Made by a program: the position numbers and the translations under genes. Of a stretch of DNA of 42,537 nt, positions 1-42,537 are shown one piece after another. The stretch is from a virus. The DNA lies in the IMG/VR virus record IMGVR_UViG_3300046519_000442, positions 1 through 42,537 of that record; one strand, given 5' to 3'. Numbering within the stretch: position 1 is the stretch's first letter; each line of letters begins with the position of its first letter. A model generated the notes under the pieces. It was not told the DNA's origin. It ran no database searches and saw only the letters and a list, made by a program, of their open reading frames with translations.

Positions 1-246
1 TGGGAGCAGGAGTTTCCTCAACTCAACCCCGTCAAACGCCGCGGAAACCGCCGGTATTATCAGCGCCAGGACGTGCTGATGATCCGGCAGATCCGCGCGC
101 TCCTTTACGATCAGGGTTTCACCATCGGCGGCGCACGCCTGCGTTTGTCCGGCGATGAAGCCAAAGACGACACGACCCAATACAAGCAGATGATTCGGCA
201 AATGATTGCCGAATTGGAAGATGTACTGGTGGTTCTCAAGAAATAA
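1..246 (+). CDS. MerR-family transcriptional regulator, C-terminal part (5' end outside window)
   Basis: The open frame enters from the left edge and ends at a TAA, giving 81 residues. They contain the end of a MerR winged-helix domain: an RRGNRRYYQ segment followed by a helix that reads like QDVLMIRQIRALLYDQGFTI, then a short dimerisation helix. The short C-terminus lacks an obvious effector or metal-binding domain, which fits the small MerR-like protein encoded between ihfA and tRNA-Pro in Pseudomonas. The first codons and the recognition helix are not in the window. This is host chromosome, not phage. Confidence 0.8.
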   Translation, partial: WEQEFPQLNPVKRRGNRRYYQRQDVLMIRQIRALLYDQGFTIGGARLRLSGDEAKDDTTQYKQMIRQMIAELEDVLVVLKK

Positions 247-252
247 AAAGCA

Positions 253-281
253 GCGTTTGAATACTTCCAGTTTTCAAACGC
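253..281 (+). other. Inverted repeat after the MerR gene
   Basis: A 9-bp perfect inverted repeat (253-261 with 273-281, arm GCGTTTGAA) follows the MerR stop codon by seven bases. No T-run follows it, so it is at best a weak terminator or an mRNA 3'-end stabiliser between MerR and the tRNA. Confidence 0.4.
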
Positions 282-335
282 TTGCGCTATATTCTTGAGC
301 GTTCTTCGAGATGAAGAGCGAGTTGCAAGACCAGT

Positions 336-412
336 CGGGGCGTAGCGCAGTCCGGTAGCGCACTAGCATGGGGTGCTAGGGGTCGAGTGTTCGAATCACT
401 CCGTCCCGACCA
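336..412 (+). tRNA. tRNA-Pro (anticodon GGG)
   Basis: The 77-base gene folds as a cloverleaf. The 7-bp acceptor stem pairs CGGGGCG (336-342) with CGTCCCG (402-408), and the gene encodes its own CCA (410-412). The anticodon stem CTAGC/GCTAG (363-367, 375-379) encloses a 7-base loop with GGG at 370-372, which reads CCC proline codons. The 5' half is host sequence. From position 365 onward it is the phage-supplied copy of the attachment core, so the prophage rebuilds a functional tRNA on integration. Confidence 0.96.
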
Positions 413-414
413 TA
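365..414. repeat. attL core (50-bp direct repeat with attR)
   Basis: These 50 bases are identical to 41508-41557 and are bounded by mismatches on both sides. They run from inside the anticodon stem through CCA plus two bases. The tRNA is intact only at this copy and the integrase gene lies 88 bp away, so this is attL. The distance between copies gives an integrated length of 41,143 bp. Confidence 0.95.
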
Positions 415-440
415 ATTCCTGAGTAAAATCAGACACTTGA

Positions 441-465
441 GCCGATCAGATAGATCGGCTTTTTT
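441..465 (+). terminator. Rho-independent terminator for tRNA-Pro, phage-supplied
   Basis: A 7-bp stem GCCGATC/GATCGGC (441-447, 453-459) with a 5-base loop is followed by six T residues. It lies just past attL, so it belongs to the phage and replaces the host terminator that now sits beyond attR (41572-41599). Confidence 0.8.
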
Positions 466-471
466 GTGTCT

Positions 472-502
472 GCGCAAAACCCGCGCAAAACTTGCGCAAA
501 AC
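472..502. repeat. Three GCGCAAAAC direct repeats, probable integrase arm-type sites
   Basis: GCGCAAAAC occurs at 472-480, 483-491 and 494-502, an exact 11-bp period, between the attL core and the int stop codon (502-504). A fourth copy lies on the other attachment arm (41384-41392). Lambda Int uses its N-terminal domain to bind short arm-type repeats flanking the core. This repeat array, present on both arms, fits that role. The assignment is inferred from position and repetition. Confidence 0.7.
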
Positions 503-1617
503 TACCCGGTGATTTCGCTGATGTTGAGATCTGGAATTGCCTCCGACCAGACGATTTCGGCGTGGTCCTTCTGGTAGTTCTTGGTCATGGTTTCGCTGGC
601 GTGTCCGGCGATCTTCTGACCGTCCTTTCCGGCTTTCTGGTACAGGTGCAGCGACAGCGCACGCACCTCATGGAAGCCTGGCATCTCTTCCTCCTTCCAT
701 CCCTTGTAGCAACCCGCCACCTCCCGGGCTTCTTTGAAGGCTCGCGTCAAATATCGTTCTTCGACCTGCGTCCAGTGGTCCTTCGTCTGCGCCTGCTTCT
801 GCTTTTTGCGGTCTGGCCGACGGTGGATCAGGTATGGCGAGACGATGTCATCCCGGCACCGGCTGATTACAGCCTGGAGTTCCTCGGTCACTTTGAACCG
901 AATCCATGCTGCGTCGCTGGCCTTGGCCGTTTTCTGCTGCACCACATACAAAAAACCTTCCCGAACACCATCGAATCGCATATTCAAGATGTCCGTCCGG
1001 CGCTGCGCGGTGATTAGTGCTAGGTCTATAGCGTTTTGCAGCCAGAACGGCGCCTTCTCCCGAATAGCTTTTAGGCCTTCGACGGTGTGTCGCTTGCGTT
1101 GCTTCTTCTCGATTCGGTTAATGGTGCTGGCTGCCGGGTTGTCCGGGCACAGTCCCTTCGCCGCTGCGTGGTTGAAGATGTCGATCAACAAGGCGCGGCA
1201 TTGGTTGGCCGTCCGAGGTGTGAGTGCGTCCAGCATCTCCGCGATCATGCGGATCGTGATCTGGTCGACGGCTTTCCCTTCGAAATGTTTGCGAAAGCGC
1301 CGGAAGTGCACTGCGTACAAGCCGAGCGTTCCCTTTGCAAGCTCTCGCGGCGGCAGCACGTCGCGCTCGTAAGTGTCGAGGAAACCGGCAAACGACTCGG
1401 ATGTGCTGCCCATCACGGCGCCGATCAGGTCAGCGCCACGCATGAACTCGAGGTTCAATTGCTTTGCCGCGTCGATTGCCTTGATCCGGTCGCTACCAAA
1501 TTGGAACCACTTACCGTCGGTAGGCCGCCGGTAGCGATAGGTCGAGCGCCGCGAATCGAAGTACAAGTTCTGCGGCAGGCTCTTGTTCGCCTTGTTGCGC
1601 GGCCGTGGGACCATCAT
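502..1617 (-). CDS. int: Lambda-type tyrosine integrase
   Basis: This 371-residue site-specific recombinase should insert and excise the prophage at tRNA-Pro. Its N-terminus (about 5-60, with PQNLYFDSRRSTYRYRRP) matches the lambda Int arm-binding domain. A SAM-like core-binding domain spans about 75-170, and the catalytic domain follows. The catalytic set is complete: R206 (TAQRRTD), K229, H316 and R319 (FHEVR), H339 (GHAS) and nucleophile Y348 (KNYQ). The first ATG overlaps the stop of the upstream xis-like gene as ATGA, implying coupled translation; a second ATG follows directly. It is the last gene of the leftward operon and abuts the arm-type repeats. Confidence 0.95.
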   Translation of the reverse strand: MMVPRPRNKANKSLPQNLYFDSRRSTYRYRRPTDGKWFQFGSDRIKAIDAAKQLNLEFMRGADLIGAVMGSTSESFAGFLDTYERDVLPPRELAKGTLGLYAVHFRRFRKHFEGKAVDQITIRMIAEMLDALTPRTANQCRALLIDIFNHAAAKGLCPDNPAASTINRIEKKQRKRHTVEGLKAIREKAPFWLQNAIDLALITAQRRTDILNMRFDGVREGFLYVVQQKTAKASDAAWIRFKVTEELQAVISRCRDDIVSPYLIHRRPDRKKQKQAQTKDHWTQVEERYLTRAFKEAREVAGCYKGWKEEEMPGFHEVRALSLHLYQKAGKDGQKIAGHASETMTKNYQKDHAEIVWSEAIPDLNISEITG

Positions 1618-1826
1618 GCAGCTCCTTTCAATACCATCGCGACCAGGTCATTACCGTCCGACCGATTGAACGCCGTCCAATCAACGTACCAGAGTTTGCC
1701 GATCTGCTCGCCGGGCACCTGGCCGTTGCGGATGTAGTTGCGGATCGCCTGGGGGCACGGAGGCGTGCCGTTCTCGCCCCAGCGCCGGCGCTGAAACTCA
1801 CTGATCTTGATCAGCTCTCTTCTCAT
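1614..1826 (-). CDS. xis: Excisionase-like small DNA-binding protein
   Basis: The 70-residue protein resembles lambda-type excisionases: a short winged-helix of the form LIKISEFQRRRW...PQAIRNYIRNGQVPG, then WYVDWTAF. These proteins bend the attachment arm and direct Int to excision. The gene overlaps int by four bases, the usual xis-int arrangement. Family membership is from pattern and position; no conserved catalytic residue exists to check. Confidence 0.8.
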   Translation of the reverse strand: MRRELIKISEFQRRRWGENGTPPCPQAIRNYIRNGQVPGEQIGKLWYVDWTAFNRSDGNDLVAMVLKGAA

Positions 1827-1870
1827 TTTGATGCTCCATGCCGCGCGTGGCGGCAGAAGGTGGTGATGGG

Positions 1871-2365
1871 TTATGCGCCGGCCTTGGCCAGAACTGCGTC
1901 GGCTACTTTCATGGCGGCCTGGGCATCGTTGACGTAGGCGGGATCGAAGTAGCCGGCCAAGTGGATGGTCGCTTGGCAGGCGCGCAGGTTCTCGCGGTTG
2001 AGTTTCAGCGCCGCAACCAGCTCTTCGTGCAACTCGCGTTCTTCCCGACCGATATCCCAGAAGCGTTGCCCCCAGTGTCCGGCCGGTGGCGGGTTGCTGT
2101 TCTGCGCGCCGAGCGCCAATGCGCCCACGGTTGCGTCGAGCAGGTCGCGCTTGTAGGCGTTGTCGCCGTCGATGCTCAGGCCGCGCCTGCGCAGGGTAGA
2201 AACTACCTCGTTCAAATCGAGCCCTTTGTCCTGCAGCACGATGTCGAGTTCTGGCTTTTCAGGGGTGTAGATGGTCAGGCAGAGCTTGGCGCCGGCCGGC
2301 AGACTGGCGCTGATTTTTTCCAGTGCATCGCTCGCCGTTTCATGGAAGCGGTTTAGTGCTGACAT
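1871..2365 (-). CDS. Phage early protein of unknown function
   Basis: The protein has 164 residues and I do not recognise it. The start at 2365 (MSALNRFHET) is chosen because GAGGA lies nine bases upstream; an earlier in-frame ATG at 2389 would put that ribosome site inside the gene. The protein is mixed alpha/beta, without membrane segments or cysteine clusters. A helix-rich C-terminus (about 105-164) carries a conserved-looking GHWGQRFWDIGREERELHEEL stretch. It lies between the NinX-like gene and xis in the leftward operon, a usual place for accessory early genes. Confidence 0.7.
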   Translation of the reverse strand: MSALNRFHETASDALEKISASLPAGAKLCLTIYTPEKPELDIVLQDKGLDLNEVVSTLRRRGLSIDGDNAYKRDLLDATVGALALGAQNSNPPPAGHWGQRFWDIGREERELHEELVAALKLNRENLRACQATIHLAGYFDPAYVNDAQAAMKVADAVLAKAGA

Positions 2366-2416
2366 ACGAATTCCTCGCCCGCCGTACACCGGCAGGCTGT
2401 TGAGTTGGGGGAGGGG

Positions 2417-2734
2417 TTATTGCTGAATGAGTTCGGCCGGCACTCTGACCGTGGTGCCGTGCTTGCTGAACACCACTGCGCGGAACACGGCGATGCTTCG
2501 GGTTTCGCCGGGTTGGCGGTTGAACGGATCGTTCGTCATGTCGGCCAGCCAAGGGTGGCGGTGGCCAACATCGATCCAGACGCCGTACTTCGTGATCAGT
2601 CGCTCGGCGTCGGGCAGGGCGAAGAGCTGCAGCTGACCGGCGTCGGGCTGGGGATCACCCTCGATTGCGTTGATTATCCAGTCCAGCGCCGGGCCGGCCA
2701 GTTCCTCGGTGCGGACGCTGACCATGCCTTTCAT
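2417..2734 (-). CDS. DUF2591 (NinX-like) phage protein
   Basis: The 105-residue protein begins with VSVRTEELAGPALDWIINAIEG, the signature opening of the DUF2591 family, which includes phage NinX. The middle carries LFALPDAERLITKYGVWIDVGH and an NDPFNRQPGETRSIAVFRA segment. The biochemical role of the family is not established. The start at 2734 makes an ATGA overlap with the stop of the upstream zinc-ribbon gene and links four genes into a translationally coupled chain. A further ATG lies three codons on. Confidence 0.75.
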   Translation of the reverse strand: MKGMVSVRTEELAGPALDWIINAIEGDPQPDAGQLQLFALPDAERLITKYGVWIDVGHRHPWLADMTNDPFNRQPGETRSIAVFRAVVFSKHGTTVRVPAELIQQ

Positions 2735-3003
2735 GGGTAGTTGTCGTAGTTTTCGAAGCACGAGCCGCACATAGGCCTCCATCCCTGACTGATTGCTTGG
2801 GGGTGGTCTTTCCGAACCCATCGCCATTTCTGGACGAATGACCCGCAGTCGCGGCAATGGATGTGGTGATCGATAGGCTTCCGCTTCGCGATTTCGATTT
2901 TCTCGCGCTCAAGATCCAGCCGATGTTCCTCTTGCTGCTCTGCAAACCACTGCTTTTCTTGGGCGATGGTCATCTCCGGAAAGATTTCGCTCATCTCTTT
3001 CAT
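2731..3003 (-). CDS. Small C4 zinc-ribbon protein with helical N-terminus
   Basis: The 90-residue protein has a charged, probably coiled-coil first half (residues 10-40, rich in E, Q, K). The second half has two CxxC pairs, C50-C53 and C79-C82, with 25 residues between them, typical of a structural zinc ribbon. The start at 3003 is favoured by a GGGGG stretch about 10 bases upstream and overlaps the stop of an 18-codon frame. I cannot name a family. Zinc-ribbon proteins of this size in phage early operons are often nucleic-acid or host-protein binders, but that is inference. Confidence 0.65.
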   Translation of the reverse strand: MKEMSEIFPEMTIAQEKQWFAEQQEEHRLDLEREKIEIAKRKPIDHHIHCRDCGSFVQKWRWVRKDHPQAISQGWRPMCGSCFENYDNYP

Positions 3004-3056
3004 CGCCACGGCCCCCTGTAGATCAGGTAGGCCATGTAGAGCGGGGCGAAGATCAT
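3000..3056 (-). CDS. Possible 18-residue hydrophobic micropeptide
   Basis: A frame of 18 codons (MIFAPLYMAYLIYRGPWR) fills the gap between the ASCH-like gene and the zinc-ribbon gene exactly. Its ATG overlaps the upstream TGA as ATGA, and its TGA overlaps the downstream ATG as ATGA. The peptide is hydrophobic for residues 1-13 with a basic end, like a minimal membrane peptide. It may be translated in its own right, or only couple the two flanking genes. Its shortness keeps confidence low. Confidence 0.4.
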   Translation of the reverse strand: MIFAPLYMAYLIYRGPWR

Positions 3057-3748
3057 GGCTGAACCCTCTTGAACTCAACGACCCAGACCCACGGGTTGGC
3101 GTTCCAGTCTCCGCCGGTTGACTCCCACAGTTCCCGCCATGCCGCCGGGTACCAGTCCCTGTAATTTGGCGAAACATCATCGCTGCCTAGTTCGGGTGGG
3201 CATTGCAGGCCTTCGGCGCGGATATCGCTTCGGCTGATGTCCTGCAACCGCTCGACGCGGACGTCGGTGATCTCCAGCAGGATGCGGCAAGCCCAGCGCT
3301 GCATGTGGATGCTCGGCCGGGACCGTCTCGGGTAATCCCAGTGGGCCACTGAGCCGTTGTATTCAGGGTCTTCGTTGCCTGCGCATAGAACCGGCGCACG
3401 GTCAGCGGCATATCGCGAAAGAACCACGGTGTCGCTGCGGCCCTCATCAGCTTCTGTCGTCTCGCGCACCCACAGTCGTTCGCCGCGACGGCCGTATGGG
3501 CAAGGCGCGAACGCTTCCAGCTCTTTGGCGCACTCCGCTTCGGTCGCTCCGAACACGCCGAAACCGTAGCGAGGGTCGCGCTGGGCAATTGCCATCCAGC
3601 GATGGCGCTCACCGGCAGCAACTGAAGTGTCCTCGGTCGGGATCTGTCCACCCTTAACCGGCCGCCGCGTGACCGTCTTCCGGCCATCCAGAATGGCGCG
3701 CACCATCGGCGCCGAGAACAGGATTGGTCGTTCCTTGATAGCGGTCAT
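3053..3748 (-). CDS. ASCH/PUA-like phage protein
   Basis: The 231-residue protein opens with PILFSAPMVRAILDGRKTVTRRPVK, the typical start of phage ASCH-domain proteins (a PUA-like beta-barrel thought to bind RNA or modified nucleotides). Further features are a GERLWVRE strand, a SIHMQRWACRILLEITDVRVERLQDIS block, and a C-terminal WESTGGDWNANPWVWVVEFKR stretch. The precise substrate is unknown. The start is the ATG four bases before the TGA of the next gene upstream. It is cotranscribed in the leftward operon. Confidence 0.7.
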   Translation of the reverse strand: MTAIKERPILFSAPMVRAILDGRKTVTRRPVKGGQIPTEDTSVAAGERHRWMAIAQRDPRYGFGVFGATEAECAKELEAFAPCPYGRRGERLWVRETTEADEGRSDTVVLSRYAADRAPVLCAGNEDPEYNGSVAHWDYPRRSRPSIHMQRWACRILLEITDVRVERLQDISRSDIRAEGLQCPPELGSDDVSPNYRDWYPAAWRELWESTGGDWNANPWVWVVEFKRVQP

Positions 3749-3751
3749 AGT

Positions 3752-4066
3752 TCAGCCCTCTGTGCCAACCAGGTAGGAAGGTTCGGTCGCCTCTGCCAGC
3801 CACTGACGGAGACAACCGCATTCTGGGTGAGGTGGTTCCTCGTCGACCCACTGCTTATCGAGGAAGTCCTCGCTGGTCAGCTCGACATCCCAGTCCGCAT
3901 ATTCGGAAGGGTCATCGCCGTTCATTTCTGCCAGCACACGACGTGCTTCGTCTTCGCTGGTGGCGGCTACCCAGTCACACTCGCCAACCTGGTAGCAGAG
4001 AAGCGGAGGGCGCGCTGGCTGGCTGCCGTTGAGTTTGAACTCTTGAGCTTGGTTTTCTTCAGACAT
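3752..4066 (-). CDS. Acidic phage protein, unknown function
   Basis: The protein has 104 residues and is strongly acidic in the middle (EDEARRVLAEMNGDDPSEYADWDVELTSEDF). I do not recognise it. The start at 4066 (MSEENQAQ) follows AAGGACGA by a proper distance; an upstream in-frame ATG at 4099 lacks one. Acidic small proteins in early operons sometimes mimic DNA or bind host proteins, but nothing here shows that. It is the last leftward gene before the divergent SEC-C moron. Confidence 0.65.
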   Translation of the reverse strand: MSEENQAQEFKLNGSQPARPPLLCYQVGECDWVAATSEDEARRVLAEMNGDDPSEYADWDVELTSEDFLDKQWVDEEPPHPECGCLRQWLAEATEPSYLVGTEG

Positions 4067-4199
4067 GACTTCGTCCTTGCCGCTATAGCGGCTATGCAAA
4101 TAGAAGGGGTAGGAGATTTTTGTTACTGTTTTTCAACTAGAATAATGACGCCAGCCGGACGTTTCTGGTGGAGGGTTTAGGCACTGAGGGAATTTCAAT

Positions 4200-4772
4200 A
4201 TGGCCGGTGTACGCATGGTTGGATTAACGAATGGTATTGCAACTGGGATTTATTCCGACGTGCCATTTGGGACCGGGATTGAAATTGAAGAATGTGATCT
4301 CAAATTCGACAAGATGAAGTCTGTGGTACGTTTTTCTGACTCTATTCTAAAACTCGCGGGTAGAAATGATCCGTGTCCGTGCGGCTCAGGCCGTAAGTAC
4401 AAGAAATGCCATTTGGGGAAAAATATGAGCTCTGTCGGAATTCGAACAAAAAACTCTAAATCAGTAATTACTGATGCCCTTGTTGTGTCGGCTGGAGATG
4501 GGATTGATCTAGATAATGATGAGAGTGTAATTGTTCGTCCGAAAATTTATGCAGGAGTAGATCCTTCTGCAATGAGTTTGGCTATAAGCCTCGGCTTGCC
4601 TGAGCAGACGCCGGAAGTGCTTATTAATGAAGCCATTGAAAAGTTTTCAAAATCCAAAGATTTGAGCGTTCTTGAAAGTTCGAAGTTGAAAAAATGGTTG
4701 TCAGCCAACGAATTTGATATGGCTGGATGGGCTAGTGTGGCGCTTTCTATAGCTGACATGGCGATCAAATAA
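4200..4772 (+). CDS. SEC-C motif protein, probable moron
   Basis: The 190-residue protein carries a clear SEC-C zinc motif at residues 54-71 (GRNDPCPCGSGRKYKKCH; ligands C59, C61, C70, H71), the metal-binding motif also found at the end of SecA. Here it is embedded between an unrecognised N-terminal 50 residues and a helical C-terminus. The gene is read against its neighbours and is visibly AT-richer, with ATA, AAA and TTT codons that nearby genes avoid. It has its own ribosome site (GAGGG, eight bases from ATG). That combination suggests a late-acquired lysogeny-expressed gene. Function unknown; host defence or regulation are only guesses. Confidence 0.75.
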   Translation: MAGVRMVGLTNGIATGIYSDVPFGTGIEIEECDLKFDKMKSVVRFSDSILKLAGRNDPCPCGSGRKYKKCHLGKNMSSVGIRTKNSKSVITDALVVSAGDGIDLDNDESVIVRPKIYAGVDPSAMSLAISLGLPEQTPEVLINEAIEKFSKSKDLSVLESSKLKKWLSANEFDMAGWASVALSIADMAIK

Positions 4773-4831
4773 ATAATTGATCGATAACTGTAGATAGTTT
4801 TTGTGCCGTTTCATTGGTTCTGCTGGACTAT

Positions 4832-5440
4832 TCAGTCCAGCAAACCCTCTTTATTCAATACCGGATGAGGCGTGTAGGTAAGTTTCCCGTCGAGGATCGC
4901 CTCCTTGATGGCTTCGAATGCCCAGGCGTAGTACTGCGATTCGACGTAGACGCGCATTTCGCCGTAGTCGTGCTGCTTGCGCCGGATGAACGCTTCAGCG
5001 GCATCTCGGGTGAAATGACTGTTCACGATCTCCCAGCGCTTGTTCCAGCCGGTGACGGTGTGGTCATCGCACTCGGCGAGATATCCCCACTGGTCGTCCT
5101 CGTCCAGATCCATAAAGCTGCATTCCCGATCAGCCATCAGAGCTTGATCGATCTCCGCGCGCTCCTCGTCGTCGAGGTCTTCCCAGTATTCCTTCGGGCT
5201 GAACCACGATCGATCTTCCAGGCGCACGACTCGACCTTCTGCGTAGTCGATCTCGTAGCCGTAATCGATTCGCTTGGTCTGCACGGTGAAAATGGCGGCC
5301 GCGGTGTGGTGCCATTTAACGCCGGCGCCGTTGCAGTGATAACGGAGGCGTTCGACGAAGTCGTTCCAGGTCGAAGCATCAAGCGCGGCGCCGGTCGCCA
5401 AGCTCGGCAATGGCTCGGCCGGTTTGTTTTCTGTGGGCAT
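4832..5440 (-). CDS. Conserved phage early protein, acidic, unknown function
   Basis: The protein has 202 residues. Residues about 24-75 contain STWNDFVERLRYHCNGAGV and an IFTVQTKRIDYGYEIDY strand pair. Residues 78-125 are very acidic (SPKEYWEDLDDEERAEIDQAL, LDEDDQWGYLAECDDHT). The rest is helical and tyrosine-rich. No family name can be given. The start is supported by AGGACG upstream. It sits alone between two oppositely oriented genes, so the leftward transcript must read across the SEC-C gene in antisense to join it to the downstream genes. Confidence 0.65.
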   Translation of the reverse strand: MPTENKPAEPLPSLATGAALDASTWNDFVERLRYHCNGAGVKWHHTAAAIFTVQTKRIDYGYEIDYAEGRVVRLEDRSWFSPKEYWEDLDDEERAEIDQALMADRECSFMDLDEDDQWGYLAECDDHTVTGWNKRWEIVNSHFTRDAAEAFIRRKQHDYGEMRVYVESQYYAWAFEAIKEAILDGKLTYTPHPVLNKEGLLD

Positions 5441-5523
5441 GGGGCGTCCTATGCCGGGGCATGCCCGGGCGGTGGAGGGTTGGGATCAGCTACAATTGCC
5501 AGTTCAAATCAGGAGGGGGTGAT

Positions 5524-5703
5524 ATGTCGCTTTGCGGACGCTGCGGAAAAATACTCGAGATAACTCACAACCAATCCAGCCCCCAAGATGAGGCAATCTG
5601 CACCAGGTGCGGTGCAGAACACTGGGTATTTTGGTCCGGAGGGGAAATATCGATTGCCTCCGTGAAACTCAAAACTGACAAAGAGGGACCGGCTAACCAG
5701 TAA
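5524..5703 (+). CDS. Small C4 zinc-ribbon protein
   Basis: The 59-residue protein has two CxxC knuckles, C4-C7 and C26-C29 (CGRC...CTRC), then a WVFWSGG strand, so it should fold round one zinc. The start at 5524 is fixed by a strong AGGAGGGGG site seven bases upstream. A TACAAT hexamer at 5491-5496 is a plausible -10, though no good -35 is visible. It reads against the leftward operon, between two minus-strand genes, so it may be expressed separately. Role unknown. Confidence 0.6.
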   Translation: MSLCGRCGKILEITHNQSSPQDEAICTRCGAEHWVFWSGGEISIASVKLKTDKEGPANQ

Positions 5704-5706
5704 CGA

Positions 5707-6732
5707 TCAGGCAGTTGCTCGCTTGAGCTGTTCTGTAAGTTGGGTTGGCAGGCCGCGCAGTGTCAGCGTGCCGTCGGCTTGGTCGAACTCGATCTTCGAT
5801 CCGAGCAAGTGCTGCTCGAAGCTGATCGACAGGCCCTCGGCACGACCGGTGAAGCGCCGGAATTTGTTCAGGGTCTTCTTATCAGCCGGAATGGTTGGTG
5901 ACAGGCCGTAGTCCTTGTCGCGGATGAAGTCGACGAACGCCTTGGGCCGGTCTTCGTTGATCAGTTCGGACAGCTCGTCGATAGTGATCGGCTCACCCAA
6001 CTTGGCTTGGGCCATCGAGTAACTGACAAGCGTGTGCGTCTTCTCCCGGGCGGAATCTTCCGGCAGATCTTCGCTCTCGACGAAGTCACTGAACGCTTTG
6101 AGCAGGGTTCGCGTTTCACCCGGGCCGTCGACGCCTTCCTGGCAGCCGATGAAGTCGCGAAAGTATTCATTGGCTTTGCGCCCTTGCTTACCCTTGAAAA
6201 ACGAGATGTATTGTTTCGATGATGGGTTTTCCTTCCACTCTGTGAGGTTGATTCGAGCGGCTAGGCTGAAGTGATCAAGATCGAGTCGACGAACAGTTGT
6301 TGTCAGGAGGTGCTCGTTGATCGTCCACGCTTCGACTTCTTGGAGCAGCGCGATGGTCAGGTACTGCGTCATACCTTGCTGGTAGTGACAGAAGAGAGCA
6401 TGACCGCCGACCGTGAGATTCGATTCTTCCATCAGCTTGGTCAGGTGCTCGGCAGCCATCTGGGTAAAGTCGCGGAAAGCAATGCCGTCACCATGCACCG
6501 ATCCGCCGGCCATGTAATTATTGAGCCAGCCGCTGAATGGGTACGCGCCTGACTCAACATGAAACAGACCCCAAGCCTTGCCGGCCTTGGCGTTGTAGTT
6601 GGTGTTCAGGTCGTGCATCAAATCATCGGCGACCTGCGCATCAGAGAGAGTACGGTCAGCGAGGTGAAGAATGGCTGGGGTGCCGTCAGGCTTCTTCTCG
6701 ATCTTGTGGATGATGATCTGGCGAATGGGCAT
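5707..6732 (-). CDS. Nucleoid-associated protein, YejK/NdpA family
   Basis: The 341-residue protein is close in sequence to host YejK (NdpA), a nucleoid-associated DNA-binding protein. Conserved blocks visible are [74 protein letters not shown] and [20 protein letters not shown]. Length matches the family. The start at 6732 (MPIRQ) has GAGGT eight bases upstream and matches the family's N-terminus. Inside a phage early operon it might coat phage DNA, compete with host nucleoid proteins or silence transcription; that part is inference. Confidence 0.92.
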
Positions 6733-6828
6733 TGTGATTACCTCGGGTACGCGCCGCCCTCCGTGACCGGTGGTGGCAATTTGGTTTGGGTTGGGGTTTG
6801 ATGGGGCCTTAATCAAAAGGGTGCGCAG

Positions 6829-7410
6829 ATGAAGATAAAGGAGCAGGGGGCACTATTTGCCGGGATGACACTGCTGAGCGTTTGGATTGCATTGCTCGGC
6901 ACGTCGCTGCTATGGATGGTGGTGGGCATCTGCAAGTATTACGGCATGGAGCTCAAGGGTGGCGATTGGGTGCAAGCCGCCGCTTCACTAACTGGGGTTG
7001 GTGCAGCTATCTTCATTGCCAACTCTCAACTACGACGTGATGCCTCGGCGGAAAAAAACAAAAATAAAGTTGCCTTAGCTGCACTGGTAAAGATGGCGGA
7101 AGTTGCAGGGGTCGAAGTAAATCAGCTGTATTTGAATGCATCGCCAAACAATAGAAGCCCTATGCATTTGGAGCGTGTTCGAAGCATGGAGAGATCATTC
7201 ATGGCAGTAGATATACTCAATCTCCCGGACGCCAAGATGGTTGAGCATGTCCTGCAAATTCGCAGCATGTTGGAGTATTCAGCCCAGCAGATGGAACTCG
7301 CGCATAATCTCATTGATACGAAATCCGCCCACAGCGCATGGGAGTCGTTAATCGCTGCTCGTATTCTCATCAATGCTGCATCATTGAATCTTCGGCGATT
7401 GGCCGAATGA
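6829..7410 (+). CDS. Two-helix inner-membrane protein, probable moron
   Basis: The 193-residue protein has two hydrophobic segments near the N-terminus (about 9-36 and 46-66), then a basic stretch and a soluble helical domain of about 120 residues. This is the layout of a membrane-anchored cytoplasmic protein. It is divergent from the YejK gene, opposite to the operon, and less GC-rich. Its 3' end overlaps the converging neighbour by 41 bp. Phage membrane proteins in this setting are often superinfection-exclusion factors, but there is no recognised motif to prove it. Confidence 0.65.
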
Positions 7411-7753
7411 TATCGTCGCCGGAATCTTTCCCAATCTCGGCCATGCTCTTCTCGTAAAATGCTCGCGACACCTTTTCGCTAACAACAAAAGGTGTCGTGA
7501 CACAGCGCAGCATCTTGGCCTGGGTTTCGAAATCGGCGTCGATCAGGTTCATCAGCAACAACTGGTGAACCTCCTGCTGGTTGTTGATGCCATGTGCTGC
7601 CATGACCCGCTTGAGGTCTGGCTTGAACACGCTAGCGACTTCAACCGTAAACTTCTCGACGCCCAATGCAGCGTCCTTCGCTGCTGCCTTCTCGCGCTTC
7701 TTGCGCTGTTTGATGGCTTCCGCTGTCGGCTCCTGCTGATGTACCTCGGCCAT
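7370..7753 (-). CDS. Basic phage protein, possibly ribbon-helix-helix-like
   Basis: The 127-residue protein has a lysine/arginine-rich helical N-terminus (residues 12-28). It then has a strand-helix-helix-like segment, EKFTVEVASVFKPDLKRVMAAHGINNQQEVHQLLLMNLI (about 33-71), whose pattern would suit a ribbon-helix-helix fold. The start has GAGGT seven bases upstream. Its end overlaps the converging membrane-protein gene, so simultaneous expression would produce mutual antisense. Function not recognised. Confidence 0.6.
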   Translation of the reverse strand: MAEVHQQEPTAEAIKQRKKREKAAAKDAALGVEKFTVEVASVFKPDLKRVMAAHGINNQQEVHQLLLMNLIDADFETQAKMLRCVTTPFVVSEKVSRAFYEKSMAEIGKDSGDDIIRPIAEDSMMQH

Positions 7754-7834
7754 GGCCTACCTCTTCAATTCCGCTGGCCGGCAAGTGCAGCCAGGTCTGT
7801 CGTTTGCGTTGTTGTGCCTGCCTGCTGATTCGCC

Positions 7835-8143
7835 TCATGAATCGACGAACCTGAACTTGTTCTCGCTGGCGATCAGCGCAACGCGTTTGACGTGCATGTG
7901 CAGCGCTTTGGCCGTCTCACTGATGGACTTGCCGGCCTCTGCCAGCTCGCGCACCCTTGGGGCGATCTTGTTGCGCTCGACACGCAAGCGGTCGTGGTGA
8001 GGGGTGGATGCCAACTTCGGATCGCCGCTGACGCCGATGGGAATTTGCTGAGCCTTGCCGCCGGCACCGAAGAACGCGTCCATCTGTTCGTTCAAGTTGG
8101 CGACGATGCAGTCGCGAGGGTTGGGTTGCGGTACTCCTATCAC
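7835..8143 (-). CDS. Small helix-turn-helix phage protein
   Basis: The 102-residue protein ends in a helix-turn-helix pattern (RVRELAEAGKSISETAKALHMHVKRVALIASENKF, about 64-98) of the kind used to read DNA. The N-terminal half is not recognisable. The start is GTG at 8143, preceded at seven bases by AGGAGGT and overlapping the upstream stop as GTGA, so it is translationally coupled to its neighbour. It may be an early transcription regulator; family unnamed. Confidence 0.65.
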   Translation of the reverse strand: MIGVPQPNPRDCIVANLNEQMDAFFGAGGKAQQIPIGVSGDPKLASTPHHDRLRVERNKIAPRVRELAEAGKSISETAKALHMHVKRVALIASENKFRFVDS

Positions 8144-8415
8144 TGCTGACCTCCTGCTGGCCGGTTGGCCTTTTCTTCGAACTGAATAGCCATGTCGAGC
8201 GCCGCCTGATACGTCCAGCGAAACGCTTTGGTTTTGCCGGTGGAGAGATCAACGATGTGGTACGCCTTGCCGACTGTCTTCACCTGAAAGCGAACGTCTT
8301 TGTTCGGCATGACCAAGCCAGCGCGGCGTGCGAATTCTTCACGGGCGGCTCGGGTGCGAATCAACAAGACGCTGAGTACGTCGCGGCGCTGTTGCATCAG
8401 TGGGTGCATTTGCAT
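8140..8415 (-). CDS. Phage early protein, unknown function
   Basis: The 91-residue basic protein has a helical, arginine-rich N-terminus (RTRAAREEFARRAGLV), then a beta stretch with VRFQVKTVGKAYHIVDLSTGKTKAF and a final helix. I do not recognise it. The start at 8415 has GAGGG at a suitable distance. It is the first gene after the terminator at 8520-8549, so its expression from pL needs read-through, or it has a promoter of its own in the 110-bp gap. Confidence 0.6.
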   Translation of the reverse strand: MQMHPLMQQRRDVLSVLLIRTRAAREEFARRAGLVMPNKDVRFQVKTVGKAYHIVDLSTGKTKAFRWTYQAALDMAIQFEEKANRPAGGQQ

Positions 8416-8447
8416 GGCTGATCCCTCGGTGGTGGGTTGCGTTTATT

Positions 8448-8504
8448 CGTCAGCACTCGGCGCCGCCTGCTGGTTGCCGTTGGGCGCAGGGGAGAGTGCT
8501 GACG
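8448..8504. repeat. 11-bp perfect inverted repeat in an early leader
   Basis: CGTCAGCACTC (8448-8458) is perfectly complementary to 8494-8504, with a 35-base GC-rich interior that can pair further (GCGCC near 8460 with GGCGC near 8483). It lies between the terminator at 8520-8549 and the gene starting at 8415, on the leftward transcript. It could be an RNA structure affecting read-through or translation. Confidence 0.5.
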
Positions 8505-8519
8505 GGTAAACACGACGCG

Positions 8520-8549
8520 AAAAAAAGCCCGAGATCACCCGGGCTTTTT
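8520..8549 (-). terminator. Bidirectional rho-independent terminator in the leftward early operon
   Basis: The stem GCCCG/CGGGC (8527-8531, 8540-8544) is flanked by seven A residues on one side and five T on the other, so it can act on both strands. On the minus strand it lies after the LuxR-like gene and the degraded small frame, the position of a lambda tL-type terminator. Confidence 0.75.
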
Positions 8550-8573
8550 CGTTTGCTTCACACGAAGACCTCC

Positions 8574-8796
8574 CTACGTGAGAAGCCCACCAGGCTCGCT
8601 ACTGGCGACAGCCTGGGGTTGAATCATCATCGGTGTGTCGTCGCTAGGGGTAGGCCTGCCGGTTGCCCGGTGGTGCGCGGTGACACCGTCGGCCAAGATG
8701 TCCGCTGCCTGTTCATGGAGTCTTGAGCGAATACTGCAGGCTTTCTTCGCTACCCAAGTTGAAGCGTTCGTCTATTTCATGATGGTCATCCTCCAA
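8574..8796 (-). pseudogene. Remnant of a small phage gene with disrupted frame
   Basis: A GGAGG site precedes ATG at 8780, but that frame reads ATG AAA TAG, stopping at codon 3, and then stays open to 8574. A different frame (from TTG at 8796 to TGA at 8713) reads EIDERFNLGSEESLQYSLKT with typical GC-rich codons. The first frame only takes on good codon use afterwards, from LHEQAADILADGVTAHHRATG. This suggests a gene of about 70 codons broken by one or two single-base indels near 8776 and 8718. A simple amber mutation in one frame is the alternative. Confidence 0.4.
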
Positions 8797-8844
8797 TGCG
8801 CGCCGTTGGCATCTTGGCGGGCGCTCGCCTCTGAGTCGGTTGAT

Positions 8845-9228
8845 TCAAGCATGAAGCTCTGGCTGTTCGGCCCGGCGCACCATCCGTACTTGGGCGGTCC
8901 TGCGCTCGGGCACTCGCCGATCTCGGCGCATGGCGTCGTCACCGATCATTGCGTGCATCGCAATCAACGCGGCCAGCGCAACGCACATTGGCGAGATGAT
9001 CTGGCGGCGCATCGCCTCGGCGATCATTGCTGTCTGGCGATGAACGCCGAGCTTGAACATTGCGTTGGAGAGTCGCTTAACAACGGTGCCTGGCTCGACA
9101 TTGAACAACTTGGCAATTTCCTTCGCGGTCAGGCCTTGGGCTGCTGACAGAACAAACTGAAGTTCCCTTGGTGCCAGGCCTCGCCCGAGGTGGCCCTTCC
9201 ATGCGCCGTTGACGATCTCCGATTCCAT
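8845..9228 (-). CDS. LuxR-type HTH protein with a hydrophobic tail segment
   Basis: The 126-residue protein carries a LuxR/GerE-type helix-turn-helix at about 18-76 (LAPRELQFVLSAAQGLTAKEIAKLF...TVVKRLSNAMFKLGV). A hydrophobic segment follows at 77-97, then an arginine-rich tail. It has no receiver or autoinducer domain. The start at 9228 is chosen for GGGAG nine bases upstream. It is the first sizeable gene under pL, so it should be expressed on induction and is a candidate early regulator occupying the place where lambda has N. The membrane segment is unusual for this fold. Confidence 0.75.
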   Translation of the reverse strand: MESEIVNGAWKGHLGRGLAPRELQFVLSAAQGLTAKEIAKLFNVEPGTVVKRLSNAMFKLGVHRQTAMIAEAMRRQIISPMCVALAALIAMHAMIGDDAMRRDRRVPERRTAQVRMVRRAEQPELHA

Positions 9229-9328
9229 CGCTGTGACTCCCGGTTGTTTTCCCAATGCACCCGGCCAACCAGGTGCATCAGTGAAAGTTTCCGTGTCCCT
9301 TCGGCGCTACTGGCGCGGTACAGGCTCA

Positions 9329-9439
9329 TTAAAATTGTTCGTCCGACCGCGACCCTGTCCGCCGGATAACTCGATTTGGCGCTTTACGCTGCACGCCCGG
9401 GTCAGTTGCCAACCCTCTGAACCGTTTAGGCCGGTTCAT
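9329..9439 (-). CDS. Possible 36-residue basic leader peptide in the pL transcript
   Basis: A 36-codon frame beginning MNRPKRFRGLATDP lies about 45-155 bases downstream of the pL -10. It has AAGG five bases before its ATG, and its product is strongly basic (about 10 R/K). It could be a small arginine-rich RNA-binding protein in the position of an N-type antiterminator, but I see no decisive motif and the length allows chance. Confidence 0.35.
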   Translation of the reverse strand: MNRPKRFRGLATDPGVQRKAPNRVIRRTGSRSDEQF

Positions 9440-9483
9440 CGCTGCCTTCCATCTGGCCGGTTGTTATCCGGCGATGGCTGAAC

Positions 9484-9511
9484 ATTACCTCTGGGTAACA
9501 TTAATGGTCAA
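9484..9511 (-). promoter_or_regulatory. Candidate pL promoter
   Basis: On the minus strand, TTGACC (9511-9506) and GGTAAT (9489-9484) are separated by 16 bp, a good sigma-70 match. The -10 lies inside one operator and the -35 abuts the other, so repressor binding would block it. It points at the LuxR-like gene and the whole leftward operon. Confidence 0.65.
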
Positions 9512-9524
9512 TACCTATAGGTAA
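9485..9524. promoter_or_regulatory. oL: two repressor operators
   Basis: Two near-identical palindromes fit TTACC-N4-GGTAA: 9485-9498 (perfect) and 9511-9524 (one mismatch), centres 26 bp apart. The same motif recurs in the cI-cro gap (10353-10405) and frames the pL elements, giving a lambda-like oL. Repressor identity is inferred from the adjacent S24 repressor gene. Confidence 0.75.
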
Positions 9525-9542
9525 TTATTTTTCATGAGGACG

Positions 9543-9568
9543 AAAAAAAGCCCGCTGATGAGGCGGGC
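9543..9568 (-). terminator. Terminator of the repressor transcript
   Basis: GCCCGC/GCGGGC (9550-9555, 9563-9568) form a stem with a 7-base loop. On the minus strand it is followed by seven T residues. It lies 27 bp beyond the repressor stop codon and insulates repressor transcription from pL. Confidence 0.8.
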
Positions 9569-9594
9569 ATTTATTTGTTGAGCGTTTCTTGTGG

Positions 9595-10332
9595 TTACAG
9601 AAGGACTGAGTACCAGAACACTTTGCCGATCACCATGATGTCTTTCTGAAGCATCTCGTCGGCGCTGTATTCTTCGTCTGGATGTTCATGTTGATTGTAA
9701 CTTCGCATTCTGATGCCGCCGCCGGGCACCCGATAGAGCGTTTTCACCCTGAGTTGCCCTCCGTGATTCACGGCATACATCTTTCCGTCGGTAATGGATG
9801 TGCTGCCCTGATCAACTCCGACAGTGCTGCCGTGAGGTAACACTGGTTCCATGCTGTTTCCGCTCACGGTTACGCATACAGCCTCGCTCGGCTGAACGTT
9901 CTGACGCCTAAGTGTTTGCTTGCCAAATCGCAATTTTTGATGGTGCGACGGCTCTACTACTGTCTTTCCGCTCCCGGCTGACAGTTCTACTTCCTTGAGG
10001 AACGGCACATACACCTCGTCATCATCCAGCGGCGTGTCATCGTCCCAAACCGAAAACTGGCCCAGGTACTGAGCATTGCTATCCACTTGTTTAATCGGCT
10101 GCATTCCCGGCCGGTCTAGTGAGTAGCGATCAAGGCCGAGCTTTGTCTCAATGTCCCGAGCGAAGTCTTCCCCGATGTTTTTACTACCAGCAGATGACGG
10201 TGCTGTCGATAGGCAGCGCGATATGTAGTTGGCGCTCTTGCCCAAAGCATCGGCGATTCTCGCCTGCTTTCCATCGAAGCGCTGCTTCATGAGTGACCGC
10301 AAATTTTCGCGGCGAATGTCTGAAATATCCAT
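9595..10332 (-). CDS. cI: CI-type phage repressor, S24/LexA-like self-cleaving
   Basis: The 245-residue protein maintains lysogeny by binding the flanking operators. An N-terminal HTH covers about 1-70 (RRENLRSLMKQRFDGKQARIADALGKSANYISRCL). A linker leads to the S24 peptidase domain: a cleavable A119-G120 pair (ELSAGSGK), nucleophile S160 (SGNSMEPVLPHG) and general base K197 (QLRVKTLYR). RecA-stimulated self-cleavage, hence SOS induction, is expected. The start at 10332 matches a family-like N-terminus with AAGGA upstream; an in-frame upstream extension to 10437 would run through the operators and is rejected. Confidence 0.93.
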   Translation of the reverse strand: MDISDIRRENLRSLMKQRFDGKQARIADALGKSANYISRCLSTAPSSAGSKNIGEDFARDIETKLGLDRYSLDRPGMQPIKQVDSNAQYLGQFSVWDDDTPLDDDEVYVPFLKEVELSAGSGKTVVEPSHHQKLRFGKQTLRRQNVQPSEAVCVTVSGNSMEPVLPHGSTVGVDQGSTSITDGKMYAVNHGGQLRVKTLYRVPGGGIRMRSYNQHEHPDEEYSADEMLQKDIMVIGKVFWYSVLL

Positions 10333-10352
10333 CCGCAAATCATCCTTCACTG

Positions 10353-10405
10353 TTACCAGTAGGTAAATTCCCTGAGGGTATTGCTTTGAGATTACCTGCG
10401 GGTAA
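10353..10405. promoter_or_regulatory. oR: three repressor operators between cI and cro
   Basis: Perfect TTACC-N4-GGTAA palindromes lie at 10353-10366 and 10392-10405. A weaker copy (TTCCC-TGAG-GGTAT) sits at 10368-10381 between them. Centres are 15 and 24 bp apart. The outer site overlaps the candidate rightward -10. Together with oL this gives two-plus-three sites, similar to the tripartite lambda oR. Confidence 0.8.
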
Positions 10406-10408
10406 TAA
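10381..10408 (+). promoter_or_regulatory. Candidate pR promoter
   Basis: TTGCTT (10381-10386) and TAATAA (10403-10408) with a 16-bp spacer point to the cro-like gene 28 bp downstream. The operator at 10392-10405 covers the spacer and part of the -10, explaining repression in the lysogen. The -35 is only moderate. Confidence 0.5.
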
Positions 10409-10435
10409 TCCGAGGCATCTAAAGGGAGGCCCGCC

Positions 10436-10666
10436 ATGCGGACAAAAAATCCTCAACTTCTTGAGTGGTTGAAAACGGCTACTGACGGCTCTGTCGAGAA
10501 GACGGGCACCAGTCGTGCGTACCTGAGACTCATAGCTTATGGGCACAAGACCGCTTCTGCCGAAATCGCTGCCCGAACCGAATCTGCGACCGAAGGGAAA
10601 GTTACTCGCAAAGCTCTCCGCCCGGATGACTGGGAACAAATCTGGCCGGAGTTGTCGGTCGCCTGA
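10436..10666 (+). CDS. cro: Cro-like repressor of the YdaS type
   Basis: The 76-residue protein has an HTH (SVEKTGTSRAYLRLIAYGHKTASAEIAARTESATEG) and the C-terminal signature VTRKALRPDDWEQIWPEL found in YdaS/Cro-like phage regulators. As the first rightward gene divergent from the S24 repressor it should act as Cro, shutting down repressor synthesis in lytic growth. GGGAGG lies seven bases before the ATG. Confidence 0.85.
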   Translation: MRTKNPQLLEWLKTATDGSVEKTGTSRAYLRLIAYGHKTASAEIAARTESATEGKVTRKALRPDDWEQIWPELSVA

Positions 10667-10768
10667 TTTTGGATCAGTTCGTTGAGCCAATTATCCAGAG
10701 TCGGCGTCGACAGAGGTAGTGATTCAGATTGGCTGTGAATCCATACAGTAAAAAACTTCAGACGAAAA

Positions 10769-10795
10769 AAAGCCGGTGGCTAGACCGGCTTATTC
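10769..10795 (+). terminator. Terminator between cro and the antirepressor gene
   Basis: AGCCGGT/ACCGGCT (10771-10777, 10784-10790) form a 7-bp stem, preceded by seven A and followed by TATT. The short T-run suggests an incomplete stop in the rightward direction and a strong one leftward. It occupies the position of lambda tR1. The rest of the 158-bp gap (10667-10824) holds a small CTGT/ACAG inverted repeat near 10733-10749 and no gene. Confidence 0.65.
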
Positions 10796-10824
10796 AAAGC
10801 GCACAACAAACTTGAGGGGCCATT

Positions 10825-11565
10825 ATGAACATGAACACCACCCCCGGCAATACCTCGAACATTCCGACACGTTTTGCGATTAATCAAAACGTGTCGCGAC
10901 ACATGTCATCTCGCGAGATCGCTGATCTCACTGGCAGTACGCACGACAACGTTCTGAAAACCATTCGTGGCTACGTCGCAAAGGGTGTCGTTTCTTCAAA
11001 CGACACCCCCTATGTCCACCCGCAGAACGGTCAGGTCTATCGAGAGTTCCTGCTTTCACAGCGAGACACTCTGGTCGTTGTGTCCGGCTACAGCGTCGAG
11101 CTGCGCGCCCGCATCATTGATCGCTGGCAGGAACTGGAAGACCAAGCGGGTCAGTTCCAGATCCCGACCACCTACGCCGAGGCGCTACAGGCTGCTGCTG
11201 ATCAGGCGAAGGACAACCAAACCCTGCGCCTGGTCATTCTCGATCAGGCGCCGAAGGTTGCGGCCATCAAACGGCTTGCGGCTGCGGAAGGTGCGATCTG
11301 CATTACCGACGCCGCGAAGCATCTGCAGCTGAAGCCTTCGAAGCTTTTCGCCTGGATGCAGCAGAACCGGTGGATCTTCCGCCGCCAAGGCTCCGGGCGC
11401 TGGACAGCTTACCAGCCACGAATCACCTCCGGATTCATGGTCCACAAAGTCACTGCTCTCAAGCCTGACTCAGAAACCGGTGCTGACCGTGCCGCTTTCG
11501 ATCCTCTCGTTACCCCAAAGGGCCTTGCCCGTTTGGCCGAATTGAATATCGGAGCCTCGCTGTGA
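10825..11565 (+). CDS. Phage antirepressor: Rha-like N-terminus, KilAC/ANT C-terminus
   Basis: The 246-residue protein joins two common phage modules. A Rha/pRha-type domain covers about 20-108 (MSSREIADLTGSTHDNVLKTIR, FLLSQRDTLVVVSGYSVELRARIIDRWQELE). An ANT/KilAC DNA-binding domain covers about 125-235 (EGAICITDAAKHLQLKPSKLFAWMQQNRWIFRRQGSGRWTAYQ). Such proteins interfere with repressors or modulate early transcription. Its stop overlaps the next gene's GTG as GTGA. It starts the replication segment of the rightward operon. Confidence 0.88.
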   Translation: MNMNTTPGNTSNIPTRFAINQNVSRHMSSREIADLTGSTHDNVLKTIRGYVAKGVVSSNDTPYVHPQNGQVYREFLLSQRDTLVVVSGYSVELRARIIDRWQELEDQAGQFQIPTTYAEALQAAADQAKDNQTLRLVILDQAPKVAAIKRLAAAEGAICITDAAKHLQLKPSKLFAWMQQNRWIFRRQGSGRWTAYQPRITSGFMVHKVTALKPDSETGADRAAFDPLVTPKGLARLAELNIGASL

Positions 11566-12353
11566 GCGTTCAAGCAATGTCATGGGCGCTCGGTTTGCCC
11601 ACTCAAGTTCTCAAAGACTCCAGCGCTCGCCACGTGCTGTTGTGCCTCGCCAACTACGCCGGTTCAAGCGGTACCGGTGCATTTCCTTCTGCAACAACCC
11701 TCGCCCAAGACACAGGGCTTTCCGAGCGCACCGTGCGTTACAAGCTCGACGACCTGGAGCAGTCCGGGTTGATCAAGAAGGGTAACCAGGCGATAGCTGC
11801 CGTCCATATTGACCGCCATGACAGACGCCCAGTCGTTTACGACCTTCAACTATCTCGGGGTGCAAATCCTGCACCCCGTTCAGATCGGGGTGCAAATGAC
11901 GCAACGGGGTGCAACTCACAACAGAACGGGGTGCAGCCTGAGACAGAACGGGGTGCAGCGGCTGCACCCAATCCATCACTTAACCATCAATTAACCGAAG
12001 AGCAGCTGCAGCAGCGCGAGATTGATGCCGCTCTCGCCGACCAGAACGCCGCCGCCATCGAGCCGAAGGATGATCGCCAGCGCTTCGCCATGTTCGCCGC
12101 CTGGGTGCCAAACGAGAAGGCTCTGTCCGACCAGATCGGAATTGCTGGACTTCCGGCTGACTGCGTCCCTGACGAAGCGGTTCGCAAGTTCAAGGGCTTC
12201 CACTGCGCCAAGCCAAACACTCTCGATTCCGGCTCCGGCTGGTGCTACCGCTTGGTCCAGTGGGTGAAGCGTGAGCGAGTTCAGGCAGCAGGCCGTGGTC
12301 AAGAGCCTGATTTCAACGACACAAGTTGGGGTGATGACCTGGGAGGTCTGTGA
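11562..12353 (+). CDS. O-like replication initiator (winged HTH plus DnaT-like domain)
   Basis: The 263-residue protein has an N-terminal winged HTH of the HTH_36 type at about 5-85 (SSGTGAFPSATTLAQDTGLSERTVRYKLDDLEQSGLIKK). A low-complexity linker follows at 98-137. A C-terminal DnaT-like DNA-binding domain spans about 178-240 (WVPNEKALSDQIGIAG...CYRLVQWVKRE). It should bind the origin and recruit the P-like loader encoded next. The linker is encoded by the repeated CGGGGTGCA iterons, as lambda ori lies inside gene O. GTG start with GGAG at seven bases; its stop overlaps the next ATG. Confidence 0.85.
   Translation: MSVQAMSWALGLPTQVLKDSSARHVLLCLANYAGSSGTGAFPSATTLAQDTGLSERTVRYKLDDLEQSGLIKKGNQAIAAVHIDRHDRRPVVYDLQLSRGANPAPRSDRGANDATGCNSQQNGVQPETERGAAAAPNPSLNHQLTEEQLQQREIDAALADQNAAAIEPKDDRQRFAMFAAWVPNEKALSDQIGIAGLPADCVPDEAVRKFKGFHCAKPNTLDSGSGWCYRLVQWVKRERVQAAGRGQEPDFNDTSWGDDLGGL
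11856..11971. repeat. Iteron array, candidate phage replication origin
   Basis: CGGGGTGCA occurs in direct orientation at 11856, 11886, 11905, 11927 and 11949 (spacings 30, 19, 22 and 22 bp). It occurs inverted at 11870-11878, with an 8-of-9 inverted copy at 11963. The last two direct copies share a longer 17-bp match. An AT-rich stretch follows (about 11971-11999). Iterons inside the initiator gene followed by an AT-rich unwinding region match the lambda ori layout. Confidence 0.75.
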
Positions 12354-13015
12354 TGAAGTCTGTTTCGAGTGTGCTGCAAATGTTGCCCAACGTTGCATCG
12401 GCCGAGGTCGCACCGGTCAAGGCTGACGCGGGGACCGTCCAGGTCATCAACGCTTTGTTCCGCGAGCTGATGGCGGTTTTCCCGGCGTGGAAGCAGGCCT
12501 GGCCAGATCAGGATGCAGTCAACGCGGCGAAATCCACATGGACCAAGGCGTTCATGGCCGAGAAGATCACGAAGGTCGAGCAGATTCGCTTTGGCATCGA
12601 ACAGTGCCGGAAGCTTGGCTCCGACTTCGCACCGAGCGTGGGCAAGTTCATCAATCTGTGCCAGCCCACACCAGAAATGCTCGGGCTGCCACCGCTCCAA
12701 ACGGCGTTCCGCGAAGCGTGCCGCAATGTTCATCCTTCGATGGCTGGTCAGGCGAATTGGTCGCACGATGCGATTTGGCACACAGCCAAGGAATCGGGTT
12801 TTGAGAGCCTTAACCGCCTTGAAACATCGCTGGCGCGCAAGCTGTTCGAGCGTAACTACGTGATCACGGTGCGCCGCTTGATCGATGGTTTGCCGCTTCA
12901 AAAAATGCCGCTGGCATTACCCGCCCGAGTTGATGGCCGAAGGACGCCTGAGATCGGAAACAGAGCTCTTGCCGAGCTGCGCGCCATGCGGCCGAGGGGT
13001 GTTCATCATGCCTGA
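12353..13015 (+). CDS. P-like helicase loader
   Basis: The 220-residue protein resembles the lambda P family, which delivers the host DnaB helicase to the origin. Visible family features are VINALFRELMAVFPAWKQAWP, a mid-region TWTKAFMAEKITKVEQIRFGIEQCRKLGSDFAPSVGKFINLC, and LPPLQTAFREACRN...AIWHTAKESGFESL. It directly follows the O-like gene (TGATG overlap, GGAGG upstream). A GTG one codon earlier is a possible alternative start. There is no Walker A motif, so it is not a DnaC-type ATPase. Confidence 0.85.
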   Translation: MKSVSSVLQMLPNVASAEVAPVKADAGTVQVINALFRELMAVFPAWKQAWPDQDAVNAAKSTWTKAFMAEKITKVEQIRFGIEQCRKLGSDFAPSVGKFINLCQPTPEMLGLPPLQTAFREACRNVHPSMAGQANWSHDAIWHTAKESGFESLNRLETSLARKLFERNYVITVRRLIDGLPLQKMPLALPARVDGRRTPEIGNRALAELRAMRPRGVHHA

Positions 13016-13217
13016 CCGTCGACTGGCTGTTCCTGATATCGAGACCTACCGCTGGGCGGTTTTCTGCTGCTCGTTCAAGGTCGACTTGAGCTCCCCTCCG
13101 GATCACGCGCTGGCGTTGTTCGCTGATTCGGCGATGGCGAAGCGCTACGGCGCGTGGATGTGGCCAGGCACTTACGAAGTCGTCGATGTCATCACGGGAA
13201 AGCCGGCATGCGAGTGA
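13008..13217 (+). CDS. Small phage protein, unknown function
   Basis: The 69-residue protein overlaps the end of the P-like gene by eight bases and the next gene's start by ten, so it is part of a tightly packed nin-like segment. It is mixed alpha/beta with an aromatic-rich middle (TYRWAVFCCSFKVDL, YGAWMWPGTYEVVDV). No family is recognised. An earlier in-frame extension upstream is only the shadow of the preceding gene. Confidence 0.6.
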   Translation: MPDRRLAVPDIETYRWAVFCCSFKVDLSSPPDHALALFADSAMAKRYGAWMWPGTYEVVDVITGKPACE

Positions 13218-13510
13218 CCTCGAAGAAGCTCCGCGCCTCGGCCAATGGCCAAGAGTGCACCGTCCGGATGCCGGGCATCTGCAATTACAACTCAGAAACC
13301 ACCGTCCTTGCACATCTGCCATGCGGGCAAAAGGGCATGGGCATGAAGGGCTTCGACACCGTCGCGGTTTATGCGTGCAGCGCCTGCCATGACGTGATCG
13401 ACGGCCGCGCCGCCGGCGAGATCGATTGGCAGGACATGCCGCGCGCCATTGCCGAAACACACGAAGCCCTGATCAGGGCCGGAATTCTCACCGTCAAGGG
13501 GGCCGCATGA
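13208..13510 (+). CDS. YbcO/DUF1364-family putative nuclease
   Basis: The 100-residue protein matches the DUF1364 family, of which E. coli YbcO (structurally a metal-dependent nuclease-like fold) is the known member. It shows RASANGQECTVRMPGICNYNSETTVLAH and AVYACSACHDVIDGR. Conserved Cys and His residues (C27, C33, H43, C65, C68, H69) would hold metal. Such genes lie in nin regions among recombination functions, which fits the VRR-NUC gene and recombinase downstream. The start at 13208 is the first codon giving the family N-terminus. Confidence 0.82.
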   Translation: MRVTSKKLRASANGQECTVRMPGICNYNSETTVLAHLPCGQKGMGMKGFDTVAVYACSACHDVIDGRAAGEIDWQDMPRAIAETHEALIRAGILTVKGAA

Positions 13511-13638
13511 TTGCGTATCTTGAAAGTATTTTGACCCATCTGTATCTGGCGGGCCTGATGATCGCGACCTGCGCAACCTATTGGGGTATCCGCCGCATCG
13601 AACGCCGCTCACGTCTTTCGCGAGGTGGTCGCGTATGA
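13507..13638 (+). CDS. 43-residue single-pass membrane protein
   Basis: The frame begins with ATGA overlapping the stop of the YbcO-like gene and ends with ATGA overlapping the VRR-NUC gene, so it is fully embedded in a coupled series. The product has one hydrophobic segment (about 6-26, LESILTHLYLAGLMIATCATY) and a strongly basic C-terminus (RRIERRSRLSRGGR), predicting an N-out or hairpin membrane peptide with a cytoplasmic basic tail. Function unknown. Confidence 0.6.
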   Translation: MIAYLESILTHLYLAGLMIATCATYWGIRRIERRSRLSRGGRV

Positions 13639-14066
13639 AGCCGTTTGCTCCGAAGTTATTCACGCCGCGCACCGGCCGCGCTAAACCCATTGACCGTGAA
13701 GGCATGGAGCAGGCCGCGCTGATGCGTGAACTTGAGTTGTGTTGTCCAGCGGTGTTCGACCTGATCTATCACGTACCGAACGGCGGGCACCGCGTCAAAG
13801 CCGTCGCGGCAAAGTTGAAAGCACAGGGCGTGAAGGCCGGTATTCCCGATCTGGTTTTGAGCATGGCTCGCGGCGGGTACTTTGGTCTGTACATCGAATT
13901 CAAGGCGACCCCGCCGAATGATGCCGCTGTATCGGCGAGCCAGCAGGAGCGAATTCGCAAGCTGAACGAGCAGGGCTATCTGGCAATCGTTTGTCGGGGT
14001 CACCTGGATGCGATGGAGCAGATCTGCGCCTACCTTCGGCTCGCTCCTACGGTGGTGGCCGCATGA
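13635..14066 (+). CDS. VRR-NUC domain nuclease
   Basis: The 143-residue protein is a small PDDEXK-type enzyme of the VRR-NUC family. E25 lies in the first helix, the NGG turn is at 49-51, and the catalytic core is D72 (GIPDLVL) with E88-x-K90 (YIEFK). Stand-alone VRR-NUC proteins cut branched DNA. Here it probably resolves Holliday junctions formed in phage recombination or before packaging, replacing RusA or Rap. It is coupled by ATGA overlaps to both neighbours. Confidence 0.9.
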   Translation: MKPFAPKLFTPRTGRAKPIDREGMEQAALMRELELCCPAVFDLIYHVPNGGHRVKAVAAKLKAQGVKAGIPDLVLSMARGGYFGLYIEFKATPPNDAAVSASQQERIRKLNEQGYLAIVCRGHLDAMEQICAYLRLAPTVVAA

Positions 14067-15343
14067 GCGAGACACTGCTGACCACGTTTTCTGATGCCGA
14101 GATCCGCCGCCAATCGGCCAACTCCGATATTCGGGACATGCGTGATGCGCGGTACCCGGGCGTTTACTTCCGCTTCCACAAGAACCGCGAGCGCGGTACG
14201 TGGCATCTGGTGGTCGGCAAGAAGTGGGAGAAAATCGCAGGCTTCCCGGCGCTGCCGGTGAAGGGCCTTATCAATGCCTTGCCGAAGATCCGCGAGCGAC
14301 TGGCTGCTGACCCGAAGGCCTCGGCCGCTGCTGGCACGTTGCAGACAGTCGGACAATTGCTCGACTGGTTCACGGCACGCCAGGCCGTTGACCGTAGTCT
14401 GTCGGCCAAGCGCAGATCAACCAACACCTCGATCATCGCCTGCCACCTGAAAACGAGGCTTGGTGATCTGCTGGTGGAAGAGGTCGACCGCTTCACTCTG
14501 GACAAGCAACTGATGTGGCCGATGCAGGCCGAGTTCTCGCTGTCGTACGTGCGCCTGATGTGGGGCGTGCTGGTGGTTGCGTTTCGGCAGGCCGAGAAGC
14601 TGCGCATGATCAGCTCCAATCCTATCGCCGGCTTCAAGTTCACAGACTTCACCAAGGCCAAGATCCAGCCAAAGCCATCCCGTTTGCGTGCCGTGCAGCT
14701 CGAGGAAGTCATCGATCAACTGGCCAACGGTTTCGACCGTGAGCCGCAGGACTGCATGCTGGCCCTGATGATGCTTTGCCACGGCACGCGCGTCGGCGAA
14801 ACCCGGATGGCTCGGTGGTCGCACCTGACCTTGGGCGAGCAGGGCGAGTGGTTCATCCCGGCCGAGAACACCAAGACCCGCTGCGAGCATCGGCTGCCAC
14901 TGACGCATCAGGTCTGCGCGCTGCTGGAGCGGTACCGGGACTGGCAGGCAGCCAAGGGCTACAAGGGCGCGTTCGTCTTCCCGGCGCGTGGCGGTGGATG
15001 CCTCAGCGACAGCCAAGCCTGTGCCGTGTTCACCCGGTTGGGGCAGGGCGAGTGGACAAGTCACGACCTTCGCAAGGTGGCCCGCACTGGCTGGACTGAT
15101 CTTGGCGTGGACTTCCTCATCGGCGAGATGCTGGTGAACCACACGATGACCCGCAACGTGCAGACCTACATCCACACATCCGCCGAACTGCTCAAGCGCG
15201 AAGCCCTGAGCAAGTGGCACGAATGGTTAGACGGGAAAGGCTTCAGCCTGATTCACCGCTCGACCATGACTAGAAACGGAAATTCGCAGAATGCCGCCGA
15301 GGCCTTGAATGGCACGGCTTCTAGCCAAATCACGAAACCATAA
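14063..15343 (+). CDS. Second tyrosine recombinase, in the nin-like region
   Basis: The 426-residue protein is a complete phage integrase family member. It has an N-terminal arm-binding-like domain (about 30-70, GVYFRFHKNRERGTWHLVVGKKW), a core-binding domain (about 92-185) and a catalytic domain with R243 (HGTRVGE), K271, H334 and R337 (SHDLRKVART), H360 and Y369. Nothing is missing, so it should be active. It lies far from both attachment sites and is coupled to the nuclease gene, which argues for a role in replication or recombination (for example dimer resolution) rather than integration. That role is inference. Confidence 0.9.
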   Translation: MSETLLTTFSDAEIRRQSANSDIRDMRDARYPGVYFRFHKNRERGTWHLVVGKKWEKIAGFPALPVKGLINALPKIRERLAADPKASAAAGTLQTVGQLLDWFTARQAVDRSLSAKRRSTNTSIIACHLKTRLGDLLVEEVDRFTLDKQLMWPMQAEFSLSYVRLMWGVLVVAFRQAEKLRMISSNPIAGFKFTDFTKAKIQPKPSRLRAVQLEEVIDQLANGFDREPQDCMLALMMLCHGTRVGETRMARWSHLTLGEQGEWFIPAENTKTRCEHRLPLTHQVCALLERYRDWQAAKGYKGAFVFPARGGGCLSDSQACAVFTRLGQGEWTSHDLRKVARTGWTDLGVDFLIGEMLVNHTMTRNVQTYIHTSAELLKREALSKWHEWLDGKGFSLIHRSTMTRNGNSQNAAEALNGTASSQITKP

Positions 15344-15359
15344 AAGGCGAGGTTTAAAA

Positions 15360-15674
15360 ATGGATAAAAAGCAGCATGGCCCCGCCTTTGTGCGTCGCCA
15401 GATCCCTCTCACCGACTGCCCATCCTGTGCAGGGAAAGGGTTGATCAGGGGGTTGTTTCATCAGCTCGACTGCATCGGTTGCCACGCTTCCGGCCTGGTG
15501 CACGCCGAGACGCTGGAGCCATTGCCCGTGGATGACTTGGTGGTTCAGCTCGGCATGTTGATCCGGCAAGAGCGCCACATCGCAACGTTGCTGCCGTCAG
15601 TCGACGGGGTCGTTGCCCAGTACCAAGACATCAACCGTCGCGGGCCAGGTGGCTCGTCTTATAAGGGGGATTAA
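15360..15674 (+). CDS. Zinc-finger phage protein, DnaJ-like CxxCxGxG knuckles
   Basis: The 104-residue protein has CPSCAGKG (about 20-27) and CIGCHASG (about 38-45), two knuckles like half of a DnaJ zinc-finger domain, then a helical C-terminus. The start at 15360 has GAGG seven to eight bases upstream. It sits between the recombinase and the Q-type gene. In the lambdoid layout this is a nin/antitermination slot, but the specific function is unknown. Confidence 0.7.
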   Translation: MDKKQHGPAFVRRQIPLTDCPSCAGKGLIRGLFHQLDCIGCHASGLVHAETLEPLPVDDLVVQLGMLIRQERHIATLLPSVDGVVAQYQDINRRGPGGSSYKGD

Positions 15675-15676
15675 GC

Positions 15677-16030
15677 ATGGCCTTCACTCCAACATTTAAA
15701 GAACGTACCGCCGAGGATCTGCTGGAGCATTGGGGGCGCTGGGTTGTTCTGGGCTCGGGGGTATCGTGCTGCGCGTCCCGCGAGAACACCATCCTTTCGC
15801 CGATGATCACTGACGACGATGCATTGATGATTGATGGATTGATGGGGCGACTGCTTAAGCGCTACCCGGAATGCGGCAAGGTACTGATGCGGTACTACAC
15901 CAGCCGAGATACGTCGCTGATGGAAGTTGGCAAGAAGATGAAGTTCGGCGAAGAGAAGACCCGTCAGCTCTGGAAGGCAGGTGTTGCGTGGATCGATGGT
16001 GCTTTGGATATTCGTCGCGAAGCCGCTTGA
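15677..16030 (+). CDS. Q: Q-type late antiterminator (PF06530-like)
   Basis: The 117-residue protein has the family pattern of short lambdoid Q proteins: AEDLLEHWGRWVVLGSG, then SPMITDDDALMIDGLMGRLLKRYPECGKVLMRYYTSRDTSLMEVGKKMKFGEEKTRQLWKAGVAWIDGAL. This resembles sigma region 4, with a helix-turn-helix about 84-105. It should let polymerase started at pR' pass the two terminators just downstream and transcribe all late genes. The candidate promoter -35 begins three bases before this gene's end. Confidence 0.85.
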   Translation: MAFTPTFKERTAEDLLEHWGRWVVLGSGVSCCASRENTILSPMITDDDALMIDGLMGRLLKRYPECGKVLMRYYTSRDTSLMEVGKKMKFGEEKTRQLWKAGVAWIDGALDIRREAA

Positions 16031-16053
16031 CAGGGCCGGGGACAAACTATAGA
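16027..16053 (+). promoter_or_regulatory. Candidate late promoter pR'
   Basis: TTGACA (16027-16032) is a perfect -35, overlapping the Q stop codon. TATAGA (16048-16053) follows after a short 15-bp spacer. Terminators come within 35 bp of the -10. This is the expected Q-dependent late promoter position. Weakness: the spacer is short. Confidence 0.6.
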
Positions 16054-16084
16054 TTTCAGTTACTTTGCGGTTTTTCCGCGTGCA

Positions 16085-16110
16085 AAGCCCGTCTCTGAGA
16101 TGGGCTTTTT
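16085..16110 (+). terminator. First late terminator (tR'-like)
   Basis: AAGCCC/GGGCTT (16085-16090, 16102-16107), whose stem can extend through GTCTC/GAGAT, is followed by a T-run. It starts about 31 bp after the pR' -10, so it would stop late transcription unless polymerase is modified by Q. Confidence 0.75.
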
Positions 16111-16128
16111 GCTTTCTACCATTCCATG

Positions 16129-16154
16129 AGCCTCGGCATTTGCCGGGGCTTTTT
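16129..16154 (+). terminator. Second late terminator
   Basis: The stem AGCCTCGGCA/TGCCGGGGCT (10 bp including one T-G pair) is followed by five T residues. With the previous hairpin it makes a tandem terminator between pR' and the holin gene. The rest of the gap to 16242 holds only the holin ribosome site. Confidence 0.75.
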
Positions 16155-16241
16155 CGTTTTCGGCTCCACCACACCCATCGCATCCAGCTGGGAGTGCTGC
16201 TGGAGCTGATCTATTCACTCCCCGAAAGGGAGGAACCCGAG

Positions 16242-16571
16242 ATGCCGAACATGCCCGACAAACCAGATACCTGGCTGCTCGTCCTTGCGTGGCTGAGCCA
16301 GCATGCGCCGACGATCTATGCCGGCGCGCTGTCCTTCGTGGTTGGAGCGTTACGGATCATCTACGGTGGTGGCACCAGGCGTCAGGCGCTGCTTGAGGCT
16401 TCGCTCTGCACGCTGATCACCATTGGCTTGATCCCGCTGCTTGAGTACTTCGGCTTACCTCAGAACTTCGCTACTGCTGCTGGTGTGTTCATCGGCTTCC
16501 TCGGAGTGAAGAAGATCGCTGACCTTGCTGACCGGTTTGCTGACTTCAAACTGCCTCGGCGTGCTGACTGA
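16242..16571 (+). CDS. S: Holin, lambda S-like
   Basis: The 109-residue protein has three hydrophobic segments (about 21-41, 48-68, 72-90) and the lambda S-type motif set (YGGGTRRQALLEASLCTLI; FGLPQNFATAAGVFIGFLGVKKI; LADRFADFK). It should form inner-membrane holes that release the endolysin. The protein begins MPNMPDKPD, a double methionine like lambda S107/S105, but without the extra lysine that makes the lambda long form an inhibitor. GGAGG precedes the first ATG by nine bases. It is the first late gene, far from the lysin. Confidence 0.88.
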   Translation: MPNMPDKPDTWLLVLAWLSQHAPTIYAGALSFVVGALRIIYGGGTRRQALLEASLCTLITIGLIPLLEYFGLPQNFATAAGVFIGFLGVKKIADLADRFADFKLPRRAD

Positions 16572-16897
16572 TGGCAAACAGTTCGCCTTGGCATCACCTC
16601 TATAAGACCAAGGATTGGTTTCGGCTCAGGTGGAATCAGCTGCAGGCAGAACCTCTGTGCCGCCGCTGCGCCTCGCAGGGCCGCGTGGTATCCGCCAACA
16701 TCGCTGACCACGTCAAGCCGCACCGTGGTGACGTGACGCTCTTCTTCGATGCGACCAATCTGCAGAGCCTATGCAAGCTCTGCCATGACAGCGCGAAGCA
16801 GAGGGAGGAGAAGTCGGGCGTTGTGGTCGGGTGTGACGTCAACGGACTGCCCATCGACCCGAACCATCACTGGAATCGTCAGAAGTCGCGGAAATGA
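16571..16897 (+). CDS. HNH endonuclease of the packaging cluster
   Basis: The 108-residue protein has the HNH layout: a CRRC knuckle at about 30-33, ADHVKPHRGD (His catalytic), then FDATNLQSLCKLCHDSAKQ with the second CxxC and the N and H positions. In HK97-type phages an HNH protein encoded beside the terminase is needed for specific cos cutting, and the location here matches. Its ATG overlaps the holin stop as TGATG. Confidence 0.9.
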   Translation: MANSSPWHHLYKTKDWFRLRWNQLQAEPLCRRCASQGRVVSANIADHVKPHRGDVTLFFDATNLQSLCKLCHDSAKQREEKSGVVVGCDVNGLPIDPNHHWNRQKSRK

Positions 16898-17035
16898 GAA
16901 TGGTTTCACCGATTTCATGGGGTTTCGGTGTGGCACGTCACTGCCCCTAGGGGGAGGGTCAAAAGTTCGGGATTTCCGCACATAGGACCGCCCTCGACCC
17001 TCTTTACGCAAAAAGCCAGAATTGGAGAGTTTTTT
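16898..17035. other. Non-coding interval, probable cos region
   Basis: These 138 bp between the HNH and small terminase genes contain CCCCTAGGGGGAGGGTC (about 16944-16960) and, 36 bp later, GACCGCCCTCGACCCTC (about 16986-17002), which include the inverted arms GAGGGTC and GACCCTC. GC-rich short inverted arms upstream of P27-type terminase are where cos lies in related phages. The cut site cannot be fixed from sequence alone. Confidence 0.45.
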
Positions 17036-17494
17036 TTGAAGGGAAGAACCCCCGCTCCTACGACCCAGAAAAAGGTCACTGGCACGTTGCGCACCAGTAG
17101 GGAAAACAAGCGGGAGCCTCAGCTCGCAGTCGCATCTTACCAGTCACCGCCCTCAACAATGACGTCCGATGGACAGGCGGTGTGGAAAATTTTCTGCCCG
17201 CTCGCCACGTCGATGGGCGTGCTCACTGAGGCCGATCTTCAAACTCTTGAGCGGCTGTGCGAAGTCGCCGCCGAGGTCCGCCGTTTGACCAAAGTTATTT
17301 CCGAAGAGGGCCATACCTATTCGACCGATGCCGGGCTGATAAAAGCGCACCCGGCCGTCGCGATGGCGGCTGACGCCGACCGCCGGCTGCTCTCTTACCT
17401 TACCCATTTCGGCATGACACCCGCCGCCCGATCCAAGGTCCAGGCCATTGGCGAACCTCCAAACAAAGACCCGGAAGACGAGTTCTTCAATTGA
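17036..17494 (+). CDS. terS: Terminase small subunit, P27 family
   Basis: The 152-residue protein recognises the packaging site and presents DNA to the large subunit. Family features are the start KGRTPAPTTQKKVTGTLR, LTEADLQTLERLCEVAAEVRRL, and GLIKAHPAVAMAADADRRLLSYLTHFGMTPAARSKV. The TTG at 17036 is chosen as start because GGAGAG lies six bases upstream and the product then begins like its relatives. A GTG at 16928 would run through the probable cos interval. It overlaps the large-subunit gene. Confidence 0.88.
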   Translation: MKGRTPAPTTQKKVTGTLRTSRENKREPQLAVASYQSPPSTMTSDGQAVWKIFCPLATSMGVLTEADLQTLERLCEVAAEVRRLTKVISEEGHTYSTDAGLIKAHPAVAMAADADRRLLSYLTHFGMTPAARSKVQAIGEPPNKDPEDEFFN

Positions 17495-19244
17495 GGTCAA
17501 GAAGGTTTCCTATGCGGTCGACCCAGTAACGGCTTGGGCTCAAGAGGTTTACTCCGGCAAGGTGTTGGCCGGCCCTGATATTCGAAACGCTTGCGGTCGC
17601 CACTTGCGAGATTTGGAAGACGGGCCAAAGCGCGGGCTGACCTGGGATCTCGAAAAAGCCAACCGGGCGATCCGGTATTTCAAGACAGTGCTCAAGCTCA
17701 ACGGGGGAGAGCACGAAGGTCTGCCATTCGTTCTTCTGCCATGGCAGGCTTTTATCGTCGGATCAATATTTGGTTGGATGGCGCCTGATGGCTTTCGCAG
17801 GTTTCGTACCTGTTACATCGAGTCAGGGAAGGGGTCGGGCAAGTCGCCGCTGGCTGCTGGCATCGGTCTGTATTGCCTGACCTCTGACAATGAGCCGCGA
17901 GCCGAAGTGTATGCCGCGGCGACAAAGCGCGACCAGGCAATGATCCTGTTCCGCGATGCGGTGGCGATGGTTGATCAGTCGCCGTCGCTGATGAAGAAAA
18001 TCAAGAAGTCCGGCCGCGATGAGAAGGTCTGGAACCTGGCTTACCTGGCAACCGGTTCGTTCTTCCGCCCGATCAGTTCCGACGATGGGCAGTCGGGCCC
18101 GCGTCCTCACTGCGCACTGATCGACGAAGTTCACGAACACAAGAACAACAAGACCGTAGAGTTCATGCGGGCTGGCACCAAGGGTCGGCGCCAAGCGCTG
18201 ATCCTGATGATCACCAACAGTGGCCACGACCGTAATTCGGTCTGCTACAGCTACCACCAGCTCGGTGTGAACGTCTGCGAGGCCGGCGCCAAAGGCGTGA
18301 CAAAGCGGCACCGCCACTTCAACGACGGTTTCTTCTCGTTCATCTGTTCCCTGGATAAGGGGGATGACCCGTTCAAGGATGAGAAATGCTGGGGCAAGGC
18401 GAACCCCTCGCTGGGCCACACGTTCCAGCCGAAGTATCTACGCGAGCAGGTGACGGACGCGAAGGGCATGCCCGCCAAGGCGAGCACAGTTCGTCGCCTG
18501 AACTTCTGTCAGTGGGTGGACGCGGCGAATCCTTGGGTCGATATCGATACCTGGCTGTCGTGCTGCGCGAAGTTCGATCCCGAGAAGCTAGCCGGCCAGG
18601 CCTGCTATGGGGGGCTCGACCTTTCCGGCAAGCGTGACCTGACGGCGCTGAATCTGTACTTCCCGGAACAGGGGAAATCAATTGCGGAGTTTTGGACGCC
18701 CAAGGACACACTGCTTGATCGCGCCGCGATTGACGGCGTGCCGTATGACATCTGGCTTGAGGATGGACACATCCACGCACCGCCGGGGAAGGCAATCAAC
18801 TATGCCTTCGTCGCCAAGCGGCTGGGCGAACTCGCAGCAAAGTTCGAGATAAAAGCTCTGGCTTTTGACCCGTACCACATGACCTACCTGGAAGTAGAGC
18901 TTGAGGCCCAAGGCATTGAGCTGAATCTGGTTCCACACGGACAAGGCTTTCGTCCGGCGCGGGAGTCGAACCTCTGGATGACTCACTCCATTGACCTGGT
19001 GGAGGACTTGATCCTCACCGGCCAGATCCAGGTGCTGGCCAACCCATGCCTGACTTGGAACGTCGCTTCCGCTGTGATGGAGGCCGACGCTCAGGAAAAT
19101 AGAATCTTCTCTAAGCGCAAAAAGACCGGTCGGATTGACGGGGCTGTCGCTATGGCAATGGCCGTGGGAGCAGCGAACGCTACAGAGAAGGTCGCCGAAA
19201 GCCTTTCTGACCACATTACAAAACACGGAATTCGAACCCTATGA
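17448..19244 (+). CDS. terL: Terminase large subunit
   Basis: The protein is about 598 residues and drives packaging by ATP hydrolysis, cutting DNA with its C-terminal nuclease. Walker A is GKGSGKS (127-133) and Walker B is CALIDE (222-227). The RNase H-like nuclease has acidic residues in GGLDLSGKRDLT, ALAFDPYHMT and GRIDGAVAMAMA. The start is uncertain: TTG at 17448 (AAGG nine bases upstream) overlaps terS by 47 bases. No ATG or GTG is available near the terS stop; an ATT at 17490 is the other candidate. Confidence 0.93.
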   Translation: MANLQTKTRKTSSSIEVKKVSYAVDPVTAWAQEVYSGKVLAGPDIRNACGRHLRDLEDGPKRGLTWDLEKANRAIRYFKTVLKLNGGEHEGLPFVLLPWQAFIVGSIFGWMAPDGFRRFRTCYIESGKGSGKSPLAAGIGLYCLTSDNEPRAEVYAAATKRDQAMILFRDAVAMVDQSPSLMKKIKKSGRDEKVWNLAYLATGSFFRPISSDDGQSGPRPHCALIDEVHEHKNNKTVEFMRAGTKGRRQALILMITNSGHDRNSVCYSYHQLGVNVCEAGAKGVTKRHRHFNDGFFSFICSLDKGDDPFKDEKCWGKANPSLGHTFQPKYLREQVTDAKGMPAKASTVRRLNFCQWVDAANPWVDIDTWLSCCAKFDPEKLAGQACYGGLDLSGKRDLTALNLYFPEQGKSIAEFWTPKDTLLDRAAIDGVPYDIWLEDGHIHAPPGKAINYAFVAKRLGELAAKFEIKALAFDPYHMTYLEVELEAQGIELNLVPHGQGFRPARESNLWMTHSIDLVEDLILTGQIQVLANPCLTWNVASAVMEADAQENRIFSKRKKTGRIDGAVAMAMAVGAANATEKVAESLSDHITKHGIRTL

Positions 19245-19432
19245 CCGATGAAATCAAGGCGCCAAAGCTGGAGGCGCTGAAAGAGGCTTTGCCTGATCTT
19301 GTCGGCGTACTTGGCCTGGTGTTGCTGACTCGCGGTCTTTGGGCGTGGATGGGCGAGCCGCTGGCTCTGACCGTCTGTGGGGCGCTGCTGATCACATTGT
19401 CCGTCGTCTCTATTTTGCGAGGTGGCCGCTAA
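19241..19432 (+). CDS. Small two-helix membrane protein between terminase and portal
   Basis: The 63-residue protein has two hydrophobic segments (about 17-32 and 41-58) after a charged N-terminus. It is coupled by ATGA to terL and by TAATG to the portal gene. I know no function for it. The tight coupling suggests a real gene of the head module rather than an insertion. Confidence 0.65.
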   Translation: MTDEIKAPKLEALKEALPDLVGVLGLVLLTRGLWAWMGEPLALTVCGALLITLSVVSILRGGR

Positions 19433-20643
19433 TGCTTCGCGCAATGCTTGGACGGAAAAGTGGCACCCAGGTCATTGATACGCCGGAAAAGCTGGCCCAG
19501 GCATTGGGCGCGGGTTATGAAAGCAACGCGGGCCAGCGTGTTACCACCACCAGCGCCATGCAGCAATTGGTTGTATTCAACTGCGTGCGGGTACTGGCCG
19601 AGTCGATGGGGATGCTGCCTTGCAGACTCTTGAAGCAGACCGGCCGAGTCAGGTTACCCGCAACTGGGCACCGACTTTATCCGCTGATTACGATGGCCCC
19701 CAACAGCTACATGACCGCCCAAGAGTTCTGGGAAATGTTGGTGGCATGCCTGTGTCTTCGCGGCAACTTCTACGCCTACAAAGTGAAGGCGCTGGGCAGT
19801 GTGGTCGAACTACTTCCGCTCAATCCGGACATCGTCACTCCGAAACTCAAAGACGACTGGACTGTTGAATACAAGGTCAACTTTAAATCTGGCGTTCAAA
19901 CGCTAACTCAAGACGAGATTTGGCATGTTCGCCTATTCACGCTGGATGGCCTCAATGGGTTGAACCCGATTGCATATGCACGGCAGGCGCTCGGCTTGGG
20001 GCAGGCAATGGATGCTCATGCGGCCAAGCTCTTCACGAACGGCGCTGTAACAAGCGGCGTTCTGCGAACTGAGCAGCAGCTTACCGATGAAGCTTTCGGG
20101 CGGCTCAAGACGGAATTTCAAGGCGAGCACATGGGTGTGGCCAACGCCTATAAACCCATGATCTTGGAGATGGGTCTGGACTGGAAACCGATCAGTCTCA
20201 ACGCCCAGGACACTCAATTCATCGAATCCAAAAAACTGACCGAGTCCCAGATTTGCGGTCTGTTCCGTGTGCCGCCGCACCTGGTGGCAAGCATGGAAAA
20301 GATGACGCTCAACAACATCGAGCACATGGGCATGAGCTTTGTGAACTACTCGTTGGTTCCGATCATGACCCGCATCGAGCACCGCATTCAGGTGGGCCTG
20401 CTCAACGAAAAAGACCGCCTTACTCACTACGCCAAATTCAACGCCGGCGCCCTGATGCGAGGCGACCTTAAAGGGCGGTACGAATCCTACGGCAAGGGCA
20501 TTCAGTGGGGGATTTTGAGCCCCAACGACTGCCGTGAGCTGGAGGATGAAAACCCCCGTGAAGGCGGCGACATCTACCTCACCCCGATGAACATGACCAC
20601 AAAACCAGAGGCTGCCGACGATGCAGACAAAACAGCGTCTTGA
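19432..20643 (+). CDS. Portal protein, HK97 family
   Basis: The 403-residue protein forms the dodecameric DNA channel at one capsid vertex. Family features include VFNCVRVLAESMGMLPCRLLKQ near the N-terminus, AQEFWEMLVACLCLRGNFYAYK, EIWHVRLFTLDGLNGLNPI, QFIESKKLTESQICGLFRVPPHLV, and the C-terminal NDCRELEDENPREGGDIYLTPMNM. Length matches the HK97 gp3 group. It overlaps the protease gene by 23 bp. Confidence 0.95.
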   Translation: MLRAMLGRKSGTQVIDTPEKLAQALGAGYESNAGQRVTTTSAMQQLVVFNCVRVLAESMGMLPCRLLKQTGRVRLPATGHRLYPLITMAPNSYMTAQEFWEMLVACLCLRGNFYAYKVKALGSVVELLPLNPDIVTPKLKDDWTVEYKVNFKSGVQTLTQDEIWHVRLFTLDGLNGLNPIAYARQALGLGQAMDAHAAKLFTNGAVTSGVLRTEQQLTDEAFGRLKTEFQGEHMGVANAYKPMILEMGLDWKPISLNAQDTQFIESKKLTESQICGLFRVPPHLVASMEKMTLNNIEHMGMSFVNYSLVPIMTRIEHRIQVGLLNEKDRLTHYAKFNAGALMRGDLKGRYESYGKGIQWGILSPNDCRELEDENPREGGDIYLTPMNMTTKPEAADDADKTAS

Positions 20644-21280
20644 CGTGCCGCTGACCATTAAATCGGTCAGCGACAGCGGCGAGTTCGAAGGCTACGGGTC
20701 CGTGTTCGGCGTCGTGGACAGTTACAGCGATGTTGTTGTGCGCGGAGCATTCGCCGCAAGCCTGGCCAGATGGAAGGAAAAAGGACGCCTACCGGCAATG
20801 CTCTGGCAGCACAACATGAGCGAGCCTATCGGTATCTATACCGAGATGCGCGAAGACGACGTCGGCCTGTATGTCAAAGGGCGGCTGCTTGTTGATGCTG
20901 ATCCGTTGGCCAAACGCGCACACGGGCACATGAAAGCAGGAAGCCTTACTGGGTTGTCCATCGGCTACATGCTCGAGGACGGCGGTTACGACTATGACAA
21001 GGAGAAGGGCATTTGGCTGCTGAAGGCAATAGACCTCTGGGAAGTTTCCCCGGTCACCTTCCCGGCCAATGATGAAGCCCGGATCACTGATGTGAAATCT
21101 CTGCTGGCGCGAGGTGAAACACCTCCGCCCAGCAAAGTGGAGCGAGCCCTTCGAGAGGTTGGGTTTTCTGGCTCCCAAGCCAAGGCCTTTATGGCCAAGG
21201 GCTACGGCGCAGTTTCACCGCGAGAGGCGGGTGCCGACGAAGCATTGCAATCCCTTAAATCCCTGATTGAACGAATGTAA
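20621..21280 (+). CDS. Prohead protease, HK97 family
   Basis: The 219-residue serine protease removes capsid scaffolding domains during maturation. The catalytic residues line up with HK97 gp4: H64 (LWQHN), S113 (TGLSIGY) and E141 (WEVSPVTFPAN). It lies between portal and capsid genes as expected. The C-terminal third (about 165-219) is a charged helix probably cleaved in maturation. Confidence 0.94.
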   Translation: MQTKQRLDVPLTIKSVSDSGEFEGYGSVFGVVDSYSDVVVRGAFAASLARWKEKGRLPAMLWQHNMSEPIGIYTEMREDDVGLYVKGRLLVDADPLAKRAHGHMKAGSLTGLSIGYMLEDGGYDYDKEKGIWLLKAIDLWEVSPVTFPANDEARITDVKSLLARGETPPPSKVERALREVGFSGSQAKAFMAKGYGAVSPREAGADEALQSLKSLIERM

Positions 21281-21290
21281 GGAGCCTCTC

Positions 21291-22496
21291 ATGGCTGTTG
21301 AAATTAAAGATGTACAAGACGTTGCGGAAGCTATCGGCAAGAAGTTTGACGAGTTCAAAGAAAAGAACGACAAACGCATTGATGGTCTGGAGGCCGAAAA
21401 GGGCAAGCTGTCCGGCCAGGTCGATACGCTCAACGAAAAGCTGAGCGAATTGGATGCGCTGAAGGGCGATCTCGAAAAAGAACTGCTTGCCCTTAAGCGT
21501 CCAGACGGCACCGGCACCAAGGCTGCCAGCGAGCACAAGACTGCCTTTATGCAGTTCGTGCGCAAGGGTATCGAAACAGGACTGGGTGAGCTTCAGGCCA
21601 AAGCGTTGCAGGTCGGCGTTGATGCAGATGGCGGCTTCGCCGTTCCCGAAGAGCTTGACCGCAGCATCATCGAACTGCTGCGCGACACCTCGCCTATGCG
21701 TCAGGTCTGCAACCAGATCACCGTTGGCAGTCCGGACTACAAGCGTCTGGTGAATCTCGGCGGTAATGGCGCGGGCTGGGTGGGTGAAACCGATCCTCGT
21801 CCGGAAACCAACACTCCAAAGCTCGGCAACATCTCTGCGTTTATGGGTGAGCTGTACGCCAACCCACAAGCCACTCAGACCAGCCTTGACGACATCTTCT
21901 TCGATGCTGAAGGTTGGTTGAATGGTGAGGTCGCCCGCGACTTCGCCGAGAAGGAAGGCAACGCTTTCCTGAAAGGTGATGGCGTCAACAAGCCAAAAGG
22001 TCTGCTGGCTTACGGCCTCGACCTGAAGAGTGACGACGACCGAGCGTTCGGCGTTCTGCAAAAGCTCGTTTCTGGCACTGCCGGGGCGATCACTGGCGAC
22101 AGTCTGATCAACCTGATTCACGCACTCAAGGCGGGCTATCGCGCCAACGGCACCTGGATGATGGGCAACCTGACCGTTGCCTACGTCCGCAAGCTGAAGG
22201 ATAGCGAGGGCAACTACCTGTGGCGCCCAGGCTTGGAAGCTGGCGCGCCTTCGGTCCTGCTGGGTTACGGCATCACCGAAAACGAAGACATGCCAGATGT
22301 TGCGGCTGACGCCAACGCCATCGCATTCGGCGACTTCAAGCGCGCCTACACCGTGGTGGATCGCATCGGTACCCGCGTGCTGCGTGACCCGTACACCAAC
22401 AAGCCGTTCGTTGGCTTCTACACCACCAAGCGCGTCGGCGGCATGCTGGTTGACTCCCAGGCCGTGAAGATCCTCACCCTCAGCGCTGCTGCCTGA
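21291..22496 (+). CDS. Major capsid protein, HK97 fold
   Basis: The 401-residue protein begins with a heptad-rich scaffolding delta domain (about 1-75, FDEFKEKNDKRIDGLEAEKGKL) that the adjacent protease should remove. The mature capsid domain follows, with ADGGFAVPEELDRSIIELLRDTSPMRQV, the E-loop-like GWVGETDPRPETNTPKLG, and the C-terminal VLRDPYTNKPFVGFYTTKRVGGMLVDSQAVKIL. AAGGAG lies eight bases before the ATG. The residues for HK97-style crosslinking are not evident. Confidence 0.95.
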   Translation: MAVEIKDVQDVAEAIGKKFDEFKEKNDKRIDGLEAEKGKLSGQVDTLNEKLSELDALKGDLEKELLALKRPDGTGTKAASEHKTAFMQFVRKGIETGLGELQAKALQVGVDADGGFAVPEELDRSIIELLRDTSPMRQVCNQITVGSPDYKRLVNLGGNGAGWVGETDPRPETNTPKLGNISAFMGELYANPQATQTSLDDIFFDAEGWLNGEVARDFAEKEGNAFLKGDGVNKPKGLLAYGLDLKSDDDRAFGVLQKLVSGTAGAITGDSLINLIHALKAGYRANGTWMMGNLTVAYVRKLKDSEGNYLWRPGLEAGAPSVLLGYGITENEDMPDVAADANAIAFGDFKRAYTVVDRIGTRVLRDPYTNKPFVGFYTTKRVGGMLVDSQAVKILTLSAAA

Positions 22497-22503
22497 CTGG
22501 GCG

Positions 22504-22519
22504 GGCGCCTTCGGGCGCC
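22504..22519 (+). other. TTCG-loop hairpin after the capsid gene
   Basis: GGCGCC-TTCG-GGCGCC makes a 6-bp stem closed by an extra-stable UUCG loop in RNA, without a T-run. It is more likely an mRNA stabiliser or processing boundary than a terminator, because the head genes continue downstream. Confidence 0.55.
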
Positions 22520-22537
22520 AAGCCTCCTGGAGTATTT

Positions 22538-22951
22538 ATGCCGATCATTATTGTGAAAAAACCTTTCCCATTCTCTGCGGATGGCAACCATGTAGTCGAG
22601 GTTACTGTCGGCGAGCAGGATGTCTCGGAGCGTTGCGCGCTGGTGGCGGTCGAGCACCTGGGCGTGGCGTCTTATCTCAATCAACTTGACGCCAATGGCC
22701 TGAAGCTGGATGCCCCGACCATTGCTGAGTTCGTTGCTGCTGGCTATCAGGCTACTAATTACCCTCCCGAGGGCTATGCGTCGCGCAGCTCGCAGGAAGA
22801 AATCGACGCAGCAATCGAGGCGCAGAAGGAAACCGATCCGCTCAAGATGAAGGTTGCCGATCTGAAGGCCTGGCTCACCGGAAAGGGGATCGAGTTCGAT
22901 CCGGCTGCCAACAAAGAAACGCTTCAGGCTCTGGTGCCGAAGGGTGATTGA
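22538..22951 (+). CDS. Head-module protein with C-terminal HeH/SAP-like motif
   Basis: The 137-residue protein has a beta-rich N-terminus (IIIVKKPFPFSADGNHVVEVTVG). It ends in KMKVADLKAWLTGKGIEFDPAANKETLQALV, the helix-extended loop-helix pattern of HeH/SAP/LEM-type motifs seen in small head proteins of many siphophages. It may decorate or complete the head; that is inferred from position after the capsid gene. GGAG precedes the ATG by seven bases. Confidence 0.65.
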   Translation: MPIIIVKKPFPFSADGNHVVEVTVGEQDVSERCALVAVEHLGVASYLNQLDANGLKLDAPTIAEFVAAGYQATNYPPEGYASRSSQEEIDAAIEAQKETDPLKMKVADLKAWLTGKGIEFDPAANKETLQALVPKGD

Positions 22952-23261
22952 TCTACCCATCGTCAAGGCTCACTTGCGGGTCGACCATGACGATGAGGAT
23001 GCGCTGATTGAGGGCTACAGGGATGCCGCCCTCAGCGCGTTTGAGACCTGGACCAATCGCACGCTTGTCGATCCGGAGGCGGCTTTGCCTGATCCAGTTG
23101 GAAATGCGCTCTTGATGACCAAGGGAATTAAGCAGGGCGCTCTGTTGCTGATCGGTCACTGGTACAGCAGTCGCGAAACCGTAGTGATTGGTACGATCAC
23201 TGCGGAGCTGCCAATGGCGACCAATGCACTTTGGAAGCCTCACCGCTGGGTGAATCTGTGA
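22944..23261 (+). CDS. Head-tail connector, HK97 gp6-like
   Basis: The 105-residue helical protein begins IDLPIVKAHLRVDHDDEDALIEGYRDAALSAFETWTNRTL, the hallmark of gp6-like adaptors that form a ring below the portal. The start is GTG, overlapping the preceding stop. A second helical pair (KGIKQGALLLIGHWYSSRETVV) completes the fold. Confidence 0.88.
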   Translation: MIDLPIVKAHLRVDHDDEDALIEGYRDAALSAFETWTNRTLVDPEAALPDPVGNALLMTKGIKQGALLLIGHWYSSRETVVIGTITAELPMATNALWKPHRWVNL

Positions 23262-23590
23262 GAGCCGGCCCGATGCGCCACCGGTGCGCGATGTTCAAGC
23301 CGGTGCTGATCAAAAACAAATCCGGCGGTTTCGATACCACCTGGTCCGAGATCGTAAAGCTTTGGGCAGAGATCACGCTGCCGAGTGGGCGGGTATCGCC
23401 GGTGGCTGAGCAACTGAAAGTTGTGGTCAGCGCCGAGATCCGTATCCGCCCCCGGGCTGATGCCGTCGCCGGTAACCGCCTTGTGCACACGGTGAAGGGA
23501 ATCACCACCACCTACCTGATCGGCGCTGCGCTGATCGATAACGAGAACACCATGCTTCGGCTGCTGTGTTCGAACGTACCGAATCCATAG
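23258..23590 (+). CDS. Head-closure protein (head-tail joining family)
   Basis: The 110-residue beta-rich protein, beginning RAGPMRHRCAMFKPV with a central WSEIVKLWAEITLPSGR stretch, matches SPP1 gp16-type head-closure proteins that plug DNA at the connector. GTG at 23258 overlaps the previous stop as GTGA; an ATG at 23273 with GAGAG upstream is an alternative. Position between gp6-like and gp10-like genes supports the call. Confidence 0.78.
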   Translation: MRAGPMRHRCAMFKPVLIKNKSGGFDTTWSEIVKLWAEITLPSGRVSPVAEQLKVVVSAEIRIRPRADAVAGNRLVHTVKGITTTYLIGAALIDNENTMLRLLCSNVPNP

Positions 23591-23599
23591 AGGTGAATC

Positions 23600-23764
23600 A
23601 TGAGAGTTATCGCATTGGGCGCTTTGTCTGGCGCCACCGGCGACCGGGAGAAGGGCGAGGAATTCACGGTTGAGGCAAAGGTCGGTGCTGACCTTGTGCA
23701 GCGCGGGCTGGTGGAGCCGGTAACTGAAGCCGCCGCCGAAAAGCCAGCCAAGGCAAAGGAATAG
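23600..23764 (+). CDS. 54-residue small protein in the head-tail joining cluster
   Basis: The frame runs ATG to TAG with GAGGTG six bases upstream. The product (MRVIALGALSGATGDREKGE... ending in an Ala/Lys-rich tail) is acidic-basic mixed, without membrane segments. It fills the 178-bp gap between the head-closure and gp10-like genes exactly. Similar short genes occur at this place in HK97-like phages. The function is unknown. Confidence 0.6.
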   Translation: MRVIALGALSGATGDREKGEEFTVEAKVGADLVQRGLVEPVTEAAAEKPAKAKE

Positions 23765-23767
23765 GCC

Positions 23768-24343
23768 GTGGCCCGCCGCTCACGCATGTCAGGGGATTTC
23801 AAGTTGCGCCGGACATTGCGCAACATCCACGCGACCATGGACAACGAGCTGGTCGGGGTGATGAAGGAAAGCGCTGAGAAGATCCTGGCCACGATGAGGC
23901 AACTGATTCCCAAGGACACGGGAGCCGCGTCGGCGGCGCTGAAAGTGTTTGTGTCGAAGAGCGGCCTCAACGCCGAAATCGGTATCCGGGGCAAGCGGGA
24001 CACTCAGCGTTTCTTCTACCTCCGATTCCTCGAATACGGCACCAAGGGCTACAGCGGCACCCTTTACCGCCGGGCCGACAGTAACGCGGTGGGCGGCCAG
24101 CACACCAACAACCGGGACAAGTCGAAGCTGTCCGGGCGGCGCAATGCGTTGCGGGCCCGGGACACGAAGAACAAATCAGACGGCTCAACCTTTTACGGCA
24201 AGTACCCGGACATTCCGGCCCGCCCGGCGCATCCATGGCTTCGACCTGCAAAGGACGTAAATCGGGAGTTCGTCTTGGCGAACATTCGTGCCGCGGTTGC
24301 CCGAACACTGCGCAAAGCGAGCGAGGGCCTCACTGATGGCTGA
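23768..24343 (+). CDS. HK97 gp10-like tail-completion protein
   Basis: The 191-residue protein shows the gp10 pattern: a helical N-terminus ending KILATMRQLIPKDTGAASAALKVFVSK, then FFYLRFLEYGTKGYSGTLY and the C-terminal IPARPAHPWLRPAKD. These proteins terminate or complete the tail next to the neck. The start is GTG at 23768. A basic insert (about 108-145, rich in K and R) lengthens it relative to short family members. Confidence 0.85.
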   Translation: MARRSRMSGDFKLRRTLRNIHATMDNELVGVMKESAEKILATMRQLIPKDTGAASAALKVFVSKSGLNAEIGIRGKRDTQRFFYLRFLEYGTKGYSGTLYRRADSNAVGGQHTNNRDKSKLSGRRNALRARDTKNKSDGSTFYGKYPDIPARPAHPWLRPAKDVNREFVLANIRAAVARTLRKASEGLTDG

Positions 24344-24722
24344 TCCATCTGTTGCATTGCAGGAAGCGATGTTTGCTCGGCTGGAAGCCGAGGTGTCCTG
24401 TCCAGTTTTCGACGGCGCGCCGATGGATTCGCCGATGCCGTATGTCTCGTTCGACCGGGAGATATCCAACAACATATCGCCCATTGCCGGCAGAAAGCGC
24501 GAACAGCGCCTGATCTACCTGTCGGTGTGGTCGGATGCTCACGGGCAGGCAGAGGTCAAGCGCATCCTCGGCGAGATTGTTGCCGCTCTGGACGAGCGCA
24601 AACTTCCGTTGTCTACCGGCCGCGCAGTTTCAGTCAGGGTCGAGCAGGCCGACGCCCAGCGCGATGCTGACGGCGTCACGTATCAGGGATCGATCACGGT
24701 CCGCGTTATCACCACCCACTAA
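24336..24722 (+). CDS. Tail completion protein, DUF3168-type (gp17-like)
   Basis: The 128-residue protein opens ADPSVALQEAMFARLEAEVSCPVFDGAPMDSPMPYVSFD and continues with KREQRLIYLSVWSDAHGQAEVKRILGEIVAAL, the DUF3168 layout. Proteins of this family are tail terminators that join tail tube to head. The ATG overlaps the upstream gene end by eight bases. It directly precedes the tail tube gene, as expected. Confidence 0.85.
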   Translation: MADPSVALQEAMFARLEAEVSCPVFDGAPMDSPMPYVSFDREISNNISPIAGRKREQRLIYLSVWSDAHGQAEVKRILGEIVAALDERKLPLSTGRAVSVRVEQADAQRDADGVTYQGSITVRVITTH

Positions 24723-24777
24723 ACCCAACACCCGGCCGCACCGCGGCTTTATCCAATGTGCCTTTGGAGGAACCCCC

Positions 24778-25275
24778 ATGGCCGAAGACAACCTCAACAC
24801 AGCCGCCGGCTGCCGGATCGGTATCGGTAGCAAGAACGGCGCGGACACCGAAGCGCTCTACAAGGCAGACACTTACGTCGATATCGGCGAAGTGGAAGAC
24901 CTGGGCGAATTCGGCGACACGTTCAGCTCTGTGACCTTCACGTCGCTGCGCGATGGCCGAGTGCGCAAGTACAAAGGCACCGCTGATGCGGGTGACTTGA
25001 CCCTGACTGTCGGCCTCGACAATGGCGATCTGGGACAGGCCAAGTTGAAGGTGGCCCACAAGGATCGCCGCAAGGGCGATTACAACATCAAGATCACCCT
25101 GAACGATGGCGATCCTGATGCCACTCCGGCGCTGCTGCCGACCACGTTCTACCTGCGCGGCAAGGTCATGAACAACACCGTCGCCCCCGGCGCTGCTGAC
25201 AACGTGGTTCGCCGCAACGTCACCGTCGGCATCAACTCCGACATTCTGGAAATCCTCCCGGCTGCGGCTGCCTAA
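24778..25275 (+). CDS. Major tail tube protein
   Basis: The 165-residue beta-rich protein lies between the tail-terminator and tail-assembly chaperone genes. It starts after a strong GGAGG (seven bases), suited to high expression. It has TYVDIGEVEDLGEFGDTFSSVTFTSLRDGRVRKYKGTADAG and AKLKVAHKDRRKGDYNIKITLNDG, like tube subunits of lambda-V-type tails. A C-terminal Ig-like domain, present in lambda V, appears to be missing from this short form. Confidence 0.82.
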   Translation: MAEDNLNTAAGCRIGIGSKNGADTEALYKADTYVDIGEVEDLGEFGDTFSSVTFTSLRDGRVRKYKGTADAGDLTLTVGLDNGDLGQAKLKVAHKDRRKGDYNIKITLNDGDPDATPALLPTTFYLRGKVMNNTVAPGAADNVVRRNVTVGINSDILEILPAAAA

Positions 25276-25279
25276 CCTG

Positions 25280-25295
25280 CGGGGCTTCGGCCCCG
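25280..25295 (+). other. TTCG-loop hairpin after the tail tube gene
   Basis: CGGGGC-TTCG-GCCCCG forms a 6-bp stem with a UUCG tetraloop, five bases after the tube stop codon and without a T-run. Similar to the hairpin after the capsid gene, it may stabilise the abundant structural mRNA. Confidence 0.55.
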
Positions 25296-25314
25296 ACATC
25301 CAAGGATTTGAAAC

Positions 25315-25644
25315 ATGAGCAAGACTCTTCACGGTACCGTCGATATCAAACTCGATGACGAGACGTACACGCTCTTGCCAACGCTGGGCGCAGTGCGGGC
25401 GATTGAGGCTCACTTCGGCGGGTTGCGCGGCGCCTCCCAGGCAATCAACGCCCTGAGCATCGACGGTTGCGCGGTGATCATCGCTGGTGGTGCTGGGTTG
25501 AAAGGCAAGGCAACCGAGGCTATCGCCGAGCAGGTTTGGCAGGCTGGCGTGCTAGAGGTATCCGTTCAGCTCAACGCCTACCTGGTGGCGCTGTATAACC
25601 CGAAAGGTCCCGACGCGGGAAAGGAAAAGCCGGCGGCGGCGTAA
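25315..25644 (+). CDS. Tail assembly chaperone, short form (G-like)
   Basis: The 109-residue protein (TLHGTVDIKLDDETYTLLPTLGAVRAIEAHFGGLRG...) is a tail assembly chaperone like lambda gpG; it coats the tape measure before tube polymerisation. It follows the tube gene and precedes the tape measure. Near its end it contains a lambda-type slippery heptamer, so a fraction of ribosomes should make a longer product. Confidence 0.82.
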   Translation: MSKTLHGTVDIKLDDETYTLLPTLGAVRAIEAHFGGLRGASQAINALSIDGCAVIIAGGAGLKGKATEAIAEQVWQAGVLEVSVQLNAYLVALYNPKGPDAGKEKPAAA

Positions 25645-25895
25645 GTGCTGTCGAGAACGGCAGCTACGTTGACCGGCTGTACGCGGTAGCTACCGGCTGG
25701 CTGGGCTGGTCGCCCGAACTGGCCTGGGCCACACCGATCCCTGAGCTGTTCCTGGCCATGGACGCCAAGATCGAATGGGCGCAGATGACGAATCCCTTCG
25801 GCGGTGGAAAGGCGAAGGCCAAGGCTGATAAGCCATCGGCTTCGACAGTGGCCGATAAGCTGCGGCAGGCGCTTACAGCGCGGCAGGCTCAGTAG
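25315..25895 (+). CDS. Tail assembly chaperone, -1 frameshift fusion (G-T-like)
   Basis: A -1 slip at GGGAAAG (25617-25623) takes ribosomes into a second frame open until TAG at 25893-25895. It adds 90 codons to the first 103 for a 193-residue fusion. The extension contains VENGSYVDRLYAVATGWLGWSPELAWATPIPELFLAMDAK and a lysine-rich helical tail. It has no ribosome site or start of its own, as is typical for the T part. The fused form should bind tail tube subunits while the G part binds the tape measure. Confidence 0.82.
25617..25623 (+). promoter_or_regulatory. Programmed -1 frameshift site GGGAAAG
   Basis: In the reading frame of the short chaperone the heptamer is G GGA AAG, fitting X XXY YYZ, and is the same sequence used in the lambda G-T frameshift. 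It lies 18 bases before the short form's stop codon. Confidence 0.85.
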
Positions 25896-25941
25896 TACGG
25901 GAGTAGCAATAAGTGCTTTTTGAGATCAGGCAGTGGTAAAT

Positions 25942-25959
25942 TCCCTGGAAATACAGGGA
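25942..25959 (+). promoter_or_regulatory. Hairpin covering the ribosome site of the lipoprotein moron
   Basis: TCCCTG (25942-25947) pairs with CAGGGA (25954-25959) around GAAATA. The second arm includes the GGGAG ribosome site of the gene starting at 25968, so folding would limit translation. A regulatory role is inferred. Confidence 0.4.
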
Positions 25960-25967
25960 GTGAATTG

Positions 25968-26801
25968 ATGCGTGTTTCTATTTTGATTGCTGCATTGGCA
26001 GTGTTGTACGGGTGCTCAGGTCCTCAGCCTGCTGTGCGGCCTTCTGCGGGCAGCGCCCAGGTTGCGCCTGCTCAAAAAGAGGTATTCATAAAGTTCGACC
26101 CTGCTGGAAAAAACGTTCAAGCCAAGAGCTTTGCTTCCGCCAAGGACCTCTTAGGGGAAATAAAAAGGCTCGGTGGGCCGAGAGGGGAGTATGAGACCGA
26201 CGCTGCGTTCGCTAGCAGAATGGCTTCGTTTGGAAACTTTTCCGTAAACGGGGTCGTTCTTCCATCATCGATCAAGTTTGATAGGGTTACCGGTGAGTTC
26301 TCGTTACGTGTCTCAATGCATGACGCTCAGGCGAGGGGATTTAAGAGTGGACTGGATGCATTGAAGGCGGCCAATACAGACTATCCGTCGTTCGATCTGG
26401 GAGAGGACACCTACTCTAGAGGTACCTATTCTGGACAGAACTCTTTCGGGGCGACGGCGCTGATCGAGAAGCAGAAAATTGACCGATATTTTCTAGTTTT
26501 CAACCCTGTCCCCAAAGCTCCTGGAACCGTATTTTTCTACAAAGTTTCAGGGAAGTTGAAAATATCTGCAAAAGAAATGGAGAGCGAGCGGGACAATATT
26601 CGAGTCAATTTTACCGTGATGCCGGTACCGGACTTTGTGCAGACCGCCAAGAACTATCACGCGCCAACTATCAGTAGTCCGCATGAGTCGGAGATTGATA
26701 GCTACTTTTTCAAAACAAAAGTTTTTTGGATTAAGGTCGTAAATATCAGAACTGGCCAGGTTTACGACGAAGAAGCAAAAATGAGTATCGAGACAATCTG
26801 A
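25968..26801 (+). CDS. Lipoprotein, probable moron within the tail operon
   Basis: The 277-residue protein has a lipoprotein signal (hydrophobic 4-14, lipobox LYGC with C16), a Ser/Pro/Ala-rich linker and a soluble domain with DLLGEIKRLGGPRGEYETDAAFASRMASFG and later beta-rich sequence. The gene is clearly AT-richer than its neighbours. It splits two genes (chaperone and tape measure) that are adjacent in most siphophages and is followed by its own terminator. It probably changes the lysogen's cell envelope, for example by phage exclusion. No family is recognised. Confidence 0.75.
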   Translation: MRVSILIAALAVLYGCSGPQPAVRPSAGSAQVAPAQKEVFIKFDPAGKNVQAKSFASAKDLLGEIKRLGGPRGEYETDAAFASRMASFGNFSVNGVVLPSSIKFDRVTGEFSLRVSMHDAQARGFKSGLDALKAANTDYPSFDLGEDTYSRGTYSGQNSFGATALIEKQKIDRYFLVFNPVPKAPGTVFFYKVSGKLKISAKEMESERDNIRVNFTVMPVPDFVQTAKNYHAPTISSPHESEIDSYFFKTKVFWIKVVNIRTGQVYDEEAKMSIETI

Positions 26802-26821
26802 TTTAATTAATTCATCAAGAA

Positions 26822-26845
26822 AACCCACTTCGGTGGGTTTTTTAT
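26822..26845 (+). terminator. Terminator after the lipoprotein moron
   Basis: AACCCAC-TTCG-GTGGGTT (26822-26839) with further T residues is a textbook rho-independent terminator. It lies 20 bp beyond the lipoprotein stop and 20 bp before the tape measure gene. Late transcripts modified by Q could read through it while moron transcripts stop. Confidence 0.85.
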
Positions 26846-26859
26846 TGCCTGGAGAAAAG
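26836..26859 (+). repeat. 24-bp direct repeat, copy 1 (terminator tail plus ribosome site)
   Basis: This stretch is identical to 38938-38961. Each copy contains the T-run of a terminator and the GGAGA ribosome site of the next gene (tape measure here, lysin there). Shared gene-boundary cassettes can be substrates for homologous exchange of modules. Confidence 0.8.
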
Positions 26860-26860
26860 C

Positions 26861-29800
26861 ATGGCCGATACCGACGTAAATGGGATGCTCGTCCGCATCG
26901 AGGCGACTACGGCCCAGCTGCGTCAAGAAATGGCGCGAGCCGACTCTAGTGTTGCCCAGGCATCCGGGAAGATTGATAAAAGCCTTGGTCGCGTAGATTC
27001 CGCATTTGACCGAGTTGGCGAGCGCGCCCAGCATGCCTCTGGCCTGATGAAGAGTGCCTTGGCGGCAGCGATTGGCGCCTCTGGTATTGGCAAGATTATT
27101 GAGACCGCCGACTCCTACGGGCAAATGTCTGACCGGATCGGCATGGCTACGGTAAGTTTGGGTGAGTACGACCTGGTGCAGCAGCGCCTGCTCGACACCG
27201 CGAAGCGAACCTACCGTCCATTGGCGGAAGCACAAGAGCTCTACATCCGAACTTCGGATAGCCTCAAGTCCATGGGTTACAACACCAGCCAAGCGCTGGA
27301 CGTGATGGACAGCTTCAGCTTCCTTCTGGTGACGAACTCGGCGTCTGCGGACAAAGCCAGTTCTGCTATTGATGCCTATTCAAAGGCACTCCAGACCGGC
27401 AAGGTTGAGGCTGACGGCTGGCAATCTATCCTCGCGGCTATGCCAACGGTCGTTGACACCCTTGCAAAATCCACGGGTAAAAGCGCTGAGGAGATTCGAA
27501 GCCTCGGCGCGCAGGGCAAACTCGGTCTGGACATCCTGACATCGGGCCTTCAAAAGGCATCAAAGGCGAATGGTGAGTTGGCTGATAGCATGAGCGTAGC
27601 GGTACGGGACGCAGTGCAAAACCTGTCCAACTCATTCGGCGTCTATGTTGGTCGCCTGAACGAAGCCATAGATTTCACTGGCACGCTCGGCAAAGCCATC
27701 AGCTTGGTCGGTGATAATTTCGAGACGATTGCCGACGTTGCGATTATGGCAGCGACCGCTGCGCTTGCACGGTACGGCGCCCTTGCGGCAACATCGGCAG
27801 CAACCGCAACCTACTCGGCATTCAAGGATGTCGCCGCGAGAAAGGCCCAGGCCACCGCGGTATTGCTCGTGGCGCAGGCTGAGCAGCAGAAAGCCCAGAC
27901 GTCAGTGTTCCTAGCCGAGAAAGAAGCAATCGCCGCGCGCGGCACCGCGGTGCAGACGCAGATGTCGCTCCAGCTTGCTGAGGCCCGGCTTGCGGAAACC
28001 CGCGCCACCAATGCTGTTGCAGCTGCTCAGGTCGGCGTGAGTCGTGCGGGCGTTGGCTTGGTTGGAATGCTCGGCGGCCCCGTGGGCGTTGCAGCACTGG
28101 CAATCGGTGCGGCTACCGCTTTCCTAACGCTGCACGACAACACTAGCGTTCTCGAAGAGAAGCTCGGCGACCTCAGCGATCCGCTGGATAAACTTGCGGA
28201 AAAGTTCAACAAGCTCAATCGCGCAACACAGTCCGTCACTCTGAGAGAGCTCAGGGCCTCTATCGCAGACACTGAAGAAAAGCTTTCTGGTGCTGCTGGC
28301 ACCATAGCTTTCGAATTTCAAAGCAGCATGACAAATGCTGGACTGGCCGGGTCGTCTGGCTTCATGGCTGGCATCGCTCCACTGTCGACAGAGTTGCAGT
28401 CGGCAATGGACCTGATGAATAAAGTGGTGGCCGATGCCTCAAAAGGTCAGGCAGTCGATTGGAAGGCGTTGGCGGACCAGCTCCGCCTGATCCCGGGCGT
28501 AACCGAAGAAATGGCCCAGGCCATTGAAAGCGGCCAGATCAAAGTTTCAGGGTTGACGGATGTTCTCGGTAAGCAGCGCGAAACCCTTGCACTGCTTACC
28601 GGCGAAACCGATTCGAACACCCGCGCCCAAGGCGAGAACAACGCAGCGAAGGCGGCGGCTGCGCAGGTTGGGCAGAAGTATCTAGAGCAACTGCAGAAGC
28701 AGCTCGGCGCAGCGCAAGATAAAACCAGCCTTGAGGCAGCAAACCGTTTCATCGCGGAGAACACTGACCTCACCGATGGTATGGTGGTTGCGATTCGCTC
28801 GGCGGCAGCGGCGAAAGACTCACAAAAAACGAAAGATGACGCCGCTACCAAGGCGCTTCGCAAGAACACCAGTGAGTCCCAATCTGCCGCCAAGCAACAG
28901 CTCAAGTCGTTTGATACTGCCGAGGAAGGCTACAAGCGCCAGATCGAACTGATCAATACCACCGGTGACAAGCAGAAGGACGCCACCGAGGTTCAGAAGC
29001 TGTCGTTCGAGCTTCAAGAAGGGAAGCTTGGGAAGCTTAGTGAGGCGCAAAAGAAACGGCTGATGGGTATGGCCGCTGAGCTGGATGCGCTGAACAAGCT
29101 GAAGAAGGCGAACGAGGACGACCTGAAGCTGACGGCTTTTAAGAACGCCCAGGCGCTAACTACGCAAACCACGAAGGACGGCTTCGACCAGGAGCTCGCT
29201 GGCGTCGGGATGGGTGATAAGGCCCGCGATCGGATGCGCGCTGACCTGACTATGCGCCAGAAGTACGCCGCCGATGTCGCAGCTCTCAACGAGCAGCGGA
29301 ACACCGACCAGATCACGCCGGAGCTTTACGCCAAAGAGACCCAGGTATTACAGGATGAGCTGAATAAGCGACTGCTGGCGCAGGAGAACTTCTACGCCGC
29401 GACCGATGAGCAGCAAGCCAACTGGATGAATGGCGTCAATGAGGTCTGGGCCAACTACGCAGACGCTGCCCGCGACTATTCTGCGCAGGCTGCTGACATC
29501 ACCAACACTGCGCTGAGCGAGGGCACCAGCGGACTGGGCACATTCTTCTCGGATGTGGCCAGCGGCGCCGAAGATGCTGGTGATGCACTGGGTGATATGG
29601 TCGGCAACTTCGCCAAGTCGATGCTGAAGGCGCTGGGTGATATGGCCGCCCAGTGGCTGATTTACCAGGGTGTGCAATTGCTGGTAGGCAAGTCTACTCA
29701 GGCAAGCGCTGCCGGTACCCTCGGTGCCAACGCGCAAGCCATGTCTCTGACAGCGGGTCTCAACGCCTTCGCTTCGACCGCGGCTATTCCTATCATCGGC

Positions 29801-30292
29801 CCGGCAGCGGCGCCGGCGGCAATGGCTACGGCGCTGGCTGTTACCGGCCCTCTGGCCTCGGCTGTTGGCATGACCGCACTGGCGGGCATGGCGCACGATG
29901 GTATCGACTCGGTGCCAGAGGACGGCAGTTGGTTTTTGCAAAAGGGTGAGCGAGTAACGACTGCTCAGACCAGCGCCAAACTCGATGCAATGCTGTCAGG
30001 GATCGACAACAAGCTGAGCAGCTCTCAACCGCGAGCACAGATCGGTGAAGGTAGCTTGGAGTCAGCGGGTAACGGGCGAGCGGCAATGGTTGGCTCTTAC
30101 GCCCAGTCGGCACCAGACAACACTACACAGATCGTATTTAACGCTCCAGTCAGTGTGCAGGCCCAGCCCGGCATGACGGATCAACAGGCGCAAATGCAGG
30201 GTGAATCGATCAGTGCCGGTCTTGAATCCAGCTTCGGTCAGTTCCTTGACCGGGAAATGCGTCAAGGCGGACGGCTCTGGAGGCGTACCTGA
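26861..30292 (+). CDS. Tape measure protein
   Basis: The 1143-residue protein sets tail length and lines the tube. The N-terminal tape-measure domain covers about 85-235 (QMSDRIGMATVSLGEYDLVQQRLLDTAKRTYRPLAEAQELYIRTSDSL...LTSGLQKAS). Long Ala/Gln/Lys-rich coiled-coil and two hydrophobic stretches follow (about 380-425 and 940-1015). A lambda-H-like end contains GMAHDGIDSVPEDGSWFLQKGERV. At roughly 0.15 nm per residue the tail would be near 170 nm; that estimate is general knowledge, not measured. Confidence 0.95.
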   Translation: MADTDVNGMLVRIEATTAQLRQEMARADSSVAQASGKIDKSLGRVDSAFDRVGERAQHASGLMKSALAAAIGASGIGKIIETADSYGQMSDRIGMATVSLGEYDLVQQRLLDTAKRTYRPLAEAQELYIRTSDSLKSMGYNTSQALDVMDSFSFLLVTNSASADKASSAIDAYSKALQTGKVEADGWQSILAAMPTVVDTLAKSTGKSAEEIRSLGAQGKLGLDILTSGLQKASKANGELADSMSVAVRDAVQNLSNSFGVYVGRLNEAIDFTGTLGKAISLVGDNFETIADVAIMAATAALARYGALAATSAATATYSAFKDVAARKAQATAVLLVAQAEQQKAQTSVFLAEKEAIAARGTAVQTQMSLQLAEARLAETRATNAVAAAQVGVSRAGVGLVGMLGGPVGVAALAIGAATAFLTLHDNTSVLEEKLGDLSDPLDKLAEKFNKLNRATQSVTLRELRASIADTEEKLSGAAGTIAFEFQSSMTNAGLAGSSGFMAGIAPLSTELQSAMDLMNKVVADASKGQAVDWKALADQLRLIPGVTEEMAQAIESGQIKVSGLTDVLGKQRETLALLTGETDSNTRAQGENNAAKAAAAQVGQKYLEQLQKQLGAAQDKTSLEAANRFIAENTDLTDGMVVAIRSAAAAKDSQKTKDDAATKALRKNTSESQSAAKQQLKSFDTAEEGYKRQIELINTTGDKQKDATEVQKLSFELQEGKLGKLSEAQKKRLMGMAAELDALNKLKKANEDDLKLTAFKNAQALTTQTTKDGFDQELAGVGMGDKARDRMRADLTMRQKYAADVAALNEQRNTDQITPELYAKETQVLQDELNKRLLAQENFYAATDEQQANWMNGVNEVWANYADAARDYSAQAADITNTALSEGTSGLGTFFSDVASGAEDAGDALGDMVGNFAKSMLKALGDMAAQWLIYQGVQLLVGKSTQASAAGTLGANAQAMSLTAGLNAFASTAAIPIIGPAAAPAAMATALAVTGPLASAVGMTALAGMAHDGIDSVPEDGSWFLQKGERVTTAQTSAKLDAMLSGIDNKLSSSQPRAQIGEGSLESAGNGRAAMVGSYAQSAPDNTTQIVFNAPVSVQAQPGMTDQQAQMQGESISAGLESSFGQFLDREMRQGGRLWRRT

Positions 30293-30636
30293 TGGCCGAA
30301 GTATTCATTTATGACGTGCAGTTGGGTGCTGATGGCGACGTTTCGCAGCGGACCTGGGAAAACGAGTTTGGTGACGGTTACATCCAGTCGGGTGGCATCG
30401 GTATCAATACCAAAAGTCAGGCCTGGAACCTGACACACACCGGGGCGATGGAAGAGGGTGACGAGCTGCCCTTGGTCTGGGCGTTCCTCGATCGCCACGA
30501 AGGGTACAAGTCGTTTTTGTGGACGCCGCCGGGAGGCGTTCAGGGGCGTTACAAATGCAACGGGTACAAGCCTCGCCCGCTGGGAAACGGTTTGTTCACG
30601 CTGACCTTTGTCTTCAAGCAGGTTTACACCCCCTGA
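30292..30636 (+). CDS. M: Minor tail protein M-like
   Basis: The 114-residue protein matches the lambda gpM family: a TWENEFGDGYIQSGGIGINTKSQAWNLTHTG core, then FLDRHEGYKSFLWTPPGG and a final KPRPLGNGLFTLTFVFKQVY strand. It belongs to the tail-tip initiator with L, K, I and J. Its ATG overlaps the tape measure stop (TGATG). Confidence 0.92.
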   Translation: MAEVFIYDVQLGADGDVSQRTWENEFGDGYIQSGGIGINTKSQAWNLTHTGAMEEGDELPLVWAFLDRHEGYKSFLWTPPGGVQGRYKCNGYKPRPLGNGLFTLTFVFKQVYTP

Positions 30637-30653
30637 CCTACCGAGTTGATGAG

Positions 30654-30680
30654 CCCCGCCAAGTGCGGGGTTTGTTGTTT
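30654..30680 (+). terminator. Weak terminator-like hairpin between M and L genes
   Basis: CCCCGC-CAAGT-GCGGGG (30654-30659, 30665-30670) is followed by TTTGTTGTTT, an interrupted T-run. It lies just before the ribosome site of the L-like gene and repeats the hairpin-plus-ribosome-site layout seen elsewhere in this operon. Confidence 0.5.
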
Positions 30681-30690
30681 CTGGAGCCTT

Positions 30691-31392
30691 ATGAATTACA
30701 ACGCTGATATTCAAAAGCTGGAGCCGGGCAATCAAATTCGTCTGTTCGAACTCGACGCCACGCGCTTGGGCGCAAACCTCTGGCGCTTCCATGGTCACGC
30801 CCAAGAGGGGGACATTATCTGGCAGGGACAGCTTTATTCACCCATGCAGATCACGGCCAAGGGATTCGATATTCGTGGTGATGGCCGGCCTGCATCTCCA
30901 ACACTACAGGTGGCGAACGAGTTGGGCGGCGTTCGTGGCGCACTCACCGCGCTGTGCTTGCAGTTCCGCGATTTGGCGGGCGCAAAGGTCAGGGTCATTG
31001 AGACGTTCCGACACTTTCTGGATGCAGCGAACTTCCCTGACGGCAACCTCACTGCCAGCAACCAGAGCAAGCTGAATCTCTGGTACATCGAACAAAAGAC
31101 CAGCGAGACATTCGAGTCGCTGACCTTCGAGCTCTCGGCACCCACAGACATGGAAGGTCAGATGTTGCCCTCCCAGCAGATCACCAAGCTCTGTCGCTGG
31201 GCTTGTCGCGGCGGCTACCGGGGCGAGGCGTGCGCCTACATGGGTACTGCAATGTTTACGAAAAAGAACGAACCGACCGACAACCCGGCGCTCGATCGCT
31301 GCGGCGGCTGGTGGAGCAGTTGCAAGCTCCGTGGCAATACCCGCCGCTTTGGCGGATCTATGGGCGCGAGCCTGATCGCATCATCGAGGTAG
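30691..31392 (+). CDS. L: Minor tail protein L-like, probable Fe-S protein
   Basis: The 233-residue protein matches lambda gpL: LFELDATRLGANLWRFHGH and QGQLYSPMQITAKGFDIRGDGRPASPTLQVAN in the beta domain. Its C-terminus carries cysteines at 168, 172, 181, 204 and 211 (KLCRWACRGGYRGEACAYMG, RCGGWWSSCKLRG), corresponding to the 4Fe-4S-binding cysteines of lambda gpL. The start at 30691 follows CTGGAG. It is part of the tail tip between M and K. Confidence 0.93.
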   Translation: MNYNADIQKLEPGNQIRLFELDATRLGANLWRFHGHAQEGDIIWQGQLYSPMQITAKGFDIRGDGRPASPTLQVANELGGVRGALTALCLQFRDLAGAKVRVIETFRHFLDAANFPDGNLTASNQSKLNLWYIEQKTSETFESLTFELSAPTDMEGQMLPSQQITKLCRWACRGGYRGEACAYMGTAMFTKKNEPTDNPALDRCGGWWSSCKLRGNTRRFGGSMGASLIASSR

Positions 31393-31394
31393 CT

Positions 31395-32177
31395 ATGCGG
31401 ATCAATCAGAAGTTGCAGGCAGAGATCCGAGCTCATGCGGAGCGCGACTATCCAGCTGAGGCGTGCGGTGTGTTGGTCGGTACGCTCGACGGCCGGGTTT
31501 ATGTACCGTGTCGCAACAAGGCAAAGACCGACCGAGAGAACTTTCAGATCGATGAGCATGATCTGGCCGCTGCCGAGGATCTCGGCGAGGTGCTGGCGAT
31601 CATTCACAGTCACCCGGACAAAGCGCCGGCGCCGAGTATGGCTGATCGCGTGAGCTGTGAATTGCATGAAATACCGTGGGGCATCGTGGGTTGGCCCGGC
31701 GGTGAATTCGAATGGTTTAAGCCGGTCGGCTTTAAGGCGCCGTTGCTTGCCCGCGACTTCTCCCATGGGTTGCTCGACTGTTGGGCTGCGTGTCGTGATT
31801 GGTACGCTCGCGAGGCCGGCTTGGTGCTGCCAAACTTCGAACGCCACGACCTATGGTGGGAGGAAGAAAACGGCCCCAGCCTCTACGAAGACAACTTCAA
31901 GGACACCGGCTTCTACCAAGTGGAGAGCGCGCAGCGCGGTGACATGCTGGTTTTGCAGGTGCCGACACTCGGCCGGCCATGCTTCCACCCTAATCACGCC
32001 GCGATCTACTTGGGTGACGAACCCGCGCTTGTCAGTGAGCCAGCACCAACTCTCGGCGGAGCAGGTCCGTTCATTTACCACCACATGGCTGGGCGTCTGG
32101 CATGCCGGGAAATCTTTGGCTGGTCACAGGCGAGCCGCGTGAAATTGATTTTGAGGCACAAGGACTACAAGACATGA
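31395..32177 (+). CDS. K: Tail assembly protein K-like: JAMM peptidase plus NlpC/P60
   Basis: The 260-residue protein joins two domains as in lambda gpK. The N-terminal JAB/MPN metalloprotease has E22, HSHP with H71 and H73, S81 and D84. The C-terminal NlpC/P60 peptidoglycan hydrolase has C129 (LLDCWAACRDWY) and H201 (PNHAAIYLG). Both active sites look intact. It should process tail-tip proteins and help penetrate the cell wall. The gene starts three bases after the L stop. Confidence 0.93.
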   Translation: MRINQKLQAEIRAHAERDYPAEACGVLVGTLDGRVYVPCRNKAKTDRENFQIDEHDLAAAEDLGEVLAIIHSHPDKAPAPSMADRVSCELHEIPWGIVGWPGGEFEWFKPVGFKAPLLARDFSHGLLDCWAACRDWYAREAGLVLPNFERHDLWWEEENGPSLYEDNFKDTGFYQVESAQRGDMLVLQVPTLGRPCFHPNHAAIYLGDEPALVSEPAPTLGGAGPFIYHHMAGRLACREIFGWSQASRVKLILRHKDYKT

Positions 32178-32761
32178 CAATGACCACAATCAAGCTGGGC
32201 GGCGTGCTCGGCAAGCGGTTTGGTCGTGAGTACCTGCTCGACCTGTACGGCTTTCGTGATGCGATGAGCGCGTTGTGCAACATGAAGCCCGGCTTCGAAC
32301 AGTTCCTGCGCAGCGCCGAAGAGCGCGGCCTTGTGTTTGCGGTGTTCATCGACGAGCGGAATGTTGGCGAACAGGAGCTAGACCTCAAGCCGGCGGCGCA
32401 AAGCGTGATCCGCATCATGCCGATTATTCAAGGAAGCAAGCAGGCCGGTATGTTCCAAACCCTGCTCGGCGTGGCGCTGGTTGTCGCCGGCTTGTTCACC
32501 GGCGGCACGACCTCCACGCTGGGCATGGGATTGCTCGCTGCTGGTGCGGCGGTTGGCGTGGGCGGCGTGGTGCAGATGCTGTCTCCGACGACCAAAGCAA
32601 ACACCAGCGACAAGAACGAGGACGGCAACAACCCGAGCTACGGCTTCGGCAGCGCCATCACTACCATCGCGCAGGGCAATCCCTACCCGCTGCTTTATGG
32701 GGAGCGTGAGATCGGCGGTGCCGTCGAATCAGGCGGCATCTACACGCAAGACAACATCTGA
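32174..32761 (+). CDS. I: Tail assembly protein I-like
   Basis: The 195-residue protein matches lambda gpI. It has an N-terminal ubiquitin-like part (IKLGGVLGKRFGREYLLDLYGFRDAMSALCNMKPGFEQFL), a central hydrophobic Gly/Ala-rich segment (about 88-132) and a C-terminal YGFGSAITTIAQGNPYPLLYGEREIGGAVESGGIY. It is needed in assembling the tip and J protein. It overlaps the K gene as ATGA; a second ATG lies two codons further. Confidence 0.92.
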   Translation: MTMTTIKLGGVLGKRFGREYLLDLYGFRDAMSALCNMKPGFEQFLRSAEERGLVFAVFIDERNVGEQELDLKPAAQSVIRIMPIIQGSKQAGMFQTLLGVALVVAGLFTGGTTSTLGMGLLAAGAAVGVGGVVQMLSPTTKANTSDKNEDGNNPSYGFGSAITTIAQGNPYPLLYGEREIGGAVESGGIYTQDNI

Positions 32762-32779
32762 TCCCTCGGTAACATCCAC

Positions 32780-32800
32780 AACCCGCTTCGGCGGGTTTTT
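32780..32800 (+). terminator. TTCG-loop terminator between I and J genes
   Basis: AACCCGC-TTCG-GCGGGTT (32780-32797) followed by TTT forms a strong hairpin with a short T-run, directly upstream of the J ribosome site. Late transcription must cross it to reach J and the lysis genes. Confidence 0.7.
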
Positions 32801-32820
32801 GCATTTATGGAGATCCCGGA

Positions 32821-35800
32821 ATGGGTGCAGTAGCGAAAAGAAGCCAGGCGGTGATGGGCGCCAAGGGTGGCCAAGCCAAGCAGAAGCAGCCGAGCATCGC
32901 TTCCAACAGCGTCCCTTCAATCGCCACTGCTCGCATTGTTTATCTCTGGAGTTGGGGGCCGATCGTCGGACCGGTGAATGGCTTGCAGTCCGTGCGTCTC
33001 GATGGCACGCCGATTCAGGCGCAGGACGGCACCGTCAACTTCCCTGGAGTGAAATGGCAGTTCCGCTCGGGCGAGCTCAACCAGGCTCGCCTTGAGGGCG
33101 TATCCGAGTCGAGCAACGAAATCGCCGTTGGCCAGGAGCTGCTGACCACAGCGCCTTGGTTGCATAGCATCAACAACGCAATGATTGACGCCATACGCGT
33201 TCGCTTCAGTTGGCCGCAGCTGCAAAGCCAAGACTCCAACGGCAATATCAACGGCGTGCGAATTGAGTATGCCGTGGACATATCCACCGACAACGGCCCT
33301 TATGTCCAAGTCCTGACCTCGTTTGTCGATCGGAAAAACATCACCAAATACGAGCGGTCACACCGCATCGAATTGCCGGATGGCGGCCGGTGGACAATCC
33401 GTGCGCGGCGCCTCACACCTGAGGCGAATAGCTCGTTGGTACAGGACGGCATGGTTGTCGAAGCGGTCGCCGAGGTTGTCGACAGCGACCAGGAATACCC
33501 ACTCACTTCGGTTGGCTGCATCGAGTACGACGCCCAACAATTCGGTGGCGATATCGCCAAGATTGCCGTGCTGATGCGCGGGCGTATTGTGCGGGTACCG
33601 ACCAACTACAACCCCGAAACGCGGACGTACGCCACCGGCGGGACCGGTACAAGCAATGGAGTTTGGGACGGCACGTTCAAAGAGGCCTATACAAACAATC
33701 CAGCTTGGGTCTTTTATGATCTGGTGCTGCATCCCTATTACGGGCTGGGCGAGCGTATCGACGCGACAATGGTGGATCGTTGGTCGCTGTACCGTATCGC
33801 GCAATACTGTGACCAGATGGTGCCGGACGGTAAAGGAGGTCAAGAGCCGCGCTTCACCTGCAATCTGTATTTCCAGAAGCAGGCCGAAGCCTATGCCGTG
33901 CTTCAGGATCTAGCCTCGATTTTTCATGGGTTGGCCTACTGGGACGGCAGCCAGATTGTCGTAAACGCCGATATGCCGGGCGATCCTGCTTTCAGCTACA
34001 GCCCAGCACAAATCCTCAACAATGGCGCTATTCAATACGATGGCACCCGCTGGCGTGATCGCCACACCAACGCAATGGTGTCGTGGGATAACCCCGCGCA
34101 AGGCTTCGAGACGGACAAGGAACCAGTGTTCGACGACGAGGCCCTCAGCGAGCTAGGGTCTGTGCGCGAGCTCGCCGTGGACGCATTCGGTTGCACCTCT
34201 CTCGGACAAGCGCAGCGCGCAGGACAGTGGGCGTTACTGACAGAGCAGTTGCAAACCCGGGGCGGGACTTTCCGTGTCGGGTTGGACGGTCAAATCCCTA
34301 AGCCTGGCCAAGTAATTGCTGTCGGCGACCCTATGTTGGCTGGCCGAGCGAACGGCGGTCGTATCTCGTCAGTGAATGGTCGCGTGATTACGCTTGATCG
34401 TGACGTGACGATCCCCACCGGTGCCCGGCTGATGCTGAACCTCCCGAGCGGAAAGTCGGAAGGCCGCGTCATCAAGTCGTTTGCCGGGCGCGCCGTCACC
34501 GTCATGGCCGACTACAGCGAAGTGCCCGAGGCGGAATGCGGCTGGGTGATCGACTTCGACGACCTCAAAGTTATGCAATTTTATGTGCGCAACGTCACGC
34601 GACCGGAGTGGCATCAGTTCCAGCTCGAGGTGATTCAGCACGAGCCCAGCAAGTTTGATGCTATTGATTTCGGCGCAGTGGTGGATACGCGGCCAATCAG
34701 TGGCATCCCGATTGGGACGCAGGAGGCCCCGGCGCGAGTGTTGCTTAGTCAGCACGTCGTGATCGAGCAGGGCATTGCCGTTACCAATATGACCATCGCC
34801 TGGGATGCCGCGCCTGGCGCCGTCGGGTATGACGTTGAATGGCGGTGGGGCGCCCGAGAGTGGATCAAGGTTCCTCGCACGGGCGAACTGGCGGTAGACG
34901 TTCGCGGTATTTATTCGGGTCAGTATCTGGCTCGGGTGCGCGCAGTGAGCGCGATGAGCGTCTCATCCATTCCGACCAACTCAGTGTTGACTGACCTGCT
35001 CGGCAAAACTGGACTACCGCCGGCGGTTACCCACCTGATCGCTACCCCATTGCTGTTCGGTATAAACCTGCGTTGGGGCTTTCCTGAAGGGGCCGAAGAT
35101 ACGCAGAGAACAGAGATCTGGTATGGCCCGTCGACCAGCTTGGAGGCTGCGACGAAGCTGGCGGATCTGGCATATCCGCAAAAAGAGTATGCGCTGCAGG
35201 GGCTTCGCGCTGGCGTGACGTTCTTTTTCTGGGCGCGATTGGTTGATCGGACCGGCAACATTGGACCGTTCTACCCGGTAGGCCTTGGGGTAATGGGGCA
35301 ATCGAGCTCTGATGCGGGGGCCATTCTGGAAATGATCGCCGGGCAGATCACCGAGACGGAGCTCGGCGAGGATCTGTTGACGGAGATCGAAAAGATCCCG
35401 GGATTGCAGGCACAGATCGACGCGCTCGACGGACTGAAGGGCTACGACCCTGAAGCTACCTATGTGGAGTATGACCTGGTAGTGCAGGGCAAGCGGATCT
35501 ATCAGGCCACCGGCCAGGTACCGGCCGACACACCGCCGCCGAATCCTCTTTATTGGCTCGACGTTGGCCAGACGGTGGAAACCGCCAATGGGCTTGCCCA
35601 GCAGGTGGCGACCAACACTGCCGAGATTACCGAGCTCGACGGCGTGGTTACAGCACAGGCAACGGCGTTTCAAGCGTTGCGTGCGTCCTCGCGGGATGAC
35701 GACGGGGAGGGGGATCTCGCAGATGCGCTGAAGGGGTGGACCAGCACGGCAGCGATTGCTTCCGAGAGCAAGGTCAGGGCTTCTGAAAATGAAGCGACTG

Positions 35801-36423
35801 CGCAACGGATCACTACTTTCGACGCAAAGATTGCCGCGAACGAGGCCAACATCACCGAGTTGGAACAGGTGGTAGCAACCACGAACTCGGCGACGGCGAC
35901 GAAGATTGATCAGTTAAATGTATCTGTCGGACAAAACACTGCGCAGATTCAGCAGACCTCGACCGCCTATGCGGACACGGCAGGGAAGCTGACCACCATG
36001 TGGTCGGTGAAAATGCAGGTCACGGCGAACGGACAGTACGTCGCCGCCGGAATTGGCCTTGGGATCGAGAACACCGGGGCTGGCTTGCAGAGTCAATTCC
36101 TAGTCGCCGCTGACCGGTTCGCTATCGTCAACACCATTGCAGGCGGTGCCATCTCTGTCCCTTTCGCAGTGCAAGGAGGGCAGGTGTTCATGAACTCGGC
36201 GTTCATCCAGGACGCTTCGATTGGAAACGCCAAGATCGGCTTCTTCATTCAGTCGGACAACTACATAGCAGGCGTTCAGGGGTGGCGAATCGACAAGGCT
36301 GGCAACTTTGAGTTGAACAGTCCTCTGGGCGGCGGTGCCCGTCAGACCATCAACAACAACGGCGGCAAGGTGTTCGACGAGAACGGCGTGAAGCGTTATC
36401 AATGGGGGAATTTGAACGCATGA
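32821..36423 (+). CDS. J: Tail tip host-specificity protein J-like
   Basis: The 1200-residue protein forms the tail tip and probably binds the receptor. The N-terminal two-thirds follow the lambda J/phage-tail_3 pattern (RIVYLWSWGPIVGPVNGLQSVRLDGTP, YDLVLHPYYGLGERID, WDNPAQGFETDKEPVFDD). Fibronectin-type segments occur at about 640-820 (ITNMTIAWDAAPGAVGYDVEWRWG). A coiled-coil stretch covers about 840-1040. The end is a DUF1983 fibre region (QFLVAADRFAIV, FIQDASIGNAKIG). Receptor range usually lies in the last part. Confidence 0.94.
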   Translation: MGAVAKRSQAVMGAKGGQAKQKQPSIASNSVPSIATARIVYLWSWGPIVGPVNGLQSVRLDGTPIQAQDGTVNFPGVKWQFRSGELNQARLEGVSESSNEIAVGQELLTTAPWLHSINNAMIDAIRVRFSWPQLQSQDSNGNINGVRIEYAVDISTDNGPYVQVLTSFVDRKNITKYERSHRIELPDGGRWTIRARRLTPEANSSLVQDGMVVEAVAEVVDSDQEYPLTSVGCIEYDAQQFGGDIAKIAVLMRGRIVRVPTNYNPETRTYATGGTGTSNGVWDGTFKEAYTNNPAWVFYDLVLHPYYGLGERIDATMVDRWSLYRIAQYCDQMVPDGKGGQEPRFTCNLYFQKQAEAYAVLQDLASIFHGLAYWDGSQIVVNADMPGDPAFSYSPAQILNNGAIQYDGTRWRDRHTNAMVSWDNPAQGFETDKEPVFDDEALSELGSVRELAVDAFGCTSLGQAQRAGQWALLTEQLQTRGGTFRVGLDGQIPKPGQVIAVGDPMLAGRANGGRISSVNGRVITLDRDVTIPTGARLMLNLPSGKSEGRVIKSFAGRAVTVMADYSEVPEAECGWVIDFDDLKVMQFYVRNVTRPEWHQFQLEVIQHEPSKFDAIDFGAVVDTRPISGIPIGTQEAPARVLLSQHVVIEQGIAVTNMTIAWDAAPGAVGYDVEWRWGAREWIKVPRTGELAVDVRGIYSGQYLARVRAVSAMSVSSIPTNSVLTDLLGKTGLPPAVTHLIATPLLFGINLRWGFPEGAEDTQRTEIWYGPSTSLEAATKLADLAYPQKEYALQGLRAGVTFFFWARLVDRTGNIGPFYPVGLGVMGQSSSDAGAILEMIAGQITETELGEDLLTEIEKIPGLQAQIDALDGLKGYDPEATYVEYDLVVQGKRIYQATGQVPADTPPPNPLYWLDVGQTVETANGLAQQVATNTAEITELDGVVTAQATAFQALRASSRDDDGEGDLADALKGWTSTAAIASESKVRASENEATAQRITTFDAKIAANEANITELEQVVATTNSATATKIDQLNVSVGQNTAQIQQTSTAYADTAGKLTTMWSVKMQVTANGQYVAAGIGLGIENTGAGLQSQFLVAADRFAIVNTIAGGAISVPFAVQGGQVFMNSAFIQDASIGNAKIGFFIQSDNYIAGVQGWRIDKAGNFELNSPLGGGARQTINNNGGKVFDENGVKRYQWGNLNA

Positions 36424-36743
36424 GTGCCTATGGCGTGAGAATCTGGGGCGCCGACGGGGCGCTCCAGTTAGACGAAAACTCTTTCACCATTCGAGTTGTG
36501 CTGTCTACGCTGGTCACTTTTCCGGTCGGCCCGAAGAGCAGTCAGGACTTCTCTGTCCCTGGTGTTGGACCCGGCAACGGAACAGCCATTGTGATTCCTA
36601 ACGGGACGTATAGCGTCAACCAAATGCAGTTTGAGACTGAAATGCTCGACGGTGTAGCTCGGGTTTACAACCACACGCGCACCTTCGCAGCCAGCAACGT
36701 TTCGTCTGGAACAATGCGCCTGATCGTAATGAGGTGGACCTGA
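36420..36743 (+). CDS. Tail-tip accessory protein, unknown
   Basis: The 107-residue protein is beta-rich and starts YGVRIWGADGALQLDENSFTIRVVLST, a pattern similar to the start of the next gene's product (TYGVEFTNNNNVVTLDSEFARLMV). This suggests two related tip or fibre-attached proteins. ATG at 36420 overlaps the J stop; an in-frame ATG six codons earlier lies inside J and is less likely. Confidence 0.65.
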   Translation: MSAYGVRIWGADGALQLDENSFTIRVVLSTLVTFPVGPKSSQDFSVPGVGPGNGTAIVIPNGTYSVNQMQFETEMLDGVARVYNHTRTFAASNVSSGTMRLIVMRWT

Positions 36744-37423
36744 TGACTTACGGCGTCGAGTTCACCAATAACAACAACGTTGTCACCCTCGATTCCGAGT
36801 TCGCTCGGTTGATGGTGATCTCTTCGGGGAGGTTTGCACCAACGGAGGAGGGTGGGCTCGGCTCAACGACGTATTTTGCGAGGCCGGTCACCTCACAGGA
36901 GCCTCCGCTTGTGTTTGTTCGGCCGGACACGGTCAACGGCATTGCCGGCTTATGCCAGATGCGCCTGATTGGGTCGGCTGGAAACTGGACCGGCTTCTAT
37001 GTTCGGGCCTACAACGTCAACACAGCGCAGCCGAATGGACGATATTTCGTCGCAGCATTTGCAGCACAGGCTGTTGCTCAATATGGGATGCGCTTGTGGG
37101 ACGGTGCCGGGAAACTGCTATTCGATTCGGGAACCCCAAATGCCAGTTTCACCCGGGCCTTTCAAAGCTGGAACTACGTTACCTACGATCTTGATGCGCA
37201 AGGATTGACCCGGATCTATTACTCGGTGCCGTTCGACTTTCCACAAAACGAATTCATGTTGCTGAACACGTTTGGCATGCCAATGACCTCTGGCAGCGGG
37301 ATTCCACGGAACCTGTACTGCTGGTGGGACTTCCCGAACAGCAAGCTCTACGCCATCACGGTTGCAGCCTCCAACCCTTTCGCGTTTTTCCTCCCGGCAG
37401 TTTTCGCAAAACAAGCCGCCTAA
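36743..37423 (+). CDS. Tail-tip or fibre-associated protein, unknown
   Basis: The 226-residue beta-rich protein contains YGVEFTNNNNVVTLDSEFARLMVISSG, a central YGMRLWDGAGKLLFDSG segment resembling the start of the preceding protein, and an aromatic C-terminal half. It looks like a structural protein on the tail near J, perhaps arising by duplication. ATG at 36743 overlaps the previous stop (TGATG). Confidence 0.65.
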   Translation: MTYGVEFTNNNNVVTLDSEFARLMVISSGRFAPTEEGGLGSTTYFARPVTSQEPPLVFVRPDTVNGIAGLCQMRLIGSAGNWTGFYVRAYNVNTAQPNGRYFVAAFAAQAVAQYGMRLWDGAGKLLFDSGTPNASFTRAFQSWNYVTYDLDAQGLTRIYYSVPFDFPQNEFMLLNTFGMPMTSGSGIPRNLYCWWDFPNSKLYAITVAASNPFAFFLPAVFAKQAA

Positions 37424-37444
37424 CCTCTTTTATAGGAAGCAGCC

Positions 37445-38578
37445 ATGCCCTGGCACAGATCGGGAACGGTTTCTGTTACCCAAAATTCAAGCACAGTGAC
37501 TGGCGTAAGCACCGCCTTCGCGGCAAATACCAGAATCGGTGATTCTTTTATTGGTCCGGATGGGCGGCAGTACGAGCTTGCGAACGTCGCGAGCGATACG
37601 GTTATCTCTATCCTTCCAGCGTACCTGGGACCAACAACCACTGGTGCGAGTTATGCGGTAGCGCCAATACAGGGCTACCAAAAGGGTTTGGCTGATCAGG
37701 TTCGGGACTGGGTAAATTCTTATGGCCCGAAGATGGCTGCACTCGGAACCACGGGCAACTACGAGACCCTGCCACTTAGCAAGGGCGGGACAGGTGCAAC
37801 AAACCAGGCCGACGCTCGAACAGCGCTGGGGATTGATGCTGTCACGCCGATCACCAAGGGCGGTACCGGCGCCACCTCAGCGCTAGCTGCCCGAACTGCA
37901 CTGGGAGTTCTGAGTTCTGGCAGGGGTTACATTGATGGGCTATATCCGGTTCGGGTTTCAGGAAACACCTTGAATATTCTGCCGGGTGCAGCCTATGTTC
38001 CCGGCATAAACGATGTGATCTCTGCGCCGCTGCTCACCCTGTCCGGGTTGGCGCTGGCGCCGAGCACCTGGTACTACCTGTACCTCTGGAATAACAACGG
38101 TAACGCGTCTGTTGAAATCGTCACGACCGTTCCCAGCGAGGTCTACTCCGGCACTGCTCGGGTAAAGTCAACCGACACAACTCGCCGCTTCATCGGCGCG
38201 GTACTGACCAACGCTTCGGGAAACCTGATTCCTTTCTGGATCACTGCGGACAACTTCCTGAATTATCAGGACACGACGACTGTGACCCCGTTTCGGTGCG
38301 TCTCGGGCGCCACACAAACCACGCCAACGGCTGTTTCTCTGGCCTCCGCGGTGCCGATGACAAGCCGCTCGGTGCGGTTGCATATCAACAACTCCGGCAA
38401 CGCTACTTCGTACCTTGGGACGCCTGACTTCACTGGCGTGGCGGTTCAGGCCGGGACCGCCGGCGTTCGCTACAACACGACGTTCTTCACTGACGCCTCG
38501 CAGCGAATCATGTTCTATCTGGCCAGTGCGGGTGGGGCGTTGTCTATCGACGTTACTGGTTATGGGATGGAGCGATGA
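37445..38578 (+). CDS. Tail fibre protein with GGTGA repeats
   Basis: The 377-residue protein has an N-terminal beta domain (WHRSGTVSVTQNSSTVTGVSTAFAAN), typical of virion-attachment parts. It has two phage tail-fibre repeats, SKGGTGATNQADARTALG (112-129) and TKGGTGATSALAARTALG (137-154), then a C-terminal beta-rich domain that probably contacts the receptor. AGGAAG precedes the ATG by seven bases. The last base pairs overlap the next gene. Confidence 0.9.
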   Translation: MPWHRSGTVSVTQNSSTVTGVSTAFAANTRIGDSFIGPDGRQYELANVASDTVISILPAYLGPTTTGASYAVAPIQGYQKGLADQVRDWVNSYGPKMAALGTTGNYETLPLSKGGTGATNQADARTALGIDAVTPITKGGTGATSALAARTALGVLSSGRGYIDGLYPVRVSGNTLNILPGAAYVPGINDVISAPLLTLSGLALAPSTWYYLYLWNNNGNASVEIVTTVPSEVYSGTARVKSTDTTRRFIGAVLTNASGNLIPFWITADNFLNYQDTTTVTPFRCVSGATQTTPTAVSLASAVPMTSRSVRLHINNSGNATSYLGTPDFTGVAVQAGTAGVRYNTTFFTDASQRIMFYLASAGGALSIDVTGYGMER

Positions 38579-38901
38579 TGCCTTATGTGATCTGGGATAC
38601 CGGCTGGATGGCTGTTGATTCCGAGTTTTCCCCCGATGCGCTGTTGCCAGGGCAGTCATTTATTCAGGAGGTGCCGCAGGCGCTGATTGATCTTGTGGTC
38701 GCGAGTGATGCCGAGTCTGTTTGGCGTGAAAACGAAATGCCATTCATCGCCGCGCAGCTGCAAGCCATTGATGACGGCGATCCAGCAGCGCTACCTGGGA
38801 CTGAGCGGCAATGGCGTGACTACCGAATCGCCCTGCGCGCCTGGTTACCGGGCGAACCCGACTACCCGTCAGCGGATCACCGCCCGGCGCGTCCCGCCTG
38901 A
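38578..38901 (+). CDS. Tail fibre assembly-like protein
   Basis: The 107-residue acidic protein follows the fibre gene directly, the place of fibre chaperones. It carries the common WRENEMPFIAAQLQAIDDGDPAALPGTERQWRDYRIALRAWLPG block of such proteins, ending in a proline-rich tail. The second of two adjacent ATGs is preferred because GGAG lies five bases upstream of it. The chaperone function is by family and position. Confidence 0.78.
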   Translation: MPYVIWDTGWMAVDSEFSPDALLPGQSFIQEVPQALIDLVVASDAESVWRENEMPFIAAQLQAIDDGDPAALPGTERQWRDYRIALRAWLPGEPDYPSADHRPARPA

Positions 38902-38922
38902 CTGCTGAACACCTCGACTGAT

Positions 38923-38945
38923 AACCGCCCGCGAGGCGGTTTTTT
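38923..38945 (+). terminator. Terminator before the lysin gene
   Basis: AACCGCC-CGCGA-GGCGGTT (38923-38929, 38935-38941) is followed by four more T residues. The downstream part is the second copy of the 24-bp repeat. Confidence 0.75.
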
Positions 38946-38961
38946 ATTGCCTGGAGAAAAG
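38938..38961 (+). repeat. 24-bp direct repeat, copy 2
   Basis: Identical to 26836-26859. It joins a terminator T-run to the lysin ribosome site. The flanking stem sequences differ between the copies, so the identity is limited to the tail and ribosome-site part. Confidence 0.8.
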
Positions 38962-38963
38962 TG

Positions 38964-39386
38964 ATGACTGCAACTGATAAAGATCGGGACGTGCTTGCCC
39001 GTACGCTTTGGGGCGAAGCTCGCGGCGAAGGCGCGGCCGGCCAGATCGCCGTGGCCTGGGCGATCCGCAACCGGGTGTTTGATGGGAAAACCAATTCGTG
39101 GTGGGGTGAGGGCTACGCCGGCGTTTGCCAGAAGGCGTGGCAGTTCAGCTGCTGGAACAAGACCGACCCGAACTATCAGTTTCTGATCGACGTGAAGAAG
39201 ATCCCGTTCCGAGAGCTGGCGCAATGCCGAATCGCGGCTGACAAGGTTATCGACAACGCGGTGCCCGATCCCACTGGCGGCGCCACGCACTACTACGCGA
39301 CCAGTATCAAGGCACCGGCTTGGTCGGCGAAGGCGAAGCAGACCCTCAAGCTGGGCGGGCATGTGTTCTTCCGGGATGTGCCGTGA
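38964..39386 (+). CDS. Endolysin, SleB/cell-wall hydrolase family
   Basis: The 140-residue protein matches the Hydrolase_2 (SleB-like) family: DVLARTLWGEARGEGAAGQIAVAWAIRNRV with the catalytic Glu in WGEARGE, then GVCQKAWQFSCWN and a C-terminal DPTGGATHYYATSIKAPAWS. It should cut peptidoglycan glycan strands during lysis. There is no signal peptide, so it relies on the holin encoded 22 kb upstream. ATG at 38964 follows GGAGA; GTG one codon earlier is possible. Confidence 0.93.
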   Translation: MTATDKDRDVLARTLWGEARGEGAAGQIAVAWAIRNRVFDGKTNSWWGEGYAGVCQKAWQFSCWNKTDPNYQFLIDVKKIPFRELAQCRIAADKVIDNAVPDPTGGATHYYATSIKAPAWSAKAKQTLKLGGHVFFRDVP

Positions 39387-39892
39387 TGGTCGTGCCGTGG
39401 AAAGCAGTTGGGTTGCTGGCGCTGGTCCTCGCCGGCTTCGGGAGCGCCTGGCAGTTTCAGGATTGGCGCTACGGAAACCATTTGGCCCAGCAGGCCCAGC
39501 AGCACACCGAAACCCTCAATCAACTGACCCAAGCCGCTGCCACCGCCCAGCAGGCCGAGCAGGACAAGCGACTGGCGCTCGCGCAGCGGCTGTCAGTCAG
39601 CGAGCAATCCCACTATAAGGAACTGAGCGATGCTCAAAAGAACCAAGATCGCCTGCGCGATCGCCTTGCCACTTCTGATTTGCGGCTGTCAGTCCTCATC
39701 GAAGCAACCGACGCTGCCAAAGGCTGCGGGGTGCCATCCACCTCCTGCGCCGGCGGCGTGGATCATGCAGCCGTACGCGCCCGACTTGACCCAGCGCATG
39801 CTCAACGAATTGTCGCCATCACCGACACCGGCGACCGGGGATTGATTGCGTTGCAGGCGTGCCAGGCTTATGTCAGGGAGTTATCACGCTGA
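39386..39892 (+). CDS. Rz: Rz inner-membrane spanin
   Basis: The 168-residue protein has one N-terminal transmembrane helix (about 5-24), then a long periplasmic coiled-coil rich in Q, A and E. The C-terminal half carries KNQDRLRDRLATSDLRLSVLIEA and the DAAKGCGVP...AVRARLDPAHAQRIVAITDTGDRGLIALQACQAYV pattern of Rz proteins. It joins inner and outer membranes at lysis together with the nested Rz1. It overlaps the lysin stop as TGATG. Confidence 0.92.
   Translation: MVVPWKAVGLLALVLAGFGSAWQFQDWRYGNHLAQQAQQHTETLNQLTQAAATAQQAEQDKRLALAQRLSVSEQSHYKELSDAQKNQDRLRDRLATSDLRLSVLIEATDAAKGCGVPSTSCAGGVDHAAVRARLDPAHAQRIVAITDTGDRGLIALQACQAYVRELSR
39630..39845 (+). CDS. Rz1: Rz1 outer-membrane spanin lipoprotein, nested in Rz
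   Basis: The 71-residue frame lies entirely inside Rz, shifted by one base. It encodes a lipoprotein signal (KRTKIACAIALPLLICGC, lipidated C20) and a proline-rich mature part (CHPPPAPAAW), the hallmarks of Rz1. AAGGAACTGAGCG lies before its ATG. Fully embedded Rz1 is the lambda arrangement. Confidence 0.92.
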   Translation: MLKRTKIACAIALPLLICGCQSSSKQPTLPKAAGCHPPPAPAAWIMQPYAPDLTQRMLNELSPSPTPATGD

Positions 39893-40260
39893 GGAGGCGA
39901 CGGTAGGTTGCCGAATGGGCTTTCGCCCTTGAGAACTTTGAGTCGAGTGTCGAGCTCGGATATATGCTTGTCCTTTGCCATCAAGGTCCAATTGCTGCGA
40001 ATCTCTATTTCACTTGCGCGTCGGCTGGCGTCAGACGCCTCCGCTTTGGCGACGGTCAGTTGCGAGCGCAGAGAATCAAGCTCCCGCGTGATCGCATCAT
40101 TGACTTGAACAAGCCCCTGAACGTTTTCCAGAGCTCGCGCCAGATGAAGCGTAAGCGCTTCGAACTCGTTCTCGTACATTCGGAGCTGGTGACGACAGGT
40201 TTCGATTGGCTCGGGGTTGCCGAGCCAATCGTCGGTGTCTTCTATATAGAGGGGTTCCAC
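39868..40260 (-). CDS. Coiled-coil protein under a LexA box
   Basis: The 130-residue acidic protein is predicted to be mostly coiled-coil (about 22-110: heptads such as ENEFEALTLHLARALENVQGLVQVNDAITRELDSLRSQL). The start is GTG at 40260 with AGGT about ten bases upstream. The gene converges on Rz with a 25-bp tail overlap. A near-perfect LexA operator lies 15 bp upstream of the start and overlaps the probable promoter, so it should be induced by DNA damage, when the prophage is also induced. Function unknown. Confidence 0.7.
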   Translation of the reverse strand: MEPLYIEDTDDWLGNPEPIETCRHQLRMYENEFEALTLHLARALENVQGLVQVNDAITRELDSLRSQLTVAKAEASDASRRASEIEIRSNWTLMAKDKHISELDTRLKVLKGESPFGNLPSPPQRDNSLT

Positions 40261-40275
40261 TTCTGCGATTACCTA

Positions 40276-40295
40276 TACTGTTTGGATATACAGTA
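40276..40295. promoter_or_regulatory. LexA (SOS) box
   Basis: TACTG-N10-CAGTA with core CTGTTTGGATATACAG (40278-40293) fits the LexA consensus CTGT-N8-ACAG with perfect half-sites. A TATAGG hexamer, a possible -10 for the minus-strand gene, lies at 40271-40276 directly beside it. Its position between promoter and GTG makes repression likely. Confidence 0.82.
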
Positions 40296-40413
40296 ATCGA
40301 GGCGAGACAGGTGGGCGAGGGTGAGGCGACGAGCTGTAGGATTTTGGATTGGTGTTCGGTCGGCAGGACGCCGGGGAATGGGCTACCACTGTAGGAATAT
40401 ACAACGCTAAGTT

Positions 40414-40484
40414 ATTGATTCTTATAGGGTGATGTCTTGGTTTTTGATCCTCCTTAAAACCCTATAATTTCCTTATGAATCAAT
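40414..40484. repeat. Long imperfect inverted repeat
   Basis: ATTGATTC-TTATAGGGT (40414-40430) pairs with ACCCTATAA (40459-40467) and GAATCAAT (40477-40484). This gives 17 paired bases with a 9-base bulge on the right arm and a 28-base loop. It lies in the AT-rich, gene-poor stretch 40296-40550. It might be a small RNA, a terminator-like structure or a protein site; I see no T-run directly after it. Confidence 0.5.
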
Positions 40485-40503
40485 TGCTTGATGGTGTCTC
40501 GGG

Positions 40504-40534
40504 GTCACCTTGACATGGTGGTGTGCAAGGTGAC
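40504..40534. repeat. 9-bp perfect inverted repeat
   Basis: GTCACCTTG (40504-40512) and CAAGGTGAC (40526-40534) are perfect complements around 13 bases. It lies next to the larger inverted repeat and 17 bp before the stop of the minus-strand gene at 40551. It may be an operator or the end of an RNA. Confidence 0.5.
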
Positions 40535-40550
40535 TTGAGAGAGTCGACTA

Positions 40551-40736
40551 CTAGTGAACCAATCGCTCGAATTCAACCTGGGCAGCGTAGAACTCATCTC
40601 GAACAGAAAGCCACGCGGCTAAGTCTTGCTCAGTTTGCGCGGGATTTGATTCAAGCAACTCCCATTGGGAGCAATGCCGATCGAAGGCCGCATTCGCCTT
40701 TTCCTGCGCTTCAAGATAAACAGAATTTGTGTTCAT
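40551..40736 (-). CDS. 61-residue acidic helical protein, unknown
   Basis: The product (MNTNSVYLEAQEKANAAFDRHCSQ...) is short, helical and acidic, with no membrane segment. AAGGA lies nine bases before the ATG. It belongs to the minus-strand accessory group at the prophage right end and may be expressed in the lysogen. I do not recognise the family. The 155-bp gap upstream (40737-40891) is AT-rich and holds no gene I can support. Confidence 0.6.
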   Translation of the reverse strand: MNTNSVYLEAQEKANAAFDRHCSQWELLESNPAQTEQDLAAWLSVRDEFYAAQVEFERLVH

Positions 40737-40891
40737 AGATCAGATTCCTTAGCGGTTTACACCGGTTGTGAATCTCTCAGCTCAGCGCTGGGAGCAACAG
40801 CATCTTGTCTCAATTTTTATCATTCGGATTAGCATAGCAAAATAGGCATAGCTCATTAGTTACCTAAAATCGTCCACATATGAGGTAAGAA

Positions 40892-41293
40892 CTATCTAGT
40901 TGGAGGGTAAATCGCAGATGCACATAGCTGATTAATCACTGCGCCGGTTGGAGAATTACCCATGATGACTGAATTGCCGCCTGCCGGGAGGAGAGCCCAA
41001 GTGTATCCAACATAGGCGCCATAGCTATTTTTCCCGTTTATCTCGATACACCAGGAGTCTTTCGATTTGTCTCGTGATTCTCCTCTATTGTCTGAGGTTA
41101 CGAAAAAAGCATCACGAAATTTTGCGCTATCAGGATCCTTTAGGTCGTGACTCGCCATCGTATGGGCAAGCAAAACTGCATTTTCACCCATCGGATATCT
41201 ATAAAGTATCAAAGGTTTCTGAGCGGCTGGTTTTGGAGGAGTGGAGCATCCGGCGAGAGAGAAAAGAACCAGACTTAGGGCGAGCTTGTTCAT
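40892..41293 (-). CDS. Lipoprotein at the prophage right end, probable lysogenic-conversion gene
   Basis: The 133-residue protein has a clear lipoprotein signal (KLALSLVLFSLAGC, lipobox LAGC, C16). Its soluble domain has DLKDPDSAKFRDAFF...WCIEINGKNSYGAYVGYTWALL, a pattern shared by small secreted proteins of unknown function in many Proteobacteria. It is AT-richer than the structural genes and lies next to attR, where phage cargo genes collect. GGAAT precedes the ATG. An envelope role such as exclusion is plausible but unproved. Confidence 0.75.
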   Translation of the reverse strand: MNKLALSLVLFSLAGCSTPPKPAAQKPLILYRYPMGENAVLLAHTMASHDLKDPDSAKFRDAFFVTSDNRGESRDKSKDSWCIEINGKNSYGAYVGYTWALLPAGGNSVIMGNSPTGAVINQLCASAIYPPTR

Positions 41294-41383
41294 GCGGACA
41301 TTCCGTTGTTTATAGTATCAGCATTGGCAATTCAGGATGGCACATGTTCCGGCTCGCGTCATGGTCGTTATCAGGCCAAGCTT

Positions 41384-41392
41384 GCGCAAAAC
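41384..41392. repeat. Fourth GCGCAAAAC repeat, arm-type site on the attR arm
   Basis: GCGCAAAAC recurs here inside a 12-bp match (CTTGCGCAAAAC) to the third left-arm copy, 116 bp from the attR core. A single copy by chance is possible, but its place on the opposite arm fits a P-arm integrase site. The surrounding interval 41294-41507 holds no gene. Confidence 0.6.
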
Positions 41393-41456
41393 GTCCTCTG
41401 GAGACCGCGTGTTTCCGTTTGCATAAACACAAAAAAACGGATGTTTTGCTATGGCT

Positions 41457-41490
41457 AAAAAAGGCTATTGTTCATATAAAACAATAGCCT
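41457..41490 (-). terminator. Leftward-pointing terminator at the attR boundary
   Basis: AGGCTATTGT/ACAATAGCCT (41462-41471, 41481-41490) form a 10-bp stem with a 9-base loop. On the minus strand it is followed by six T residues. It would stop host transcription entering the prophage from the right, protecting the attachment arm and accessory genes. Confidence 0.8.
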
Positions 41491-41507
41491 AGGTAGATAC
41501 AGTCCCC

Positions 41508-41557
41508 AGCATGGGGTGCTAGGGGTCGAGTGTTCGAATCACTCCGTCCCGACCATA
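41508..41557. repeat. attR core (50-bp direct repeat with attL)
   Basis: This is an exact copy of 365-414. It holds only the 3' half of tRNA-Pro, preceded by unrelated phage sequence that cannot complete the 5' half, so it is the inactive host-derived remnant left by integration. Confidence 0.95.
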
Positions 41558-41571
41558 TAATTCAATGACTT

Positions 41572-41599
41572 AGCCCAATCTGAAAAGGTTGGGCTTTTT
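41572..41599 (+). terminator. Original host terminator of tRNA-Pro
   Basis: AGCCCAA/TTGGGCT (41572-41578, 41589-41595), extended by two pairs, is followed by a T-run. It lies 17 bp beyond the tRNA-half in attR, the place the native tRNA terminator occupied before phage insertion. Confidence 0.8.
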
Positions 41600-41605
41600 C
41601 ATGCG

Positions 41606-42075
41606 TGGGGAATTTGCGGGGGGGCATCTCGTTTTCTCCTCAAGATGATCAGAGCCGGTCCTCGCGAACTGATTGACCTCGATGCGGACTCAGCCAAAAG
41701 CTGCGACGTCAGGTTGCGTGGGTCATGCGGTCGTATTCGCCACGACTGCACCAATGCATGCTCAGCGAGTAACCTCATCACCAACGCGGACATCCGCAGA
41801 CTCATTGCGCTTCAGGCAGGCAAGATGTCGATGAAAGCCATTATTTCCGATGTCAGACGACATTACTTCCAGCGTGTCGCGTCTTTTGGGGGTAATCAAG
41901 TCTCTTGCTTTAATAACTTAACACTTTCGAAATAGCGCCATAGTGCTGATGTTGCTTTATAGCTCTGGTATATAGAAGTGTATAGGTCGTAAGTTTATTT
42001 GACGCCAAAAAATATCGAACTATAGTTTTTTTGCTGCAGGCAGAATTCTATTCTTTGTTGATGAGGTGTTGCTAA
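41606..42075. other. Host flank without a supported gene
   Basis: About 470 bp. Two overlapping frames on opposite strands (41645-41935 plus, 41599-41805 minus) lack ribosome sites and recognisable products. From about 41930 the sequence becomes AT-rich and leads into the lectin gene, so its promoter is probably there. Confidence 0.5.
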
Positions 42076-42537
42076 ATGGAAAGTAAAATTCATGCGAATA
42101 AAGGCTGGCAACGTATCGGGAAAATCCCTTCGGCAGGCAATCTTTATGCAGATGGTACATGGTGCTTCAATACTCGCGAGCGAGACGCCAGAACCTGTGA
42201 TGCTAAAGGATATGGTGTAGGCAAGGGCAACTACTACATTATGAATATTGATAAGGGGGACAAGAAATATCCTTATAGCGGCGAGAAGGCAATAGTGGGG
42301 CAGGCAATATTCAGAGTCGGTGAGCATGGATCGCCAGAGGCGCTGGGTCTGCGAGGGGCGTTCAGCGGTGGTGAGGATGTGTGGATGATGATCAATGACA
42401 CGTTTGACGGTCTTGATGACAATGACGGTTCCCTCCAACTTAGGTTTGTTTCTGCAGGAGGACGGACACTAACACCGACAAATTCTCTTGGTGATCCCAT
42501 TGGTACTCAATATACAAAGGACAAGTTCACGAACTAA
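42076..42537 (+). CDS. LecA/PA-IL-like lectin protein
   Basis: The 153-residue protein resembles the galactose-binding lectin PA-IL (LecA). It has a region around KAIVGQAIFRVGEHGSPEALG, then VWMMINDTFDGLDDNDGSLQLRF, which aligns with the LecA calcium- and sugar-binding loop (YNDVPGTYGNNSGSFSV): the Asp of ND and an Asn plus extra Asp are kept. Its N-terminus is longer than LecA and adds cysteines near residues 29 and 40. No signal peptide is seen, as in LecA. It lies outside attR, so it is host, not phage cargo. GAGGT precedes the ATG. Confidence 0.6.
   Translation: MESKIHANKGWQRIGKIPSAGNLYADGTWCFNTRERDARTCDAKGYGVGKGNYYIMNIDKGDKKYPYSGEKAIVGQAIFRVGEHGSPEALGLRGAFSGGEDVWMMINDTFDGLDDNDGSLQLRFVSAGGRTLTPTNSLGDPIGTQYTKDKFTN

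Follow-up and report, generated by a model that had tools for sequence, protein, structure and literature searches.

A coiled-coil gene opposite the lysis genes of a prophage, very likely under LexA control and possibly part of an accessory unit for DNA-damage tolerance

The window analysed here is the 42,537-nt IMG/VR virus record IMGVR_UViG_3300046519_000442, which, as read from its sequence, carries a complete prophage of ~41 kb integrated in tRNA-Pro. The left attachment site, attL (365-414), lies within the tRNA-Pro gene (336-412), and attR (41508-41557, plus strand), a 50-bp exact repeat of attL, marks the right prophage end. Towards this end the plus strand carries, in order, the endolysin (cell wall hydrolase) gene (38964-39386; Pfam PF07486), the gene for the i-spanin Rz (39386-39892; Pfam PF03245 Phage_lysis, 3.7e-9; PHROG 2466 Rz-like spanin, 1.2e-54) and, nested in Rz, the gene for the o-spanin lipoprotein Rz1 (39630-39845; PHROG 3198, 9e-13; Pfam Rz1 just under the cut-off). 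Opposing them on the minus strand is a gene of 130 codons with a GTG start codon at 40258-40260 (39868-40260; placed by the open reading frame call and by family relatives), referred to below as the coiled-coil gene. It stands tail to tail with Rz, and the coordinates confirm the 25-bp overlap (39868-39892) by which the preliminary description had it converging on Rz/Rz1.

A 20-bp LexA-type (SOS) box, TACTGTATATCCAAACAGTA on the strand of the gene, occupies 40276-40295 (minus strand) and leaves a gap of 15 nt to the GTG, so that the near-consensus box claimed at this distance is indeed present. It has three mismatches to TACTGTATATATATACAGTA, and no site this good was found in dinucleotide-preserving shuffles of the window. 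Upstream of the box, comparison of upstream sequences by eye revealed a non-coding block (40320-40376, minus strand; CCCCGGCGTCCTGCCGACCGAACACCA...CTACAGCTCGTCGCCTCACC) that is wholly or partly common to many otherwise different prophages and may be a promoter, a terminator or related to recombination. The coiled-coil gene lies outside the immunity region, where the gene for a CI-type repressor (9595-10437, minus strand) encodes an S24 peptidase domain (Pfam PF00717, 1e-24), a domain also present in the repressor of 37 of 43 related prophages. The operator-like repeats near cI/cro read TTACC/GGTAA and are unlike the SOS box. The gene in the cro position (10436-10666) has a Pfam YdaS_toxin match of 2e-7, barely above the cut-off, and a CTGT-N8-ACAG core, of which about one is expected by chance in the window, lies at 10731-10750, ~75 nt before an antirepressor gene with Rha/KilAC domains (10825-11565).

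The name coiled-coil, given earlier to the gene on its sequence, is supported by an AlphaFold2 model (45 sequences, mean pLDDT 87, pTM 0.49) in which codons 18-110 (39931-40209, minus strand) are predicted to form a single continuous alpha helix, with blocks of pLDDT 97-99 in residues 31-100; the protein is probably a dimer. Two family alignments delimit a conserved N-terminal block at codons 7-51 (40108-40242, minus strand) with the motif E-x-T-xx-WLG-x-P-x-P-[LI]-E ... E-x-E ... L ... LV, of which WLGxPTPLE, the conserved N-terminal motif, precedes the long predicted helix. Sequence search found at least 376 relatives of the protein in viral contigs, and among 955 pairs of relatives at 75-95% identity, none of which includes the window gene itself, the median dN/dS was 0.15 and all values were below 0.5. 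Because of this ratio and these relatives, the open reading frame is, by comparison, called a real gene under purifying selection. The N-terminus changes about one third as fast as the rest, with a dN of 0.047 for residues 1-55 against 0.162 for the remainder. Pfam and PHROGs gave only sub-threshold coiled-coil matches and no family for the window protein, NCBIfam gave no family and no usable match, PADLOC gave no usable match and nothing beyond weak coiled-coil matches to defence proteins, a structure search of viral models gave no match, and a sequence search of the PDB returned only generic coiled coils, all with E of 0.005 or worse. No description of the family was found in a literature search, most subscription journals being outside its reach. 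Neither the single-helix model nor the absence of a named family points directly to a function. One relative, in P. fluorescens HKI0770 (L150:6001-6759), extends in frame to a total of 252 aa, the longer C-terminal part having no Pfam match.

A profile search, with the weakest matches counted, found the family in the genomes of 96 of 299 Pseudomonas species, and the 76 relatives returned when each species was searched through a single genome were all from entries titled Pseudomonas. Under a strict rule (CTGT-N8-[AC]CAG no more than 60 nt before the start), 183 of 190 family loci carry the box, spaced 15-21 nt from the start; the 190 loci are mutually related, and 66 distinct sequences occur among the 183 boxes. 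The same rule was satisfied by 0.16% of 33,371 control windows from those loci. With one mismatch allowed, a CTGT-N8-ACAG-type core lies within 150 nt of the start in every one of the 116 viral-contig and phage loci that extend 100 nt or more upstream, and within 80 nt in 74 of the 76 genome loci. Divergent relatives occur elsewhere in Pseudomonas genomes, the weakest few of them possibly chance coiled-coil matches, and over a 135-nt stretch their box is perfect in 33 of 53 and has a single mismatch in 11; for many of these divergent relatives, no lysis, integrase or SRAP genes were found within the 6 kb examined. On three Pseudomonas chromosomes (L233, L251 and L253) the relatives are divergent (PFPSPLELLEHQC...), carry a CTGTTGATYCATMCAG-type box and perhaps represent a chromosomal branch of the family; the one in L233 sits between transporter genes and not in a prophage.

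The full palindrome TACTGT-N8-ACAGTA is found at only 2-3 places per 6-7 Mb genome in three Pseudomonas genomes. Its eight places comprise four before members of the coiled-coil family, one before a UmuD-like gene, two before radical-SAM genes and one other; the two radical-SAM genes we take, on inspection by eye (for one of them without a family search), to resemble known SOS members. The lexA genes of these genomes carry CTGTATAAAAAGACAG. A box of this type, TACTGTCTATGCATACAGTA, also lies 20 nt before the GTG start of PP3901, located by its published primers, a P. putida prophage gene reported to be controlled by LexA1/LexA2 and induced by DNA damage (PMC4595014). The box before the coiled-coil gene, like that of an SOS gene, overlaps or adjoins the promoter, is conserved in relatives and recurs at established SOS genes of the host genus. 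LexA binding is so far a prediction, which leaves some room for the palindrome to have arisen by chance or to be the operator for a repressor encoded by the phage itself, but this is extremely unlikely, the cI/cro repeats having another sequence and the motif being constant over unrelated prophages and preceding host SOS genes; the phage's own repressor was accordingly rejected as the binder. LexA control of the coiled-coil gene is considered very likely because the box is kept across the family at a near-fixed distance, the same motif stands at host SOS genes and at PP3901, and the phage operators differ. The direct LexA control proposed in the preliminary description thus has strong comparative support.

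PP3901 (Abella et al. 2007, as cited in PMC4595014) resembles the coiled-coil gene in being a small Pseudomonas prophage gene with the same type of box, whereas its protein is unrelated and belongs to DUF1654 (PF07867). A search of the PP3901 stretch for the coiled-coil family gave no match, the window protein has no PF07867 match and a PP3901 query had no match in the window; homology of the two was rejected. The phage VW-6S has TGCTGTATATCCATACAGCT (L005:183-202) ~20 nt before gene VW6S_20, the start of which resembles DUF1654 by eye, and VW-6S would then have two boxed genes.

In P. putida, PP3901 is reported to be needed for the induction of other prophages (PMC4595014), and the coiled-coil gene could similarly be an antirepressor or induction helper that disables the repressor of its own or a co-resident prophage after LexA cleavage, in the manner of 186 Tum, N15 AntC and Gifsy GfoA/GftA. 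These LexA-controlled antirepressors act on repressors, those of Gifsy being non-cleavable (PMC3121763), and their regulatory logic is the one proposed for the coiled-coil gene, in that a small prophage gene set apart from the immunity region answers directly to LexA (PMC3121763). The repressor in the window differs in having an S24 domain; it is of the cleavable type, as are those of the 37 of 43 related prophages, and ordinary cleavage can therefore induce without an antirepressor. No sequence relation of the coiled-coil protein to GfoA/GftA, Tum or AntC was found in searches made without direct alignment. Against an antirepressor also stand the difference between its family and that of PP3901, the boxed divergent relatives at sites where no prophage marker was found, and what appears to be one protein family spread over many unrelated prophages and unmatched to a single repressor type. 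An antirepressor is on balance rather unlikely. The earlier suggestion that the gene aids induction survives as something that it may do; that it should be necessary for induction is contradicted by the cleavable-type repressor.

The surroundings of Rz were compared in its 80 closest relatives, a sample which speaks for this prophage group and not for all prophages. Seven of these loci end within 500 nt of Rz, and of the 73 informative loci that remain, 39 have the coiled-coil gene in the convergent position, 31 have an unrelated gene of 241 aa and three have neither. Such a unit, always convergent, is thus carried by 70 of 73 loci, and the lead gene has an SOS-type box before it in nearly all Rz-centred loci where the sequence reaches far enough. 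For Pseudomonas prophages, these counts refute the statement that a LexA-regulated gene is out of the ordinary at this place on the map. Directly downstream of the coiled-coil gene, on the same strand, an SRAP gene is found in 45 of 126 coiled-coil loci (~36%); no SRAP gene has this place in the window, where Rz follows instead.

This arrangement bears on the proposal that the RNA running from the coiled-coil gene into Rz/Rz1, and not the protein, is what matters, so that antisense transcription would hold lysis back until the SOS response subsides or late transcription prevails. The 25-bp tail-to-tail overlap in the window is matched by similar overlaps in many relatives, and the overlap contains no terminator-like site, the nearest on that strand being inside Rz at 39662-39623; such sites are near chance level. 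Antisense action is nevertheless disfavoured, and judged very unlikely, because the gene and Rz are often apart: in many relatives they have the SRAP gene, the 241-aa gene or 0.2-1.3 kb of some other sequence between them. Moreover, purifying selection clearly acts on the protein, and the divergent relatives retain the box at sites that have no lysis genes around them. The roles in antisense control of Rz or in lysis timing that had been put forward for the gene are, on the same grounds, unsupported.

SRAP proteins (YedK/HMCES-type) cap abasic sites. The SRAP gene was examined in its own sample of 80 closest relatives, and neither these loci nor those of the Rz sample are independent draws. 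The coiled-coil gene stands upstream in 33 of 72 SRAP loci by an automatic count, which missed a few because the open frame began early, and four more were seen beside SRAP on inspection. SRAP loci lacking the coiled-coil gene are led instead by the 241-aa gene with a C-terminal CxxC pair, and 26 of the 31 Rz loci that have the 241-aa gene also have SRAP. A perfect or CCAG-type box, ~790 nt before SRAP, precedes the 241-aa gene in 31 of the 32 SRAP loci with enough upstream sequence. A reading of the SRAP-only loci as boxless, suggested by a count of 0 of 34 within 250 nt, was rejected, as the box lies ~790 nt upstream, before the 241-aa gene. The 241-aa gene (for example L297:2162-2887, and loci L290-L360 generally) belongs to PHROG 19595, has no Pfam match and ends in CxxC...CxxC; with a LexA-type box before it and SRAP after it, it stands in for the coiled-coil gene in many prophages. 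By comparison of these loci, the pattern is one of LexA-led units, modular operons with exchangeable lead genes and an optional SRAP gene. SRAP proteins (DUF159/YedK/HMCES), those of prophages included, have been tied to the SOS response (Aravind 2013, PMC3765255). SRAP is often the second gene of a unit led by the coiled-coil gene; the unit in the window differs in having no SRAP, and in having as lead gene a coiled-coil protein not found described in the literature searched.

The coiled-coil gene would, according to this comparison, be part of a LexA-controlled accessory unit for DNA-damage tolerance, a proposal to which we give about an even chance. Such a unit would lie between the lysis genes and the attachment site, directed against the late operon, with the coiled-coil gene leading and, in the window, being its sole gene. 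In the lysogen, host LexA (of the LexA1 type) bound to the box would keep the promoter shut; upon DNA damage, RecA would trigger self-cleavage of LexA and the unit would be switched on at once, regardless of cleavage of the phage repressor CI. We infer LexA binding, induction and dimer formation, and the WLGxPTPLE motif at the N-terminus would probably dock on a partner. Since SRAP is the next gene in ~36% of relatives, and since lead genes headed by a LexA box are repeatedly coupled to SRAP, the likeliest role would be to support DNA-damage tolerance, from which both the lysogen and the phage genome would gain. This role is drawn from the gene neighbourhood, and the SRAP link is not obligate, many family members, including that of the window, having no adjacent SRAP.

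The same neighbourhood would also suit an effector made at the time of SOS that acts on the host or on competing phages, by holding back cell division, damping SOS or excluding a superinfecting phage. The unit has the typical marks of accessory ('moron') genes, with a site between lysis genes and attachment site, a promoter of its own, the opposite strand and a lead gene that varies, and the family is without known relatives. The protein, however, resembles no known inhibitor or defence protein apart from the weak coiled-coil matches, and the recurrent linkage to SRAP points to DNA and not to division or exclusion, which leaves such an effector unlikely.

The damage-tolerance role can be extended, with rather low probability, to a dedicated SOS slot of modular build that faces the lysis operon; there, lead proteins of unrelated families (the coiled-coil protein or the 241-aa protein with its CxxC pair) would be exchanged and would serve as adaptors for SRAP-type shielding of abasic sites, the prophage guarding its own DNA and that of the host during damage and before the lysis decision. 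Prophages of a few model phages are known to have accessory genes under LexA control. The family described here is found in about one third of the sampled Pseudomonas species, with a near-invariable LexA-type box and repeated pairing with SRAP, and if the proposal is true, prophage genes would routinely take part in the response of Pseudomonas to DNA damage.

Two further minus-strand features lie between the coiled-coil gene and attR in the window, a 61-aa open reading frame (40551-40736) and a small lipoprotein-like gene (40892-41293; PHROG 2320), and both recur beside the coiled-coil gene in three other loci (L007, L008 and L129).
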